A stretch of 64,000 bases of DNA from Saprospiraceae bacterium. Lineage in GTDB: Bacteria; Bacteroidota; Bacteroidia; Chitinophagales; Saprospiraceae. This document shows, piece by piece, positions 1-64,000 of this stretch (position 1 is the first letter of the stretch; the number at the start of each line of letters is the position of its first letter). The stretch covers positions 1 through 64,000 of the forward strand of contig JANWVR010000035.1 in assembly GCA_025056735.1 (NCBI GenBank). The letters run 5' to 3'. Below the pieces are notes generated by a model that was not told the DNA's origin, made no database searches, and worked only from the letters and a program-made list of their open reading frames with translations. The position numbers and the translations under genes are program-made.

Positions 1-717
1 AGACACGTTTGCATAGCGCCGCACCAACTGATAAGCAAAGCCATTGACCAAACCCGGCTGACCGGCGGTAATCTGGTAAATCTTCTCCTTCACCGCCGCG
101 TCGAACAACTGGCCCGTCTCCACCTCGTGCTGGCCCAGCAGCTCAGACACCTCTTCCCGAGTGAAGTAGGGCAAATCCAGGTTGTCCGCAATGTTGAACG
201 GACTGGCGTTGTCGCTCACCACACCCAAAATGTTCGTTACACCCACCAAAATGACGCTCTTGAGCGAGTGATCCTGGCGCGAGTGGTACAAGTTGCGGAT
301 AGCGTGCAAAAACTGATTAAAAAGCTCCGGATTCAGGCCCTCAATCTCGTCAATGATGAGCACCAAACGCTCCGTTTGCAGCGCATTAAACCAGTTGAAC
401 CACTGCTCCATTGTTTCAAAATCCGGCAGTTCAAGCCGCCACTGGCGATGCGCTTCGTACCGAAAATAATCCATAAGCGCTTTGAAGGTGCTCGTCTTGA
501 AACTCTCCAAATTGATGTGCATCGCCCTGTACCCTTTCGGCTTCAGATGCACCGCCAACTGCCGAAAATACGTACTCTTGCCCGTCTGCCGAGGCGCCCA
601 AATGGTGAAATACCGCTCCTGCTCCACCATGCGCAAGCCCTCCGCTATCTGCGGACGACGCTCAATGGTGTAGTGACGCTCCGGTATGTTCGGGCCTGAT
701 GTGTTGAACTCCCTCAT
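1..717 (-). CDS. AAA-type ATP-binding protein (AAA_35-like), C-terminus outside window
   Basis: An open frame runs from an ATG at 717 to the window edge, giving the first 239 residues. A Walker A motif (APRQTGKST, about residues 42-50) and a Walker B stretch (LVLIIDEIEGL, about 113-123) are visible. A sensor-like segment follows (SVILVGVTN), and then FTREEVSELL, as in the lid of ORC/STAND-like ATPases. The opening, with a conserved RHY followed by a regulatory-looking segment, resembles the AAA-like family PF14516, which is common in Bacteroidota and often ends in a PD-(D/E)XK nuclease-like domain; that part is not in the window. A promoter -7 match (TACCTTTG on the minus strand, 742-735) lies 18 bp before the start. 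Function is unknown. Confidence 0.8.
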   Translation of the reverse strand, partial: MREFNTSGPNIPERHYTIERRPQIAEGLRMVEQERYFTIWAPRQTGKSTYFRQLAVHLKPKGYRAMHINLESFKTSTFKALMDYFRYEAHRQWRLELPDFETMEQWFNWFNALQTERLVLIIDEIEGLNPELFNQFLHAIRNLYHSRQDHSLKSVILVGVTNILGVVSDNASPFNIADNLDLPYFTREEVSELLGQHEVETGQLFDAAVKEKIYQITAGQPGLVNGFAYQLVRRYANVS

Positions 718-895
718 TACACAGCCTTTGCGGCCAAAGGTACAGCAGGGCGGCGAAATCGGATTTTTGAGGCGATACCGCCTGCGGAGATGTTGCCTTA
801 CAGCACTAACTTTGCCACACGATATCGCATTTATGCAAGCCTGTCGCATAGACGCGACGGGCTTTTTTTTCCATCCGACTAATCTCTATGTGTTT

Positions 896-1657
896 ATGGA
901 AAAGACAGTGAAAGAAACGCCGGGTGAAGCGGCGCTGCCCGGCGATGGTGCTGGTGTCTCTGCCAAGGCCAAGCAATGGAAAACCCTGCGCGGCGAAAAT
1001 GCCTGGACGATGTTCAAGGTCATGTCCGAGTTTGTGCAGGGCTTCGAGGTACTCAATCAGGTAGGGCCGTGTATTTCTATTTTTGGCTCGGCGCGCACCA
1101 GGCCAGGCACATTTTACTACGAACTGGCCACCAAAATTGCCATGCGCTTGGTGGAAGAGGGCTACGGCGTCATCACAGGCGGCGGCCCGGGCATCATGGA
1201 AGCGGGCAACAAGGGCGCGTGGATGAAAGGCGGAGTTTCGGTTGGCTTGAACATCAACTTGCCCTTTGAGCAGAGTCATAATCCTTTCATTGCGCCGGCG
1301 CTCAATCTCAAGCACCGCTATTTCTTTGTGCGGAAGGTGATGTTTGTCAAATACGCTCAGGGCTTCGTGGTCATGCCGGGTGGTTTTGGCACGTTGGACG
1401 AGCTGTTCGAAGTGCTCACCTTAGTGCAAACGAAGACCATCACACCGGTGCCCATCGTGCTGGTGGGCACGGAGTTCTGGACGGGGCTGAAAGACTGGAT
1501 GGTTGAAGTCATGCTCGAGCGGCACCACAACATCAGCTCTGAAGACATTGACCTCTTCCACATCACGGACGACGCGGACGACGTAGTCCGCATCATCAAC
1601 GAGTTCTACCAGCGCGACATCGAGCAGCTATCGCCCAACTACTCGCTGGAGCAATGA
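896..1657 (+). CDS. LOG-family (TIGR00730) Rossmann-fold protein
   Basis: This protein of 253 residues belongs to the LOG/lysine-decarboxylase-like family. Members characterised elsewhere are phosphoribohydrolases that release free bases from nucleoside 5'-monophosphates, such as cytokinin riboside monophosphates; others are nucleotide-binding proteins of unknown role. The two signature motifs are present: GGGPGIMEAGNKGA at residues 95-108 and PGGFGTLDE at 161-169. The frame is open back to 686, but the ATG at 896 is preferred because the upstream extension has no family similarity and begins inside the divergent ATPase gene. A TAACTTTG box (807-814) is a candidate -7 element, though no -33 partner is visible at normal spacing. 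The protein is probably cytoplasmic; the substrate cannot be read from sequence. Confidence 0.9.
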   Translation: MEKTVKETPGEAALPGDGAGVSAKAKQWKTLRGENAWTMFKVMSEFVQGFEVLNQVGPCISIFGSARTRPGTFYYELATKIAMRLVEEGYGVITGGGPGIMEAGNKGAWMKGGVSVGLNINLPFEQSHNPFIAPALNLKHRYFFVRKVMFVKYAQGFVVMPGGFGTLDELFEVLTLVQTKTITPVPIVLVGTEFWTGLKDWMVEVMLERHHNISSEDIDLFHITDDADDVVRIINEFYQRDIEQLSPNYSLEQ

Positions 1658-1664
1658 TTTCTTT

Positions 1665-1707
1665 GCAAGGCGTGGCGGCGACTGCTGGAGCCGCCGCCAC
1701 ATCTTGC
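1665..1707. terminator. Long hairpin between convergent genes
   Basis: Arms GCAAG plus GTGGCGGCG (1665-1669, 1672-1680) pair with CGCCGCCAC plus CTTGC (1692-1700, 1703-1707). There is a 2x2 internal loop and an 11-nt apical loop. It sits 8 bp after the LOG-family stop and 11 bp before the stop of the convergent gene. There is no clear U-tract on either strand, so it may be a non-canonical bidirectional terminator or a 3'-end stabiliser. Confidence 0.5.
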
Positions 1708-1717
1708 GAGCGCGGTA

Positions 1718-4102
1718 TCAGCGTGTTTTCACAAAGCGCAGGGCCGTCTGGCGTCCGTCGGTGGTCAGCAGCCGTAGGGTGTAGGCGCCGGGGGGCAGGG
1801 CATGTCCGAGGCGCAGCTCGCCGCTGCCGGCGCCGAGCGGATGTACCTCGATGCGGCGTCCGAGGGCATCGAACACTTCTGCAGTGGTAGCCTCGGCTGT
1901 TAGCCCGTGGTAACGCAGCCAGAAGAACGTGGATGATGGATTAGGCGCTATCTGCCATTCAATTCCATCGGCGGCGCTGGCAGTGGAGACCGTTCCGGGA
2001 ATGACCTCGAAGGCATCTACGGCGGCCTCGACTAAGTGGCCCGGGTTGTCATCGTAGGCGATGAAGTGCACGCGCATGTTGTCAGTCAGGGGCAGGTAGT
2101 TTTTCAGGCGGATTTCGCCCGAGGGGCGCCAGGCGCTCATCGAGGCGGTGTCGGTGCGGATGAGGACGGTCTGGGCGCCGTTGCTAACGCGCACCTCGAA
2201 GCGGTCGTTGGGCGGGGTGTTGCCGCCCCGGTTGTAGAACCAGAAGTGGTACTTGAGCACGGCGTCGGTATAGGCGGCCAGCCGCATGGGAGGCGAGGTC
2301 AGGGTGACGCTGCCGTTGTCCACGTCGTCGTTGCCGGCAGCGCCGCCGGCGTTACCGGTAACATAGCACTCTTCGCCGTTGTCAAAATTCACGTCGGCGC
2401 CCGGGTTAGCGAAGGCGTTTTGGAAGGTGGTGGCTACGGGCACACCGCGTTCCCACAGGCCAGAGGTGGCAGTGGCAGCGGTTGTCCAGCCTAAGTCGAG
2501 TTCAAAGTCGTCGTAGTAGGCCGGTTCTAACTCGATCGTCAGGGGGCCGTCGTCCTCAACGACGGCATTGGCGACGCGATAGCCCCAAGCGCCGACGCGA
2601 TAGTTGCCGCCGCTGATGCAGGAGAGGTCGAAGCGACCGGCGGCGTCGGTTTGCACCGTGTAGGTGTTCACTGGCCCGCGCAGGACGAGACGCTGGTTGG
2701 CTATGGGGGCGCCGGAGCCCTTTTGCACCGTCAGGCCTTGCACATCAAAGGCTGTAGTGGGATTTAAGGTTAGCGTTAATTCGGTTACCTGGCCGGGCTG
2801 GAAGAGCAGATTGACCGTGGCTGTCTGGTATCCGGGTTTGCTGACCTTCACCGTAAAAATGCCGGGCGTGGGTTGTCCGGTTTTGAAGGTGCCGTCAGTG
2901 CGGGTATTTTTGGTGGGTGTTATGAGCGGGCTGAGGATTTTGACTTCGGCATCGGCCAGTGGCTGACCACTGCAGCCGTCGAGGATGCGGCCCTCCAAGT
3001 AACAGGCGCGCTGATAGGTGGGCGTCAGGACGAACAGGCGCCCCGGACCGCTGCCCGGCCCGGTGGACGGGATGTTGGTGGCCACCATATTGCCCGACGG
3101 GAAGAATGGGTATACGCCCCAGCAACCGTCGAAGGTAGGCCCACTGCCGCTGGGCCAGGTATCGTATTGGCCCACGAGCACGAGGTTGTCGGGTTTGTGG
3201 GCATCCACGATGGTTACGCCGTCGGTGTACCAGGAGGTAATGGCGTAGTCGTTGAGGATGTGCGTGTTATGACCAATCGAGCCAAAGCCGTCATTGGTCG
3301 AGTAGCGGTCTAATTCGCGGATGTTGGTTGGGTCACTGACGTCGTAAGCCGTCAGGAAGGAGGGCACGCGCTCATCGGTGGTCAGCACGGTCTTGCGGTC
3401 GCTGAGCATCCAGGAGTTGTGGGCGAAGCGCGAGGGTGTTTCCACAGTGCCCAGTAGTACGGGTTTGGCTTTGTTGCGCATATCCACGACCGACATCAGA
3501 CCGGCGTAGATATGGCAGGCGTAGAGGGTGTCGTTGTCCACATAGCCGTCGTGGATGTAGCCCAAGTCGTCGAATTTGCCTACGTAGGTAGGATTGTACG
3601 GGTCGGCGTTGAGGTCGTGCACGCGCACGCTGCTGAAGTTGCCGCCGTAGGTGTAGAGGAAGCCGCGCGTTTCGTCCACGTGCAGGGCGTGGATGGCACC
3701 CAGTTGGCCCTCAATTTCGCCCGTGCCGGTGTAGGCGTGGTAATCCAGGTTCGGGCTGGGCAACTTACTCAAATCCACAATCTGGACACCGCCGCCGCCT
3801 TCCGTGGTAACATAGGCGTAGTGCCGATAGGTCTTGATTTCGCGCCACAGGTTATTCGGCCCAGGGATCTGCACGATCTGTACTGGCGCGCTGGGGTTGG
3901 TGATGTCCACAATGGACAGGCCACGCGAAGCGCCTACGAGCGCATACTCCCGGCCGTCCTGGGTATAGCCCCAGACGTTGGCCAGCGTTTGGCCCGGATA
4001 GTCGAGGGTAGCGCGGAGTTGGAGGTTGAAATTTTGCGCACAGGCGAGGGCCGGCCCAACGAGCGCGAGCAGCGTCAGACCGCGGTTGAAAAGCCATTTC
4101 AT
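1718..4102 (-). CDS. Choice-of-anchor-B/LVIVD-repeat surface protein with T9SS sorting domain
   Basis: This 794-residue exported protein has a signal peptide at about residues 1-22 (cleavage near LACAQ). Residues about 30-360 form a beta-propeller-like region of LVIVD-type repeats (SRGLSIVDITNPSAPV, GVQIVDLSKL, LMSVVDMRNKAKPV), typical of the choice-of-anchor-B family. Two carboxypeptidase-regulatory-like beta-sandwich segments follow (about 366-450 and 455-520), then a jelly-roll-like region to about 690. From about 715 there is a Por-type sorting domain (WQIAPNPSSTFFWLRYHG, ending GAYTLRLLTTDGRQTALRFVKTR-like). The sorting domain predicts export by the type IX system and attachment to or release from the cell surface. 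No enzymatic residues are recognised. Confidence 0.88.
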   Translation of the reverse strand: MKWLFNRGLTLLALVGPALACAQNFNLQLRATLDYPGQTLANVWGYTQDGREYALVGASRGLSIVDITNPSAPVQIVQIPGPNNLWREIKTYRHYAYVTTEGGGGVQIVDLSKLPSPNLDYHAYTGTGEIEGQLGAIHALHVDETRGFLYTYGGNFSSVRVHDLNADPYNPTYVGKFDDLGYIHDGYVDNDTLYACHIYAGLMSVVDMRNKAKPVLLGTVETPSRFAHNSWMLSDRKTVLTTDERVPSFLTAYDVSDPTNIRELDRYSTNDGFGSIGHNTHILNDYAITSWYTDGVTIVDAHKPDNLVLVGQYDTWPSGSGPTFDGCWGVYPFFPSGNMVATNIPSTGPGSGPGRLFVLTPTYQRACYLEGRILDGCSGQPLADAEVKILSPLITPTKNTRTDGTFKTGQPTPGIFTVKVSKPGYQTATVNLLFQPGQVTELTLTLNPTTAFDVQGLTVQKGSGAPIANQRLVLRGPVNTYTVQTDAAGRFDLSCISGGNYRVGAWGYRVANAVVEDDGPLTIELEPAYYDDFELDLGWTTAATATSGLWERGVPVATTFQNAFANPGADVNFDNGEECYVTGNAGGAAGNDDVDNGSVTLTSPPMRLAAYTDAVLKYHFWFYNRGGNTPPNDRFEVRVSNGAQTVLIRTDTASMSAWRPSGEIRLKNYLPLTDNMRVHFIAYDDNPGHLVEAAVDAFEVIPGTVSTASAADGIEWQIAPNPSSTFFWLRYHGLTAEATTAEVFDALGRRIEVHPLGAGSGELRLGHALPPGAYTLRLLTTDGRQTALRFVKTR

Positions 4103-4357
4103 GAGTAAATTGTGTTTTGTTTGAGCATCGTTGCCTCTTCAAAAAGGCGCGGCGAAAGTAGGCCAGAGCGTTTGCTTCTTCTCAGGTTTTAGACTTTACT
4201 CTTCTCTATAGCCTGCAGGAGCACTTTTCCATTGAACCAAAAATTAAATTTAGCCAATATAAGCAAGCGCGCCGACGTCTGGGTTAGGATGCTATTGAAA
4301 AAAGTCCCGTTTTTTGCCAATGCGGATTTCATTTTCATTCAATCGCAATAAAAACAC

Positions 4358-7096
4358 ATGGAAAAGGCGAAAGAAGAGACGCACAGCATCAGCGCGCAGG
4401 CATGGCATGCCCTGCCTGCTGACGTTGTGCTGGAGCATTGGCAAAGCCATCGCGAAGGGCTGAGCGAGGAGGAGGCGCAGCGGCGGCTAAAGGTGTATGG
4501 CTTGAATGCGTTGCCGGCAGCAAAGCAGCCGACCGTTTGGGAGATTATTTTTCACCAGATCACCAGCCCGCTGATTGTCATCCTGCTTGCGGCTGCAGGC
4601 GTCTCGATACTTGTCGGCGATGTTAGCGATGCTTTTTTTATCTTAGTTGTCATCGCCTTGAACACAGCCCTGGGCGCCTATCAGGAGTACAAGGCGCAAA
4701 AGAGTGCGTCCAGCCTTCAACGCATGTTGCACATACGAGCGCGGGTCAGGCGCAATGGGAGGGTGCGCGAGATAGATGCGGAGGAATTAGTACCGGGTGA
4801 TGTCGTACTCTTAGAGTCGGGCAGTAAAGTGCCTGCCGATATGCGCCTGTTATCCGTGCGTGGGCTTCAGGCCGACGAAAGCTTGTTGACGGGCGAGTCC
4901 ATCACCGTGGAAAAGGACATAGAACCGCAACCCGCAGAAGCATCTTTGGCTGACCGGCACAGCATGGCGTACGCGGGTTCGACGATTACCACCGGCCGCG
5001 GCACGGGCGTGGTGGTAGCCACAGGTATCCGCACGGAGGTGGGCGCCATTGCGCGCAGCGTAGCCGAGTCGGAGTCGGCCAAGCCACCGTTAGTGCTGCG
5101 CATGGAGCGGTTTACCAGGAGTATTACGATATTCATCGTGGCTGTCAGCCTGTTGTTGGCGTTCATCATGCGCACCCAGGGTTACGAGCTGGTTAACATC
5201 TTTTTTTTCGTGGTGGCGTTGGCAGTAGCCTCTATCCCGGAAGGGTTACCTGTGGCCATGACCGTAGCACTTTCGGTGGCCACGCATCGCATGGCGCGCC
5301 GAAACGTGATTGTACGACGCCTGACGGCTGTGGAGAGCTTAGGCAGCTGTACGGTGATTGCCAGCGATAAAACCGGCACGCTTACTGTCAATCAGCAGAC
5401 GGTGCGCGCGGTCTTCCTACCGGACGGCAGACGCTTCAACGTTACAGGAGAAGGATACAACGGCATAGGTAAAATACATCACAATGAGGTGCTTGCAGAC
5501 AAAGAAGTCTTAAAGCCTCTCTTGGAAGCCGCACTGATGGCCAACGAAGCCAGCCTGCAGCCCGTAACGGATGCCCAGTGGGAACACCACGGCGACGCCA
5601 TGGATGTAGCTTTGCTGGCGCTGATCTACAAGGCAGGCATTGTACCTGAGGTATGGAAGGAGGAGTTTGAGGTGGTAGAGGAAATTCCCTATGAGTCGGA
5701 AAACAAATACGCGGCAGCTTTTTACCGAAAGCATGGCAATACCTGGGCGGCCGCCAAAGGCGCTGTAGAAACAATCTTAGACTTTTGTGTGGATGCCGTT
5801 GCCGACGGGCAGCGGCTGCCCTTAGACCGCGCTGCTGTGGAGCAACAGGCCAACGCGATGGCTGCCGAGGGCTTTCGCGTGCTGGCCATTGCCGGCGGCC
5901 CGTGTTCTCTTCTGGACAAGAACAAGCCCTCTGAGGCCCTACAGGAGTTGCATTTTATGGGCTTAGTGGGCTTTATTGACCCACTCCGCCCCGAGGCCAA
6001 GGACGCCGTAGAGCGCTGCCGAAAGGCCGGTGTTCGGGTCATTATGATCACCGGCGACCATCCAGCCACAGCGGAGGCTATCTCCCGGGAATTGGGCCTG
6101 ATCAAGCCTTCGCACACCCATCCTGTGGTAAGTGGTAAGCAACTCAGCGAAGCCGGCAACTCCGACAGCGAGGCCTTTTGCGCTTTAGTGCAAGGTTCGA
6201 ATGTCTTCGCCCGTGTATCGCCGCACCAAAAGCTCCAGATTGTAGATGCCCTCATCCGCAGCGGCGAATTTGTAGCCGTCACAGGCGACGGCGTCAACGA
6301 CACACCCGCTCTGCGGCGAGCCAACATCGGGGTAGCCATGGGTTCGGGCACCGATGCCGCCAAAGAGACGGGAATGATGATTGTTACCGACGACAACTTC
6401 TCCTCCATCGTAGCCGGTGTAGAAGAAGGCCGCTATGCCTACGACAACGTGCGTAAGGTTATTGCCCTGCTGATTGCCACTGGCGCTGCCGAGGTCTTTC
6501 TATTCCTTATGGCTGTGCTGATGCGCTTGCCGGCGCCGATGTTACCGGTGCAGTTGTTGTGGCTCAATCTGGTTACCAACGGCATTCAGGATGTCGCCTT
6601 AGCCTTTGAGGGCGGTGAACCCGGCGCCATGCAACGCCCACCGCGCAAACCCTCTGAGCCTATATTCAATCGCTTGATGATTGGTCAAACAGTGGTGGCA
6701 GGTCTGACTATGGGCCTCGTTTCGCTCATCCTGTGGTATTGGCTTATTCGCATCGTAGGCATGGACGAGGTAGAAGCGCGCAACGACATCCTGCTGCTGT
6801 TCGTGATGCTGGAAAATATGCACGTATTTAACAGCCGCTCAGAACGAACCTCCGCGTTCCGCGTGCCCTTCAGCCGAAATCGGCTGCTTATCCTCAGCGT
6901 GCTGGCTGCCCAGGGACTGCACATTGCGTGCATGCACATCCCTGTCATGCAGCGGGTGCTGAGCATTCGACCCGTCAGCTGGACATACTGGAAACTGTTG
7001 CTCCTCTTAGCAACCTCCGTATTAATTTCCATAGAAATATACAAAATCTGGGTTCGCCGAAGCGAGCGCCGACAGCAGAGGCTTGCCCTCGATTAA
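4358..7096 (+). CDS. P-type cation-transporting ATPase (P2-like)
   Basis: This 912-residue integral membrane pump has all the P-ATPase signatures. They are a cation-ATPase N-domain (about 10-80), the actuator TGES loop (LLTGESITVEKD), PEGLP in M4, the phosphorylation motif DKTGTLT with the aspartate at residue 337, the P-domain TGDGVNDTPAL hinge, and a C-terminal block of helices. The layout is that of P2 (Ca2+/Na+/K+/H+) pumps. The M6 motif reads NLVTNGIQDVALAFE, where SERCA-type calcium pumps have NLVTDG followed by a proline, so the ion cannot be assigned. The gene stands alone. Its TAA stop shares a TTAA tetranucleotide with the stop of the convergent neighbour, so the two frames overlap by 4 bp. 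Confidence 0.9.
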   Translation: MEKAKEETHSISAQAWHALPADVVLEHWQSHREGLSEEEAQRRLKVYGLNALPAAKQPTVWEIIFHQITSPLIVILLAAAGVSILVGDVSDAFFILVVIALNTALGAYQEYKAQKSASSLQRMLHIRARVRRNGRVREIDAEELVPGDVVLLESGSKVPADMRLLSVRGLQADESLLTGESITVEKDIEPQPAEASLADRHSMAYAGSTITTGRGTGVVVATGIRTEVGAIARSVAESESAKPPLVLRMERFTRSITIFIVAVSLLLAFIMRTQGYELVNIFFFVVALAVASIPEGLPVAMTVALSVATHRMARRNVIVRRLTAVESLGSCTVIASDKTGTLTVNQQTVRAVFLPDGRRFNVTGEGYNGIGKIHHNEVLADKEVLKPLLEAALMANEASLQPVTDAQWEHHGDAMDVALLALIYKAGIVPEVWKEEFEVVEEIPYESENKYAAAFYRKHGNTWAAAKGAVETILDFCVDAVADGQRLPLDRAAVEQQANAMAAEGFRVLAIAGGPCSLLDKNKPSEALQELHFMGLVGFIDPLRPEAKDAVERCRKAGVRVIMITGDHPATAEAISRELGLIKPSHTHPVVSGKQLSEAGNSDSEAFCALVQGSNVFARVSPHQKLQIVDALIRSGEFVAVTGDGVNDTPALRRANIGVAMGSGTDAAKETGMMIVTDDNFSSIVAGVEEGRYAYDNVRKVIALLIATGAAEVFLFLMAVLMRLPAPMLPVQLLWLNLVTNGIQDVALAFEGGEPGAMQRPPRKPSEPIFNRLMIGQTVVAGLTMGLVSLILWYWLIRIVGMDEVEARNDILLLFVMLENMHVFNSRSERTSAFRVPFSRNRLLILSVLAAQGLHIACMHIPVMQRVLSIRPVSWTYWKLLLLLATSVLISIEIYKIWVRRSERRQQRLALD

Positions 7097-9138
7097 GGTC
7101 GCTCCACGTGGATACGTCGCACTGCCTGCACATGGCCGGCCCTCAGCCGAAGCACATACAGGCCGGACGGCAATAGGCTGACATCTACCCGTTCGTGCAG
7201 CTGTGGTGCTGCATAAGCCCGACGACTCTGGAGCACTTGTCCCAGCGGCGAGAGCAGTTCGATCCACATCTCCGATACAGCCGGCAGCACGGCCTGTATT
7301 GAGATGTCCGAATACGCCGGGCTGGGAAAGACCTCTACCGGGAAGCTGCCTGTCGGTTCCTCCGCGCTCACGGTGCGCTGCACGGTAGCGGTGCGCACAA
7401 TGCCCGGCAGGCAGGCACTGCGGTCGGCAATGCTAACGGTATAGGTGCCCTGGCTCAGCTGAGTAATGATGGGCGTTTTGGGGCCATGGCTCCAGTAGTA
7501 TTCATACAAGGCTGATGAGTTCAGGTACTGCCCTGAACCGCCTGTGGCCACCACCTGAATAGCGCCGTTCTGACCCGGCGGCACGGTCTCGTTCGTTACC
7601 TGAAGCGTAGCGCCCAGCGGCTCCAGTGGCGGCAGCAACACAATGCGCCGCGAGGCGCCCACATAGAAACACCCACTGCTGTCGGGACGAACATTAAACA
7701 CAAAAGCAGGGCCAGGGCTGATGGGTACGCCACCGCCCAGTACCACCGGCGTCAGATAATAGATGCCAAAGGGAAGGAAACTGCCGTTGTTGCGCAAGCC
7801 CGGCACCGTCAGGGTAGGCGAAAACACCGTGCTGACCACACCTGGAATGTTGCCCGGCCACACCGTGTCTGGTATTGGCTGTGCGCTCAAACACCAGGCT
7901 AAGCCATAGACCTCGCCCTCGGTAGGCAGCGAAAAACTCGCCGTGTCGAGCCGCAGATAATCCCGCAGAAAGGACTGAAAGCACACTAATCCATCGCGCC
8001 CGATGAAGACATTGCCCGCTGCGCCTTTGGCGCACGGCACCTCGCGCAGGCGCGTCACCTGCACACAAAACTCGCCCTGCGCCGGCCCATTTGGCCCACG
8101 GTAGCCGTCTACCATCAGGTAGTAGCGCTGGCCGGGTTCGGTGTGCGCCACAAAGCCTGCTCGCCAGTCCGGGTCGCCCACGGGCGAGCGGTCGTCGTTG
8201 CAAGCCACTAAGGTCAGGTTGCTGCAATTTTCGCCCTCAAAGAGCGCCATTTGGGTATCACCGGGCAGGTCTTGAGCTATGCCCACGTACTTCTGGGCAT
8301 TGCAGGGTACGGTCTGGATATCGTACCGATGCCCATCGCCTGTGAAGGTGAACCACAGCGTGTTGTCCAGAAAATCGGGCTCGTTTGGCGGCGTTTCGGT
8401 CCAGCAAGAAATCTCCGGGTCAGTGGCCGAAACTGAGGCGTTCGTGTTGTCAAAAATGGGAGATGTCTGGGCGATACCGGGTGTCTGGCCAAACAGGTTG
8501 CTGATGTTCACGGCAGTCTGGCAGGAATCCGGGTTCTGCGCCAACACGGTAAAAAGCGCCAGGTCATCTATTTTCCAATGGTATTCGTAGTTGCCGATCC
8601 ATCGGAAGCGCAGCCACACCTGCGGCTGGTCATTGGCCTCGGGCAAGTCGAGTTCGATCCACCCTTCGAAGGGCAAGTTGGCCGGGTGGCCCTCAAAGAG
8701 GGTCTGATACTCAAACGTGTTGCCATTCGTGCTCACGCCCACCTGAGCGCGCGTGCCGGCGGGGCTGAAATAGATGTACTGGGTATAAAAACGCAGACGT
8801 ACCCCTACCCTACCCTGGCAATCGGCTGGGCGATTGATGTTGGTCAGCCAGACGTCGTGCGGCGTGGGGCCGTTGGCGTCGGAATTGAATAGAAAATAGC
8901 CCTTTGCCGCCGTAGGCGCGCCAAAAGGCGCCACCCCTGGCTCCTGATAGCCGTCGGCAGGGTTGCTCGTCCAGACCCACTGCGAAGGGCCGGCATTGAC
9001 GCCACCGTGCGCCCAATGGCTTGTGGCCTGAAACGAGTCGTCGAACGTCTCTGTCCAAAAGGTTTGCGCCGGAGCGCCCGTTACTAAGCAGACCAGGCCA
9101 AGAACCAGGCGCCATTTCCCGAAGTTTCTGTATTTCAT
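7093..9138 (-). CDS. Secreted multidomain protein with T9SS sorting domain
   Basis: This protein has 681 residues. A signal peptide (about 1-24, ending GAPAQ) leads into a jelly-roll/MAM-like segment of about 170 residues (FWTETFDDSF at the start, WKIDDLALF at the end). A beta-rich region follows with LWFTFTGDGHRYDIQT and LMVDGYRG, as in bacterial pre-peptidase C-terminal-like domains. Next comes an SprB-like segment (ATGGSGQYLNSSALYEYYWSHG), and from about residue 601 a Por-type sorting domain (VEVFPSPAYSDISIQA to SGLYVLRLRAG). It is probably a surface adhesin or scaffold exported by T9SS. No catalytic motif is visible. Confidence 0.85.
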   Translation of the reverse strand: MKYRNFGKWRLVLGLVCLVTGAPAQTFWTETFDDSFQATSHWAHGGVNAGPSQWVWTSNPADGYQEPGVAPFGAPTAAKGYFLFNSDANGPTPHDVWLTNINRPADCQGRVGVRLRFYTQYIYFSPAGTRAQVGVSTNGNTFEYQTLFEGHPANLPFEGWIELDLPEANDQPQVWLRFRWIGNYEYHWKIDDLALFTVLAQNPDSCQTAVNISNLFGQTPGIAQTSPIFDNTNASVSATDPEISCWTETPPNEPDFLDNTLWFTFTGDGHRYDIQTVPCNAQKYVGIAQDLPGDTQMALFEGENCSNLTLVACNDDRSPVGDPDWRAGFVAHTEPGQRYYLMVDGYRGPNGPAQGEFCVQVTRLREVPCAKGAAGNVFIGRDGLVCFQSFLRDYLRLDTASFSLPTEGEVYGLAWCLSAQPIPDTVWPGNIPGVVSTVFSPTLTVPGLRNNGSFLPFGIYYLTPVVLGGGVPISPGPAFVFNVRPDSSGCFYVGASRRIVLLPPLEPLGATLQVTNETVPPGQNGAIQVVATGGSGQYLNSSALYEYYWSHGPKTPIITQLSQGTYTVSIADRSACLPGIVRTATVQRTVSAEEPTGSFPVEVFPSPAYSDISIQAVLPAVSEMWIELLSPLGQVLQSRRAYAAPQLHERVDVSLLPSGLYVLRLRAGHVQAVRRIHVERP

Positions 9139-9181
9139 AGACGCGCAGCATTTTTTGCTAAAGGTGTTCTATTGCGCTCCC

Positions 9182-9200
9182 TCGCGCTTCAAAAGCGCGA
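9182..9200. other. Perfect 8-bp hairpin upstream of the secreted-protein gene
   Basis: TCGCGCTT and AAGCGCGA flank a 3-nt loop. It lies 44 bp before the start codon at 9138 on the minus strand and is not followed by a U-tract, so it is more likely an operator or leader hairpin than a terminator. No exact TAnnTTTG box is seen nearby. Confidence 0.3.
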
Positions 9201-9394
9201 AGTTGAACACGAAGATACAGAAGGGGTGGCATTAGCAGATGCTTTGTGCAATAGACCGTTGTGCGGAAAAACTGGAAGGGACGGGCCCAGGGTGAGTTGC
9301 GCCAGGAAAGGCAATACGGTGTAGCCGCCCTGGTGCTCATGCGGATGCACAGGCAGAGGCCGTGCCGGGAAAGCGCACATTCGCTTTTAGTGCG

Positions 9395-10072
9395 CTATTT
9401 TTTTCGTTTGCGGAAGCCGTCGTTGCGTCGGCGCGAGCGGTTGTCGCCTTTTTGGCGCGAGCGCCCGGAAGCGTTCTGGTTTTGCACATCTTTTTTGATG
9501 CTGGAAGCCAGTACATCGAGCGAGTTATGGCCTTCGTGCAGGTGCAGCTGCCCGTCGGAGAGTTGCTCCAGGTCGTCTTTAATCACGTCATCCGACACGT
9601 AGTGTTCCTTGTTCCAGGTTTTATAGGCCAACTTCATGTACGAGGCGATGACCTCGACGAAGGCTTCCTTTTTAGGGCCGTCGGACATAGCGATGGCCTT
9701 TTGGATGAGGCGCTGCACGTTTTGGCCGTAGTGACGCAGTCGGGTGGTGGTGGTTGGGTACGGTATGTGCTCGGGTTTAGGGCGCGCTGTCAGAGGGCGA
9801 ATGGTTACGCCGGGCGGTGGCGTGACGTCTAAGTCGTAGCCGGCGATAGCGAAGGCGTGGTTCCACAATTTTTCGCGGTAATCGTCGGGGTTACGGTTGC
9901 CGATGGGGTGGAGCAGTTGCATCATTCCAATAATGCTCTCTACGGCCTTCTGGCGCTGCTCTGGCTCCTTTATGTCCCGTGCATACAGAAGCAAGTCCTG
10001 TATCAATCGGCCGTACTCAGCGAAGCGAATTTCTTCTTTCTCGGTGTTGTAGCGTGTTTTCAGGCTGTTCAT
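9395..10072 (-). CDS. DUF4290 family protein
   Basis: This 225-residue protein matches the Bacteroidota-specific DUF4290 family: a conserved alpha-helical N-terminus (MNSLKTRYNTEKEEIRFAEY), a HPIGNRNP block, and IPYPTTTTRLRHYGQNVQ in the middle. The last 30 residues are strongly basic (RSRRRNDGFRKRKK), which suggests nucleic-acid or ribosome contact, but no function is established. The frame is open further upstream to 10174; the ATG at 10072 starts the conserved sequence and avoids overlap with glmS. It lies 50 bp downstream of glmS in the same direction, so the two are probably co-transcribed. Confidence 0.85.
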   Translation of the reverse strand: MNSLKTRYNTEKEEIRFAEYGRLIQDLLLYARDIKEPEQRQKAVESIIGMMQLLHPIGNRNPDDYREKLWNHAFAIAGYDLDVTPPPGVTIRPLTARPKPEHIPYPTTTTRLRHYGQNVQRLIQKAIAMSDGPKKEAFVEVIASYMKLAYKTWNKEHYVSDDVIKDDLEQLSDGQLHLHEGHNSLDVLASSIKKDVQNQNASGRSRQKGDNRSRRRNDGFRKRKK

Positions 10073-10122
10073 AACGGTAGGTGTGTGGGCAAAAGTGAAG
10101 GGAGTGACGGGGCCAGCGCGAG

Positions 10123-11964
10123 TTATTCTACTGTTACCGATTTGGCTAAGTTGCGCGGTTGATCCACGTTGCAACCGCGCAAGACGGCGATGTAGTACGC
10201 AAGCAACTGTAGGGGCACCACCGACAACAGCGGCGTAAACGGTTCTTCTGTGTGGGGTATCTCGATGACATAATCAGCCATGCTCTTAATAAGTTCATCG
10301 CCCTCGGTAACGACGGCCGTAACGATGCCGCCGCGGCTTTTTACTTCCTGGATGTTGGAGACGATTTTGTCGTGCGTACTGCCGTTGGTGGCAATCACGA
10401 AAACAGGCATATTTTCGTCAATGAGTGCGATAGGGCCGTGTTTCATCTCTGCTGCCGGATAGCCTTCGGCGTGGATGTAAGAGATTTCTTTAAGCTTAAG
10501 TGCCCCCTCAAGAGCGATGGGGAAGTTATACCCCCGGCCCAGGTACAGCGCGTTGGCAGCGTCTTTGAATTCGCCAGCGATGTACTTCACCTGGTCGTGG
10601 CACTGGCGGAGGAGCTGCTCTACCTTTTGCGGCACCAAGGCCAATTCCTGCACTAAGCGCTGGTATTGCGATTTGCCCAGATAGCCGCGCTCGTAGCCGA
10701 GGATAAGGGCCATCATGCTGAGCATGGTTACCTGGCCCGTAAATGCCTTCGTGGAAGCGACGCCAATTTCCGGGCCCACGTGGATGTACGAGCCACTGTG
10801 TGTAGCGCGCGCGATGGAGGAGCCAACAACGTTTACGATGCCATACGTAAGCGCACCACAGTCTTTGGCTAACTGGAGCGCCGCTAACGTGTCGGCAGTT
10901 TCGCCCGATTGAGAAATGGCCAACACGATATCGCTGTCGCGCACCACCGGGTTTCGGTAGCGGAACTCCGAGGCGTATTCCACCTCTACGGGCAGGCGGG
11001 CTAAGTCCTCGAACAAGTACTCGCCGATCATGCCGGCATGCCAGGAGGTGCCACAGCCCAAAATGATCATGCGCTGAGCGTTGATCATACGCTTTTTGTA
11101 CTCCTCCATGCCGCCCAGACGCACCCAGCCCTCTTCGGCATTCATACGCCCGCGCATGCACTCGGCGATGGTGGATGGCTGCTCGAAGATCTCTTTGAGC
11201 ATAAAATGCGGGTATCCGCCCTTTTCCAACTGCTCGATTTCCAACTCAATTTCCTGCACAATAGGATCCTTCTCCTGATTGCGCAGGTCGCGTATGCGCA
11301 GTGGCCCACCGCGTCGCACCACGGCTACCTCTTCGTCATCTAAGTATACGACCTGCTTGGTATGCTCTACAATAGGCGTAGCGTCGGAGGCAATGAAGAA
11401 CTCCTCCTCTCCAATACCAATCACTAAGGGGCTGGATTTGCGCGCGGCTACCAACAGATCAGGGTCGTCGCGGTCCATCACCACAATGGCGTAGGCGCCC
11501 TGCACCTGCGTGAGGGCCTGCTGGACGGCGTCCTCCAGCGACAGATGGCTGCGCTCCTGGATTTCTTCAATCAGGTGCACCAGCACCTCCGTATCGGTTT
11601 CGCTGCGGAAGGTGTGGCCGTGCTTGATGAGGGCATTTTTCAACACGGCGTAGTTTTCGATGATCCCGTTGTGCACCAGCACCAATCGCCCGTTGCCGCT
11701 GGCGTGCGGGTGTGCGTTGATGTCGTCGGGCTTGCCGTGCGTGGCCCAGCGCGTATGGCCGATGCCAACATTGCCGCAGGTATCGTGCTGATTGGCGTAT
11801 GCTTCGAGCTCGCTAACCTTTCCCTTTTTCTTGTAAATGTTCAAACGGCCATTTTGCAAAGCAATGCCAGCGCTGTCGTAGCCGCGGTATTCCAATCGCT
11901 GCAGGCCTTTTATCAAAATAGGGTAAGCAGGGCGAGGGCCAATGTATGCTACAATGCCGCACAT
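10123..11964 (-). CDS. glmS: Glutamine--fructose-6-phosphate aminotransferase (isomerizing)
   Basis: The 613-residue enzyme converts fructose-6-phosphate and glutamine to glucosamine-6-phosphate, the first step of amino-sugar (peptidoglycan, LPS) synthesis. The glutaminase half begins MCGIVAYIG with the nucleophile Cys2. The isomerase half carries two SIS domains (GCGTSWHAGM, SQSGETADTLAAL, AEMKHGPIALID). The C-terminus ends in the conserved NLAKSVTVE. Full length for the family. It sits in a minus-strand row with DUF4270 upstream (53 bp) and DUF4290 downstream. No glmS ribozyme is recognised in the short upstream gap. Confidence 0.97.
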   Translation of the reverse strand: MCGIVAYIGPRPAYPILIKGLQRLEYRGYDSAGIALQNGRLNIYKKKGKVSELEAYANQHDTCGNVGIGHTRWATHGKPDDINAHPHASGNGRLVLVHNGIIENYAVLKNALIKHGHTFRSETDTEVLVHLIEEIQERSHLSLEDAVQQALTQVQGAYAIVVMDRDDPDLLVAARKSSPLVIGIGEEEFFIASDATPIVEHTKQVVYLDDEEVAVVRRGGPLRIRDLRNQEKDPIVQEIELEIEQLEKGGYPHFMLKEIFEQPSTIAECMRGRMNAEEGWVRLGGMEEYKKRMINAQRMIILGCGTSWHAGMIGEYLFEDLARLPVEVEYASEFRYRNPVVRDSDIVLAISQSGETADTLAALQLAKDCGALTYGIVNVVGSSIARATHSGSYIHVGPEIGVASTKAFTGQVTMLSMMALILGYERGYLGKSQYQRLVQELALVPQKVEQLLRQCHDQVKYIAGEFKDAANALYLGRGYNFPIALEGALKLKEISYIHAEGYPAAEMKHGPIALIDENMPVFVIATNGSTHDKIVSNIQEVKSRGGIVTAVVTEGDELIKSMADYVIEIPHTEEPFTPLLSVVPLQLLAYYIAVLRGCNVDQPRNLAKSVTVE

Positions 11965-12017
11965 AGCAAATCAAATAGAAATTGAGTGAAAGGATGAGTT
12001 CAGGTCACAGCGCCAGG

Positions 12018-13385
12018 TTAGCGAACCCTCGTGTACTTCAACGCGAGTTTCGCAGGAAAGGTAGTGCTTTTAGGGCCAAACAGGACGACGCGACGCGCCG
12101 AACGGCTCTGCGGAAAGACATTTACAAACAGTGTTTGTTTCTTTATATCGCCCGAGGCATTGTCCACCATGGCCTGGAATCGCTGGGTCAGCGTGAGGCG
12201 ATAGCGTTCGATACTCTGGCCATTCTCAACGGTCAGTTGAGGCGTTCCGCCAAATCGGCTGAAATCGTTGAGGATGCTCAGGGAATAGGCGACGTCCGGG
12301 ATGAAAAGCAGCACCGAGTCGCCCGGCCGTTCCGACAGGACTAACTGATTGACGGGTGGCAGATGCGTATTGGCGCCCAAAGGGTCGGCCACAGTCATTT
12401 CCAACTCCGCTTTGTTAATGGCAACATTGTCGAGCAAGTGCGCGTAGGGGATTTCCACTCTGAGCCGAAGGCCGGATAAGCCCTGGACGAAGAGCAAATC
12501 TTGTGCTGGCTTGCCCACATAATTTTCGGCAAGGCTGCCGGCGTACTGGTGTTCAAAGTGATTGAATTTATTGCCGCCTAAGAAAGAGAAGTCGAACGTG
12601 CGCGAGTTGGCAATGGTGTCGTTGGCGTACTTGAAGTAGAGCCGTATAAAACTGAATCCCCGGTTGTTCAGATTAAAAGCGAGCATGGCGCCTGGGGCCG
12701 TGTTGGAGGCTGCCGTGATGCGCAGGCCGCGGATTTTCTGCCAGAAGAGCGTGTCAGCAGTAAGAGAGAGGCTGTCGGTGTTGAGGATTTCCTGGCCAAA
12801 GGCGTTGCTCAGTGGGATGCGCAGGTAGGGGCCTCTTTCAATGGTATCGAATAGCGGTAGATTGGTGCGCGGACGAGGGAAAACGCCGCTGACTTCGCCC
12901 AATAATTCATCAGTGGGCAGCGACTGGTTAGAATAGTAGATTTGGTTCCAACGCAGTGTGCTTCCAGCGGCAATGCGATGCACGCGCACGGTCTGGGGCT
13001 GGGTGGTATCGCCGTAAAAACCCTCGGCAGCATAGCGCAGAAAGAGGACGATGGAGTCCACTACGGCGTTCTGGAAGCGCGGACTGAGGTCGCTGGGGCG
13101 AAAGAGCGTGTAAAGTGCTGCTGTAGTGCGTCCAAAGACCGGGTCTTGCAACTCGCCGCACATCAAGTAAGGACTGGTAGAGGTGCGGTCGGAGGTTTCC
13201 GTGCTGTCTTCGCGCTCGACGGTGATGCGCAAGGTTAGCGTATCGGTGTAGGCAAAGTCGCCGCGCTCGTTACCCAGCAGGTCGGCACCAAAATCGGTGG
13301 GTTTAGAGCATTGCAACAATACTATGGCTGCTCCGAAAAGCAGCAACTCAATAGCCGGATATGGGATAATCTGGGTCAGGCGCAT
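12018..13385 (-). CDS. DUF4270 family lipoprotein
   Basis: This 455-residue protein resembles DUF4270, a Bacteroidota family of predicted surface or periplasmic lipoproteins regularly found next to glmS and a short GT5 protein. The N-terminus is hydrophobic with a cysteine at residue 26 (AIVLLQCSKP), a plausible although atypical lipobox. The early block DFGADLLGNERGDFAYTDTLTL and the later NKAELEMTV region are family-like. The start at 13385 was chosen because the upstream in-frame extension lacks a signal sequence and would cross a terminator-like hairpin. The function is unknown; the neighbourhood suggests a cell-envelope role. Confidence 0.85.
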   Translation of the reverse strand: MRLTQIIPYPAIELLLFGAAIVLLQCSKPTDFGADLLGNERGDFAYTDTLTLRITVEREDSTETSDRTSTSPYLMCGELQDPVFGRTTAALYTLFRPSDLSPRFQNAVVDSIVLFLRYAAEGFYGDTTQPQTVRVHRIAAGSTLRWNQIYYSNQSLPTDELLGEVSGVFPRPRTNLPLFDTIERGPYLRIPLSNAFGQEILNTDSLSLTADTLFWQKIRGLRITAASNTAPGAMLAFNLNNRGFSFIRLYFKYANDTIANSRTFDFSFLGGNKFNHFEHQYAGSLAENYVGKPAQDLLFVQGLSGLRLRVEIPYAHLLDNVAINKAELEMTVADPLGANTHLPPVNQLVLSERPGDSVLLFIPDVAYSLSILNDFSRFGGTPQLTVENGQSIERYRLTLTQRFQAMVDNASGDIKKQTLFVNVFPQSRSARRVVLFGPKSTTFPAKLALKYTRVR

Positions 13386-13431
13386 AAGTAGGTAGAGGAA
13401 GGTTCTGTTACGTGTGCTTTTTTGATTAGAA

Positions 13432-13468
13432 AGCGCATCTCCGGGGTTGCCTGAACCGGAGATGCGCT
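13432..13468 (-). terminator. Hairpin between the GT5 gene and DUF4270 gene
   Basis: A 13-bp perfect stem (AGCGCATCTCCGG with its complement) has an 11-nt loop. On the minus strand it is followed by TTTCTAAT, a weak U-tract. It lies 30 bp after the GT5 protein stop and 47 bp before the DUF4270 start, so it could terminate or attenuate transcription between the two. Confidence 0.55.
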
Positions 13469-13497
13469 GCATAACAATAAAAATGGCCACAGGAAAA

Positions 13498-14325
13498 TTA
13501 CGACACTTCCTCTACCGCACTCAATTGGCGCAGGAAGGCCAGCAGGCCGTCGAACATATTGCCGTTTTCTTCCTGATGCCAGGTCAGCACTGGCTTTTCG
13601 GCAGCCAGCCCCATCTGCTCGGCTTGCTGGCGCACCTCTGAACCCACCAGAATGACAGCATCGGAGTAATAATAGGCGCCCTTATGCACAGAAGCGCCCT
13701 CCTCGGTGCGATAGGGCTCTAAATGCACCTTCTGGATATTATTTATTGCCGCTTTCTGAATAAAACGGTCGGCGTCTAAGCGCTCGTAGGGAGTGTCGTA
13801 GGCACAGAAGACGATGTTGGATTGGGCAAAAAGCGGCTCCATCTGGTAGGCTTTGCGGGCGTAAAGCGGAATCAAACCCGTAAGCCACCCGTGGCACATG
13901 ATAATGTCGGGTGCCCAACCAAACTTCTTCACCGTCTCTAAGGCGCCCTTACAGAAGAAAGCCATGCGGTCGGGATTGTCCTCAAAAGGCACGCCGTTTT
14001 CGTCCTCAAAAATTTGCTTGCGCCGGAAAAAGTCTTCGTTGTCTAAAAAGTACACCTGCAAGCGGGAACCGGGCACCGAGGCGACCTTGATGATGAGTGG
14101 ATAGTCGTCGTCGTCCACGATGATATTCATACCCGAAAGCCGGACAACCTCGTGCAGACGATGACGGCGCTCGTTGACGATGCCGTAGCGCGGCATCAAG
14201 ATGCGCAATTCAAACCCGTTGTCATGAAGGAGCTTGGGGAGTCGGCTCACTAAGTAGGAAATAAAGTTTCCTTCGGTGTAGGGTTCCATCTCTTGAGTCA
14301 CAAAAAGCAGACGTTTCTTTTCCAT
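13498..14325 (-). CDS. Glycogen/starch synthase N-domain (GT5) protein, short form
   Basis: This 275-residue protein matches the N-terminal half of GT5 glycogen synthases: LLFVTQEMEPYTEGNFISYL, the ELRILMPRYG block, and DIIMCHGWLTGLIPLYARKAY (the DWH-like acceptor-domain region). The C-terminal GT1-type domain that binds ADP-glucose in GlgA (about 470 residues in total) is absent, and no remnant is visible downstream. Short forms like this are annotated as glycogen/starch synthase in Bacteroidota. Catalysis by this domain alone is doubtful. A weak promoter match, TAATTTTG (14403-14396), lies 71 bp upstream. Confidence 0.8.
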   Translation of the reverse strand: MEKKRLLFVTQEMEPYTEGNFISYLVSRLPKLLHDNGFELRILMPRYGIVNERRHRLHEVVRLSGMNIIVDDDDYPLIIKVASVPGSRLQVYFLDNEDFFRRKQIFEDENGVPFEDNPDRMAFFCKGALETVKKFGWAPDIIMCHGWLTGLIPLYARKAYQMEPLFAQSNIVFCAYDTPYERLDADRFIQKAAINNIQKVHLEPYRTEEGASVHKGAYYYSDAVILVGSEVRQQAEQMGLAAEKPVLTWHQEENGNMFDGLLAFLRQLSAVEEVS

Positions 14326-14475
14326 GTAAACAATATTCTGACTGATGTTTCTAATAGCGTCGGATGCACGGCGAGGGATACTCGGAAATGTGGCGCAAAA
14401 TTATAAAGGAAACAGCGTTTAATTCAGCAAATCCATTTAATTTACTCAACGGTCAGCCAACAGCCGTTTTTTTCG

Positions 14476-17385
14476 TCAGTTGTACAGGTACATGCTCCGG
14501 TTTCGCTCCAATTCGCGGAAATACGGGTCTTTGAGGTCGCGAATGAAGTAGATGGCTTCGCCGGTGCTTTTCATCTCCGGGCCAAGGCGTTTGTCTACGC
14601 CAGGGAACTTCTCAAATGAGAAGACCGGCAGTTTGATGGCGTACCCATCTAAGCGCTGTTCTAAGGAGAAATCGCGCACCTTATGCGTGCCCAGCATGAT
14701 TTTAGTGGCAATATTTAGGTAGGGAATACCGTAAGCTTTGGCAATGAACGGGGTGGTACGCGAAGCGCGCGGGTTGGCCTCAATGACGTAAACTTCGTCG
14801 TCTTTGATGGCATACTGGATGTTGATGAGGCCTTTGATGCGCAGAGCACGGGCAATTTTTTCAGCATACTCAACCATGCGCTCGATGACGATGGGGCCGA
14901 GCGAATAGTAGGGCAACACCGCCGAGGAGTCGCCGGAATGGATGCCGGCCGGCTCGATGTGTTCCATGATACCCATGATGTGGAGATCATCGCCGTCGAA
15001 GATGGCGTCTATTTCAGCCTCTTTGGCGCGCTCGAGGAACTGGTCAATAAGGACGCGGTTGTCGGGCATGTGCTTGAAGATGGTCAGCACCTGGCGCTCC
15101 AATTCGTGGTCGTTGATGACGATTTTCATGCGCTGGCCGCCCAGCACATAGCTGGGCCGCACTAACAGCGGATACGGCAGGTGGCGAGCAATTTCGAGCG
15201 CTTCGTCCACATCGCGAGCAGCGCCGTACTTAGGATACGGAATGTCGAGCGATTTGAGTAGGTCGCTAAAGCGCCCGCGGTCTTCGGCGATGTCCATATC
15301 CGGAAAGGCAGTGCCGATGATGTTCCAGCCGTTTTTATGCAGGTCTTCGGCCAGTTTGAGCGCTGTCTGGCCGCCCAGCTGCACAATGACGCCGTCGGGG
15401 CGCTCGTGCTCTAAGATTTCCTCCAGATGCTCCCAATACACCGGCTCGAAGTATAGTTTGTCGGCTACATCGAAGTCGGTGCTCACCGTCTCCGGATTGC
15501 AGTTGACCATGATAGTTTCGTAGCCCATCTCTTTGGCAGCCAGCACGCCGTGCACACAGCAGTAATCAAACTCGATGCCCTGGCCAATGCGGTTGGGGCC
15601 TGAGCCGAGCACGAGAATTTTCTGGCGGTCGCGCTGGACGATACTTTCGTTTTTGGGCTGAAAAACAGGCGCTGGTGCCTCGCTATCCGCCTCGCTCTCT
15701 GCGAGGGAGGGCAGCTGTGCTATGCCGTTCTCAAAGGTGGAATAGAAGTAATTGGTCTTCGACTCGAATTCCGCTGAGCAGGTGTCCACCATTTTATACA
15801 CGCGCCGGATGCCGCGTCGCTTGCGCTCGCGCGCCACCGATTTTTCATCTACGCGCAATAGCCATGCGATTTGGGCATCGGAATAGCCGTTCTTTTTCAA
15901 TTCCAAGAAAAAGTCGTCGGGAATATCTTCGGGCACATTGTAGCGCTGCAGCTGCTCTTCCATGCGCACCAACTTCTTGATTTCCTGGATAAACCACGGG
16001 TCAATGCCGGTCAGCTTCTGCACCGTGCGCGACGGGATGCCCAGCCGCAGGGCGTCTTTGACGCGGTAGATGCGGTCATCGGAGGCCTTTTCTAAGCGCT
16101 CCAGGATGTCGTCGGTCTTGAGCCATTCTTTCATGTCGGCGCCTAAGCCGTTTCGATTGTTTTCCTGGCTCTGGCAGGCTTTCTGAAGGGCCTCTGTGAA
16201 GCAACGCCCAATAGCCATGACCTCACCGACGGACTTCATTTGCAGGCCCAGGCGCACGTCGGCGCCGGGAAACTTCTCAAAGTTCCAGCGCGGCATCTTG
16301 ACGATGACGTAATCCTGCACCGGCTCAAAGAGGGCCGAGGTGGTTTTCGTAATCTGGTTGGCCAGCTCGTCTAAGGTGTACCCAATAGCCAATTTGGCCG
16401 CAATTTTGGCAATGGGATAACCGGTAGCTTTGCTGGCTAAGGCCGACGAGCGCGACACGCGCGGGTTTACTTCGACGGCGATGAGCTCTTCGGTCTCCGG
16501 GTTTTGGGCGAACTGCACGTTGCAGCCGCCGGCGAAATTGCCCAGCCCGCGCATGATGCGCAATGCCTGGTCGCGCATCTTCTGGAAACACGTATCGCTC
16601 AGCGTCATGGCCGGCGCAATAGTGATGCTGTCGCCGGTGTGCACGCCCATGGGGTCAAGATTTTCGACCGTGCAAATGATGACAACGTTGTCGTTGCGGT
16701 CGCGCAGCAGCTCTAACTCGTACTCTTTCCAGCCCAGGACGGCTTTTTCCACGAGTACCTCGTGGGTAGGCGAGGCATTGAGGCCACGCTTGAGCGCTTC
16801 ATCGAAGTCCTCTTCGCGCATCACGAAGCCGCCGCCCGTGCCGCCTAAGGTGTAAGAAGGCCGGATAACGAGTGGAAAGCCAATTTTTTGCGCCGCCTCT
16901 TTGCCCTCCAGAAACGAATTGGCGATGTAAGAGGGCGCTACCGACAGGCCCAGCCCAACGACGAATCGCTTGAACTCTTCGCGGTTTTCGGTCGTCTCGA
17001 TGGCGCGCGTATCCACGCCAATCATACGCACACCGTACTGCTCCCACAGGCCCAACTTTTCGCATTCGATGGCTAAGTTGAGCGCCGTCTGGCCGCCCAT
17101 AGTGGGCAGCACAGCGTCTATGGGCGGCAGGCTGGGGTTTTCCTGGTGCTCTTGCAGGATTTTCTCGATGCTCTCCGGCGTCAGTGGGCGCAGGTAGATG
17201 TAGTCCGCCGTTACCGGGTCGGTCATGATGGTGGCCGGGTTAGAGTTGATAAGCGCCACCTGAATGCCCTCTTCGCGCAGCGAGCGGCTGGCTTGGGAGC
17301 CCGAGTAATCAAATTCGCACGCCTGGCCGATGACGATAGGGCCGGAGCCAATAATCAGAACGGTCTGGATGGATGGGTCTCTCAC
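14476..17385 (-). CDS. carB: Carbamoyl-phosphate synthase large subunit
   Basis: The 969-residue cytoplasmic synthetase makes carbamoyl phosphate for arginine and pyrimidine synthesis, using ammonia supplied by CarA (not in this window). Two ATP-grasp halves are visible: [19 protein letters not shown] at the start and [18 protein letters not shown] at about residue 584. The protein ends shortly after [17 protein letters not shown], so the C-terminal MGS-like allosteric domain of E. coli CarB (about 1073 residues) is missing; shortened CarB is known in Bacteroidota. The start is GTG at 17385, which gives the expected N-terminus (few residues before VLIIGSG). A strong terminator-like hairpin lies immediately upstream, inside the leader. 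Confidence 0.96.
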
Positions 17386-17479
17386 AGCAGGTGTTTTTTT
17401 TAAAAAAAACCGGAAACGGCTGCTCGCGCCGTTTCCGGTTTATCCGACAAATGGAAAGTGTGTCTCTTCTCCGATACAT
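17309..17479 (-). CDS. Possible arginine-rich leader peptide upstream of and overlapping carB
   Basis: An ATG at 17479, only 10 bp after the -7 box of the carB promoter, opens a 56-codon frame. It begins [18 protein letters not shown]: seven arginine codons in the first 18 (CGG AGA AGA at codons 3-5, then CGG, CGG, CGG, CGC). Codons 13-18 lie on the left arm of the terminator hairpin. The frame continues through the hairpin and overlaps carB by 77 nt in another frame. In classical attenuators the leader ORF stops before the terminator, so this is unusual. The later part looks like a shadow of carB, and translation is unproven. Confidence 0.35.
17402..17441 (-). terminator. Intrinsic terminator/attenuator in the carB leader
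   Basis: A perfect 14-bp stem (AAACCGGAAACGGC at 17407-17420, complement at 17428-17441) with a 7-nt loop is followed on the minus strand by eight T residues. It ends about 17 nt before the carB GTG at 17385. There is no room for a promoter between it and carB, so every carB transcript starting upstream must pass it. This favours an attenuator over a simple terminator of the OmpA-family gene, whose stop is 142 bp upstream. Confidence 0.8.
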
Positions 17480-17488
17480 TCCGGAGCG

Positions 17489-17521
17489 CAAAGGTAGCGC
17501 TATTGTGTCGAAATTCTGCAA
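17489..17521 (-). promoter_or_regulatory. Promoter of carB
   Basis: On the minus strand TTTG (TTG at 17521-17519) and TACCTTTG (17496-17489) are separated by 22 bp, matching the Bacteroidota sigma consensus TTG-N17..23-TAnnTTTG. Predicted transcription starts near 17485, giving a leader of about 100 nt that holds the arginine-rich ORF and the hairpin. Confidence 0.6.
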
Positions 17522-17582
17522 AGGGTGCCCGCAAAAACCTGCAAAATCCGGGGCGTTAGCAAAGCGCCGCTTTTGAGCGAGG

Positions 17583-18419
17583 TCATGGCAGCTTCACCAC
17601 CTCGACGCGGCGGTTTTGGGCCCGTCCGCTCTCTTTGCGATTGTCGGCGATAGGTACCTCGGAGCCAAAGCCGCGATATTGTAATCGGTTGGCAGCAATA
17701 CCTTGCTGCACCACCAAATTGTATACGCTACGCGCGCGGCGCTCGGAGAGGGCTTTGTTGTAGGCGGCGTCGCCCACATTGTCGGTGTGGCCGTCAATGC
17801 TAACGCGCAACGAAGGGTTCTGTTTGAGCAAATCCACAATGGCCTGCACCAAAGGCATGGACTCCGGCTTCACCTGGTCGGAATTGGTGTCGAAGAGGAT
17901 GTTCAGGCCGTAGTAGCCGTCGGTTTGCAGCCCTTTCAGGATGTCGTTGGCCTTGATTTCCTGCGTCATCGCCTCGGTTTCCACAATGTTCAGATTGAAT
18001 TGAATGGGATTGAACAGGAAACCCGTTACGCCCACCCACACGGAACGCCCGTCGCGGTCGAGGCGAAAGGTGGCGCGCTGCATTTTTTCATCCAGCAACA
18101 GCGTTTTGCCACCGATGCGCTGTATAGCGTTCTCGTAATTGCGCATGATTTGCAACGCGCTGGGTTCCTGAGCGCCTCTGTCGTGTTTGTAGTAAATGCG
18201 CGTGCGCTTGCCCTCTACGCGCTGGCGCTTACCCTCGGGTAGGAAGAACTCGAAGGCGTCGTAGTTATTCGAGTACTCTTGAATGTAAAAGTTGCTCATT
18301 CGGTTAAACATCGGGTGGTCAGAGGCACCAGGCTTGTCTTTAGGGTGGTTGTTTTGCGAAAGCGCCGGAAGGGTAGCCAGCGACGTCAGTAGAAGCAATG
18401 AAAAAAGGGCTTTTTTCAT
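17583..18419 (-). CDS. OmpA-family outer-membrane protein
   Basis: This 278-residue exported protein has a signal peptide at about 1-21 (PALSQ). The N-terminal part of about 150 residues is of unknown fold. Residues about 160-278 form an OmpA C-domain that binds peptidoglycan: the conserved ILFDTNSDQVKPES start, SIDGHTDNVGDAAYNKALSERRA and YRGFGSEVPIADN. The N-terminal segment (FFLPEGKRQRVEGKRTRIYY) is of a type found in Bacteroidota OmpA proteins that lack a full eight-strand barrel. A TACTTTTG box (18470-18463) lies 44 bp upstream with a TTG at a rather long 25-bp spacing. Confidence 0.88.
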   Translation of the reverse strand: MKKALFSLLLLTSLATLPALSQNNHPKDKPGASDHPMFNRMSNFYIQEYSNNYDAFEFFLPEGKRQRVEGKRTRIYYKHDRGAQEPSALQIMRNYENAIQRIGGKTLLLDEKMQRATFRLDRDGRSVWVGVTGFLFNPIQFNLNIVETEAMTQEIKANDILKGLQTDGYYGLNILFDTNSDQVKPESMPLVQAIVDLLKQNPSLRVSIDGHTDNVGDAAYNKALSERRARSVYNLVVQQGIAANRLQYRGFGSEVPIADNRKESGRAQNRRVEVVKLP

Positions 18420-18602
18420 AAGTCGGATTGAGATGAATGTGCAATCGGTGAAATATTATGGGCAAAAGTAGGAAAATATCCAGAAGAATACCCTTCAAGC
18501 ATGTGAATTTTTGATTAAAAAAGAAGAAACGATGTTTTGCCAAATCCAGAGCAGGCATGACTTTCTGCATGCTTTTATCCAGCGTGGCGGTTGGGATTAA
18601 GA

Positions 18603-20399
18603 TTACTTGACAAATAGAGCACCTTTCAGTTGCTGGACTCGCCGTGTTCTATCTTCCATCCAGACCTCGTGCACGAAGAGACGGTAGGTGCGCGGGCCTC
18701 TGACCCAGTCCAGAGTGCTGAGGCTATCCGGCATTCGTCCTTCGCGTTTTCGGCCCTCGGTCTCCCATTGGAGCAGGCGCTGCCCAAATTCGAGCGTATC
18801 TGCAACGGTCTGAGCGCCGTTGAGGCGAACCACCATCTCCTTCCCTGAGGACGACAAGCGCACGCTAAGCAACGTCTTCGTCTCCGGCGGCGAGGAGGCC
18901 ACTAAGTTGATTGCATAAAACGTGCGAAAGCCGGCAATACTGACCGATACAGGCGTTTGTTTGGGGTCTTCAGCAGTCAGATACAGGGTCTCGTAGCTGC
19001 CTTGCCGCTCCAGACCCAGATGCTCGAGCACCCTCTGAGTACGCTCGAAAGGAAATAACGAGTCCGGTGCGATAGTTGCTATCGGCTCCGAAAGCCAGCT
19101 GCTTATGCGCTCTAAGGCGCCCTGCTCGCTCAGGAAGTACAGAATAGAGCGCAGCCGCTCGCGATCTTCGTCGGGCAGCGTTGAAAGGTTTTTCTTCAGA
19201 AGGCCGCTGCTCTCAAAGGCCTGATTTTTTTCCAAAATTTCTTTCAAAATGCCCACCTGGCTGCGCTGCGACACTTCAAAAGCACTAAAAGGGCCCACGA
19301 TAGCCGGCACAATAAACAAGGCTAACGACACAGGGATGAAGCGAATGTCATCCGCCTTTGACCATAAAAAATACACGCAGGCCACCAACAACCACACGCC
19401 TGTATGCGCCACGAAATAACGCTCGGGCGTAACGCCATAATCCGAGATGCGCCGACTGATGGCGATAAACAGCAGCACAATCATCGGCGCCAACACCCAC
19501 CAGAAGAACCGCTGATAAAGCGGTACCCAACGGCTGACGGGGAATTCGGGCAGGCGGTAGCTGATGAGGTAAGTGAAAATACCGGCCACCGAAAAGCCCA
19601 GCACCAGCGACGACACCCAACCGCGCGGCAAGTTCCACTCGAGCAGAATTTTAGCCGAATAGGCGTATAGAATGAGAAAGTACAGCCCCACTATCGGCAC
19701 AAACACGTACTGGCACAGATTCTTAAGAAGGACGGGATAGCCCACCTCGTCGTCGTCGAAGGTCATGCGCTTAGGAAAGTGGTAGAGAAAAAACGTCGTC
19801 TGGAACAGGCCCGCCACCACCGCAAACAGATAGCCATAGACTCGCCCGGTCCATTTGAGGTCAAACAACGCATTAACAGCGGCAATAGCCAGCGCTAACC
19901 CTAAGAAAAGGATGGCCGCATACACAACGCCGACGACAAAGTGCGTCAGCAGGCGCTTGTTGTATTCCCAGAAATCGGCCACAACGCCGCGGCGGCTCAG
20001 GAAGGGCGACACAGACGTCCATAGATGCGCCGCAACCAACACTAAGAAATAGCGCGGTACCTGCACGCCTTCCCAGCTAGGATGCTTAGGGTACAACAAC
20101 AAAAAACAGACCGCCGCTGCCAAAAGTCCCAGACTTTGAAGCGCGTAATTCTTCCACCCCTCCCACCCTATTCGCTCGGCCAGCGCTGCGAAGCCAATGC
20201 TCAAAGGCAAACCCAGCAGAGCTGCCATAGCCAACTTGGTACTGTCTGTATTCTCTACTTCGAGGGCAATCAACTGAATAAGCGCGCCCGTGAACGCCGC
20301 AGCACACACCATAGCCGCCGGAAAACGCGCGCAGGCCTCTGCAAAGGCCCGAAGCCACAGAGAAATCGAAAACAAAGGAAGCCGTAGGGAGAAACCCAT
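18603..20399 (-). CDS. DUF4153 family integral membrane protein
   Basis: The 598-residue protein has roughly 11-12 hydrophobic helices in its first 400 residues, followed by a soluble C-terminal domain of about 190 residues. The RRGVVADFWEYNKRLLTHFVVG, LAIAAVNALFDL and FPKRMTFDDDEVGYPVLLKNLCQYVFVPI blocks match DUF4153, a family of unknown function. The start at 20399 gives a short cytoplasmic stretch before the first helix. It is divergent from the next gene, with about 100 bp between them. Confidence 0.8.
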   Translation of the reverse strand: MGFSLRLPLFSISLWLRAFAEACARFPAAMVCAAAFTGALIQLIALEVENTDSTKLAMAALLGLPLSIGFAALAERIGWEGWKNYALQSLGLLAAAVCFLLLYPKHPSWEGVQVPRYFLVLVAAHLWTSVSPFLSRRGVVADFWEYNKRLLTHFVVGVVYAAILFLGLALAIAAVNALFDLKWTGRVYGYLFAVVAGLFQTTFFLYHFPKRMTFDDDEVGYPVLLKNLCQYVFVPIVGLYFLILYAYSAKILLEWNLPRGWVSSLVLGFSVAGIFTYLISYRLPEFPVSRWVPLYQRFFWWVLAPMIVLLFIAISRRISDYGVTPERYFVAHTGVWLLVACVYFLWSKADDIRFIPVSLALFIVPAIVGPFSAFEVSQRSQVGILKEILEKNQAFESSGLLKKNLSTLPDEDRERLRSILYFLSEQGALERISSWLSEPIATIAPDSLFPFERTQRVLEHLGLERQGSYETLYLTAEDPKQTPVSVSIAGFRTFYAINLVASSPPETKTLLSVRLSSSGKEMVVRLNGAQTVADTLEFGQRLLQWETEGRKREGRMPDSLSTLDWVRGPRTYRLFVHEVWMEDRTRRVQQLKGALFVK

Positions 20400-20405
20400 A
20401 CAAGT

Positions 20406-20413
20406 TACTTTTG
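20406..20413 (+). promoter_or_regulatory. -7 promoter element (TACTTTTG) before the secreted-protein gene
   Basis: TACTTTTG followed by CCGG matches the Bacteroidota TAnnTTTG element and lies 90 bp before the ATG at 20503. No TTG is found 17-23 bp further upstream, so the call rests on the -7 box alone. Confidence 0.35.
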
Positions 20414-20502
20414 CCGGTGAAAAAGGTTGTTTTCAGGTCGCTTAAGAAATCGAGCGGAAGCGGCTCGAAGTTTCCAAAACCTGCTCAAAGGTCTTATTTG
20501 CC

Positions 20503-21057
20503 ATGAAATCTTCTACACTCGCGCTGCTTTTTTCCCTGATTAGCGCTGCCTTTTCATTCGCGCAGACATCTGCAACGCCCTCTTTTCCCGCCGATTGGGC
20601 AGGCGCCTGGTCAGGCACGCTCCACATTTACGGCCCGAAGGGCCTGATGAACTCGGTGCAGATGCACTTAGAAATTCATCCCATAGACACTTCTAAGGAG
20701 GGCCGCTATGCCTTTGGTATCGTGTATGGTTCTAAGGAGCAAGACTGGCGGCCGTACGAGTTGGTTCCGGTAGCTCCCGAGCGCGGCCTGTGGAAAGTGG
20801 ATGAAAAGAACAGCATCGTCATCGAGGGCTTTCATTATGGCCCAAAGTTCATCAGCCACTTCACGGTCATGAACAGCCGACTAATGTGCACGTACGAAAA
20901 GCAGGACGCTGAAACCCTGCTCTTTGAGGTGTATTCCGGTACCGACAAACCGATGAGCACGACGGGTAATACCGAACACGCGGGCGAGAAAATCCCGGAA
21001 GTGAACACCTACCCGCTGAGCGTATTCCAGCGGGCAGTGCTAAAAAAACAACCGTAG
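20503..21057 (+). CDS. Secreted protein of unknown function
   Basis: This 184-residue protein has a clear signal peptide (about 1-20, AAFSFAQ) and a mature part beginning near ADWAGAWSGTLHIYG, rich in predicted beta strands (MHLEIHPIDTSKEGRYAFGIVYG). The opening W-x-G-x-W-x-G-T pattern resembles lipocalin-like or avidin-like small barrels found in Bacteroidota secreted proteins, but I cannot assign a family. It lies 8 bp before the YdjM-family gene, so the two are probably co-transcribed. Confidence 0.75.
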   Translation: MKSSTLALLFSLISAAFSFAQTSATPSFPADWAGAWSGTLHIYGPKGLMNSVQMHLEIHPIDTSKEGRYAFGIVYGSKEQDWRPYELVPVAPERGLWKVDEKNSIVIEGFHYGPKFISHFTVMNSRLMCTYEKQDAETLLFEVYSGTDKPMSTTGNTEHAGEKIPEVNTYPLSVFQRAVLKKQP

Positions 21058-21065
21058 CGCAACCT

Positions 21066-22319
21066 ATGGACTCGTTGACGCAAATCGTACTGGGAGCAGC
21101 CTGTGGCGAGGCGGTAGCGGGCCGACGCCTGGGCAATCGCGCCATGCTTTGGGGCGCTATTGGTGGCACTATCCCCGACTTAGACGTGATGGCGGAGCTC
21201 TTCACGGACCGCCTGACAGCGATGAGCTTCCACCGCGGCTTCATGCACTCGATGCTGTTTGCCGCCGTGGCGCCATGGGTATTTGCGTGGTTGGCGCAGT
21301 TCTTTTATAGCCAGCGCATTCACCAGCTGCGCGGCTACAAGCTCATTGCCGGGCTGATCTGGGTACTGTTCTTTCTCGCTGCGGCGGCGGGCATCAACTA
21401 TGTGCCAGTAGTGCTGTTTGGGCGCATCAGCTGGTACATATTTATCCCCACCCTCGTGCTGGGCTTCTGGTTTGTACTCTGGCTCTGGCGCGACTACTGG
21501 ATGCGCGACCTCGGCCCGGTGCAGGCGCCGTATCTGACGTGGGTGTCGCTGTTTTTCTGGAGCATTTTTACCCACCCGCTTTTAGACTGTTGTACCAACT
21601 TCGGCACGCAAATCTGGCAGCCCTTCTCCGACCTGCGCATACAATGGAACACCGTGTCGGTGGTGGACCCGCTCTACACCGTGCCCTTTGCGCTCTGCCT
21701 GTTGCTGGCTACACGGTTGGAGCGCGCACAACCGCTGCGCCTTTACTTGACCTGGGCGGGTATCCTATGGAGCTGCGGCTATTTAGCCTACAATTATTTC
21801 ACTAAGCAGCATGTCGAGCGCCTCTTTGAGCAAGCGTTAGCTGAACGCCAATTGGAGTATCGGCGCTACATGACCAACCCGACCATTTTCAATAACATCG
21901 TCTGGTACGGCGTGGCCGAAGCCGACAGCGCCTATTACTACGGCTTAGTAAGTCTCCACGACTGCCAACCTCGATTCGAGCGCATCTCCCTTATCCCTAA
22001 AAACCACCATCTGCTCGACCACATCCCGCCCGACGAGCGGGCCGTGCGCTTCCTGCGCTGGTTCTCCGACGGCTACTACGATGTGCTGCCCTACGGCCAA
22101 ACCGGCGATACCCTCCAAGTCAACGACCTGCGTTTTGGGCTACAATCAGATACACTGATTAACCGCAACTACATCTTCCCTTTCCTACTCTTCCGGAAAC
22201 CCGACGGACACTGGGACATTTACCAACGCAACCGCTCGCCGCAGGACCCAAAAGAAATCAAGCGCTTCTTAAGCGAACTGTGGCAGCGCATCCAGGGCAA
22301 ACCCTGCCCAGTGAAATGA
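21066..22319 (+). CDS. YdjM-family (DUF457) membrane-bound metal-dependent hydrolase-like protein
   Basis: This protein has 417 residues. The N-terminus (MDSLTQIVLGAACGEAV, GGTIPDLDVM, SFHRGFMHSMLF) carries the conserved Asp and His residues of the YdjM/PF04307 family, predicted metal-dependent hydrolases of the inner membrane. About five helices follow, with FWSIFTHPLLDCCTNFGTQ as the second conserved His/Asp block. Residues about 245-417 form an additional soluble domain (from VERLFEQALAERQLEYRRYMTN) not found in short YdjM proteins. The substrate is unknown. The gene starts 8 bp after the secreted-protein stop. Confidence 0.88.
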   Translation: MDSLTQIVLGAACGEAVAGRRLGNRAMLWGAIGGTIPDLDVMAELFTDRLTAMSFHRGFMHSMLFAAVAPWVFAWLAQFFYSQRIHQLRGYKLIAGLIWVLFFLAAAAGINYVPVVLFGRISWYIFIPTLVLGFWFVLWLWRDYWMRDLGPVQAPYLTWVSLFFWSIFTHPLLDCCTNFGTQIWQPFSDLRIQWNTVSVVDPLYTVPFALCLLLATRLERAQPLRLYLTWAGILWSCGYLAYNYFTKQHVERLFEQALAERQLEYRRYMTNPTIFNNIVWYGVAEADSAYYYGLVSLHDCQPRFERISLIPKNHHLLDHIPPDERAVRFLRWFSDGYYDVLPYGQTGDTLQVNDLRFGLQSDTLINRNYIFPFLLFRKPDGHWDIYQRNRSPQDPKEIKRFLSELWQRIQGKPCPVK

Positions 22320-22462
22320 GCAAAGCCAACCGCTAAACTATCGCGCCCGACCTTTCCCTCTTCATAGCCCGCCATTTTTAATCGCTATCCCACATTTATG
22401 GCATTTCTTTTGCCAGGAGTCGGCGTATGTCACTGAGAACGCTAACCAAAATGTACTTAATC

Positions 22463-23845
22463 ATGAGAAAAGCATTTTTCCGACTCCTTCTCTCGCTGGG
22501 CGTGTTTTTGCTGGGCTCGCTGGCCTGGCAAAGTTGTGGCGACGGCACGCCTCGCACAACCAACGACGCTACGACGCAATCTGCCGAAGCCGCTCGGCAA
22601 TGGAACGAACTGTTCTTAGAGCTAGAGCGCTATGCCCCCAACTACCGCCCTTGCCCTGCCGCCCGCGCACTGGCTTACCTGGGCTTAGCCGCTTACGAAG
22701 CGTGTATTGCAGGCATGCCCGGTTATAACTCTATTGCAGAGCGCGCACTGGGCCTTAGTCTCCCCAAGGCAAATAAAAACGAGGAGTACTACTGGCCAGA
22801 GGTCGTTAACGCTACTTATGGCTACTTGATGCCGCTCTTTTTTGACCATATGCCGGCCTCCGACCGACAGAAGATAAAGGCACTCGAAGCCCAGTTAGAC
22901 CAGCGCCTCTTCAGCGAAACGACGGAAAGCGTCTTTATTCGCTCGCGTCAGCATGGGCGCGACGTTGCCCAGCGCATATGGGAATGGGCAAAGAGCGATG
23001 CCGTGGGTCACGACGCCCACAAAGACCCTTTCCGCGGCTACAATTGGCAGGCGCGCAATACCAAACCCTACGACTGGGAGCCGCTCTCCCCTGGCCCGGG
23101 CAATGGCCTATTCCCCTACTGGGGCAACGTGCGCACCTTTGCTTTGCCCGGTTCCGCCCTGCTCTGCCGCCCGCCGCTGCCGTATAGCGAAGCCCCCAAC
23201 TCGCCGCTCTACACCCAGGCGCTCGAGGTATATGCCCAAAACACACCGCAATTACCCTTCGAATCGCGCTGGATTGCTGAATTCTGGTCCGACGACCTAC
23301 TCAACCTGACATTTAGCCCGGCGTCGCGCTGGATTGCCATCACCAACCAGGTTATCCAAAAAGAGTCTGCCTCTCTGGCTACCGCCTTAGAAGCCTATGC
23401 CAAAGTGGGCCTGGCACTCAACGACGCTGCCGTCGGCTGCTGGCATTCCAAATACCACTACAATATCGAACGCCCACAAGCCTACATCCGGCGCGTCATT
23501 GACCCGAACTGGAAGACCAACTTGAACAACCCGCTCAACAGCGACCGCAGCATCACGCCGTCGTTCCCAGCATACCCGTCGGGCCATTCCACCTTTGGCG
23601 CCGCCGCTGCTGAGGCCTTAGCCAGCGTCTTTGGCTACGCCTATCCCATGACCGACCGCTGCCACGAAGGCCGCACTGAATTCGTCGGCACACCGCGCAC
23701 GTTTGACAGCTTCTATGAAATGGCTCAGGAAAACGCCTGGTCGCGCGTGTTGCTGGGCGTGCACTTCCGTATGGACTGCGACGAAGGCGTCCGTTACGGC
23801 ACCATTGTAGGACGCTACGTCAACCAACTGCCCTGGCGCCGTTAA
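22463..23845 (+). CDS. Vanadium-dependent haloperoxidase / PAP2-type phosphatase
   Basis: This 460-residue exported enzyme has a hydrophobic N-terminus ending AWQSCGDG, either a signal peptide or a non-canonical lipoprotein signal. The vanadate/phosphate pocket is visible: KYHYNIERPQAYIR (about 330-343, Lys and Arg), PAYPSGHSTFG (Ser373-Gly374-His375), and WSRVLLGVHFRMD with the Arg and the catalytic His at about 434. The family oxidises halides with hydrogen peroxide, or acts as an acid phosphatase; sequence does not separate the two. The ATG at 22463 is preferred over 22427 because it starts directly at the signal sequence. A strong terminator follows. Confidence 0.88.
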   Translation: MRKAFFRLLLSLGVFLLGSLAWQSCGDGTPRTTNDATTQSAEAARQWNELFLELERYAPNYRPCPAARALAYLGLAAYEACIAGMPGYNSIAERALGLSLPKANKNEEYYWPEVVNATYGYLMPLFFDHMPASDRQKIKALEAQLDQRLFSETTESVFIRSRQHGRDVAQRIWEWAKSDAVGHDAHKDPFRGYNWQARNTKPYDWEPLSPGPGNGLFPYWGNVRTFALPGSALLCRPPLPYSEAPNSPLYTQALEVYAQNTPQLPFESRWIAEFWSDDLLNLTFSPASRWIAITNQVIQKESASLATALEAYAKVGLALNDAAVGCWHSKYHYNIERPQAYIRRVIDPNWKTNLNNPLNSDRSITPSFPAYPSGHSTFGAAAAEALASVFGYAYPMTDRCHEGRTEFVGTPRTFDSFYEMAQENAWSRVLLGVHFRMDCDEGVRYGTIVGRYVNQLPWRR

Positions 23846-23866
23846 AAAAGCTGCTCACAGCCGATG

Positions 23867-23905
23867 AAAAAGCCTCGCAAAGTGCAGCCTTTGCGAGGCT
23901 TTTTT
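23867..23905 (+). terminator. Rho-independent terminator of the haloperoxidase gene
   Basis: A 16-bp perfect stem (AAAAAGCCTCGCAAAG and its complement, 23867-23882 and 23889-23904) with a 6-nt loop ends in a T-run. It lies 22 bp after the stop. The A-rich left arm would also allow termination on the opposite strand. Confidence 0.85.
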
Positions 23906-23944
23906 GTTGCCACCGTACCTTTACCGCAAAACAGCATCCCACCT

Positions 23945-24388
23945 ATGGCATCTTTCCAACGCACTGCCTCTGCCGTGTGGAACGGCAACGGCCCTGACGG
24001 CTCGGGCGTCCTTAATGGTCCATCGGGCGTCCTCACCAACACGCCCTATTCGGCCAAATTGCGCTTCCAAAACGAAGACGGACGCGCCGGCACAAACCCT
24101 GAGGAACTCATTGCCGCCGCTCACGCCGGCTGCTTCGCCATGGCGCTCAGCTTTGCTCTCACGAACGCCGGCTTCGCACCCGAAACCCTGCGCTGCTCGG
24201 CCACGATTTCCATGGAAAAAACCGACGCCGGCTGGACGTTCGCCCATATCGCCCTGCAACTGGAGGCCAGCGTGCCAGGTATTTCGGAAGAGAAATTTCA
24301 AGAGCTGGCCGATGGCGCCAAAAACGGCTGTCCAGTCAGCCGCGCCCTGAGCGCCGTGCCCATTTCACTGCAAGCACGACTGCTCTAA
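23945..24388 (+). CDS. OsmC-family peroxiredoxin
   Basis: This 147-residue cytoplasmic protein matches OsmC, a thiol peroxidase that reduces organic hydroperoxides. The two redox cysteines are present at Cys63 (ELIAAAHAGCFAMAL) and Cys129 (NGCPVSRAL), together with the Glu of NPEELIAAAH. The N-terminal strand pair (AVWNGNGPDGSGVL) is typical. The start at 23945 was chosen because the in-frame upstream codons lie inside the preceding terminator. The stop overlaps the stop of convergent tatD by 4 bp. Confidence 0.93.
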   Translation: MASFQRTASAVWNGNGPDGSGVLNGPSGVLTNTPYSAKLRFQNEDGRAGTNPEELIAAAHAGCFAMALSFALTNAGFAPETLRCSATISMEKTDAGWTFAHIALQLEASVPGISEEKFQELADGAKNGCPVSRALSAVPISLQARLL

Positions 24389-25164
24389 TTTGAGCCAAAC
24401 AGCCGGAGCGCATTTTGCGTGGTCGCCTGCGCGATGGCTTCCAACGAGGTTTCCTTCAGCTGCGCCAGCGTTTCCGCTACGGCCACGATGAATGCACTTT
24501 CGTTGCGCCGCCCTTTGTAGAGGGTGGGCGTCAGGTAGGGCGCGTCAGTTTCCAACACGATGTGCTCCAAAGGTATTTGCCTCACCACTGCCTGCAGGGG
24601 TGAGTTGGGTCGCGTGAGGGCGCCCCCTAAGCCCAGCATAAAACCCAGGTTTATCATCTCCAACGCTTCGCTGAGCGAGCCTTCGAAGCAGTGAAAGATG
24701 CCGCGCAGACGGCCGTCCTGGTGCTGGCGCACGATGTCTATGGCCTCGCGGTTGGCGCTTCGGCTGTGAATGATGAGCGGACGGCCCAGGTCTCGAGCCC
24801 AACAGCAATGGCGGGCGAAAGCCTCTTGCTGGATGTCGAGCGTGCTTTTGTCCCAATATAGGTCAATGCCCGTCTCGCCAACGCCGGCCCAGAAGCGCTC
24901 GGCCAGCCAGCGCTCGACGACGTCTAACTCCGACCGGTAGGTGTCGGGTTGAACGTGTGTAGGGTGCAGGCCCATCATAGCGAAGCAATGCTGCGGAAAG
25001 GCCGCCTCCAGATCGAGCATGGGCTGAACGGAAGCGGAGTCAATATTGGGCAAATACATGCGCTCCACGCCGGCTGCTATGGCGCGCTGCACCATTTCGG
25101 GGCGGTCATGGTCAAATTTGCTTGAGTACAGATGGGCGTGGGTGTCAATCAGCGTGGGCGGCAT
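24385..25164 (-). CDS. tatD: TatD-family metal-dependent deoxyribonuclease
   Basis: This 259-residue TIM-barrel hydrolase has the family's metal ligands: DTHAHL at about residues 7-12, the Glu in GETGIDLYW, LIIHSRSA, and ETDAPYLTP near the C-terminus. Characterised members have 3'-5' exonuclease or AP-endonuclease activity; the role here is inferred from family. The gene begins 20 bp after an array of palindromic repeats that separates it from the M28 peptidase gene. It could be transcribed from the latter's promoter through the repeats. Confidence 0.93.
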   Translation of the reverse strand: MPPTLIDTHAHLYSSKFDHDRPEMVQRAIAAGVERMYLPNIDSASVQPMLDLEAAFPQHCFAMMGLHPTHVQPDTYRSELDVVERWLAERFWAGVGETGIDLYWDKSTLDIQQEAFARHCCWARDLGRPLIIHSRSANREAIDIVRQHQDGRLRGIFHCFEGSLSEALEMINLGFMLGLGGALTRPNSPLQAVVRQIPLEHIVLETDAPYLTPTLYKGRRNESAFIVAVAETLAQLKETSLEAIAQATTQNALRLFGSN

Positions 25165-25184
25165 AGTGGATAAAATGCAGAGGA

Positions 25185-25322
25185 GGCCAAAAAAGTTTGG
25201 CCGCTACGGGCGATATTTATATTTTTATGTGAGGCTTAATTTACTTCGGACCAAACAAGTTTGGTCGTTACGGTTAGGCCAAACAAGTTTGGCCGTTACG
25301 GGTGGGCCAAACAAGTTTGGCC
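25185..25322. repeat. Palindromic repeat array A (four copies, 28-bp period in three)
   Basis: Four copies of the 18-bp palindrome GGCCAAACAAGTTTGGCC occur at 25185-25202 (one change), 25249-25266 (GACC...GGTC, both arms changed together), 25277-25294 and 25305-25322 (both exact). The last three are spaced exactly 28 bp. Each copy is followed by GTTACGG or GCTAC(A)GG. The array fills the gap between the M28 peptidase stop (1 bp away) and the tatD start (20 bp away). The same element recurs at 58427-58544. Confidence 0.85.
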
Positions 25323-25323
25323 G

Positions 25324-26397
25324 CTACAGGGCGCCGGCGGCGGTGCGATAGAGGACGGTGGCCACCACGTGGCCAACCATGCCCAGTATGCTGCGGTCAA
25401 TGACATCTAAGTTGTCGCGGTGCGTGTGGTGGTGCGCGCCGAAGGCCGCTGGGGGCGGGTTAGGAATGCTAATAATGTTGACCGTTGGGATGCGCAGGCC
25501 GCGCATGACGAACACATGGTCGTCGGTGATGTAGCCACCCGGCCGGTCTATGAAGAAGCCGCCATAGCCGAGTTCTTGCGCAATCGTCCAGATGCGGTTT
25601 TGCAAGGCCGGCGCATTTTGGGCCGAATAGCCCTCACGCGGGAAAAGAGCGCCACGCGCGCCTACCATATCGAGCAGGATGCCAAATTGAGCCGTATAGC
25701 CGGGCCGGTGCGGCGTGCGTGCCCAATGCTGCGAGCCGAGGCACCAGGTGAGCGTTTTCTGGTCGCTGGCAGCCTGCATCATGACGGATTGACCCGACTC
25801 GTTGCGGTCGTCGCCTAAGTCTTCGGCATCGAAGAGGACGAAGTCCACGCCAATGCCTTCGATAGGGTGCTGTTGGAGCATTCGGGCCAGTTCGAGCAAA
25901 ACGGCCACGCCGCTGCCGCCGTCGTCGGCGCCCAGGATGGGTTTTTCGGTATCTTTATCATCTTTATCGGCGATGTGGCGCGAGTCCCAGTGTGCGCACA
26001 GGAGCACGCGATTGGCGCGTTCAGGGTGGTACTGGGCGATGATGTTGACAGCATCGCGCGGGCCGAAATAGGTTTTGGCCACGAAAGGCTGCTCGACGAC
26101 GTCTAAGCCGAAGCGTCTGAATTCGCCGGCCAACCAAGCAGCGCATTTTTTGTGCGCGGGCGTTCCGGGCACGCGCGGGCCAAAGGAGACCTGTTTTTCT
26201 ACGAAATAGAACGCTGAGTCAGGGCTAAAAGACGGCACATTCACCTGTATGCGGGGCGCAGGCGCCGGATTGGGCGAAGATGGCGTGCGCGAGGAATTTT
26301 CAGGCAAATAACGCACCAGATAGGGAATGACAAAAGCAGCCAACAGAAGGGCTACTATCCAAAGCCGCTTATTTCGGAAGAAGGAAGCAAGAGCCAT
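25324..26397 (-). CDS. M28-family zinc peptidase / glutaminyl cyclase-like protein
   Basis: This 357-residue protein has one N-terminal membrane anchor (about residues 12-28) and an exported catalytic domain. The zinc ligands of M28 are recognisable: CAHWDSR (His, Asp), ILGADDGGSG (bridging Asp), LFDAEDLG (Glu pair) and the late HTHRDNLDVID (His). The size and the FGPRVPGTPAHKKCAAWL opening resemble the glutaminyl-peptide cyclotransferase-like branch, so aminopeptidase and glutaminyl cyclase are both possible. A palindrome array begins 1 bp after the stop. Confidence 0.9.
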   Translation of the reverse strand: MALASFFRNKRLWIVALLLAAFVIPYLVRYLPENSSRTPSSPNPAPAPRIQVNVPSFSPDSAFYFVEKQVSFGPRVPGTPAHKKCAAWLAGEFRRFGLDVVEQPFVAKTYFGPRDAVNIIAQYHPERANRVLLCAHWDSRHIADKDDKDTEKPILGADDGGSGVAVLLELARMLQQHPIEGIGVDFVLFDAEDLGDDRNESGQSVMMQAASDQKTLTWCLGSQHWARTPHRPGYTAQFGILLDMVGARGALFPREGYSAQNAPALQNRIWTIAQELGYGGFFIDRPGGYITDDHVFVMRGLRIPTVNIISIPNPPPAAFGAHHHTHRDNLDVIDRSILGMVGHVVATVLYRTAAGAL

Positions 26398-26432
26398 GTT
26401 GGAGGAGTATCGAGAGGGCAGTGAGCAAAAAT

Positions 26433-27944
26433 TTAAATGCGCGTCCAGGTAGCGCCTTCTTTGCCGTCTTTGACGGCAATCCCTAACGCTGCCAAAGCGT
26501 CCCGGATTTTATCGCTGGTGGCCCAGTCCTTTTGGGCGCGCGCCGAGGCCCGGATGTCTAAAATAAGCGCCATCAGGCCTTCGACGATGTCGTTGCCATG
26601 AGCCGCCTCCATTTCGTCTTTAAGACCAAAGATGTCGAACAAGAACGCCCGGAATGTTGCCTTCAGGCGCTCGATAACCCAGGGAGAGACGTCGTTTAGC
26701 GGAATTTGCTGGTTAGCGATTTTGTGTACGTAACTGCTCAGTTCGTTTAGGTGCGCCAGAGCTATGGCTGTGTTGAAGTCGTCGTCCATGCCCTCGTAGG
26801 CTTCCTCGATGTGGCGCAAGATAGCCCGGTCGTGGTCGCTTTCCGAGCCGTCGTAGGCCGTCGTATCCGTAGGCAGGTTTTGCAGGATTTTGTTGACTTC
26901 CATCATTTTGCGATATGCCTTTTCGGCTGCCAGCAGTCCGTCGTCGGTCATATCGAGCACGCTGGCATAATGGGCTTGAAGGAAGTAATAGCGCAGCACC
27001 ATGGGCGAATAGGCCTTGCTTAACAGAGGACTGTCGCCGCTAAAGAGCTGTTCGGGCGTAATGAAGTTGCCTTCTGACTTGCTCATTTTGGCGCCATTGA
27101 GCTGCAGCATGTTGGTATGTATCCAATAGCGAGCGGGGCCACAACCACAGGCGCCGTGATTTTGGGCCACTTCGTTTTCGTGATGAGGGAACTTGAGGTC
27201 GCCACCACCGCCGTGAATGTCAAACGTCTGGCCTAAGTATTTGGTGCTCATCGCCGAGCACTCTAAGTGCCAGCCCGGAAAACCCACCGACCAAGGGCTG
27301 TTCCAAACCATCAGGTCACCTGGGCGCGCTTTCATCCACAGGGCAAAATCAGACGGGTGGTCTTTCTCGTCCTGGCTCTTGAGGTTGTCACGACTTTCGG
27401 CGATGAGTTCCTCCACCACGCGACCCGACAGGCGGCCGTATACGCCGGGATTATCCTGCGCAAACTTGCGCGTATTGAAATACACCGAGCCGTTGCGCAC
27501 GTAAGCGTAGCCGCGCTCCAGAATGCGTTGCACCATTTCAATCTGCTCTAAGATGTGCCCTGTGGCGCGCGGTTCAATGCTCGGCGGCAGGTTGTTGAGC
27601 GTGTGCATCATCTCGTGGAAGTCCAGCGTATACTTCTGCGCCACTTCCATGGGCTCAATCTTGTTGATGCGCGCACCTTGGGCCATGCGGTCTTCGCCAT
27701 CGTCGGTCAGGTGCCCTACGTCCGTAATATTGCGCACGTAGCGAACGCGATAGCCTAAGTGAAGCAGATAGCGGTACATGATGTCGAAACTGGTAAACGT
27801 GCGGCAGTTGCCCAGATGCACGTTGTTGTACACCGTTGGCCCGCAGACGTACATGCCCACAAAACCTTCGTGTATCGGCGTGAAAACCTCCTTTTTACCG
27901 CTTAGGGTGTTGCTAATCTTAAGGGTACGCTTGGTTGTATTCAT
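26433..27944 (-). CDS. cysS: Cysteinyl-tRNA synthetase
   Basis: This 503-residue class Ia synthetase charges tRNA-Cys. The zinc-binding MYVCGPTVYNN, the HIGH-equivalent HLGN, the CSAM block with HGGGGDLKFPHHENE, and the KMSKSEGNF catalytic loop are all present. The C-terminal helical anticodon-binding domain is complete. The start at 27944 is supported by the MNTTKRTLKISNTLSG N-terminus; a longer in-frame opening would run into the tRNA-Pro gene. A TACCTTTG box ends only 4 nt before this ATG, so the mRNA may be leaderless. Confidence 0.97.
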   Translation of the reverse strand: MNTTKRTLKISNTLSGKKEVFTPIHEGFVGMYVCGPTVYNNVHLGNCRTFTSFDIMYRYLLHLGYRVRYVRNITDVGHLTDDGEDRMAQGARINKIEPMEVAQKYTLDFHEMMHTLNNLPPSIEPRATGHILEQIEMVQRILERGYAYVRNGSVYFNTRKFAQDNPGVYGRLSGRVVEELIAESRDNLKSQDEKDHPSDFALWMKARPGDLMVWNSPWSVGFPGWHLECSAMSTKYLGQTFDIHGGGGDLKFPHHENEVAQNHGACGCGPARYWIHTNMLQLNGAKMSKSEGNFITPEQLFSGDSPLLSKAYSPMVLRYYFLQAHYASVLDMTDDGLLAAEKAYRKMMEVNKILQNLPTDTTAYDGSESDHDRAILRHIEEAYEGMDDDFNTAIALAHLNELSSYVHKIANQQIPLNDVSPWVIERLKATFRAFLFDIFGLKDEMEAAHGNDIVEGLMALILDIRASARAQKDWATSDKIRDALAALGIAVKDGKEGATWTRI

Positions 27945-27948
27945 GCGG

Positions 27949-27956
27949 CAAAGGTA
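27949..27956 (-). promoter_or_regulatory. -7 element abutting the cysS start codon
   Basis: The minus strand reads TACCTTTGCCGCATG, where ATG is the cysS start. With the usual position of TAnnTTTG this places the transcription start at or next to the start codon. No TTG is found 17-23 bp upstream, so the promoter is only partly supported. Confidence 0.4.
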
Positions 27957-28078
27957 AGCGCCTAAGAGCGTCTGAATAAAAAATGGCGGTGTATATTCCG
28001 ATGTCTTCGACCAGCAGCCTACCTTCCTCTGCTTGGCCAGCCGTTGGCCGTTTGGCAGTTCTGCCCCAGCCCACTCAA

Positions 28079-28108
28079 ACAAAAAAGGCCGCACCTCGCA
28101 GCGCGACC
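28079..28108 (-). terminator. Terminator after the tRNA cluster
   Basis: On the minus strand GGTCGC and GCGGCC form a 6-bp stem (one G-U pair) with a 10-nt loop, followed by TTTTTTG. It lies 14 bp after the 3' end of tRNA-Pro. Confidence 0.65.
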
Positions 28109-28121
28109 TGTGACCTGTTCG

Positions 28122-28195
28122 TCGGGACGACTGGATTCGAACCAGCGGCCACACGCCCCCCAGACGTGTACTCTACCGGGCTGAGCTACGTCCCG
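28122..28195 (-). tRNA. tRNA-Pro (anticodon GGG)
   Basis: A 74-nt cloverleaf: acceptor CGGGACG/CGTCCCG with discriminator A, D-arm GCTC/GAGT, anticodon stem CACGT/GCGTG with loop CTGGGGG (anticodon GGG), and T-arm GCTGG/CCAGT with loop TTCGAAT. CCA is not encoded. It is the last gene of a three-tRNA transcript. Confidence 0.93.
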
Positions 28196-28208
28196 AAACA
28201 ATCCTAAG

Positions 28209-28283
28209 TGGGTAATACTGGATTCGAACCAGTGACCTCACGCGTGTGAAGCGTGCGCTCTAAACCAACTGAGCTAATCACCC
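28209..28283 (-). tRNA. tRNA-Val (anticodon CAC)
   Basis: A 75-nt cloverleaf: acceptor GGGTGAT/ATTACCC (one G-U pair), D-arm GCTC/GAGC, anticodon stem CACGC/GCGTG with loop TTCACAC (anticodon CAC, reading GUG), and T-arm ACTGG/CCAGT. CCA is not encoded. It lies 13 nt upstream of tRNA-Pro. Confidence 0.93.
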
Positions 28284-28296
28284 CGAAGAAAAAGAG

Positions 28297-28370
28297 TCGG
28301 ACCAACGGGATTCGAACCTGTGACCTCCACGATGTCAACGTGGCGCTCTAACCAGCTGAGCTATGGCCCG
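28297..28370 (-). tRNA. tRNA-Val (anticodon GAC)
   Basis: A 74-nt cloverleaf: acceptor CGGGCCA/TGGTCCG (one G-U pair), D-arm GCTC/GAGC, anticodon stem CCACG/CGTGG with loop TTGACAT (anticodon GAC, reading GUC and GUU), and T-arm ACAGG/CCCGT, which has one A-C mismatch. CCA is not encoded. First gene of the tRNA cluster. Confidence 0.92.
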
Positions 28371-28408
28371 ATGTTTTGCCTTTAGCGCTCTTGCGCGCTT
28401 TGGGGCGG

Positions 28409-28440
28409 CAAAGATAAAGCTGTGAAAGAAAATCGTGCAA
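28409..28440 (-). promoter_or_regulatory. Promoter of the tRNA cluster
   Basis: TTG (28440-28438) and TATCTTTG (28416-28409) are spaced by 21 bp on the minus strand. This places the start about 35 nt before tRNA-Val(GAC). The -7 box is followed by CCGCC, as at several other genes here. Confidence 0.6.
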
Positions 28441-28608
28441 GCCCATTTTTAGAGTTTTTTACAAATTGGCCCACACAGCGCTGGCATTTCCGACTTTATT
28501 GAATTAAGTCTCGCATCTGGCAAAATTTGCAGACATGGTGCGTCCGCATGGCCTTACATTTCAGCCCATTTTTTGGGCTTATTCCATCCAAAACAACACA
28601 GACGTCCT

Positions 28609-31600
28609 ATGCGGAGCCTCTTTTACCCTTTATTCCTGTTTTTATTGCCGTTTTCGGTGTTTTCTCAAGCGCATTTTAGCGATGCTGCGGCGTCGGAAAT
28701 TCTTGAGGTTTCTGGGAGCGACGAGCGCGCTCTACCCGAGCGCTTTCGATGGGTGCGCGTAGATGTCAGCAGTCTAGCGCAGACCTTAGCCGCTGCTCCG
28801 CTCCGTTTTAGCGCAGCTCGCGGAGCCGAGGTTGTTGTAGCGCTGCCTATGCCCGACGGGCGCTGGGCGCGTTTTCGCGTCGCAGAAGCGCCGGTGATGC
28901 CGCCCGAATTGCAGGCCAAATACCCAGATATCCGCTCATACACAGGCGTTGGCCTCGACGACCCGACGGCCTCGCTCAAGTGCGACCTGACACCCAGAGG
29001 ATTCCATGCCATGATTTTGTCGGCCCGGCACGAGCCGGTGTTTCTCGACCCCTACCCGCTCAGCATGCCGGGCTATGCGATAGTGTACTTCAAATCAGCT
29101 TTGAAGGCACCAAAAGCGCCGTGGGTATGCTCCATAGGAGAGTCGCCAGCCAAGGCCAGTCGTTTTGAAGGCACTGCGCCGGAGCTGACGGGCGATTGTT
29201 TGCTGCGGCGCTATCGGCTGGCGCTGGCCTGCACGGGCGAATACGCGCAATTTCACGGCGGGACGAAGCCGTTGGCACTGGCCGCCATGGTGACCACGCT
29301 CAACCGCGTCAACGGCGTCTATGAGCGCGACCTGGGCATCCTGATGAGCCTGGTTCCGAACAACGATACGCTCATTTTTTTGGACCCGGCCACCGATGGC
29401 TACACGAACAATAACCTGTCCAGCATGCTGTCGCAGAACGTAACGAAGTGCAACACGCTTATCGGGCCAGAGAATTACGACATCGGTCACGTGTTTGGCA
29501 CCGGCAACGGCGGCGTGGCAGGGCTGGGTGTTGTATGCAACAACAGTACTAAAGCACGCGGCGTTACCGGACGCTCGGCTCCTGTAGGCGACCCGTTCGA
29601 CATTGACTACGTAGCCCACGAAATGGGGCACCAATTCGGCGCCAACCACACACAAAACAACAACTGCAGCCGCAACAACGCCACAGCAATGGAACCCGGC
29701 AGCGGCTCTACCATCATGGGCTACGCGGGTATCTGCAACCCCAACGTGCAGAACAACAGCGACGATTATTTCCATGCCATCAGCCTGCAGGAAATCCGTC
29801 AGTACGCCGTACTTGGCGCGGGCAATGTGTGTGCTCAGAAGGTGGATTTGGGCAATCAGTCGCCTATCGTTACCTCTGTCGGAGGCGCAACATTCACCAT
29901 ACCGCGCTCAACACCCTTTGTGCTTACAGCAGCCGGCGAAGACGCTGACGGCGACGCGCTCACCTACTGCTGGGAGCAAATGAACAACCAGACGGCTTCT
30001 ATGCCGCCTCAGCCGGGCAACGCCGTAGGGCCGATGTTCCGTTCCCTGAAGCCTACGCCAGCGCCAGAGCGCTACTTCCCGGCCCTCCCTTTTATTCTCA
30101 GCAACACCACAAATCCCTGGGAGCGCCTGCCCGCTGTAGGGCGCACGATGCGCTTCCGCGTAACCGCCCGCGACAATCACCCCGGCGGCGGATGCACGGG
30201 CTTGGCAAATGTGGACATCACCGTGGCTGCCAATAGCGGCCCATTTGCTGTGCTGGAGCCCAATACGGCAACCACCTGGTATGTTGGTCAGACGCAAACT
30301 GTGCGGTGGGATGTCGCTCGCACCGACACAGCACCTGTGAATTGCACCGAGGTGCTCTTGCTGCTGTCCACCGACGGCGGCTGGACGTACCCATACGTGC
30401 TGGCCGGCCCTCTGCCCAATACGGGCGAAGCAGCGGTAGAGGTTCCTCTCCTGCTTTCGGACAGCTGCCGCGTGCGCGTGCAAGCCGTGGGGAACATCTT
30501 CTTCGACGTTTCCGATCAGAACTTCCGCATTGAATTGCCGCCGGCACCTACCTTTTTGATAGACACCGATTTATCGGCCCAGGTGCAGCGTTGTGCTGGC
30601 GACTCGCTGGCCTTCTGGGTGCGCACGCGCAGCATTGCGGGCTTTTCGCAAGCCATAACGTTTGCCCTCGACGGCCTGCCGCCGGATGCGGTGGCTTCTG
30701 TCTCGCCCAACCCTGTCCCTGCTGGCGATAGCGTGCTCGTCGTCATTCGCAAACTGACGACGCCGGGCCAATATGCCCTCTCCTTAGTCAGCACCAGCTA
30801 TACGCTGACGCGCGAACGCAAAATAGCGCTCCATGTGGTGGAAGCTCAGCCGGCAGCGCCCTTGCTCGCCGCGCCATTGGACGGCCAGCGCGACGTAACA
30901 CCGGGAACCGTCCTGCGCTGGATGCCTGTTGCCAACGCGCTGCGCTACGAGGTACAAATCAGTCAGACTCCGGCGTTTGCCCTCGACCAAACTGTCTGGG
31001 AAACCACCGTCGCTGACGCAGAGGCCCCCATAAACAGCGCCCTGCAACCCGGTGCCGTTTATTATTGGCGGGTGCGGGCCGAAAACGCCTGCGGCCAGAG
31101 CCAATACTCGCCAGTCTGGGCTTTCCAGACGGCTCGAAAAGTGTGCGGACTGGAATTCGCAAGCGAAAACGTGCCTGTAACCATCCCAACCACATCGGCA
31201 GCTACGGTGAGCAGTACCTTAGGTCTTACAGACCCGCGTCCATTGGCCGACCTAGACGCATGGGTCAACATCCGCCACACCTGGGTGGGCGACCTGCGTG
31301 CACGCCTTATCGGCCCGGGCGGCGATACGGTGCTTCTCTTTGACCAGCCGGGCGTACCCGCTACAGTAGCTGGCTGCTCGGGCGACAATATCACAGCCAC
31401 CTTTGACGACGAGGCGGCCCTGACCGCCGCCGACTTTGAAAAAACCTGCAACACCACTCCGCCGGCCATTTCGGGTGTCTTCCAGCCCTTGCAGGCACTG
31501 GCGCGCTTCTATCCCAAACCGGCCTCCGGTGTCTGGCACTTGGGCGTGAGCGACCTGGCCAACGACGACGGCGGCGCTATAGAAGCCTGGGGGCTACGCT

Positions 31601-34002
31601 GCTGCTTCTGGGACACCACCCAGGCCGCCCTTCTATTAAAAAATGAAATCCTCCTGCTAGCTGCCGGTCAAACCGCGCCAATAGACGATAACCTGCTGGC
31701 CTTAGACCTGGCCGGCGAAACGCCCGAAAACGGTGTCTTTACCCTGCTTGCCCAGCCCGAACATGGGCAACTGCTGCGCAATGGCCTGCCGCTATCCGTC
31801 GGCGACGCCTTCACGCAGGCGGATATCAACGACGGCCTCATCGCATATCGGCACAATGGAAACGCAGCCACGCAAGACGCCTTCGCCTTCGATGCCCTCC
31901 AGGCTACGGCCAATCAATGGCTACACAACGCCATTTTCCGCATCCAAATCTTCCAGAACGACCTTGTCGTCTCCGTCGTCCTGCTCGACTCGCTGCGCTG
32001 CCACAACGGCGCCACGGCCCGATTGCTGGCTACTGTGCAAGGCGGCAAGCCGCCCTACAGCTACCAGCTCTCCACTGGTGGCCCTGCCCGAGACAGCGGG
32101 CTGTTTGAAAACCTGAGCGCAGGCAGCTACTCGGTCGTCGTTACCGATGGATGGGGCTTCACAGCCGTATCGCCACTGGTCGTCGTGCCCAATCCCGACC
32201 CGACGGTCGTGCTGGCCCTGGCGTCCAACGACTCGATTGAGGTACGGGTCTCGGGCGGAAACCCGCCCTACCGATATCGCCTTGGCAATGGCGCTTACCA
32301 GGAGGAGCCGCTGTTCACCGACCTGCCCAACGACACTTATACTGTGGAGGTGCAAGATGCCAAGGGTTGCACAGCCAGCACGCAGGTCATCGTCTATGTA
32401 GGGCCTTTGGCCGTGCTTAACATCCAGACAACTCCCGTCTCTTGTCAGGGTGGCAGCAACGGCACTGTGCGAATTACAGCAGGCGGCGGCGTTCCGCCCT
32501 ACTCGTACAGTCTGGACGGTTTGGATTTTCAAGCAGAAAATGCGTTCCAAAACCTGCCGGCAGGCCAGTACACTGTTGTGGTGGAGGACAAACAGGGAAC
32601 TACTGTTACGCAAGTCTTCACCATCGCAGAGCCGCCCGCTCTCGTAGTGAGTGCCACTGCTGTGCTCAACCGCATCGAGGTGGTCGCTTCGGGCGGCACG
32701 GGCGTGCTGTTGTACCGCCTGAATGGCGGGCCATACCAACCGCAGCCCGTGTTCGGTGGGCTGGCCAATGGTACCTATACGGTTACGGTACGCGACGCCA
32801 ACGGCTGCACGGCCGAGACGACAGTGGTAGTAGATGTGCCCCCACTGCAGCTGCTGACGGTGGATATCGAAGGCGAGATTCTCTGCGCTGGTCAGACGGT
32901 GCGCGTGCTCGTTAGTGCTACGGGCGGCGTCCCGCCCTATGCCTATGCCTTGGATAGCGGGCCATTCCAGGCAGCGAGTATCTGGAGCGCTGTGGGCGCT
33001 GGAGCACATGTCATCACTGTACGCGATGCCGCCGGTAATCAGGTGATTAGCGACACGTTTTTCATCTACTCTCCGCTGCCATTGGAAGCAACTGCAGCAG
33101 TATTTGGCCCTACGGCAACCGTTTCTGCCAACGGCGGAACGCCACCGTATCGCTATTCAATAGACGGCGCTGACTGGACGCTGGAAGATTTCTTTGCCAA
33201 CTTATCCAATGGAATGCACTTCGTCGTGGTGGCCGATGTCAATAATTGCACCGATACTGTCTCTTTCGAGGTCAACTACGTGCCGATGACCGCTCTTCTG
33301 ACGCGCACTCCACCGTCGTGTGCTGGCGCATCGGACGGCGCTTTTGAGGTGGAAATCCTCGGCGGTGTCCCACCCTTCACCTGCGCTGGCGTGCCGCTGA
33401 GCGACAACCGCTGCGCGCGCGGGCATCTGAGTGCGGGTGTGTACACTCTCACGCTAAGCGACGCCCTAGGCGACACGCTCGTTGTCAGTGTAATGCTCAA
33501 CGACCCGCCTGTGCTCGTCATCACCGTCTCTGCCCAGCTCAATACGCTGACGGCTGCTGCCTCGGGCGGCACAGGCGCGCTCGTGTACAGCTTAGACGGC
33601 CTGACGTTCCAGGGTTCGCCAGTCTTTGCCAACCTGCCCAACGGCATTTACACCGTTACGGTGCGCGACGCTAATGGCTGCACGGCGGTGTCGGAGCCGG
33701 TAGAAATTGACATCATCAGCACGCGCACGCCTGAGGCAAAAAACCAGGTGCGCCTCTACCCAAACCCAAACACCGGGCGCTTCTGGGTAGAATTGGCCCA
33801 GCCCGCTGCTGAAGCGCTGCAGATATCGCTGTACGACTTGCGTGGGCAAGTCGTCTGGCAGCAAACTTGCTCCGATGCAAGCGGCAAGGTTTTGTGGGAA
33901 ATCCGCCTGCCCGATGTACCAGCAGGGGCATATGTGTTGTACGGCATGAATAGCCGCCAGCACTTCGTAGAGCGCGTGTTAATAACCAAAGGAAGCGACT
34001 GA
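28609..34002 (+). CDS. Giant secreted reprolysin-like metallopeptidase with SprB repeats and T9SS sorting domain
   Basis: This 1797-residue protein has a signal peptide (about 1-21, PFSVFSQ) and a propeptide-like region. An M12B-like metzincin domain follows, with the zinc motif HEMGHQFGANH at residues 337-347 and the Met-turn STIMGYAG. Downstream come beta domains, an FN3-like segment (about 750-843, YYWRVRAENACG), a proprotein-convertase P-domain (about 844-1000, WVNIRHTWVGDLRARLIGPGG), and a cadherin-like CSPG segment (about 1010-1120). Eight SprB-type repeats occupy about 1143-1700, and a Por sorting domain starts near 1715 (LYPNPNTGRFWVEL). The ATG at 28609 is chosen because it begins the signal peptide. 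It is expected to be a surface or released protease; the substrate is unknown. Confidence 0.92.
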   Translation: MRSLFYPLFLFLLPFSVFSQAHFSDAAASEILEVSGSDERALPERFRWVRVDVSSLAQTLAAAPLRFSAARGAEVVVALPMPDGRWARFRVAEAPVMPPELQAKYPDIRSYTGVGLDDPTASLKCDLTPRGFHAMILSARHEPVFLDPYPLSMPGYAIVYFKSALKAPKAPWVCSIGESPAKASRFEGTAPELTGDCLLRRYRLALACTGEYAQFHGGTKPLALAAMVTTLNRVNGVYERDLGILMSLVPNNDTLIFLDPATDGYTNNNLSSMLSQNVTKCNTLIGPENYDIGHVFGTGNGGVAGLGVVCNNSTKARGVTGRSAPVGDPFDIDYVAHEMGHQFGANHTQNNNCSRNNATAMEPGSGSTIMGYAGICNPNVQNNSDDYFHAISLQEIRQYAVLGAGNVCAQKVDLGNQSPIVTSVGGATFTIPRSTPFVLTAAGEDADGDALTYCWEQMNNQTASMPPQPGNAVGPMFRSLKPTPAPERYFPALPFILSNTTNPWERLPAVGRTMRFRVTARDNHPGGGCTGLANVDITVAANSGPFAVLEPNTATTWYVGQTQTVRWDVARTDTAPVNCTEVLLLLSTDGGWTYPYVLAGPLPNTGEAAVEVPLLLSDSCRVRVQAVGNIFFDVSDQNFRIELPPAPTFLIDTDLSAQVQRCAGDSLAFWVRTRSIAGFSQAITFALDGLPPDAVASVSPNPVPAGDSVLVVIRKLTTPGQYALSLVSTSYTLTRERKIALHVVEAQPAAPLLAAPLDGQRDVTPGTVLRWMPVANALRYEVQISQTPAFALDQTVWETTVADAEAPINSALQPGAVYYWRVRAENACGQSQYSPVWAFQTARKVCGLEFASENVPVTIPTTSAATVSSTLGLTDPRPLADLDAWVNIRHTWVGDLRARLIGPGGDTVLLFDQPGVPATVAGCSGDNITATFDDEAALTAADFEKTCNTTPPAISGVFQPLQALARFYPKPASGVWHLGVSDLANDDGGAIEAWGLRCCFWDTTQAALLLKNEILLLAAGQTAPIDDNLLALDLAGETPENGVFTLLAQPEHGQLLRNGLPLSVGDAFTQADINDGLIAYRHNGNAATQDAFAFDALQATANQWLHNAIFRIQIFQNDLVVSVVLLDSLRCHNGATARLLATVQGGKPPYSYQLSTGGPARDSGLFENLSAGSYSVVVTDGWGFTAVSPLVVVPNPDPTVVLALASNDSIEVRVSGGNPPYRYRLGNGAYQEEPLFTDLPNDTYTVEVQDAKGCTASTQVIVYVGPLAVLNIQTTPVSCQGGSNGTVRITAGGGVPPYSYSLDGLDFQAENAFQNLPAGQYTVVVEDKQGTTVTQVFTIAEPPALVVSATAVLNRIEVVASGGTGVLLYRLNGGPYQPQPVFGGLANGTYTVTVRDANGCTAETTVVVDVPPLQLLTVDIEGEILCAGQTVRVLVSATGGVPPYAYALDSGPFQAASIWSAVGAGAHVITVRDAAGNQVISDTFFIYSPLPLEATAAVFGPTATVSANGGTPPYRYSIDGADWTLEDFFANLSNGMHFVVVADVNNCTDTVSFEVNYVPMTALLTRTPPSCAGASDGAFEVEILGGVPPFTCAGVPLSDNRCARGHLSAGVYTLTLSDALGDTLVVSVMLNDPPVLVITVSAQLNTLTAAASGGTGALVYSLDGLTFQGSPVFANLPNGIYTVTVRDANGCTAVSEPVEIDIISTRTPEAKNQVRLYPNPNTGRFWVELAQPAAEALQISLYDLRGQVVWQQTCSDASGKVLWEIRLPDVPAGAYVLYGMNSRQHFVERVLITKGSD
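32038..33720 (+). repeat. Eight SprB-type repeats within the metallopeptidase
   Basis: Repeats of about 65-90 codons share the pattern GG-x-PPY-x-Y-x-L-[DN]-G ... F-x-NL-x-[NA]G-x-YTV-x-V-x-D-x-[NK]GC. They open at QGGKPPYSYQL, SGGNPPYRYRL, GGGVPPYSYSL, SGGTGVLLYRL, TGGVPPYAYAL, NGGTPPYRYSI, LGGVPPFTCAG and SGGTGALVYSL. Such repeats occur in the gliding adhesin SprB of Flavobacterium and in many T9SS cargo proteins. Confidence 0.85.
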
Positions 34003-34423
34003 GGTCAGTTCTACATTTTATCTAAAGGTGCCTGAGGGGTCTTCAAGCGTTTTATTTTCATAGCGGAGAATGTTGCTACAGCCCGATAGCTGGCTTGCGT
34101 AAGGTCAGCTAAAGGAAGTTTGCCGTGCAAAATATGTGGCGCTTATTCGAGCAGCATAAAGGAAGCAGATAAAATTGCCAGCCTTTCTTGAGCATAATAG
34201 CGGAGTAGCACGCGCGCGAAGGCCTGGCTCACTCTTTCTGTGTGGCCATGCCCACATTTTTTTTCTCACCGAAAATATTTTAAGTCAATATTTGTGCCGT
34301 CAAAGCGAGAGGAGCGTCTTTACATCCAAATGCGGCACTCCGCTGTTTAGAGGCTGATGTCTGGTTGGAATAGGGCTGCTTTCCCGGGCATCATCCGACA
34401 CTTCAGAAAAATACACGCTCGAT
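34003..34423. other. Intergenic stretch without recognisable gene
   Basis: This 421-bp gap between the metallopeptidase and CBS-protein genes (both plus) holds no ORF with convincing family similarity. I see no strong hairpin followed by a T-run and no complete TTG/TAnnTTTG promoter. It is AT-richer than its surroundings. A small RNA or a promoter without consensus boxes cannot be excluded. Confidence 0.5.
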
Positions 34424-35086
34424 ATGACCGCCCAAATGCTTGTGGCACAAGAGATTCCACCGCTGACGGTAGAACAGACCGGCAAGGATGCCTTTCACGC
34501 CCTCAACGACCACCACGTGCGCCATTTGCCGGTGGTGAAAGATGGGCGCTTGGTAGGCATTTTGTCAGAGGAAGATATCTTCAACCACAAGCTATACGAG
34601 CCGATCGGGCAATATGAGTTTTCGCTGATGCGCCGCTTCTTTGTGCGCCACACGGATCACGTGTTCGACGTCATGCGCACGATGGGAGAAAACCGCCTGA
34701 CAGTGATACCCGTAGTGGACGACGATGACAAGTATCTGGGGCTGATTACGTTGAGCGACCTGCTGCGCTTCTTTGCCTACACGGCTTCGCTGACCGAGCC
34801 GGGCAGTGTGCTGGTGCTGGAAATGCACCGGCGCGATTACTCGCTGGCGCTGCTGTCGCGCATCATCGAGGAAGAAAATGCCAAAATCCTGGCGGCGTTT
34901 GTTACCTCTCCGCCGGGCAGCGAACTCGTTGAGGTTACGCTTAAGTTGAGCACGCAAGACCTGGGACGGGTAGTAGCAGCGCTCCAACGCTTTGAGTACT
35001 ATGTCAAATACTCCTTCACCGAGTCGGACTACACCGATGCCTTGCGCGAGCGGTACGACTCGCTGATGACGTATCTAAACGTGTGA
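34424..35086 (+). CDS. CBS-domain pair protein with C-terminal ACT-like region
   Basis: The 220-residue cytoplasmic protein has two CBS motifs (about 1-60, HVRHLPVVKDGRLVGILSEEDIF; and 80-130, RLTVIPVVDDDDKYLGLITLSDLL), which usually form one adenosine-nucleotide-binding Bateman module. Residues about 140-220 (GSVLVLEMHRRDYSLALLSRIIEEENAKIL) look like an ACT-type regulatory fold. It may sense energy state or an amino acid. No partner is obvious in the neighbourhood; the next gene, aspartate kinase, is convergent. Confidence 0.85.
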   Translation: MTAQMLVAQEIPPLTVEQTGKDAFHALNDHHVRHLPVVKDGRLVGILSEEDIFNHKLYEPIGQYEFSLMRRFFVRHTDHVFDVMRTMGENRLTVIPVVDDDDKYLGLITLSDLLRFFAYTASLTEPGSVLVLEMHRRDYSLALLSRIIEEENAKILAAFVTSPPGSELVEVTLKLSTQDLGRVVAALQRFEYYVKYSFTESDYTDALRERYDSLMTYLNV

Positions 35087-35255
35087 AGGTGTTTTTTCAC
35101 GGAAAAAAACAGCTTTAGACTTTGCCGCTGCCGCTTTAGCAGCGCAATAGCGCCAACTTCTAATTTCCGCAGAGGCGCCTCATGCTAGAGCTACGAGCCT
35201 ACTCCTTGTCCATTCCAGAAACGCCGCCATGGCGCGCTTCCAAACCGACTTGGCG

Positions 35256-36563
35256 CTATCCTTTTGCCCGAGCCAGCTCTACTTCGCGGCGCTCTACAGG
35301 CGGCACGTTCTTGACCACCATCTGCAGCGTGTTGCGCAGGCGCTCCTCAAAGAGCACAATCATGCCCTTTTTCAGATTGGCGATGGTCTCCTCGTTGTAG
35401 TGGCGCACAGTGATGAGTTCCAGCCCATCCTGGCGTTTGACATTAAACTCGTCGGCGATACGCTGGATAAACTTCTCAATGCGGTCAGGGATGTTGGGCA
35501 CGCAGATGGTGAAGCTGATGGCCGTGTTCTGCATCACGTTGACGAAGATGCGCAGTTCTGATAATTCGGCGAACAGGCGGGCGATATGCTGCTCGGCGAC
35601 GAAGGAGTAATCGTTTGTAATGATGTGCAGCAGCGTCTGGTTTTTTTCAACGACGACGATGGGCGGGTAGGTTTCGTCCACATCGCTGCTGATTTCGGTG
35701 CCCGGGGCTTCAGGGTCGAGGAAGGACTTGACGTAAAGCGGTATGCTTTTGTTTTGCAAGGGTTTGATGGTTTTTGGGTGAATGACCTGAGCGCCGTAGT
35801 AGGTCATTTCAATGGCTTCGCGGTACGAGAGGCGGTCTAATTTGACGGTGTTCTCGAACAGGCGCGGGTCGGCGTTGAGCACGCCGGGCACGTCTTTCCA
35901 GATGGTCATGCTTTCGGCATCCAGACAAAAGGAAAAGATGGCTGCTGAATAGTCGGAGCCTTCGCGGCCGAGGGTGGTAGTGAAGTTTTCGGTGGAGGAA
36001 GCAATGAAGCCCTGGGTCAGTACAAAGCCGCCTTTTTCCAGCATGGGAGGGATGATGCGCTGGGCGTTGGGTTTGGTTTTGTCCCACAGCACCCAGCCTT
36101 CGCGGTAGGTGTTGTCGGTGATGATGACATCGCGGGCGTCGAGCCATTGGGTAGGCAGGCCGATGTGGTTGAGATAAGCGGCTACAATGCGCGAAGACAC
36201 GAGCTCGCCTACGCATACGATCTGGTCGTAGGTGTAGTCGTAGTTTTCGGCTGGGGGTTCTTCGAGCATCCATTCAGCTTCGACGAAGGTATCGTTGACT
36301 GCGGCAAAGACCTCATGCTCATGCGGAAAGAGTTCGCGCATGAGGGTATAGTGCTGTTCTTTGAGGGAGTCCAGCAGGGCCTGTGCCTGGCCGTTTTGCT
36401 TGTAGTGGGCGGCTACGACGGCCTCCAGTGCGTTGGTCGTTTTGCCCATGGCCGAAACGACAATAACGAGCGACTTATCGCGGTGGCGCTGCAAAATGCT
36501 GGCGACATTGCGCACACCTGCGGCGTCTTTGAGGCTGGCGCCGCCAAATTTGAAAACTTGCAT
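35256..36563 (-). CDS. lysC: Aspartate kinase
   Basis: This 435-residue monofunctional kinase phosphorylates aspartate, the first step towards lysine, threonine, methionine and diaminopimelate. The N-terminal MQVFKFGGASLKDAAGV nucleotide motif, VIVVSAMGKTTNAL, TLGREGSDYSAAIF and the substrate region ADPRLF are present. The last 130 residues form the ACT-type regulatory pair expected to bind an end-product amino acid. No homoserine dehydrogenase domain is fused. A good promoter lies 42 bp upstream. Confidence 0.95.
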   Translation of the reverse strand: MQVFKFGGASLKDAAGVRNVASILQRHRDKSLVIVVSAMGKTTNALEAVVAAHYKQNGQAQALLDSLKEQHYTLMRELFPHEHEVFAAVNDTFVEAEWMLEEPPAENYDYTYDQIVCVGELVSSRIVAAYLNHIGLPTQWLDARDVIITDNTYREGWVLWDKTKPNAQRIIPPMLEKGGFVLTQGFIASSTENFTTTLGREGSDYSAAIFSFCLDAESMTIWKDVPGVLNADPRLFENTVKLDRLSYREAIEMTYYGAQVIHPKTIKPLQNKSIPLYVKSFLDPEAPGTEISSDVDETYPPIVVVEKNQTLLHIITNDYSFVAEQHIARLFAELSELRIFVNVMQNTAISFTICVPNIPDRIEKFIQRIADEFNVKRQDGLELITVRHYNEETIANLKKGMIVLFEERLRNTLQMVVKNVPPVERREVELARAKG

Positions 36564-36604
36564 GGTGGTGGTAAGCGTCGGGTTTGTCTGTTTTTTTCAG
36601 GCGG

Positions 36605-36637
36605 CAAAGGTAGAGCATTCCCTCATCGCCAGTACAA
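36605..36637 (-). promoter_or_regulatory. Promoter of aspartate kinase gene
   Basis: TTG (36637-36635) and TACCTTTG (36612-36605) are spaced by 22 bp on the minus strand and followed by CCGCC. Predicted transcription starts about 35 nt before the ATG at 36563. Confidence 0.6.
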
Positions 36638-36682
36638 GAGGCCTTTTCGCGCGCAAAAAGCGCCGGTTTTTTCTATAGGAAA

Positions 36683-37729
36683 TCAAGGGTTCTGTGGGCC
36701 GACCACGCTCACTGGGTATTGCATGGTCACGCAGTGCAGTGAGCCGTGCTGTTCGATGAGGGGGCGGCAGTCTATGCCAATAATGTCGCGGTCTGGGAAG
36801 AGGGCCTGGATGCAGGCGATAGCCTCGTCGTCCTGGGGCACGCGGTAGGTTGGAACAAGTACAGCGCCGTTGATGATGAGGAAATTGGCGTAAGTAGCAG
36901 GCAGCCGATGCCCGTCGGCAGCATAGCAGGCATTGGGCCAGGGCAAGCGCACAAGGTGGTAAGGGTGGCCGTCGAGGGTTGTCCACTGTTGTAGTTGGCG
37001 CTCCATGGCCTGGAGCGGTTCGAAGTGTTCGTCGTGGCGGTCGGGGCAGTACACGTGGGCGATGGTATCCGGCGAACAAAAGCGAGCCAGCGTATCAATG
37101 TGGGCGTCGGTGTCATCGCCGGCTAATTGCCCGTGTTCGAGCCAGAGGACGCGCTGCAAGCCGAAGCATTCGCGCAGCTGTGCCTCGAGTTGATCGCGCG
37201 TGAGATGCGGGTGTCGGTTGGGTGATAGCAGGCACTCGGTGGTGGTCAGGAGCGTGCCCTGGCCATCGCTTTCGATACTACCGCCTTCGAGCAGGAGGCC
37301 GACGTAGCGATGTTCGGCACGCAAGAGGCCGCGCTCCCACAGGTGACGGGTGATGCGATTGTCTAAATCTGCTGGAAACTTGAGGCCCCAACCCGAGAAG
37401 AAGAAATCGAGCACTACAGGGCGGTCGCCTTCCCAAATCGTGATGCCGCCGTGGTCGCGCGCCCAGGTGTCGTTCGAGGGAATTTCGGCAATCACAAGCC
37501 GCTCCGGTGGCACGTCGCGCAGCCATGGACGTACTGCAGCGGCATCCGGACAGACGACCAATACGTTTTGATAACGCCCAATGGCGGAGGCAATAGCCGA
37601 AAAACAGGGCAGCACTTCGTCGAGCATATCCGCCCAATCGGAGTTGGCATGCGGGAAGGTGAGCTGCACCGCGCTTTGCGGCTCCCATTCAGCAGGCAGG
37701 CGGCGTTGCGGAGAAGGTGCGTCAGGCAT
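36683..37729 (-). CDS. Agmatine deiminase family protein
   Basis: This 348-residue enzyme of the peptidyl-arginine/agmatine deiminase (PF04371) fold should hydrolyse agmatine, or a related guanidine, to N-carbamoylputrescine and ammonia. Family motifs are LPAEWEPQSAVQLTFPH, NDTWARDHGGITIW, EGGSIESDGQGTLLTT, GDDTDAHIDTLARF and the catalytic Cys333 in HGSLHCVTMQYP. The ATG at 37729 fits the family start; the frame is open further to 37777. It sits between the aspartate kinase and glutamine synthetase III genes, consistent with nitrogen metabolism, but the glutamine synthetase terminator separates it from the latter. Confidence 0.9.
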   Translation of the reverse strand: MPDAPSPQRRLPAEWEPQSAVQLTFPHANSDWADMLDEVLPCFSAIASAIGRYQNVLVVCPDAAAVRPWLRDVPPERLVIAEIPSNDTWARDHGGITIWEGDRPVVLDFFFSGWGLKFPADLDNRITRHLWERGLLRAEHRYVGLLLEGGSIESDGQGTLLTTTECLLSPNRHPHLTRDQLEAQLRECFGLQRVLWLEHGQLAGDDTDAHIDTLARFCSPDTIAHVYCPDRHDEHFEPLQAMERQLQQWTTLDGHPYHLVRLPWPNACYAADGHRLPATYANFLIINGAVLVPTYRVPQDDEAIACIQALFPDRDIIGIDCRPLIEQHGSLHCVTMQYPVSVVGPQNP

Positions 37730-37826
37730 GACGGCAAACATCTGGAAAAAGACGCACACGCTCGCTGACGAGGTCAAAAAACTTATCTAACTTTTGACTA
37801 TCCAATGGATAGGTCAGGGTCCAATC

Positions 37827-37863
37827 AAAAAAGCCTCCCGAAACCAGCGGCTTCGAGAGGCTT
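37827..37863 (-). terminator. Terminator of glutamine synthetase III gene
   Basis: On the minus strand AAGCCTCTCGAA pairs with TTCGGGAGGCTT (12 bp, one G-U) around a 9-nt loop and runs into TTTTTT. It begins 23 bp after the stop at 37887. Confidence 0.85.
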
Positions 37864-37886
37864 GGCAGTGGTTAGTTCAATAACCA

Positions 37887-40079
37887 TTAGCGCGTGAAAA
37901 GCAGTTCGCGGTATTTCACTAACGGCCAGTACTGGTCATCTACGATTCCTTCCAATTCGTCGGCAGCATGGCGGATGCGTTCCATGTGCACCTTGACTTC
38001 GTCGCAGAAGATGCGCGCTTCGGTCTGTAGGTCGTCCGCAGCATGGGCTTTGGCCTGAGCGGCGTGTAAAGCGTTCAAGCCATCGCGGATGGCGCTGAGA
38101 TGACGGGCGATTTGCTGGAGCGTTTCGCGCTGGAGCGCGGCGGAGTCTTCTAAGCCCGCCTGTTGAAGCGCAACGAGGTTCTGGGCCAGTTCGGTTTGGT
38201 AGCGCACGACGGCGGGCACGACGAGCGTCTGCACCATTTCGGTCAGTGTTTTGGCTTCAATGTCCAATTTGGTGCAGTAAGCATGGAGCTGCACGTTGAG
38301 CAAGGCATCTAATTCCTTTTTGGAGAGTACTCCTGAGCGGGTGTAAAATTCTTCCGCTTCGGGTGAGGCCAGGACCGCCAGTGCTTCGGGCGTGTTGGCG
38401 TGGTTCGACAGGCCTCGACGCGCTGCCTCTTGTTTCCACTCTTCGGAATAGTTGTTGCCCTCGAAAAGAATGGGCTTCATCTTGCGGATGTACTTTTTGA
38501 GCGTCATGAGGATGGCTTCGTCTTTTTCGATGCCTTTGCCCATGAGGCGGTCTACATCGCGTTTGAAGTCAAGCAGTTGCAGACCGACCATGGTGTTCAT
38601 GACGGTCATGGGAGCAGCGCAGTTTTGAGAGGAGCCGACGGCGCGTATCTCGAATTTGTTGCCGGTGAAGGCGAAGGGCGAGGTGCGGTTGCGGTCGGTA
38701 TTGTCGAGTTCGAGGTTAGGCAGTTTGCTGATGAGGTCGAGCGCGCGTTTGACGGCGGCATCGTCGGTTTTTTTGCCGTCAGCGATGCGGTTGAGCAGCC
38801 GCGTCATGGCTTCGCCGATGAAGACGGAGATGATGGCCGGTGGGGCCTCATTAGCGCCGAGTCGGTGATCGTTGCCCGCATGGGCGATGGCAGCGCGGAG
38901 CATATCGGCATACCGATAGACGGCCATGATGGTGTTGACGAAGAAAGTCAGGAAGCGCAGGTTTCGGCTGGGCGAGTCGCCGGGCGATAGCAGATTGACG
39001 CCGGTGTTGGTGCCCAGGCTCCAGTTGTTGTGTTTGCCCGAACCGTTGATGCCAGCAAAGGGCTTTTCGTGGAGCAGCACGCGCAGTCGGTGGCGACGGG
39101 CGACGCGCTCCATGACATCCATGAGCAGCTGGTTGTGGTCTACGGCCACATTGATTTCCTCAAACACGGGCGCTACTTCGTACTGGCCGGGCGCAACCTC
39201 ATTGTGGCGCGTGCGCACAGGAATGCCCAAGCGGTGGCATTCCGTCTCTAAGTCGCGCATGAAATGATAGACGCGCTCCGGGATGGAGCCAAAATAGTGG
39301 TCTTCCAGCTGCTGGTGTTTGGTGGCTGGGCGGCCCAGCAGTGTGCGGCCCGTCATCACCAAGTCCGGACGCGCATTAAAGAGGGCTTCGTCCAAAACAA
39401 AGTACTCCTGCTCCCAACCAAGCGTGCCGGTTACCTTGGTAACTTGCGGGTTGAACAACTGGCATACTGGCACGGCGGCTTTATCCAGGAAGGTCTGCGA
39501 GCGCAGCAAAGGCAGTTTGTAGTCTTGCGCCAGGCCGTCATAAGTAACAAATATAGTAGGTATACACAGCGTTTTGCCGCCGCCTACGTCCATGATGAAG
39601 GCCGGGCTGGAGGGATCCCACACGGTGTAGCCGCGCGCCTCAAAGGTACTGCGCATGCCGCCGGAGGGGAACGAAGAGCCGTCGGGTTCTTGCTGCACCA
39701 GCGCCGCGCCGGTGAATTCCTCGATGACGCGCCCGTCGTGCGTCATGGTGAAGAACGAGTCGTGTTTTTCTGCCGTCTTGCCCGTCAGCGGCTGAAACCA
39801 GTGCGCAAAGTGCGTACAGCCCTTCGACTGCGCCCATTCTTTCATGCCCGCGGCCACCACGTCGGCTATTTCGCGGCTCAGCTTTTGGCCGCTCTGAATG
39901 GAAGCCTTGACACTCAGGTAGGCGTTCTCAGGAAGAAAACGGCGCATGGCGTCGTCATTGAAAACGTTCTGGCCAAAATAGGAGGCAATGCTGGCGTTTT
40001 CCGCCTCCGAAAAATCATCCGGCAGCAGGTCTATACGGTTCTCTATTGCCTGCAGCGCGTTAAAACGAATGTGAGACAT
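37887..40079 (-). CDS. glnN: Glutamine synthetase type III
   Basis: This 730-residue glutamine synthetase belongs to the GSIII class typical of Bacteroidota, clearly larger than GSI (about 470). It makes glutamine from glutamate, ammonia and ATP. Recognisable blocks are the FGQNVFNDDAMRRFLP N-terminus, HWFQPLTGKTAEKHDSF, EPDGSSFPSGGMRSTFEARGYTVWDPSSPAF, NEVAPGQYEVAPVFEE and the NGSGKHNNWSLGTN active-site loop. The glutaminase-free C-terminal helical domain is complete. A -7-like TACCTTTG (40239-40232) lies 153 bp upstream without a good -33 partner. Confidence 0.96.
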   Translation of the reverse strand: MSHIRFNALQAIENRIDLLPDDFSEAENASIASYFGQNVFNDDAMRRFLPENAYLSVKASIQSGQKLSREIADVVAAGMKEWAQSKGCTHFAHWFQPLTGKTAEKHDSFFTMTHDGRVIEEFTGAALVQQEPDGSSFPSGGMRSTFEARGYTVWDPSSPAFIMDVGGGKTLCIPTIFVTYDGLAQDYKLPLLRSQTFLDKAAVPVCQLFNPQVTKVTGTLGWEQEYFVLDEALFNARPDLVMTGRTLLGRPATKHQQLEDHYFGSIPERVYHFMRDLETECHRLGIPVRTRHNEVAPGQYEVAPVFEEINVAVDHNQLLMDVMERVARRHRLRVLLHEKPFAGINGSGKHNNWSLGTNTGVNLLSPGDSPSRNLRFLTFFVNTIMAVYRYADMLRAAIAHAGNDHRLGANEAPPAIISVFIGEAMTRLLNRIADGKKTDDAAVKRALDLISKLPNLELDNTDRNRTSPFAFTGNKFEIRAVGSSQNCAAPMTVMNTMVGLQLLDFKRDVDRLMGKGIEKDEAILMTLKKYIRKMKPILFEGNNYSEEWKQEAARRGLSNHANTPEALAVLASPEAEEFYTRSGVLSKKELDALLNVQLHAYCTKLDIEAKTLTEMVQTLVVPAVVRYQTELAQNLVALQQAGLEDSAALQRETLQQIARHLSAIRDGLNALHAAQAKAHAADDLQTEARIFCDEVKVHMERIRHAADELEGIVDDQYWPLVKYRELLFTR

Positions 40080-40491
40080 AGGTAAAATTTAGATGAGTGT
40101 TGAAGAGTATCCGCAAGAATCACATCAAAGGCACTTTAGCGAAAAAAAGAAATATAAAGACTTTTTTAGCGAAAAGCATGCCAGAAAGCCCTTTGAATTG
40201 CGAAAAGTTGCTTTTATAGCATTTTTCAGCGCAAAGGTATGGCGTCATTTTTGGCGAAAATGGCTTTTTTTTAAAAAAAATTAACCATGGCTTTCTATGG
40301 AGTTCTTTCTACAGAGAATGCCTGGAAAGATGGATAGCGACTGCTGTTTACAGGTCTCGCGTAGGGTGGTGATGGCGTCGTTGGTCAGAAGCGTTGTTGC
40401 CTTCCCGGTGCGCATTCTATTATTGCCGGCCTAAAAATGGCCGCTATCTTTGCCGCCGTCAGGGCGCGAGTCCTGTTAAAAAATAAGCGAA
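40080..40491. other. AT-rich divergent intergenic region
   Basis: This 412-bp region lies between divergent glutamine synthetase III and symporter genes. It holds the symporter promoter (40423-40452) and a TACCTTTG box on the minus strand (40239-40232) that may serve the synthetase gene, leaving a leader of about 150 nt. A run of T and A tracts lies at 40265-40281. I see no convincing ORF. Confidence 0.5.
40423..40452 (+). promoter_or_regulatory. Promoter of the symporter gene with internal dyad
   Basis: TTG (40423-40425) and TATCTTTG (40445-40452) are spaced by exactly 19 bp, the best promoter match in the window. Transcription should start about 35 nt before the ATG at 40492. Within the spacer, CGGCC (40427-40431) and GGCCG (40439-40443) form a dyad around TAAAAAT, a possible operator. 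Confidence 0.7.
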
Positions 40492-42084
40492 ATGGGCGGA
40501 CATCTTACTCCCGGCCTGGTGTTGAGCATCTTGTTGCTCTACTTTGTCATGTTAGCCGGAGTTGCTTTGTTGACCGGTCGCAATGTAGGCAACGAGGGTT
40601 TTTTCCTGGCCAACCGCCGGGTACCGTGGTATGTAGTCGCTTATGCGATGATTGGCACCAGCATCAGCGGTGTTACCTTTGTTTCAGTGCCGGGGGCAGT
40701 AGGCTTAGAGACCGGCCTCAACCGCGGGTTCGGCTACATGCAGGTGGTGTTCGGCTATTTGCTGGGGTACTTGTTCATCGCCACCGTGCTGATGCCGATG
40801 TACTACCGGCTTCAGCTCACCTCTATTTATACTTATCTGGAGCACCGTTTAGGCTATTGGTCTTACAAAACGGGCGCAGCCTTTTTTCTGCTTTCGCGCA
40901 CGTTGGGTTCGGCCACGCGCATGTTTTTGGCGGCGATGGTGCTGCAGAGCTTCGTCTTCGAGCCGCTGGGCGTGCCTTTCATGCTGACGGTGATCTTCAT
41001 GTTGGCCCTCATTTACGGCTATACCTTTAAAGGCGGGCTGAAGACGATCATCTGGACGGACACCATCATGACTACATTTTTCTTGATTGCGGTAGTCTGG
41101 ACGGTGATCACTGTGGGCAAGACGCTGTCCTTAGATGTATTGGACATCTGGCCTGCCGTGCGCGACAGTCGGTATGGTCAAATGTTTTTCTGGGACAATT
41201 TTGCTGGCGACCCAAATCACTTTGTCAAACAGTTCGTCAGCGGCGCCCTCATTGCTATTGTGATGACGGGGATGGATCAGGACCTGATGCAGAAAAACTT
41301 AGCCTGCAAAGACATTCGCGCTGCGCAAAAGAACATGTTTGTCTTTTGTATCTATTTGGTAATCATAAATTTAGCCTTCCTGACGCTGGGCGCGTTGTTG
41401 TACATGTATGCCACGACGTTAGGCATCGAAATCCCGCAGCGCACCGACGAGCTGTATCCGAAAATAGCCTTTCGTCATTTAGAGACTGCTGCCGGCGTCT
41501 TCTTTGTGCTGGGGCTTATTGCCAGCACTTATGCCAGTTCGGACAGCGCGCTGACCGCTCTAACCACCTCTTTTTGCGTGGATTTTCTCAACTTCGAGAA
41601 GAAGCGCCAGCACCCTGATCCATACGCCACTGAAGAGGAGAAGCGCGTTTATTTGGATGCTACAGCCTCCCAACAGCGCCGGGCACGCACCTTGGTGCAT
41701 CTGGGTTTTTCGGTAGCGTTTGTCATCATCATCCTATTGCTCAAGGCGTTCAGTAGCGGTGCCGTCATTACGCTGATCTTCAAGATTGCAGGTTATACGT
41801 ACGGGCCTTTGCTGGGGTTGTATAGTTTCGGCCTGTTTACCCGACGCAAGTTGCACCCCTGGGCGCTACGGCTGCCGCGTCCGGGCCGAGCTCCTATCGC
41901 AATACCCGCGGTGGTGTTGGTATGCGTGTTGGCGCCCTTAGTCACCTGGCTTATCGAGATAGGATTCAAAGCATGGTTTGACGTCGGCTTTCTGACCATT
42001 CTTATTAACGGCCTGCTCACGTTTACCGCCTTATGGGTCTTATCGTATCGGCCCAGCGCCGAGGCCAGGTCTGAGCCGTCCTGA
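40492..42084 (+). CDS. Sodium:solute symporter family transporter
   Basis: This 530-residue protein with about 13 membrane helices belongs to the SSS (PF00474) family, which couples sodium entry to uptake of sugars, amino acids or other solutes. Family features are GNEGFFLANRRVPWYVVAYAMIGTSISGVTF (helix 1 and sodium site), LEHRLGYWSYKTGAAFFLLSRTLG, GMDQDLMQKNLACKDIRAAQKNM and LIASTYASSDSALTALTTSFCVDF (second half of the sodium site). The substrate cannot be deduced. The C-terminal half includes a hydrophilic loop of about 60 residues (KKRQHPDPYATEEEKRVYLD). Confidence 0.92.
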   Translation: MGGHLTPGLVLSILLLYFVMLAGVALLTGRNVGNEGFFLANRRVPWYVVAYAMIGTSISGVTFVSVPGAVGLETGLNRGFGYMQVVFGYLLGYLFIATVLMPMYYRLQLTSIYTYLEHRLGYWSYKTGAAFFLLSRTLGSATRMFLAAMVLQSFVFEPLGVPFMLTVIFMLALIYGYTFKGGLKTIIWTDTIMTTFFLIAVVWTVITVGKTLSLDVLDIWPAVRDSRYGQMFFWDNFAGDPNHFVKQFVSGALIAIVMTGMDQDLMQKNLACKDIRAAQKNMFVFCIYLVIINLAFLTLGALLYMYATTLGIEIPQRTDELYPKIAFRHLETAAGVFFVLGLIASTYASSDSALTALTTSFCVDFLNFEKKRQHPDPYATEEEKRVYLDATASQQRRARTLVHLGFSVAFVIIILLLKAFSSGAVITLIFKIAGYTYGPLLGLYSFGLFTRRKLHPWALRLPRPGRAPIAIPAVVLVCVLAPLVTWLIEIGFKAWFDVGFLTILINGLLTFTALWVLSYRPSAEARSEPS

Positions 42085-42208
42085 TGCAGCTGAGTCAATG
42101 TTCCGCGTTCCCTGTTTTATTCAGTTTGATGGCTCAAAAAGACGCATTTTTGTGCCAGTCTTTGTTTACATAGCCTGTATGCTTCTCTTAAAAACACGTT
42201 CAAACGTC

Positions 42209-43522
42209 ATGAAAAAACAAGTGCTGATTTTGCTGCTCGCCATGAGCGCGGCCGCTACCCTCTTTGGCCAAAACATCAAATTTGTCGAGTACACGCTGCC
42301 CAATGGGCTGCATGTGATCCTGCACGAAGACCATTCAACGCCCATCGTAGCAGTATCGGTGATGTACCACGTAGGTTCGAAGAATGAAAAGCCCGATCGC
42401 ACGGGTTTTGCGCACTTCTTCGAGCACCTACTTTTTGAAGGCTCTGAAAACATTGCGCGTGGCGAATTCGATGACTACATCAGCCGTGCGGGCGGATACA
42501 ACAACGCCAACACCTGGTACGACCGCACCTACTACTACGAGGTACTGCCCAGCAACCAGCTCGCCCTGGGCCTGTGGCTCGAAAGCGAGCGCATGCTACA
42601 CGCTAAAGTGGAGAAAGTCGGCATCGAAACCCAGCGCCAGGTCGTCAAGGAGGAGCGCCGCCAGCGCATGGACAACCGCCCCTACGGACGCCTCCTGGAG
42701 GAAACCATGAAGCGGCTGTTCACCGTACATCCGTATAAAAGCTCCGTTATCGGTTCGATGGAGCACTTAGACGCCGCCCAGGAGGAGGACTATGTCCAAT
42801 TCTACAAGGACTTTTACCGCCCTGACAACGCCATCCTGTCTATTGCTGGCGACATTGACATTGAGCAAACGAAGAAGCTAATTGATGTTTATTTCCGCGA
42901 CATCCCGCGCGGCAAAGGCGAAATTTATCGGCCCAAAATCGTGGAACCTCCGCTGACGCGCGAGGTGCGCGATACGTTCTTCGATATCGTACAATTGCCG
43001 GCAGTCATCCTGGCTTATCGCATACCGGCTCAGGGCACGCCCGATTACTACGCCGTGCAGATGCTATCTACCCTGCTGAGCCAGGGCGAAAGCAGCCGCA
43101 TGCAGAAACGCATGGTCAATGAAGAACAAAAGGCGCTGGCTGCCGGCTCATTCCCACTCTCGCTGGAAGACCCCGGCGCCAGTATCATGTTTGCCATCGC
43201 CAATATTGGCGTAGACCCCGCCGACTTAGAGGCCTCGATGAACGCCATCATCACGGATGTACAACAAAACCTCATTTCCGAGCGCGAGTACCAAAAAGTG
43301 CTGAACCAGATTGAAAATGACTTCATCACCTCGAACAACACTGTGGCAGGCATTGCCGAAAGCCTGGCCAACTACAAGATGTATTTTGGCGACGCTAACC
43401 TGATCAACACCGAAATTGAGCGCTATCGCAAAGTAACGCGCCAGGACATCCAGCGAGTGGCACGCGAGTATTTCAAACCCAACAGCCGCGTTGTGCTTTA
43501 CTGGCTGCCTCAACGCAGCTGA
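42209..43522 (+). CDS. M16-family zinc peptidase
   Basis: This 437-residue exported peptidase has a signal peptide at 1-21 (AAATLFGQ). The inverted zinc motif is HFFEH at residues 69-73, with the downstream Glu in VVKEERRQRMDN. The R/Y substrate pair typical of active M16 subunits is in the C-terminal half. In many Bacteroidota this active subunit is followed by a second, inactive M16 gene; here a terminator follows and no partner is in the window. The ATG at 42209 starts the signal peptide; upstream in-frame codons have no leader character. Confidence 0.92.
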   Translation: MKKQVLILLLAMSAAATLFGQNIKFVEYTLPNGLHVILHEDHSTPIVAVSVMYHVGSKNEKPDRTGFAHFFEHLLFEGSENIARGEFDDYISRAGGYNNANTWYDRTYYYEVLPSNQLALGLWLESERMLHAKVEKVGIETQRQVVKEERRQRMDNRPYGRLLEETMKRLFTVHPYKSSVIGSMEHLDAAQEEDYVQFYKDFYRPDNAILSIAGDIDIEQTKKLIDVYFRDIPRGKGEIYRPKIVEPPLTREVRDTFFDIVQLPAVILAYRIPAQGTPDYYAVQMLSTLLSQGESSRMQKRMVNEEQKALAAGSFPLSLEDPGASIMFAIANIGVDPADLEASMNAIITDVQQNLISEREYQKVLNQIENDFITSNNTVAGIAESLANYKMYFGDANLINTEIERYRKVTRQDIQRVAREYFKPNSRVVLYWLPQRS

Positions 43523-43544
43523 TTTCGACGCTCGCTTTTGGGAG

Positions 43545-43591
43545 AGCGGCGCCGATGTTGTTGAGCAAAACATCGGCGCCGCTGCTTTTTT
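43545..43591 (+). terminator. Rho-independent terminator after the M16 peptidase gene
   Basis: A perfect 15-bp GC-rich stem (AGCGGCGCCGATGTT, 43545-43559, with 43569-43583) and 9-nt loop is followed by GCTTTTTT. It lies 22 bp after the stop. Confidence 0.9.
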
Positions 43592-43737
43592 AATAAAACG
43601 AACCGCCGACCATAGAAGACGTCAGCACCGTCCATTTCATCTGTATAATGTGCCGTTTCATCGAAAGCGAAAACCGACCTGAACAAGAGTATGTTCTTTT
43701 GTATTCACAAGAACAACCTTTGGCATAGCTACACGCT

Positions 43738-44781
43738 GTGAAAGCCCAACGCATTCTCGAACGCCTGTATGCCTGGCTGACTTATCGGCCTGTGTATCAC
43801 GGGCTATTCTGGTTGGCACTTCTGGCCCTTTTGTTTTGGACAGACTATGCCCCAGGGCTTGACTGGCGGTTTGTGCTGGGCAATGTGTTCATCAGCCTTA
43901 TCTTTTTTGCGGTATTGGTGTACTTCAATTTGCTGTACCTGATTCCGCGCTACCTGGCTCGGCATGCCCTGCTCTATCTATTGCTGGTGCTTGCTGCCTG
44001 CGCGATCGTTACACCTATTCGCGTCTTTGTGCTGTATCTTAAGTTTTCGGGCCAGCCTGAATGGCAGCAAGCGTTGGTAGACGCCCAGCTGAACCTGTAT
44101 GCCGGCAGTGTGCTGGTTACGCTCACCTCCACCGTGCTGCGCGTCATCACCGACTGGTGGCGCTATCAGCAAGAAAAACAAATCCTCCAGACCCAAACCA
44201 TCCAGTCAGAGCTGCGTTTCTTGAAAAGCCAGATCAATCCGCATTTTTTGTTTAATACCCTGAATAACTTGTACGCTTTGACGCTCAAAAAGAGCGACAA
44301 GGCACCCGAAATTGTGCTTAAGCTGTCGGAAATTATGCGCTACATGCTCTACGACTGTAACGAACGGCAGGTACCATTAGAGCGCGAAGTGCAGTACATC
44401 CACAACTATCTGGACTTAGAGCGCCTACGCCAACCCAAAGGCGCAGACATTCAGTTTGTTACTGAGGGCTTCATCAGCGACCAGATGATCGCTCCGCTCA
44501 TTTTTGTGCCTTTTTTAGAAAACAGCTTCAAGCATGGTCTCAACCACCATACGCGCGGAGGCGGTTATGTGCGCTTACGATTGAAGGTAGAGGGCAAACA
44601 GCTGGAGTTTTCCATTGAAAACAGCAAGCCCGACCCACCTCCGCCACCCAGCACCAGCGGTGGTATCGGGCTGGCCAACGTCCGCCAACGCTTAGACCTC
44701 TTATATCCAGGGAAATATGCCTTAGACATCCAGGATGAACCCCACCGCTACGCCGTAACCTTGCATATGACACTGGAGTAA
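43738..44781 (+). CDS. LytS/YpdA-type sensor histidine kinase
   Basis: This 347-residue membrane kinase starts at GTG 43738. Four hydrophobic helices (about 20-140) precede a short coiled coil. A His_kinase domain (PF06580) follows, with the phospho-acceptor His169 in INPHFLFNTLNNLYAL and an HATPase_c domain holding PFLENSFKHGLNH and GGIGLANVRQRLDLLYPG. No extracellular sensor domain is present, so the signal is probably sensed within the membrane. It pairs with the LytTR regulator encoded 127 bp downstream. Confidence 0.93.
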   Translation: MKAQRILERLYAWLTYRPVYHGLFWLALLALLFWTDYAPGLDWRFVLGNVFISLIFFAVLVYFNLLYLIPRYLARHALLYLLLVLAACAIVTPIRVFVLYLKFSGQPEWQQALVDAQLNLYAGSVLVTLTSTVLRVITDWWRYQQEKQILQTQTIQSELRFLKSQINPHFLFNTLNNLYALTLKKSDKAPEIVLKLSEIMRYMLYDCNERQVPLEREVQYIHNYLDLERLRQPKGADIQFVTEGFISDQMIAPLIFVPFLENSFKHGLNHHTRGGGYVRLRLKVEGKQLEFSIENSKPDPPPPPSTSGGIGLANVRQRLDLLYPGKYALDIQDEPHRYAVTLHMTLE

Positions 44782-44908
44782 GGCCGGGCGTTCGTCCAAA
44801 AAAACTGCCTGCATTTGGTGAGTTGCCATTTTGTCTGCACTTTAGCTGCCTGCTTTCGACGCATCCAAAAACAGTTTACACTTTCACGCCCCCAACCATG
44901 TTTGCCCT

Positions 44909-45634
44909 ATGCTGAACACTCTTATCGTGGACGACGAACCGTTAGCCTTAGACGTGCTTGAAACGTACATCAACCAGGTGTCCGAATTGCGCCTCGTCCA
45001 GCGCTGCGCCAATGCCCTTGAGGCAAACGAAGCCCTCAAAAAGCACGACATTGACCTGGTGTTTCTCGACATCCAAATGCCGCAGCTAACGGGCATTGAT
45101 TTCATTAAAACCCTCAGCAAGCCGCCCATGGTGGTGTTCACAACGGCTTACGCTAATTATGCGCTGCAGGGCTTTGAACTCAATGCTTTAGATTACCTGC
45201 TCAAACCCATTTCTTTTGAACGCTTCCTCAAAGCCGTCAACAAAGCCATAGAGCAGGCCGAGATGCTCGAACGCGAAAACCAACTCCTTCGCAGATTCGA
45301 GTCGGGCGAGTTTTTCTTTGTAAAAGCCGACAAAAAGCTCGTCAAGGTTAACTTCGACGATGTCCTGTATATCGAAGGCCTTAAGGATTATGTCATCATC
45401 AGCCAGGTGCAGGGGCGCATTGTTACTCTGCAGACGATGAAGAGCCTCGAGGAGAAGCTACCCCCAGGCCGCTTCCGGCGCATCCATCGTTCCTATATCG
45501 TGGCGTTGGATAAAATTGCCGCCATAGACGGCAACGTGGTGGAGGTCATGGAAAAGGGCAAACCAAAACAACTGCCTATTGGCAAAAACTACCGCGACGA
45601 ACTCTTTGAACTGATTGAAAAAAACCGCCTCTGA
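44909..45634 (+). CDS. LytTR-family response regulator
   Basis: This 241-residue transcription regulator has a receiver domain (about 1-120) with the acidic pair VDDE and phospho-acceptor Asp54 in VFLDIQMP. The Lys of LLKPISFERF is present. A LytTR DNA-binding domain occupies about 140-241 (FVKADKKLVKVNFDDVLYIEGLKDYV, RFRRIHRSYIV). It is the likely partner of the kinase immediately upstream. The adjacent oxidoreductase gene starts 24 bp later and may be co-transcribed. Confidence 0.95.
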   Translation: MLNTLIVDDEPLALDVLETYINQVSELRLVQRCANALEANEALKKHDIDLVFLDIQMPQLTGIDFIKTLSKPPMVVFTTAYANYALQGFELNALDYLLKPISFERFLKAVNKAIEQAEMLERENQLLRRFESGEFFFVKADKKLVKVNFDDVLYIEGLKDYVIISQVQGRIVTLQTMKSLEEKLPPGRFRRIHRSYIVALDKIAAIDGNVVEVMEKGKPKQLPIGKNYRDELFELIEKNRL

Positions 45635-45658
45635 CAACGGCAGGCAAAACGGCGGGCT

Positions 45659-46945
45659 ATGCGGCGCGAGCGGCGGGAATTGAGCAACTGGGGCCATTAC
45701 CCCACCATAAAGGCTGAAATTGGCTACCCCCGTTCTGTAAAGGAAGTGCGCAGCGAGGTGCTGCGCCACGACCGGCTCATTGCTCGCGGCAACGGGCGCT
45801 GTTATGGAGACGCAGCCCTGGCGCCCCAGGTGCTCAGCACCCTTTGTCTCAATCAAATACGCAGCTTCGATGCCCGGCAAGGTATTGTTGAGGCCGAGGC
45901 TGGCGTCCTGTTGGCCGATTTGTTGGACGTCATTGTGCCTGCAGGTTGGTTCTTTCACGTAACGCCCGGCACGCGCTTTATCACCATAGGCGGCGCCATT
46001 GCCTGCGACGTGCATGGCAAAAATCACCCGCACAAAGGCTGCTTTTCCAATTGGCTACTCGACTTTGAGCTGATGCGCGCCGATGGCTCCATCCTGCGTT
46101 GCTCGCGCCAGGAAAACAGCGATCTCTTCTGGCAAACCTGCGGCGGCATGGGCTGGACGGGCATCATCCTATCGGCGCGCTTTCAACTCATGCGCATCTC
46201 GTCGGTGTTTTTACGCCAGCGCACCCTCAAGGTCTCCAGCGTAGAGGCCCTGATAGAAGCCTTTGAAAACCATCGGTCCTGGCCCTATGCCGTCGCCTGG
46301 GTGGATGGGCTGGCGCGCGGAAAGCAGCTCGGTCGCAGCGTCCTGCTGCTGGCCGAACACATAGAGGAAGAACAACCAAGTGCTCTCGCCTTCCCCAAGC
46401 GGTATGCGCTGAATATGCCGTTCTACGCGCCGCATTTTCTGCTCAACCCGGCGATTATCTGGGCGTACAACCAGCTCTATTTTGCTCGTGCCCGCAACGG
46501 TGAACACCGCATTGACCTGGAGCAATGCTTTTATCCCCTCGATCGCATCCGAAACTGGAACCGCCTGTACGGACGGCGCGGCCTTGTGCAATACCAGTTC
46601 GGCCTGCCCGAAGCATCATGCGTCGCGGGCTTTCGGAGGGCGTTAGAGCTTTTGCATCGCAGTGGAGAGGCGCCCTTCCTGTGCGTCGTCAAGCGACATG
46701 GCGACCGGCCACCAGAGGCTATACACAGCTTCCCGGAACGCGGCTATTCGCTGGCGCTCGACTTCCCGCGCACCCGGACGCTGCCCGCCTTAGTCCGCCA
46801 ATTGGACGACCTGGTCTGGCAACTCGGCGGCAAAGTGTACCTGGCTAAAGACGCCTGCTCGGCGCCCAGGATGGGACGCCTTCAGCCTCAGGCATTCGCC
46901 GCCGATAAATTCTGGTCGCTTCTGCGCGAACGAGTTCAGCAATAG
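45659..46945 (+). CDS. FAD-binding oxidoreductase, DprE1-like
   Basis: This 428-residue flavoprotein has an N-terminal FAD-binding type 4 (PCMH) domain, with IARGNGRCYGDAAL and the FAD loop TPGTRFITIGGAIACDVHGKNH. Its C-terminal half is of the aldonolactone-oxidase type. Overall it resembles DprE1, the decaprenylphosphoryl-ribose 2-epimerase oxidase subunit of mycobacteria, and sugar-alcohol/lactone oxidases. No DprE2-like partner is beside it here, so the substrate remains open. It follows the LytS-LytTR pair with a 24-bp gap. Confidence 0.85.
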   Translation: MRRERRELSNWGHYPTIKAEIGYPRSVKEVRSEVLRHDRLIARGNGRCYGDAALAPQVLSTLCLNQIRSFDARQGIVEAEAGVLLADLLDVIVPAGWFFHVTPGTRFITIGGAIACDVHGKNHPHKGCFSNWLLDFELMRADGSILRCSRQENSDLFWQTCGGMGWTGIILSARFQLMRISSVFLRQRTLKVSSVEALIEAFENHRSWPYAVAWVDGLARGKQLGRSVLLLAEHIEEEQPSALAFPKRYALNMPFYAPHFLLNPAIIWAYNQLYFARARNGEHRIDLEQCFYPLDRIRNWNRLYGRRGLVQYQFGLPEASCVAGFRRALELLHRSGEAPFLCVVKRHGDRPPEAIHSFPERGYSLALDFPRTRTLPALVRQLDDLVWQLGGKVYLAKDACSAPRMGRLQPQAFAADKFWSLLRERVQQ

Positions 46946-47099
46946 AAAACCGGGCGCACCAAAGGCAATTGCTTCCATAGACCGCCTTTGTCCAAATTTC
47001 AAAAGGGTGACATGGAGGAAAAACTTCCAGAATTGTGTTGTTTTGTAGCCCGTAAAAAGAGCAAAAAAGGAGACTCAGCCATTACAACATATTTCCTTC

Positions 47100-48083
47100 A
47101 TGGTCGCACTTTATGACCTTCTTTTCAAAATCTTCTTTGGAGACGTTCGCGTGGTCGGGCAGCTTTTACGAGAGTTCGTTCCGCGTTGGGCGCTGGAAGG
47201 GGTGGACTTTTCTTATCTCAAGAGGCATCCAACAGAGCACGTCAGCGGTCGCTTTGGCACCTCGTTCAGCGATGCCATTTACGAGTCTCGCCTGAAGAAG
47301 GACAGGAATACCCGAGTGCTCTTCCTCTTCGAGCATAAAAGCACGCCGCCGCGCACCCCCATTCACCTTCAACTGCTGGACTACATGCTCCAACTGTGGG
47401 AGGATGACGAAAAAAACAAGCGTCCGCTGACGCAACTGGTGCTCGTCGTCCTATATCACGGCGAGTTGGAGTGGAAATACCGCTTGTTCTATGAGTATTT
47501 CAAACATCTATCCAAAGGGCGCCGCCGCTTCATCCCCAACTTCGACTACGTCTTGGTGAATCTCAATACCATACCCGTAGAAACCATTGAGGCGCTATCG
47601 CGGTCAAAGCACTTGCGCAGTATGCTGCTTGCGCTTAAATTTGCCCGCAATCTGGAGCAACTAACGCAGCGGCTACCCGTTATTCTGGCATTAGACGAAG
47701 AAGACGAAAAAATGCTGCGCCAGGCGCTGATCTATTTTTTAGAAAAAATTTATGCCATGCAAGACCGGAATTTTGCAGAAGAGTTGCAGGAGGGTGTTCC
47801 TAAAGACGTGCAGGAAGCCTTTGAAATACTCGAAAACGACTATTGGATGCGCCGCAAATCCGAGCTCATGGAAAGAATAAGGCAGGTAGGCATCGAAGAA
47901 GGCTTCGAAAAAGGCATCGAAAAAGGTCGGCAAGACCTCGCTCGAGAAACGGTCATGAACCTGCTGCGCCGATTTCCGGATATGTCTGATGCTGATGTCT
48001 GCTCGATTACCGGGCTTGACGAAGAAACGGTGTGCGCGCTTCGACAAAAATTAGCTGAAGAACACGGTAAAAACGGCAAGTGA
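47100..48083 (+). CDS. Rpn/YhgA-like PD-(D/E)XK nuclease family protein
   Basis: This 327-residue protein matches the Rpn (recombination-promoting nuclease, formerly transposase_31) family: YDLLFKIFFGDVRVVGQLL at the start, the catalytic Asp in SFSDAIYES, and the E-x-K motif in VLFLFEHKSTPP followed by LQLLDYMLQLWE. The C-terminus carries the amphipathic repeat EEGFEKGIEKGRQDLA seen in this family. E. coli RpnA is a DNA endonuclease that increases RecA-independent recombination. The gene is isolated, with no transposon ends visible. Confidence 0.88.
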   Translation: MVALYDLLFKIFFGDVRVVGQLLREFVPRWALEGVDFSYLKRHPTEHVSGRFGTSFSDAIYESRLKKDRNTRVLFLFEHKSTPPRTPIHLQLLDYMLQLWEDDEKNKRPLTQLVLVVLYHGELEWKYRLFYEYFKHLSKGRRRFIPNFDYVLVNLNTIPVETIEALSRSKHLRSMLLALKFARNLEQLTQRLPVILALDEEDEKMLRQALIYFLEKIYAMQDRNFAEELQEGVPKDVQEAFEILENDYWMRRKSELMERIRQVGIEEGFEKGIEKGRQDLARETVMNLLRRFPDMSDADVCSITGLDEETVCALRQKLAEEHGKNGK

Positions 48084-48315
48084 GACGCGGTGCTCGAGAT
48101 AGGCGCATTTAATCTGTGGCATTTTTTCCTCTGAATGCGCTACCTTATAGAAAGACCAACCGGTGCAACCTCCCCTGAGAGCTGCTTCAGGCGGCTGTAA
48201 CTTGCGGCCCAAAATGCCTGAACCCACTGGTTCGCGGCAATTCCTTACCTTCGCCGCGTGCGATAGGGCGCTTTGCGCGAAAAATCCTGTCGGCTGAACC
48301 ACCCTTCTCTTTTCT

Positions 48316-50814
48316 ATGAAACAAGCGCTACGCTTTCACGCTTTAGCCGCCGTTTTGCTGGCGGTGTTATCTCTGATTTATTTCCTGCCGAATGCTTTTC
48401 AGGGCAAGTCGCTGCCTCAGCCGGATAACCAGAAAGCCCGCGGTATGCAGGCCGAAATAAAAGCCTACCAGGACTCGGAAGGAAAGGTGCCGCTGTGGAC
48501 GAACAGCGCCTTTGGCGGCATGCCGTCGTACCAGATTTACAGCGGAGCCAAAGGCAACCTGACAGGGCCGGTGTTCCAGGTCTTGCTTTTCGGGACGGAT
48601 ATCATGACAAAAATATGGCCACAAGTGCTGCTGGCCATGCTAACTATGTACCTTTTCCTGGTCGTGCTGGGAGTGGATTGGCGTGTGGGGCTGCTGGGCG
48701 CCGTTGGTTACGGCATTACGACCTACAACGCCGACATTATTGAGGCAGGGCATACGACGAAAATGATTGCTCTGGCTTTAGCGCCGGGCATGTTGACCGG
48801 CACGGCGCTGGCCTTTGGACGCTACTGGCTGCTGGGCGCGGGCGTGCTGGCGCTATTCACAGCCATGCAGGTCTATATCAACCACGTGCAAATTACCTAC
48901 TACACCCTTATGCTCTTCGGCTTTTTCGTGCTGGCTAAGGGCATAGAAGCCCTCTGGCAAAAAAACTGGACGCAGTGGGGCCGGGCTGTAGTGGCGTGTA
49001 GTATTGCTATTGCGTTAGGTTTTGCGGCTAATACGTCGCGCCTGTGGCCCACTTACGAATACAGCCAGGAGACGATCCGCGGACGCTCGGAGCTGAGCGC
49101 CAAGAAGAGCAAGGGCGATGGCTTAGACACCGACTATCTTTTCGGCTGGAGCTACGGCATTACAGAGAGTATGACACTGCTGGTGCCGCGCTTTGCCGGC
49201 GGTGGCGCGGGCGAGTCGTATCGCCACACGCGCTTGTACGCTAACGTAGATCCGCAGTATCGCAGCCAGATCAGCGGGCTGTTCTACACCGGCGAGCAGC
49301 CGTTTGTAGGCACGGCCATCTACTTCGGCGCTGTGGTGATGTTCCTGTGCATTCTCGGGGCTTTTCTCGTTCCGGGCGCGCTTAAGTACTGGCTGCTGGG
49401 CAGCGGGCTATTCATGCTTTCGCTGGCCTGGGGCAAGCATTTTTTCTTGAACTTCGTGTGGTACGATTACCTGCCGATGTTCAAAAAATTCCGAGCCGTT
49501 TCGATGGCCTTAGGTATTGCCCAACTGTGCTTTGCAGCACTGGCAGCGCTGGGCGTGCAGCAGCTGTTGAGCGCCGGCATTTCTAAAGCGCAGAAAATGA
49601 AAGCGCTGCAATGGTCGGGCGGCATCGCAGGCGCCCTTCTGCTGGCCGCTTTTGTGTTGCATTCGGAAAGCGGCCCCTACGACAGCAACCTTCCGCCCGA
49701 ACTGCTCAGCCTGCTCAAGCAGGACCGGGCCGACCTGTTGCGCTCCGATGTCTTGCGATCGTTTGCCTTTATAGCCATTGCTGCCGCACTCATCTGGCTC
49801 TACCTGCGCGGCACGCTCAAAGCGGCGCTCACCGCCATAGCGCTCGTTGTATTGGCTCTGGCCGACCACTGGCCCGTTACCACGCGCACCCTTTCGTGGG
49901 ACAAATACCAGAGCAAAGGCGCAGAGGCATTTGCTCCCCAGCCCGAGCCGTTCGACTTAGAAATTAAAAAAGACCCAGACCTGCACTATCGAGTGCTCGA
50001 CCTGTCGCGCGGAGGCATCACCGGCAACGCCATCACCTCTTTCTTCCATAAAAGCCTCAGCGGCTACCATGCTGCCAAATTGCAGCGCTTCCAGGAAGTG
50101 GTGGATACGTTCCTGAGCGCCAATCTGAACCAAAGCCTGCACTTAGTGGGCATGCTCAACGGCAAGTATCTGGTTACTCAAGAAAAGCAGGTCATGCGCC
50201 TGCCCGAAGCCTGCGGCAACGCCTGGTTCGTACAGCGCTACAACATCGTACCGGACGCCGACGCCGAACTGCAGGCCCTGCGCACGCTTAACCCAAAGAC
50301 GGAAGCCGTCGTCCAGGAGAAATACGCCGGCCCCATCCAAGGCTGGACACCCGCCTTCGACAGCACAGCCACTATACGCCTGACGCGCTATCACCCCGAA
50401 CGCATGGAATACGAGTATTCCGCTGCTACAGATCAGCTGGCCGTCTTCTCGGAGATATACTATCCACCCGCAAAAGGCTGGAAATGCTTCCTAAACGGTC
50501 AACCCGCGCCCGACTTCTTCCCGGCTAACTACTTAGTGCGCGCTATGCGCCTACCCGCCGGCCAGAATATGCGCTTAGAAATGCGCTTCGAGCCGCGCTC
50601 TTTTTACCTGGGTGAGACGATATCGTACATCGCTTCGGCACTGTTGCTGCTGCTACTCATTCTGGCCCTGTGGCTATGGCAGCGCAGCAGACCTGTGCTG
50701 ACCACGCCACCGCTGGCAGATGAGGCGCCACCGGCCAAGCCGGCCTCCTCCACCACTCCCTCCGGGCAATCGGCGCGCTCGACGACCGCAGGCGCGAAAA
50801 AGCGAAAGAGGTAG
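48316..50814 (+). CDS. YfhO-family membrane protein
   Basis: This 832-residue protein has about 12 membrane helices in its first 540 residues, a large soluble domain (about 550-770), a last helix (ALLLLLLILALWLWQ), and a basic low-complexity tail (ending KKRKR). The WTNSAFGGMPSYQIYSG and EAGHTTKMIALALAPGML blocks match Bacteroidota YfhO proteins. The Bacillus namesake takes part in glycosylation of lipoteichoic acid, so an undecaprenyl-phosphate-sugar-dependent glycosyltransferase of the GT-C type is likely; this is inference from family. The gene ends 8 bp before the stop of the convergent ATPase gene. Confidence 0.9.
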   Translation: MKQALRFHALAAVLLAVLSLIYFLPNAFQGKSLPQPDNQKARGMQAEIKAYQDSEGKVPLWTNSAFGGMPSYQIYSGAKGNLTGPVFQVLLFGTDIMTKIWPQVLLAMLTMYLFLVVLGVDWRVGLLGAVGYGITTYNADIIEAGHTTKMIALALAPGMLTGTALAFGRYWLLGAGVLALFTAMQVYINHVQITYYTLMLFGFFVLAKGIEALWQKNWTQWGRAVVACSIAIALGFAANTSRLWPTYEYSQETIRGRSELSAKKSKGDGLDTDYLFGWSYGITESMTLLVPRFAGGGAGESYRHTRLYANVDPQYRSQISGLFYTGEQPFVGTAIYFGAVVMFLCILGAFLVPGALKYWLLGSGLFMLSLAWGKHFFLNFVWYDYLPMFKKFRAVSMALGIAQLCFAALAALGVQQLLSAGISKAQKMKALQWSGGIAGALLLAAFVLHSESGPYDSNLPPELLSLLKQDRADLLRSDVLRSFAFIAIAAALIWLYLRGTLKAALTAIALVVLALADHWPVTTRTLSWDKYQSKGAEAFAPQPEPFDLEIKKDPDLHYRVLDLSRGGITGNAITSFFHKSLSGYHAAKLQRFQEVVDTFLSANLNQSLHLVGMLNGKYLVTQEKQVMRLPEACGNAWFVQRYNIVPDADAELQALRTLNPKTEAVVQEKYAGPIQGWTPAFDSTATIRLTRYHPERMEYEYSAATDQLAVFSEIYYPPAKGWKCFLNGQPAPDFFPANYLVRAMRLPAGQNMRLEMRFEPRSFYLGETISYIASALLLLLLILALWLWQRSRPVLTTPPLADEAPPAKPASSTTPSGQSARSTTAGAKKRKR

Positions 50815-50822
50815 AGCCACAT

Positions 50823-51995
50823 CTACTCCCGCCACTCGCTCCAGACCGGCATCTGATCCCATCCGGCTACGTTCCCGTACGAACGGGCCTGCCGCTCCGA
50901 GCCGCCGTAGATCACCCAACCGTGCTCGGGCGGATTGCCGGATATTTTATGGAAAAAGAGGAGATTTCTGAAAAAATCTTCGTGAAGTGTACGGCCTGAT
51001 TTGATTTCCACTGCAAACAGGCGTGCCCCGTCTTCGATGAGCAAATCAACCTCGTGTCCCGTGTTGTCACGCCAGAAATAGCACAGCGGGCGTATGCCCC
51101 GGTGGTGAAACTGCTTGATTACTTCCACAAGGATAAAGTTCTCAAAAAGAGCGCCTTTTAACACGTGATTGTCCAATTGCTCCGGCGTGCGGATGCCCAG
51201 CAGCGAACACACCAAACCGGTGTCGTAAAAGTACAGTTTCGGAGTCTTGAGCAGGCGCTTGTTGTAGTTCCGAAAATACGGCGGAAGCCGGAAGGCAATA
51301 AAGCTGGTCTCCAGAATAGACAGCCAGCGCTTCACAGTGTTGGCGTCCACGCCCACCTCAACGGCTATGGCGCTTTGGTTAAACAACTGCCCAATGCGGG
51401 CAGCACACAACCGAACGAACAGTTGAAACCTGCTCAGGTCGGCCACCTGAACCAACTGGCGCACATCGCGCTCGATGTAATTCTCAATATAGGACGGATA
51501 AAAATCCTCCGGCGCTACCTGCTGGTCGTAAATGCGCGGATAGCCCCCGCGCACCATCAGCGTCTCATAATCGTCAGGAAGCAAACCTGCCTGCCGCAGC
51601 TCTTCCGTCGAGAACGGCAACAGATAGACGTTGGCTACCCGACCCGCAAGGCTTTGCCCGATGCGGGCGATGAGCTGGAAATTTTGTGAACCCGTTAGCA
51701 CAAACTCGCCATTGCGCCGGGTCTCATCTACCCGCACCTGAATGTAAGAAAATAAGTCTGGCGCGTACTGTGCCTCGTCAATCACCACCCCGCCGGAACA
51801 AGAGCGAATGAAACCCGCCGGGTCGTTTTGCGCAAACGCCCGCTGTTCTAAGTGCTCCAGATTGATATACCGGTAATGCGGAAAAAGTTGCTGAGCCAGC
51901 ATCGTCTTGCCCGATTGACGCGGGCCGGTTATGCTAACAACCGGCATCTTTACCGCCAATTGGCGAATCTTATCGGAAAGTAACCGCGGTATCAT
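50823..51995 (-). CDS. AAA_14 / DUF4143 ATP-binding protein
   Basis: This 390-residue protein has Walker A GPRQSGKT (about 24-31), Walker B VVIDEAQYAPDLF, an LTGSQNFQL sensor segment, and a C-terminal DUF4143 domain (IENYIERDVRQL to the nuclease-like HEVDLLIEDGARLFAVEIKSG). The last block has the D-x(n)-E-x-K arrangement of PD-(D/E)XK folds. Such proteins are abundant and patchily distributed in bacteria; function is unknown. A -7-like box ends 4 nt before its ATG, and a 14-bp inverted repeat begins 18 bp upstream. Confidence 0.92.
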   Translation of the reverse strand: MIPRLLSDKIRQLAVKMPVVSITGPRQSGKTMLAQQLFPHYRYINLEHLEQRAFAQNDPAGFIRSCSGGVVIDEAQYAPDLFSYIQVRVDETRRNGEFVLTGSQNFQLIARIGQSLAGRVANVYLLPFSTEELRQAGLLPDDYETLMVRGGYPRIYDQQVAPEDFYPSYIENYIERDVRQLVQVADLSRFQLFVRLCAARIGQLFNQSAIAVEVGVDANTVKRWLSILETSFIAFRLPPYFRNYNKRLLKTPKLYFYDTGLVCSLLGIRTPEQLDNHVLKGALFENFILVEVIKQFHHRGIRPLCYFWRDNTGHEVDLLIEDGARLFAVEIKSGRTLHEDFFRNLLFFHKISGNPPEHGWVIYGGSERQARSYGNVAGWDQMPVWSEWRE

Positions 51996-51999
51996 GCGG

Positions 52000-52007
52000 C
52001 AAAAATA
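52000..52007 (-). promoter_or_regulatory. -7 element abutting the DUF4143 ATPase start codon
   Basis: The minus strand reads TATTTTTGCCGCATG, with ATG the start at 51995. As at cysS this would give a leaderless mRNA. No TTG at 17-23 bp spacing is found; the position is occupied by the inverted repeat. Confidence 0.35.
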
Positions 52008-52013
52008 GCCTGC

Positions 52014-52052
52014 TTTTTACAAATCCGACATGGCATTCCGGATTTGTAAAAA
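52014..52052. repeat. 14-bp inverted repeat upstream of the DUF4143 ATPase gene
   Basis: TTTTTACAAATCCG (52014-52027) and its complement (52039-52052) flank 11 bp. Neither strand shows a T-run beyond the stem after a GC-rich arm, so a terminator is unlikely. It overlaps the expected -33 region and could be an operator for a dimeric regulator or the remnant of a mobile-element end. Confidence 0.6.
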
Positions 52053-52305
52053 AAGAGAAGGCAAATGAGTGTTATCCCAGAATAGCCAGGTAGCTGTGCC
52101 GCAGTCGCCCGGTGCTTTTTTCAAAAGCATGTAGCGCGCTCGCAGTGGCTGAAGGCTAGCAGCAAAAAACGGAAGACGGCGTCCGGAGCCTCCCCGAGAG
52201 TTGGCTCTTAGCAATCAGGGCTCGTACTCCTTTTCCCACAAATCCAGCCATCTGGCAGCGAGCCAGGCCGCTACGGCGTCTTTCGGCTAAACTTTGCCGG
52301 TGCTT

Positions 52306-53799
52306 ATGAGAGTATTTTCCATTCTCGTTCTATCTCTACTGGGTTGCAGTTATCTGTCCGCAGCGACGCTGCACATTGGCCCTGGAAAGCCGTATCCGAA
52401 CCTGGCTGCCGCTGCCGCCGTAGCCCAACCAGGCGATACGCTGTTGTTGCACGCGGCGACGTATTCGGGAGGATTGTTTATCTCCAACTTGAAAGGCACT
52501 CCTAACCAGTGGATTACCATCAGAAATGCCCCTGGAGCAACGGTCATTTTCCAGGGCGGCACGAACGCTATCCAGTTCACAGACCCGGCCTATGTACACA
52601 TTGCCGGGCTAATCTTCCAGCAGCAAACGGGCAATGGCCTGAATGTGGACGACGGCGGCACATACGCCACGCCAGCCCATCATCTGATTTTCGAGCGGTG
52701 CATTTTCCGGGATATGGCGGCCAGTGGAAATAACGATTTGCTGAAGCTCTCTGGGGTAGACCATTTCGAGGTGCTCGATTGCCTGTTCCAAAACGGCGCT
52801 GCTGGCGGCAGCGGCATTGACATGGTGGGCTGTCATTTCGGTAAGATTGTGGGCAACCGATTCGAAAATATGGGTTCCAACGCCATACAGTGCAAGGGCG
52901 GCAGCGAGCGGGTGCGCATTGAGCGCAATTTTTTTAAAAACTGTGGCCAGCGCTCGCTGAACATCGGCGGGAGCACGGGTCTCGCGTTTTTCCGGCCAGA
53001 TACGGCGCGCTTCGAGGCGGCTCGCGTGCAGGTGTTTTCTAACATTTTCATAGGCTCTCAAGCCCCCGTGGCTTACGTCGGCGCTGTTGAAGTGGACGTC
53101 GCCCACAATACACTTTACCGTCCCGAACGATGGGCCATCCGGATTTTGCAAGAAACCGTGGACACCAATCGGTTTCTGCCGTGCGGCGCCAATTCGTTTC
53201 GCAACAACATCGTTGTGATGTCCAATGCCAACCCTACGGCCATCAACATCGGCCCCAATACGGCGCCACAGACCTTTACCTTCTCCAATAACCTGTGGTT
53301 TCACGCCGATAACCCGAATTGGGCCGGCCCAAACACGCCCGTGGCTGAGCCTAACCGGATTTTGAATCAGAATCCACTGCTTCAAGACCCTGGCAATGAG
53401 CATTTTACCATACCACCTTCCAGCCCTGCCGCAGGTCGAGGACTGCCGCTGAGCGACCCGAAGCAGGATTTTCTGAAACGACTGTTTGCCAATCCGCCTT
53501 CTATTGGCGCTATAGAGGCTAATCCGGTATCGTCTGTAGAAGTGGGCAATGCAAGTGCTTTAGGGCAACTTTCCATTTTTCCAAACCCTGCTCCGAATGG
53601 CTTATTTCGGTTGGTTTTTCCTGAAAATACTGACCTCGATTTTCCGCTTTTGATCGTCATCACAGATTTGAGCGGACGGGTATTCGTGGAACAAAAGCTC
53701 GAGGCGGCGGCAGCGGTGGTCAATGCCGGTCATTTGCCCAAAGGGGTGTACGTCGTGCGCGCTGGGCCTTTTGCCGGCAGAGTGGCGCTGGGTTTTTGA
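52306..53799 (+). CDS. Right-handed beta-helix protein with T9SS sorting domain
   Basis: This 497-residue exported protein has a signal peptide (about 1-21, SYLSAAT) and a parallel beta-helix (about 25-390) with repeated G-x-N-x-[IV]-x-x-N patterns (IVGNRFENMGSNAIQCKGGSE, NNIVVMSNANP). A Por-type sorting domain follows (LSIFPNPAPNGLFRLVF to KGVYVVRAG). The start resembles DUF1565/polysaccharide-lyase-like helices (IGPGKPYPNLAAAAAVAQPGDTLLL), so it may bind or cleave polysaccharide. Catalytic residues are not assigned. The ATG at 52306 is preferred over a TTG at 52294. Confidence 0.88.
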   Translation: MRVFSILVLSLLGCSYLSAATLHIGPGKPYPNLAAAAAVAQPGDTLLLHAATYSGGLFISNLKGTPNQWITIRNAPGATVIFQGGTNAIQFTDPAYVHIAGLIFQQQTGNGLNVDDGGTYATPAHHLIFERCIFRDMAASGNNDLLKLSGVDHFEVLDCLFQNGAAGGSGIDMVGCHFGKIVGNRFENMGSNAIQCKGGSERVRIERNFFKNCGQRSLNIGGSTGLAFFRPDTARFEAARVQVFSNIFIGSQAPVAYVGAVEVDVAHNTLYRPERWAIRILQETVDTNRFLPCGANSFRNNIVVMSNANPTAINIGPNTAPQTFTFSNNLWFHADNPNWAGPNTPVAEPNRILNQNPLLQDPGNEHFTIPPSSPAAGRGLPLSDPKQDFLKRLFANPPSIGAIEANPVSSVEVGNASALGQLSIFPNPAPNGLFRLVFPENTDLDFPLLIVITDLSGRVFVEQKLEAAAAVVNAGHLPKGVYVVRAGPFAGRVALGF

Positions 53800-53823
53800 C
53801 GGCAGACGCGGAAGATAGGGCGC

Positions 53824-53850
53824 CGACTCCAGGGGCCGAGTCGAGCTTTT
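53824..53850 (+). terminator. Terminator after the beta-helix protein gene
   Basis: CGACTC and GAGTCG form a 6-bp stem with an 8-nt loop, followed by AGCTTTTG. It lies 25 bp after the stop and between convergent genes. Confidence 0.5.
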
Positions 53851-53861
53851 GCCGGCCTGTT

Positions 53862-54515
53862 CTACCCATCCACCGAAGAGCGGGGCTTCACGCCTACGAA
53901 TACTAAATAGCGCCACAGACCGCCAAATGCGCGGCGCACTTCGCAGGTTTTGGGTTCGAAGTGGCGCTCCAGCACAGGCAGCAGTTGGCCTTCCATGCGG
54001 ACGTGGTTGAGGCCCATCCAACGGCGAAACCAGCCGAAAGGCGTGTCGTGGAAGTCCACCACCGCGATACAGCCGCCGGGTCGCAGGTCGTCGTAGGCCT
54101 GTTCGATAGCGCCCTCAAAGCCGGGGTTGAACATCGTCAGCGAGTAAGAAAACAGCACGATGTCGGTGGACTCTTTCAATCGGAACTGGCCTTTCCCATA
54201 GCTCTTTTCCAACAGGAAGACTCTTTGGGAATACGGTTTGAGCGCCCGAAAGGCGCGGTCGAGCATATGCCGCGATACGTCCACGCCGGTGAGTTGCCAG
54301 TCGGCGTGTTGCCGGGCTAAGCGTTTGAGGTTGAAGCCGGTGCCACAGCCGATTTCGGCTAAGCGGAGGGCGGGTTTTTGCGGCAGCAGGCGCAGCAGGC
54401 GTCGGCGGCCGAAGAGGAAAGCCCAGCGCGTAACGTCGTAGATGCGCGCATGCCAGCGGTAGTAGCGCTGCATGGTTTGAGGCTGGGCAGCGGCTTGTTG
54501 TTCTGCAGCGTTCAT
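53862..54515 (-). CDS. btaB: SAM-dependent methyltransferase, BtaB-like (betaine lipid synthesis)
   Basis: This 217-residue class I methyltransferase has the SAM motif I LAEIGCGTGFN (about 52-62), the acidic motif II in LTGVDVSRHML, and DIVLFSYSLTMF. The N-terminal MQRYYRWHARIYDVTRWAFLFGR is typical of BtaB, which methylates diacylglyceryl-homoserine three times to form DGTS. The ATG directly follows the TGA of the BtaA-like gene with no spacing, so the two are surely co-transcribed. That context is the main reason for the specific name; sequence alone would only support methyltransferase. Confidence 0.82.
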   Translation of the reverse strand: MNAAEQQAAAQPQTMQRYYRWHARIYDVTRWAFLFGRRRLLRLLPQKPALRLAEIGCGTGFNLKRLARQHADWQLTGVDVSRHMLDRAFRALKPYSQRVFLLEKSYGKGQFRLKESTDIVLFSYSLTMFNPGFEGAIEQAYDDLRPGGCIAVVDFHDTPFGWFRRWMGLNHVRMEGQLLPVLERHFEPKTCEVRRAFGGLWRYLVFVGVKPRSSVDG

Positions 54516-55685
54516 TCATTTCGAGATTTGGCCGATCCACGTGCTGGCATAGGTACCTACGCGGTCTTTCGCCTGGGCCTGTTCGGCAGATTGAATATCA
54601 AAAACAACTTTTTCGCGCACAAAAGAGGGCAGGAAGTCCAGTTCACGGGCAGCCGAACGCATCAGCACGCGCGCTCCTGGTGCGGCGTTTTCTATGATGA
54701 GGCGCCATTCTTCCTCTAAGGCCGGGTGCAAGGCGGGCGCTTTGGCCATCCAGTCCTGGTGGTCGAGCAGCACAAAGTGCGTGTACTGGCCAGGCTGCTG
54801 ACGCAAGAACTCGCTCAGCGTAGTCGTATGCGTGCTCACGCGCGAGCTGCGCTTGCGAAGGTCGTCGAAGTACTCTGGACGCAGGTAGTTGGGGCAACAG
54901 TCCGCTGTGTAGTGGCCATAGAAATACAGCTTCCAGAAGTAGTTGTCCTGAAGCGGGAGGTCGCGCAGTACCCGGCGCAGGCATTCGGTGAAGTAGCCCG
55001 CCAGGCCATTAGGATAAGTAGCTGCTGCCAGCGCCTGCTGGCTTTCGGGCACGCCCAGCATGCTCTGGAAGACGTGCTGGCGCAACGCCCAGGTGAGCAG
55101 AGGGCTGAAGAATTTCGGTTCGAGCTGGTCGTAATGGCGTGCCTGCTCTTCTAAGGTTTGCGCGGCGAAAAGGTTTCTGGCCGCAGCCCAGGCCGACGGG
55201 TGAGCGCGCAACCACTGCTGCACTAACCAGGCCGCCATGCCGCTGCTGCCGTACCAGTAGAACGAACGCCGCAGCCCGCGCCCCGAGAACGCATGGATGA
55301 AACGCTCCCACCACTGGCGCGCAAACGCATCGGGCAGGCGCGGCAGCACGCAATCGTAGAACACTTCGCGCGCATCAAACGCGCAGCCTTGGCCAAAGAA
55401 CCGAAACAGCGTCTCGCGATCGCTCCCCTGAAAAAGGGCTATTTTGAATTGCAGCAGCGCATTTTGGCGCGGATTGACGTCCACGCAGGAGATGCTGGCC
55501 ACGTCGTCGAGCAGGTAGTCCAGCGCATTGCAGCCGGCACTCGTCAGCATGACGATGCGACTGTGGGCGTTTAATTGGAGCAATTGGCGGTCGCAGCGCG
55601 GATCCTCCCAGCAGGTGTTATAGACCAAATTTTGGCCGTGTATCTGGCGGAAGATGCGCTCATTCAGCGTGTGTAATAAACCCAT
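54516..55685 (-). CDS. btaA: DUF3419 protein, BtaA-like diacylglycerol 3-amino-3-carboxypropyltransferase
   Basis: This 389-residue protein matches DUF3419/BtaA, which moves the 3-amino-3-carboxypropyl group of SAM onto diacylglycerol, the first step to the betaine lipid DGTS. Recognised blocks are FRQIHGQNLVYNTCWEDPRCDRQLL, the SAM loop VMLTSAGCNALDYLLDD with SCVDVNPRQNALLQFK, and a C-terminal THFVLLDHQDWMA with GARVLMRSAA. It is probably membrane-associated. A -7-like TACCTTTG (55713-55706) lies 20 bp upstream. The BtaB-like methyltransferase follows immediately. Confidence 0.85.
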   Translation of the reverse strand: MGLLHTLNERIFRQIHGQNLVYNTCWEDPRCDRQLLQLNAHSRIVMLTSAGCNALDYLLDDVASISCVDVNPRQNALLQFKIALFQGSDRETLFRFFGQGCAFDAREVFYDCVLPRLPDAFARQWWERFIHAFSGRGLRRSFYWYGSSGMAAWLVQQWLRAHPSAWAAARNLFAAQTLEEQARHYDQLEPKFFSPLLTWALRQHVFQSMLGVPESQQALAAATYPNGLAGYFTECLRRVLRDLPLQDNYFWKLYFYGHYTADCCPNYLRPEYFDDLRKRSSRVSTHTTTLSEFLRQQPGQYTHFVLLDHQDWMAKAPALHPALEEEWRLIIENAAPGARVLMRSAARELDFLPSFVREKVVFDIQSAEQAQAKDRVGTYASTWIGQISK

Positions 55686-55772
55686 GGCTTTGTTTTCGTA
55701 GCCGACAAAGGTATGGATAGCATATTCCCCGGCCTGTTATCTTTCAATTAAGAACGTTGCCAGCGCGCCGCA

Positions 55773-57476
55773 TCAAGCGGGTCGGAAAGCACGCGCCCTC
55801 AGCCTCAGCGTTGTAACGCCTTGAAACGTATCTTCTTGCAGGCTAAAGGCCAGGTCGAAAGGACGATGCTGCAATTCTTTGAAGCGTTCGGCTAAGTCAA
55901 AACCGATGCCGGTAAAAACGGGGCCATCGCCCTGTCGCACCGATAGTTGCACGTGCCCGGCGTGCAGACAGCGGCTTTGTCCGGTGTCGCGCACATTTCT
56001 GGCTAAGAAGATGGGCGTCATGTTGCCGGGGCCGAAGGGGGCAAACTGCCGCAATATGCGCCAGAATGCCGGCGTGATATCCGCCAGTTCCAACTCGCTG
56101 CATAGGGCAATCTCGGGTTGTTCAGCAGATTGAGGCAGGCGCTCGCGGACGACTTCCTCAAAGCGTTCAACAAAAAGCGGAATGCGTTCTGCGGGCAGTT
56201 GTACACCAGCGGCAAACGCATGGCCGCCAAAAGAGGTGAACAAATGCCCGCACTCTTTGAGCGCCGCATGCAGGTCGAAGCCCGGCACTGAGCGCCCCGA
56301 GCCGATGGCCATCTCGCCGCTCTGTGTGAGCACGACCGTTGGGCGGTGGAAGCGCTCCACCAAGCGGCTGGCTACAATGCCTATGATGCCTCTGGGAATG
56401 CTGGGGTCGAAAAGTGCAATGCTTTTCTGGCGTTTGAAGCCCTCCTGCTGAGTCAGCGCTTTCACAGCGACGGAGGTGGCGGCGCGCTCGATTTGCTGGC
56501 GCTTGCGATTTTTAATCACCAACTGAGCGGCCTGCTCCATAGCGCTGCGGCGCTCCTGGGCCAGCAATACGCGCACGGCATCGCGGGCGTCGCCCATGCG
56601 GCCGGCGGCGTTGAGCAGCGGCCCGAGGCCAAACACGATGTCGCGCACCTTCAAGGGCGGAGCGCAATTGCTTTTTTGCATCAATGCCCAGACGCCCGTG
56701 CGCGGCTGGCGCTCGAGGTGGCCGATGCCGAAATGCGTCAGCACGCGGTTTTCGCCCACCAAAGGCACGAGGTCGCAGCACGTGCTGAGCGCCACAAAGT
56801 CGAGCAGGTCTTCCAACTCCTCTGCGGGCATTCCCTGGGCCAGCGCCAGGCCTTGCGCCAATTTGAACGCGATGCCGCAGCCGCTGAGGTGCTTGTTGGG
56901 ATAGGCGCAATCGGGCCGCTGCGGATTGAGCACGGCATGCGCCGGCGGCCCTTCACCGTCCGGCAGGTGGTGGTCGCACACGATAACGTCTATGCCATAG
57001 CCGCTGGCTAAGGCCACCGCATAGTGCGCCTGAATGCCGCAGTCAATGGCGATGAGCAGCGACGCTCCGGTCTGGCGCGCGTATTCGATGCCCTCCAGAC
57101 TGACGCCATACCCCTCGCGCTCGCGGTCGGGCAGGTAGTAATCCAGATGCGCATGAAAGCGCGACAGGAAGGCATACAGCAGCGCCACGCCCGTCGTGCC
57201 GTCCACGTCGTAGTCGCCGTACAGCAAAACGCGCTCACCCCGCTCGATGGCCCGGCTCAAACGGGCAACGGCCCGATCCATGTCCTGCATCTCGAAGGGC
57301 GAATGCAGATGCGCCAACGATGGCCGAAAGAACCGCTTCGCCGCTTCTAACGTGTGCACGCCGCGCTGCGCCAGTATGCGGCACAGCGCCGGGTGGATGC
57401 CCAGCTTCTCGCGCAGCCGCTCGACGACGGCTTCGTCGGTTTCTATCAAGCGCCAACGCGGCTCCAGCATGGTCAT
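55773..57476 (-). CDS. recJ: Single-stranded-DNA-specific exonuclease RecJ
   Basis: The 567-residue 5'-3' exonuclease acts in recombination and repair. DHH-superfamily motifs are all present: LLYGDYDVDGTTGVALLY, IAIDCGIQ, VCDHHLP, and the DHHA1 motif SFGGHAFAAGVQL. The C-terminal OB-like domain (about 460-567) is complete. A second Met at residue 3 is an equally good start. No promoter box is evident just upstream; the PKD-cyclophilin gene ends 44 bp before it in the same direction, so it may be co-transcribed. Confidence 0.96.
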   Translation of the reverse strand: MTMLEPRWRLIETDEAVVERLREKLGIHPALCRILAQRGVHTLEAAKRFFRPSLAHLHSPFEMQDMDRAVARLSRAIERGERVLLYGDYDVDGTTGVALLYAFLSRFHAHLDYYLPDREREGYGVSLEGIEYARQTGASLLIAIDCGIQAHYAVALASGYGIDVIVCDHHLPDGEGPPAHAVLNPQRPDCAYPNKHLSGCGIAFKLAQGLALAQGMPAEELEDLLDFVALSTCCDLVPLVGENRVLTHFGIGHLERQPRTGVWALMQKSNCAPPLKVRDIVFGLGPLLNAAGRMGDARDAVRVLLAQERRSAMEQAAQLVIKNRKRQQIERAATSVAVKALTQQEGFKRQKSIALFDPSIPRGIIGIVASRLVERFHRPTVVLTQSGEMAIGSGRSVPGFDLHAALKECGHLFTSFGGHAFAAGVQLPAERIPLFVERFEEVVRERLPQSAEQPEIALCSELELADITPAFWRILRQFAPFGPGNMTPIFLARNVRDTGQSRCLHAGHVQLSVRQGDGPVFTGIGFDLAERFKELQHRPFDLAFSLQEDTFQGVTTLRLRARAFRPA

Positions 57477-57520
57477 GGCAGAAAAAGAAGTGCAGACAAT
57501 GGGAGCCGAAAGTTAGGGCT

Positions 57521-58414
57521 TTATTTGATTACCCTCACCTTCATCCAAACGTCCTTCTTCGGGCGGTCGGCCTGGCCAGTCTCAACGGCAGCGATTTTGT
57601 CAATGACCTCCAGCCCTTCGATGACGCGGCCAAACACCGTGTACTCGCGGTCTAAGTGCGGCGTGCCGCCAAGTTTGCGGTAAGCCTCGCGCTGTTCAGG
57701 CGTGTAGCGGAAGCCGCGCATCATTTCTATTTGACTTAACTGCCCCTCTTCTACTGGCGCGCCCTGTACGATGTAGAACTGTGAGCCGCTGGACTCTTTC
57801 TTGGGGTTGTTGGTGCGCGCCGCAGCAATAGCGCCCTTGAGGTGAACGAGCGAGTCCACAAATTCAGCGGGTATTTGATAGCCCGGCCCCCCTATGCCCA
57901 GCATCTGGCCCGGCGCAGCATTGCGCGACTGCGGATCGCCTCCCTGAATCATGAAGCCGCGAATGACGCGGTGGAACAGCAGCCCGTCGTAAAAGCCTTC
58001 TTCGGCCAGTTTCAAGAAGTTGTCGCGGTGCTTGGGCGTGCTGGCAAACAATTCAGCCAGCATCGTGCCGTATTCCGTTTCGATTTCGACAAGGCAACGC
58101 TCCGGCGCCTTGACTTGGACAACTTTTTCCACGCTCTTGCTTTTTTTGCCCCGCAGGGCAGTGAGTTTGACTTTGTAATTACCCGAATGCTTGTACACGT
58201 GTGTCGGGTTGGCCTCGCTCGACGTAGCGCCGTCGCCAAAATCCCATTGGTACGCCTCCGCACCCGAGGACTGGTTGGTAAAGGAGACTTTTGCCGGCGC
58301 CGACAGTTTTTCCGGGAACGAAAAATCGGCAGCCAGCTTCTTTTTCTTTTGCGCCATCAACGGCAACGCGCCCAACAGGGTCAGCAGCATCAGAAGGATG
58401 TTTGTCTTTCGCAT
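57521..58414 (-). CDS. Exported PKD-cyclophilin fusion (peptidyl-prolyl isomerase)
   Basis: This 297-residue exported protein has a signal peptide at 1-22 (ALPLMAQ). Residues about 27-102 form a PKD domain (FTNQSSGAEAYQWDFGDGATSSEANPTHVY) and residues 106-297 a cyclophilin-type isomerase domain (FHRVIRGFMIQGGDP, NPKKESSGSQFYIV). The cyclophilin active-site Arg and Phe of FHRVIRGFMIQGG are kept. It probably folds outer-membrane or secreted proteins. A tandem palindrome array begins 13 bp upstream of its start codon. Confidence 0.92.
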   Translation of the reverse strand: MRKTNILLMLLTLLGALPLMAQKKKKLAADFSFPEKLSAPAKVSFTNQSSGAEAYQWDFGDGATSSEANPTHVYKHSGNYKVKLTALRGKKSKSVEKVVQVKAPERCLVEIETEYGTMLAELFASTPKHRDNFLKLAEEGFYDGLLFHRVIRGFMIQGGDPQSRNAAPGQMLGIGGPGYQIPAEFVDSLVHLKGAIAAARTNNPKKESSGSQFYIVQGAPVEEGQLSQIEMMRGFRYTPEQREAYRKLGGTPHLDREYTVFGRVIEGLEVIDKIAAVETGQADRPKKDVWMKVRVIK

Positions 58415-58426
58415 ATTCTAACGTAA

Positions 58427-58544
58427 CCACAAACTTGTTTGACTGAGTAACCGCCGAACTTGTTCTACCAAGTAGCAGCCAAACTTGTTTGGCTGAGCAA
58501 CTGCCGAACTTGTTCGGCCAAGTAACGGCCAAACTTGTTTGGCC
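58427..58544. repeat. Palindromic repeat array B (five copies at exact 25-bp period)
   Basis: Five 18-bp units start at 58427, 58452, 58477, 58502 and 58527, each 25 bp apart. The reference unit is GGCCAAACTTGTTTGGCC (58527). Unit 3 is AGCC...GGCT and unit 4 GCCGAAC...GTTCGGC, so changes in one arm are matched in the other; units 1 and 2 are degenerate. Spacers are GAGTAAC, AAGTAGC, GAGCAAC and AAGTAAC. It lies between the dipeptidyl-peptidase stop and the PKD-cyclophilin start. It is the reverse complement of the units in array A. Confidence 0.88.
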
Positions 58545-58596
58545 AAAATGTTTATTTAAAAAATTTTTGCATACGCTTTTCCATAAAAAAACCGCC

Positions 58597-60768
58597 CTAA
58601 CGCCCTCCCGGCGGGCAGTGCGTTTTCAAGAAGTTAGTGAATAAAGTAGCCAAATGCTGCCCCGTTCCCTCGCCCTCCGAGATGCTGTGCGAGCGGTTGG
58701 GATAGGCCATGAACTGGAATTGCTTATTGTATTTAATAAGTTCGTTAATAAGGATTTCGGCGTTCTGGTAGTGTACGTTGTCGTCGGCGGTACCGTGGAT
58801 ATACAGCAAGTTGCCGCGTAAGTTTTTGGCGTGTGTTACGGGCGAGCCGGCCAGAAAGTCCTCGCGATTTTCTTGGGGCAGGCCCATGTAGCGTTCCTGG
58901 TAGATGTTGTCGTAGGTAAGCTGATGGGTAATGGCGGCGATAGCGATGCCGGTATGGTAGATGTCGGGGTATTGGAACAGCAAGTTAAGGGTAGCGGCGC
59001 CTCCGCCGCTCCAGCCATGGACAGCCACGCGCGAGGTGTCAATCCAGCGCCAGCGTTGAAACATAGCCTGGGCGCCCATAGCCTGGTCTCGGATGTTGAT
59101 GATGCCGATCTTGCGATAGATAGCCTTTCGCCAGGCGCGCCCTTTGGGGGCGGGGGTGCCGCGTCCGTCGAGCGAGGCATAGATGTAGCCGTCTTTGCTC
59201 ATGTCGCCCACATAGAGGCGGTTGCGCCCGATGCCAAAGCGGTCGCGGACGGTGGCGCCTGCTGGTTCGGTGTAAACATAGAAGACGATTGGGTAGCGCT
59301 TGGTGGAGTCGAAGTCGGCGGGTTTTACCATCCAACCGTCCATGGTAACGCCGTCTGCGGTGGTTACCTGAAAAAACTCGATCTTTTTATCGGCTGGCGG
59401 CTGTATTTCTAATGGAATAGCCTCCTTTGGGTCAAGTGGCTTGTGGTCGGGTAGCGTAATCCACTCTTCGGCGCGCGGCGTGTAGTGATTGGAGAAGGAA
59501 TGCAAGGCATAGCGCGCATTGGGTGAAATAGCGTAGGCATGCGTGCCGGCTTGCCCTTGAGGCGAGATGCGTTCGGGGCGGCTTTTGCCGTCCATACGGA
59601 TGCGAAAGAGGTACTCCTGTGTGGCGTTAGTGGGGGAAGCTGTAAAATACAGGTATCCGCTTTTTTCGTCTATGCGCGCAATGCGGATTACATCGTAGTC
59701 GCCGGGCGTCAGCAGCGTTTCCGATTTGCCGTTGCGGGAGATGCGGTAAGCGTGTCGCCAGCCGTCTTTTTCCGAGAGCCACAGAAAGGAACGGCCACCT
59801 TCGAGCCAGTCCCAGTAGCCTTTTTCGCCGTCGGCTTTCAGGTCTATCCAGGTATCGTCGGTTTCGGTGTAGATGACCTGCACTTTGCCGGTGGCAACGG
59901 AGCAGAGCAGCAGTTGGCTGACATTTTGCTTTCGGTTGAGTTGTTGCAGGAGCAATTCCGAAGAATTGGCGGCCCATTCCATTCGCGGCAGGTAGGTATT
60001 GGCCGGGTCGCCGGGCAGGTCCATCCAGCGCGTTTGAGCCGTAGCCACTTCCACCACGCCGATGCGGTACGGCGAAGGCGGTTCGCCCACTTTGGGGTAT
60101 TCCACGGGCACGATGATGGAGTAGACGGAGTCGAGGTTGTTGATCATGTAAAAGTCGCGCACTCGATTGGCGTCAATTTGCCAGTAGGCAATCTGGCGGC
60201 TGTCGGGGCTCCAGCGGAAGCCGTCGCGGCAGTCGAATTCTTCTTCGTAGACCCAATCAAAAGTGCCGTTGATGAGTTTGCCGCGCGCGTCGGTTTGCGT
60301 CAGCTGAGTTACTTTCCCTGTGTTTAGGTCTTCTACGTACAGATTGCGTTCGCTCACGTAAGCGACTTTTTGCCCGTCGGGCGAAAACTTGGCAAACATG
60401 AGCGAAGAGGTCGGGCGCTCTTTGCCAAGCTGACGCAATTCGCCCTTTTTTAGATCTAAAACCCAGTAATCGCCGCGCGTATCGTATCGCCATACGCGCC
60501 GAGTGTTGGTGTATAAAAGCACTCGATTACCGTCTTCCGAAAAAAAGAAATCGCGTACCGGCATGGGCGCCAGAGCGCCCGGCTGTGTCAGCTGTTGTGG
60601 CGAGACGACCACCTCCTTTTTTCTGTCGGGCAGCGTAACCTTGATAATCTGCCCTGGCTTTGCCTCATACTCCCAATAACTATCGCCTGCCGGCGTCCAA
60701 TGGATGTCTTGAGACCAGGTAGCGAGGGTCAAAAGACATAAACAGCATAAAATGAGGATTTTGCGCAT
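58597..60768 (-). CDS. S9-family dipeptidyl-peptidase IV
   Basis: This 723-residue exported serine peptidase removes N-terminal dipeptides, usually after proline or alanine. It has a signal peptide at about 1-19 (LATWSQ), a DPPIV N-terminal beta-propeller (about 90-480), and a C-terminal alpha/beta hydrolase. The nucleophile Ser587 is in HGWSGGGAATL, the Asp in IHGTADDNVHYQN, and the His in YPNRSHSISEGEG. The propeller carries DWVYEEEF, the double-Glu motif that binds the substrate amino terminus in DPP4. A TATCTTTG box (60822-60815) lies 46 bp upstream. Confidence 0.95.
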   Translation of the reverse strand: MRKILILCCLCLLTLATWSQDIHWTPAGDSYWEYEAKPGQIIKVTLPDRKKEVVVSPQQLTQPGALAPMPVRDFFFSEDGNRVLLYTNTRRVWRYDTRGDYWVLDLKKGELRQLGKERPTSSLMFAKFSPDGQKVAYVSERNLYVEDLNTGKVTQLTQTDARGKLINGTFDWVYEEEFDCRDGFRWSPDSRQIAYWQIDANRVRDFYMINNLDSVYSIIVPVEYPKVGEPPSPYRIGVVEVATAQTRWMDLPGDPANTYLPRMEWAANSSELLLQQLNRKQNVSQLLLCSVATGKVQVIYTETDDTWIDLKADGEKGYWDWLEGGRSFLWLSEKDGWRHAYRISRNGKSETLLTPGDYDVIRIARIDEKSGYLYFTASPTNATQEYLFRIRMDGKSRPERISPQGQAGTHAYAISPNARYALHSFSNHYTPRAEEWITLPDHKPLDPKEAIPLEIQPPADKKIEFFQVTTADGVTMDGWMVKPADFDSTKRYPIVFYVYTEPAGATVRDRFGIGRNRLYVGDMSKDGYIYASLDGRGTPAPKGRAWRKAIYRKIGIINIRDQAMGAQAMFQRWRWIDTSRVAVHGWSGGGAATLNLLFQYPDIYHTGIAIAAITHQLTYDNIYQERYMGLPQENREDFLAGSPVTHAKNLRGNLLYIHGTADDNVHYQNAEILINELIKYNKQFQFMAYPNRSHSISEGEGTGQHLATLFTNFLKTHCPPGGR

Positions 60769-61017
60769 CTATTTCTCAAGTCTAATGAATATCCAAGCGC
60801 CCTTTTTGGCCGGGCAAAGATAGCCTCAGCGCTCACATAACTGCGGGGCATAAAAAGACGCATACATGGCCGAGACGCTCACACATTTAGGTAGCGAAGA
60901 AAAAATCATCGCCTTTGAGCAGATTTTTTCTAAACAAATTTATCGCCGCTCTTGTTACTTTTGCTGCCTGAAAAGGCGAAGTAGAATCAATCTAAATTCA
61001 CGGAGCATTTTTCAACT

Positions 61018-62238
61018 ATGGACAAGCGTAGAATGATCTATTTAGACAACAATGCAACCACGCCTTGCGACCCGCGGGTGGTGGAGGCAATGCTTCCTTA
61101 TTTTTTTGAGCATCCGGGTAATGCAGCTAGCCGCAGCCATCCTTTTGGGTGGGAAGCAGAGGAAGCGGTGGACTATGCCCGCGAGCAGATTGCTCAGCTG
61201 ATTGGCGCCGAGGACAAGGAGATTATTTTCACGTCGGGCGCCACGGAGAGCAATAACTTGGCCCTCAAGGGCGTCTTCGAGATGTATGCGCGCAAAGGCA
61301 ACCACATCATCACGGTGGAGACGGAGCACAAGGCCATTTTGGATACCTGCCGCCATTTGGAGAAAATGGGTGCTGAGGTTACTTACTTGAAGGTCAACTC
61401 CGAAGGTCTGATCAACTTAGCCGACCTGGAAGCCGCCATTCGCCCGACCACCATTTTGGTGAGCGTGATGTGGGCCAACAACGAAACGGGCGTCATTCAG
61501 CCCATGCGCGAGATAGCAGCTATTTGCGAAAAACACGGCGTGCTTTTCCATAGCGATGCCACGCAAGCGGTGGGCAAAATTCCCACTTTCCCTCGCGAAG
61601 TGGGCATTCACCTGATGTCATTTACGGCGCATAAAATGTACGGTCCAAAGGGCGTAGGCGCGCTGTATGTGAGCCGCAAGAATCCGCGTGTCAAAGTAAC
61701 TGCCCAAATGGACGGCGGCGGTCATGAACGCGGCATGCGCTCCGGCACGCTCAACGTGCCCGGCATTGTGGGCTTTGGTAAAGCCGCTGAAATCGCCCGT
61801 CAGAGCATGGCCGAAGAGTCTGAGCGCCTGCGCCGCATGCGCGACCGCTTGGAAAGCGCCCTCCTGCAGTTGGAAGAGACCCAGGTCAATGGTTCTCGTG
61901 AACACCGCATGCCGCACGTAACGAACATATCCTTCAAGCACGTCGAAGGCGAAGGGCTGATGATGACTTTTAACCAAAACATCGCCGTCTCTTCCGGTTC
62001 GGCATGCACGTCGGCCTCACTGGAACCTTCCTATGTCTTGGTAGCTATGGGTTTAGGCGACGACTTAGCCCACTCATCTATCCGATTCTCACTGGGGCGC
62101 TTTACTACCGAGGAAGACATAGATTTCGCCATTGAGGCCGTTACCAAAGGCGTCAACCATATGCGCGAAATCAGCCCCATCTGGGAGATGTATAAAGAAG
62201 GTGTTGACCTCAGCAAAATCGAATGGGCCGCACATTAA
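61018..62238 (+). CDS. iscS: Cysteine desulfurase IscS
   Basis: This 406-residue PLP enzyme takes sulfur from cysteine for iron-sulfur cluster assembly. The PLP lysine is Lys206 in [12 protein letters not shown] and the sulfur-carrying Cys330 lies in [13 protein letters not shown], whose position marks the IscS (group I) rather than the SufS class. IscU and an A-type carrier follow in the same direction. A -7-like TACTTTTG (60956-60963) lies 55 bp upstream without a TTG partner. No IscR-like regulator is adjacent. Confidence 0.97.
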
Positions 62239-62255
62239 AGTAAAACCCGAGCACT

Positions 62256-62360
62256 ATGCCTATTCAAAGCCCGCCCGATCCTATCTCTGCGCTCCTGTAT
62301 CGGATCGTCTATTTCGTTCGAGGCCTTTGGTATAGTCTCATCAAAAAGAAAAAATCCTGA
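62256..62360 (+). CDS. Possible 34-residue membrane peptide between iscS and iscU
   Basis: An ATG 17 bp after the iscS stop opens 34 codons, ending TGA at 62360. The peptide has a hydrophobic middle (ISALLYRIVYFVRGLWYSLI) and a positive tail (KKKKS), as in single-span membrane microproteins. It occupies the otherwise empty gap before iscU and needs no unusual start. Its reality is unproven: no family is recognised, and chance ORFs of this size are common. Confidence 0.35.
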   Translation: MPIQSPPDPISALLYRIVYFVRGLWYSLIKKKKS

Positions 62361-62406
62361 CATTGTACTTTAAACAACATCCTGTCTTTCAAAAATACCC
62401 TGTCCT

Positions 62407-62835
62407 ATGGCATACAGCAGCAAAGTTCTCGACCACTTTCAAAACCCACGCAACGTTGGCGTGCTGGATAAATCAAAGAAAAATGTGGGTACTGGCTTAG
62501 TCGGCGCCCCTGAATGCGGTGACGTGATGCGCCTGCAAATCGAAGTGGACGAAGAGACGGGCGTCATCCGCGACGCTAAGTTCAAAACCTTTGGTTGCGG
62601 CTCGGCTATCGCTTCCTCGTCGCTGGCTACCGAATGGCTCAAGGGCAAAACCATCGAAGAGGCCCTCAAGATTGACAACATGGATATTGTGGAAGAGCTG
62701 GCCCTGCCGCCCGTTAAGATCCACTGTTCTGTGCTGGCTGAAGACGCCATTAAGGCCGCGATTGAAGACTACAAGCGCAAAAATGGCCTTTTAGAAGCAC
62801 CCAGCCAAGCCGCTGAACAAGCCGTAACTGCTTGA
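62407..62835 (+). CDS. iscU: Iron-sulfur cluster scaffold IscU
   Basis: This 142-residue scaffold has the three cluster-ligand cysteines Cys37 (GAPECGDV), Cys64 (FGCGSAIASSS) and Cys107 (IHCSV), and the LPPVK motif that binds HscA-type chaperones in other bacteria (here ALPPVKIHCS). It accepts sulfur from IscS upstream. Its stop overlaps the region just before the A-type carrier gene, so they are co-transcribed. The last 12 residues (SQAAEQAVTA) are an extension beyond the usual 128. Confidence 0.97.
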   Translation: MAYSSKVLDHFQNPRNVGVLDKSKKNVGTGLVGAPECGDVMRLQIEVDEETGVIRDAKFKTFGCGSAIASSSLATEWLKGKTIEEALKIDNMDIVEELALPPVKIHCSVLAEDAIKAAIEDYKRKNGLLEAPSQAAEQAVTA

Positions 62836-62837
62836 TT

Positions 62838-63164
62838 ATGATTTTTGTAGCCGATAGCGCCAAGTCTAAGATTGCCGAAATACGCGCCGCAGGCGGCGTG
62901 AGCGATGACTATTTCCTTCGTGTAAGCGTCGTCTCAGGCGGCTGCTCGGGTTTGTCATACAAGCTCGATTTCGACAACGAGCTCAAACCCAACGACCAGG
63001 TTTTTGAAGATAACGGCGTCAAGGTGGTTACCGATTTGAAGAGCTTCCTTTACCTCTTCAATACAACGTTGGAGTTTTCTGGCGGCCTCAACGGCAAGGG
63101 CTTCCATTTTAACAATCCCAACGCTACACGCACTTGCGGGTGTGGAGAGAGTTTTGCCGTCTGA
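62838..63164 (+). CDS. iscA: A-type iron-sulfur carrier (IscA/ErpA family)
   Basis: This 108-residue protein carries Fe-S clusters from the scaffold to apoproteins. The three conserved cysteines are Cys36 (SGGCSGLSY), Cys100 and Cys102 (TCGCGESF). It starts 2 bp after the iscU stop. Assignment to IscA rather than ErpA or SufA is by position in the cluster. A strong hairpin lies 30 bp after the stop. Confidence 0.93.
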   Translation: MIFVADSAKSKIAEIRAAGGVSDDYFLRVSVVSGGCSGLSYKLDFDNELKPNDQVFEDNGVKVVTDLKSFLYLFNTTLEFSGGLNGKGFHFNNPNATRTCGCGESFAV

Positions 63165-63194
63165 GCGCAAACGCCTTTAGATGGAAAAACTAAG

Positions 63195-63232
63195 CAGGCG
63201 TCCGCTCTTCAAAGGGCGGGCGCCTGTGTTGC
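63195..63232 (+). terminator. Terminator-like hairpin after iscA
   Basis: CAGGCGTCCGCTC pairs with GGGCGGGCGCCTG in a 13-bp stem with two G-U pairs and a 6-nt loop. It is followed by TGTTGCTT, a poor U-tract. It ends the isc gene group. Confidence 0.6.
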
Positions 63233-63343
63233 TTATGCGCCGCGCAACGCATCGGCCTATGAAAGACATTTTGAGAGGCTAAGCAGCGCATTTGCCTGCT
63301 TCTTCGTTCCTTTGACGGCGTCACACGCAAACGTGCGCATTCC

Positions 63344-63943
63344 ATGAACATCGCCTGGGCTTTGGACTTTTCCGAAGGAGACTTCCTGGCTGCCCTCGCT
63401 CGGCAGGAGCGGTGGGCGCAGCAGGCGTTGTACGAACAACACTACGGCAAGATGATGGGCATTTGCCTGCGCTACGCCAGCTCGCGCGATGAGGCTTTAG
63501 ATTTGCTGCACGAAAGTTTTATCAAGATTTTTCAAAACATCCATCGCTATCAACCAGAAACCTCGCTGGGCGGATGGATGCGCACGATCGTTATTAACAC
63601 CTGCATTGATTACCATCGGCGCAACGCCCGCCGCCGGACGGAAGACTTAGAAGAGGCTCAGACCTTTTCCGCTGGAGAGCCCGATGCCCTCAGCCGTCTG
63701 AGCGAGCAAGAGATTTTAGACGCCATACAACGCCTATCGCCGGTGTATCGAGCCGTGTTCAACCTCTACGTGGTGGAGGGCTATTCGCACAAAGAAATCG
63801 CTGAAGCGCTACAAATCACTGAAAGCACCTCGCGCAGCAATCTTCTCAAAGCGCGCCTCAAACTTCAAGAATACCTCAGCGGGCGCCAGATAGCCGCAGA
63901 CGCCGAACATGCCGCTGGCCAGACCACATCCGAAACATCATGA
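63344..63943 (+). CDS. ECF-type sigma-70 family RNA polymerase sigma factor
   Basis: This 199-residue sigma factor has region 2 (EQHYGKMMGICLRYASSRDEALDLLHESFIKIFQNIHRYQ, then LGGWMRTIVINTCIDYHRRN) and region 4 (LSPVYRAVFNLYVVEGYSHKEIAEALQITESTSRSNLLKARLKL). Regions 1.1 and 3 are absent, which defines the ECF class. The stop codon overlaps the start of the next gene (ATGA), which often encodes its anti-sigma or envelope partner. The inducing signal cannot be read from the sequence. Confidence 0.95.
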   Translation: MNIAWALDFSEGDFLAALARQERWAQQALYEQHYGKMMGICLRYASSRDEALDLLHESFIKIFQNIHRYQPETSLGGWMRTIVINTCIDYHRRNARRRTEDLEEAQTFSAGEPDALSRLSEQEILDAIQRLSPVYRAVFNLYVVEGYSHKEIAEALQITESTSRSNLLKARLKLQEYLSGRQIAADAEHAAGQTTSETS

Positions 63944-64000
63944 CTGAGCAGAACTTCGACCGCTTACTCAAAGAGGCGTTGGAAAACCTCGAGCCGCCGT
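63940..64000 (+). CDS. N-terminus of downstream partner of the sigma factor (truncated by window)
   Basis: Only about 20 codons are visible, beginning MTEQNFDRLLKEALENLEPP, overlapping the sigma-factor stop by 4 bp (ATGA). Bacteroidota genes in this position often encode membrane proteins with a short cytoplasmic N-terminus that binds the sigma factor; that identity is inference from position alone. Confidence 0.55.
   Translation, partial: MTEQNFDRLLKEALENLEPP

Follow-up and report, generated by a model that had tools for sequence, protein, structure and literature searches.

The carB gene in the window, by which we mean the whole analysed stretch of 64,000 nucleotides, is preceded by a leader that, judging from its conservation and covariation, is genuine and maintained in a group of uncultured Saprospiraceae. 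We interpret this leader as a translation-coupled attenuator of the pyrBI/carA type with pyrimidine supply as the sensed condition, and assign this interpretation a probability of about 0.5. If correct, it would provide a clear and testable case of attenuation for a pyrimidine-pathway gene in Bacteroidota. The initial annotation had joined a promoter, a short open reading frame (ORF) and a terminator hairpin into a single carB leader, and the conservation of the whole arrangement in the genus agrees with this view.

All elements lie on the minus strand. The carB gene (14476..17385, GTG start at 17385) encodes a protein recognized by Pfam as the large chain of carbamoyl-phosphate synthase, and its full-length relatives from the genus are 82-96% identical to it. 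The MGS-like C-terminal (allosteric) domain was not matched by Pfam in the 969 residues of the window CarB. In E. coli, this domain carries the inhibition of CarB by UMP, and if it is missing here, control at the level of expression would weigh more. The promoter was read as TTTG, 22 nucleotides and TACCTTTG, followed by an ATG, and this layout is confirmed: TTTG, a possible -33 element, is found at 17519..17522, the -7 element TACCTTTG at 17489..17496, and 9 nt separate the latter from the ATG at 17479. By eye, constancy of the far TTTG is not apparent among relatives. The leader ORF (17309..17479) passes through the hairpin and over the carB start out of frame; only its stretch as far as the hairpin is open in all relatives. 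The hairpin itself, P2, is a predicted intrinsic terminator with a 14-bp stem and a loop of 7 (17407..17441, -24.3 kcal/mol). The perfect 14-bp stem described earlier thus stands, but the eight T's said to follow it (17402..17409) are not separate from it: three of them are paired in the stem, leaving either T5 after a 14-bp stem or T8 after an 11-bp stem. In a generic scan of 5 kb, 11 sites resembled terminators where 6.5 would be expected, and P2 has the longest stem among them. The stronger evidence beyond chance is conservation at carB in 39 genomes, with covariation.

The distribution of the leader was followed with a covariance model, R1, built from 16 of the 22 distinct carB leaders found upstream of carB genes of the genus. 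The window leader, which is itself among these 16, is matched at 17401..17496 with 69.3 bits. A search of 42 genus genomes gave a match with E no higher than 6e-7 in 39, in every case 5' of carB; weak matches, reaching E 1, are present in every one of the 42. The three genomes without a strong match contain only the C-terminal part of carB (G015) or only distant homologues (G050 and G055). In 298 genomes of the order, matches below 1e-6 were confined to eight members of the genus. Within the family (398 genomes), E 5e-4 is reached by 34: 30 belong to the genus, and one, G398, is from another genus and has a true carB leader (E 7e-6). The remaining three (G522, G391 and G484) were rejected, as their hits are without carB and resemble other terminators. 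The titled records that carry the leader are mostly labelled as Saprospiraceae MAGs. Strong matches occur at carB only, and the idea of a multi-gene element was abandoned.

Support for P2 comes from the pattern of sequence change. When 40 leaders are aligned to the model, both partners have changed in 13 of the 14 P2 pairs and 97.4% of the cells are paired, and sliding the partners against each other destroys the signal. For the whole structure, the fitted alignment contains 92 cells with changes on both sides, against 16.6 in shuffles. A plain MAFFT alignment of 16 leaders still gives 8 of 14 P2 pairs with changes on both sides, and 31 such cells against 8.4 in shuffles. The pattern TA.CTT[TC]G precedes the hairpin in 39/39 leaders of the genus, although it was also a search criterion for these leaders. 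A second TAnnTT(T/C)G between the T-run and carB is absent from 38 of the 39 spacers; the single exception (G048) is located inside an inserted gene. The looser nAnnTTTG is found in three spacers (G004, G019 and G020), and the carA-type ACCTTTG in none of the 39. P2 could have been the terminator of the upstream gene, but this was rejected: in 18 of the 39 cases the opposite strand carries the longest upstream ORF (same strand in 20, undetermined in 1; the ORFs are uncurated). Since a second consensus -7 box is missing in 38/39 spacers and the upstream ORF is so often opposite, the hairpin is most likely part of the carB transcript. The conserved leader and the lack of a second consensus -7 box would thus place carB behind a premature terminator that is overlapped by a short ORF, as is the case for E. 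coli pyrBI and Pseudomonas carA.

An ATG is found 9-16 nt past the -7 box in all 39 genus leaders (9 nt in 34, 10 nt in three, 13 nt in G040 and 16 nt in G014). As anticipated for the window, where the frame continues to about 17309, the frame reaches the left arm of P2 in 39/39, even if in G003 and G040 the stop codon barely makes contact with the stem. In G398, the ATG is at 16 nt and opens a frame of 20 codons whose end lies in the stem. For the 16 leader clusters, the product of the open-frame chances in composition shuffles is about 2e-5; the two other frames contain stops in 6 and 5 of the 16 clusters (the TGA made by ATGA itself left out). As the clusters share ancestry, this statistic is support, not proof, and similar open-frame lengths in other genera indicate that this feature is not special to the genus. 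The peptide is not conserved (MKKR... in many leaders; MYRRR, MYRKRR or MSSRR in the subclade of the window), and the register between frame and stem varies from species to species. At position -3 of the leader ATG, 32 of the 39 leaders have G, six have A and one has C. A is favoured at this position in Flavobacterium (PMC6847099). Bacteroidota ribosomes generally do without Shine-Dalgarno pairing (PMC6847099, PMC9976891), and short ORFs have been noted in long 5' UTRs of Bacteroides (PMC7366714).

The arrangement suggests how carB may be controlled. We infer that transcription begins directly past TACCTTTG and that the carB mRNA would meet P2, a strong predicted terminator, before carB. Translation of the short ORF would start close to the 5' end and proceed into P2. 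A ribosome close behind the RNA polymerase would cover the left arm of P2, so that no hairpin forms and carB is transcribed, whereas a lagging ribosome, or failure to initiate, would allow P2 to form and to stop transcription in vivo. Translation thus probably decides whether carB is transcribed. Points against this model are that A is rare at position -3 of the leader ATG, that the presumed 5' leader before the ATG would be very short, that U-runs suited to a UTP-sensing pause are short in several clusters, that no such leader was found at carA in 30 loci, and that terminators without an ORF exist at carB in a few other genera and at carA in P. syringae. If leader translation controls P2, translation and transcription would be coupled at least early in carB.

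Attenuation of this kind is already known from E. coli pyrBI and Pseudomonas carA. In the pyrBI attenuator, the terminator is inside the leader ORF and is suppressed when a ribosome follows the polymerase closely. One study likewise locates the pyrBI terminator in the leader gene, and reports for E. coli that termination dropped from about 90% to under 10% once a stop codon had been moved to a point 5 bp ahead of a terminator (PMC4824070). A point against coupling in the present leader is its statement that terminators within 100 bp of the start of a coding region escape repression by ribosomes unless pausing helps (PMC4824070). The carB leader shares with pyrBI the terminator inside the leader ORF and the control of a pyrimidine pathway gene, a likeness drawn without sequence comparison. 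It differs in that its ORF begins almost at the presumed 5' end of the RNA, and in that its U-runs are not constant. For Pseudomonas carA, a leader terminator is described in another report, in which pyrimidine attenuation and a leader peptide are mentioned for P. aeruginosa (PMC4997734). In P. syringae, removing or breaking the stem-loop raised expression of a carA reporter, the terminator is without a leader ORF, and arginine raised expression (PMC4997734). The common features are the enzyme and a promoter and terminator upstream, accompanied in P. aeruginosa by a leader peptide, again without sequence comparison; the Pseudomonas car operon belongs to another phylum and has an ArgR site, whereas here carB stands alone and carA is located apart, without a terminator. 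Leader-peptide attenuation of amino-acid operons has been proposed for Flavobacterium psychrophilum (PMC9723704). Such attenuators also have a short ORF before a terminator, but the carB leader has no constant run of codons for a single amino acid and no antiterminator was seen in it, and its ORF ends in or beyond the terminator. Searches of the open-licence literature did not bring up a carB attenuator from Saprospiraceae.

As regards the signal, pyrimidine supply is more likely than arginine, and would act on polymerase pausing. PyrR is found over the cut-off in 38 of the 42 genomes of the genus, that of the window (G000) included. In G000, the PyrR homologue precedes an aspartate/ornithine carbamoyltransferase gene, which is probably pyrB. 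These findings on PyrR, together with the evidence against arginine given below, are the reason why pyrimidine supply is preferred. In the region before the terminator where the polymerase might pause, the T fraction in the last 20 nt is 0.20-0.55 and the longest T-run is 1-7 among the 16 clusters. Runs suited to a UTP-sensing pause are short in several of them, with a longest T-run of only 1-2 in G002, G010, G011 and G040.

Many leaders contain a further hairpin, P1 (CCGAA-A-UGAA ... UUCA-N-UUCGG), whose 5' arm includes the start codon. P1 shows paired changes (CCGAC/GUCGG in G003 and G012, CCAAAA/UUUUGG in G005) and one added pair (CCGAAA/UUUCGG) in G004, G008 and G023. Changes on both sides affect 6 of its 9 pairs in the fitted alignment and 3 of 9 in the plain one, and the outer arm has at least five contiguous pairs in 31 of 40 leaders. 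Arms of the same leader form 4.83 contiguous pairs on average, compared to 4.36 for arms swapped between leaders; the difference is small because most arms are alike. The mean folding z over the 16 clusters is -1.24, with values near or above zero for G000, G002, G011, G014 and G040. P1 is not predicted in the first four of these and is weak in G040. P1 is thus widespread in the genus, yet the subclade of the window lacks it or has a weak form, and it is not essential. Its loop varies. Where present, it might serve as a pause hairpin or as a brake on leader translation.

The conservation of P1 in most of the genus, its paired changes and the frequency of PyrR would suit a model in which a regulator, PyrR with UMP, another RNA-binding protein or a ligand, binds P1 and decides on P2 formation or leader translation. 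We regard this model as unlikely, given the leaders in which P1 is not predicted or weak, and the variable loop. Moreover, P1 and P2 do not overlap, so that P1 is no obvious antiterminator, and no PyrR match was found in the leader-bearing genome G003 (96% complete, 1000 contigs). At E up to 1, no Rfam family matches the region 14000-18700. The PyrR element in Rfam was built on other phyla, and the missing match is therefore weak evidence. A pairing of the 3' arm of P1 with the left arm of P2, as an antiterminator, was considered and found by eye not to be conserved. It is also very doubtful that folding of P1, perhaps set by the start base in a C-rich start region, gates leader translation and hence the reading of carB. 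If it did, start-site choice, translation initiation and termination would be joined in a switch of about 85 bases, and a Bacteroidota attenuator would carry the start codon of a nearly leaderless ORF in a 5'-terminal hairpin. Start-site switching at the C-run is weakened as an idea by the occurrence of CCCC at the same place in several carA promoters of the genus.

The control by arginine that the initial annotation had proposed, in which ribosome stalling at Arg codons of the leader would decide P2 formation and link carB to arginine, has become quite improbable. The observation behind it is correct: the window ORF has seven Arg among its first 18 codons, three of them at codons 3-5. In the genus, 34 of 39 leaders have Arg within codons 2-6, and the Arg fraction of the 16 clusters (0.146) is about twice that of composition shuffles (0.075). 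Nevertheless, alignment of the carB leaders of relatives recovered a conserved hairpin and no constant Arg codons. No conserved run of Arg codons was found among the 39 leaders; the number of Arg codons before the stem varies from 0 to 4, and is zero in five leaders. Strong Arg richness is a trait of the subclade of the window. In G054, the nearest relative by CarB (96% identical), the frame is shifted by one base after MYRRRET, and due to this shift the four later Arg codons of the window (12, 15, 17 and 18) are replaced by Ser, Pro, Ala and Ala. The CGG bases stay in the stem nevertheless, in line with the earlier suspicion that the CGG codons are by-products of the stem, which is what the later Arg codons of the window look like. 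The early Arg codons fall in the MKKR stretch that belongs to P1. We infer that the Arg excess comes from this stretch and from GC-rich stems. The genomes also argue against an arginine signal. As to a gene product serving arginine synthesis, argininosuccinate synthase (ArgG) has no match in the four genomes of the subclade, those of the window and its three nearest relatives (G000, G002, G011 and G054; 99-100% complete, controls 14/14). ArgG is over the cut-off in 21 of 42 genus genomes and below it in 18 of the 39 with a leader, some of which are incomplete. Leaders of genomes with ArgG are not richer in Arg: the mean Arg count is 2.22 without ArgG (n=18) and 1.57 with it (n=21). Arg-rich leader peptides can arise from GC-rich stems, and the attractive arginine reading is replaced by that of a proposed pyrimidine-responsive attenuator.

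The leader could also give rise to a short terminated transcript that acts in trans as a small RNA, with carB receiving read-through. The leader has its own promoter and terminator, and in most cases a 5' hairpin, and 654-1377 nt, with a gene or gene remnant inside, separate it from carB in G007, G009, G020 and G048. Moreover, a small RNA from the carA leader has been proposed in P. syringae (PMC4997734). We consider such a role very unlikely, as strong genus matches (E below 1e-6) occur once per genome and always upstream of carB, and as the unpaired parts vary apart from the start region, with the consensus CCCCGAAATGAAAAAACGA. Equally little credence is given to a fixed promoter-proximal terminator that only damps carB without regulation: terminators without an ORF do precede carB in a few other genera, but the ATG and the open frame are kept in 39/39 genus leaders and in G398 despite sequence change.

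Hairpins conserved without the ORF, which had been named in advance as refuting the proposed attenuator, are absent inside the genus; elsewhere, a few genera do have ATG-less carB terminators. Among 67 loci of carB from other-genus genomes (L114-L180, a few with little upstream sequence), a terminator-like hairpin after the promoter was found by script in L120 (G398) and L178 (G231), and by eye perhaps in L172. In 77 titled carB loci with enough upstream sequence, hairpins without an ATG were also found in L243, L248 and L260, starting 48, 21 and 22 nt past the -7 box; with L178, the range for ATG-less hairpins is 19-48 nt. The occurrence of carB terminators with and without an ORF across genera indicates that they arose more than once or were remodelled. 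The ATG-less cases, and P. syringae carA, also indicate that the terminator there does not always need an ORF. By eye, many of the L114-L180 loci share a stretch like CNNGCAATTT in the first 10 nt past the carB -7 box, with which the carB transcripts of many other genera would open, sometimes with a complement, AAATTG, before the start codon.

The leader was not found on partner genes. No terminator was detected between promoter and start of carA in 30 loci examined of 41 matches (two with under 100 nt of upstream sequence; L285 shows no promoter), and no such leader was seen by eye at pyrR in four loci. Most carA genes of the genus (L261-L290) seem, by eye, to use GACCTTTG rather than TACCTTTG as the -7 box.

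Some genomes carry insertions around carB. The gap between leader and carB in G048 contains, on the same strand, a gene of 444 codons for a Laminin_G_3-like protein, and by eye a similar gene is present in G020. In G009, the gap contains a same-strand ORF of 128 codons flanked by CAATCGA repeats, and a stop breaks the G007 version. Short fragments that match CarB only in its C-terminal part occur downstream of carB in G007 (G007:C1:687946-689025), G009 (G009:C3:1005753-1009219) and G019, an arrangement suggestive of elements inserted at the carB 3' end.
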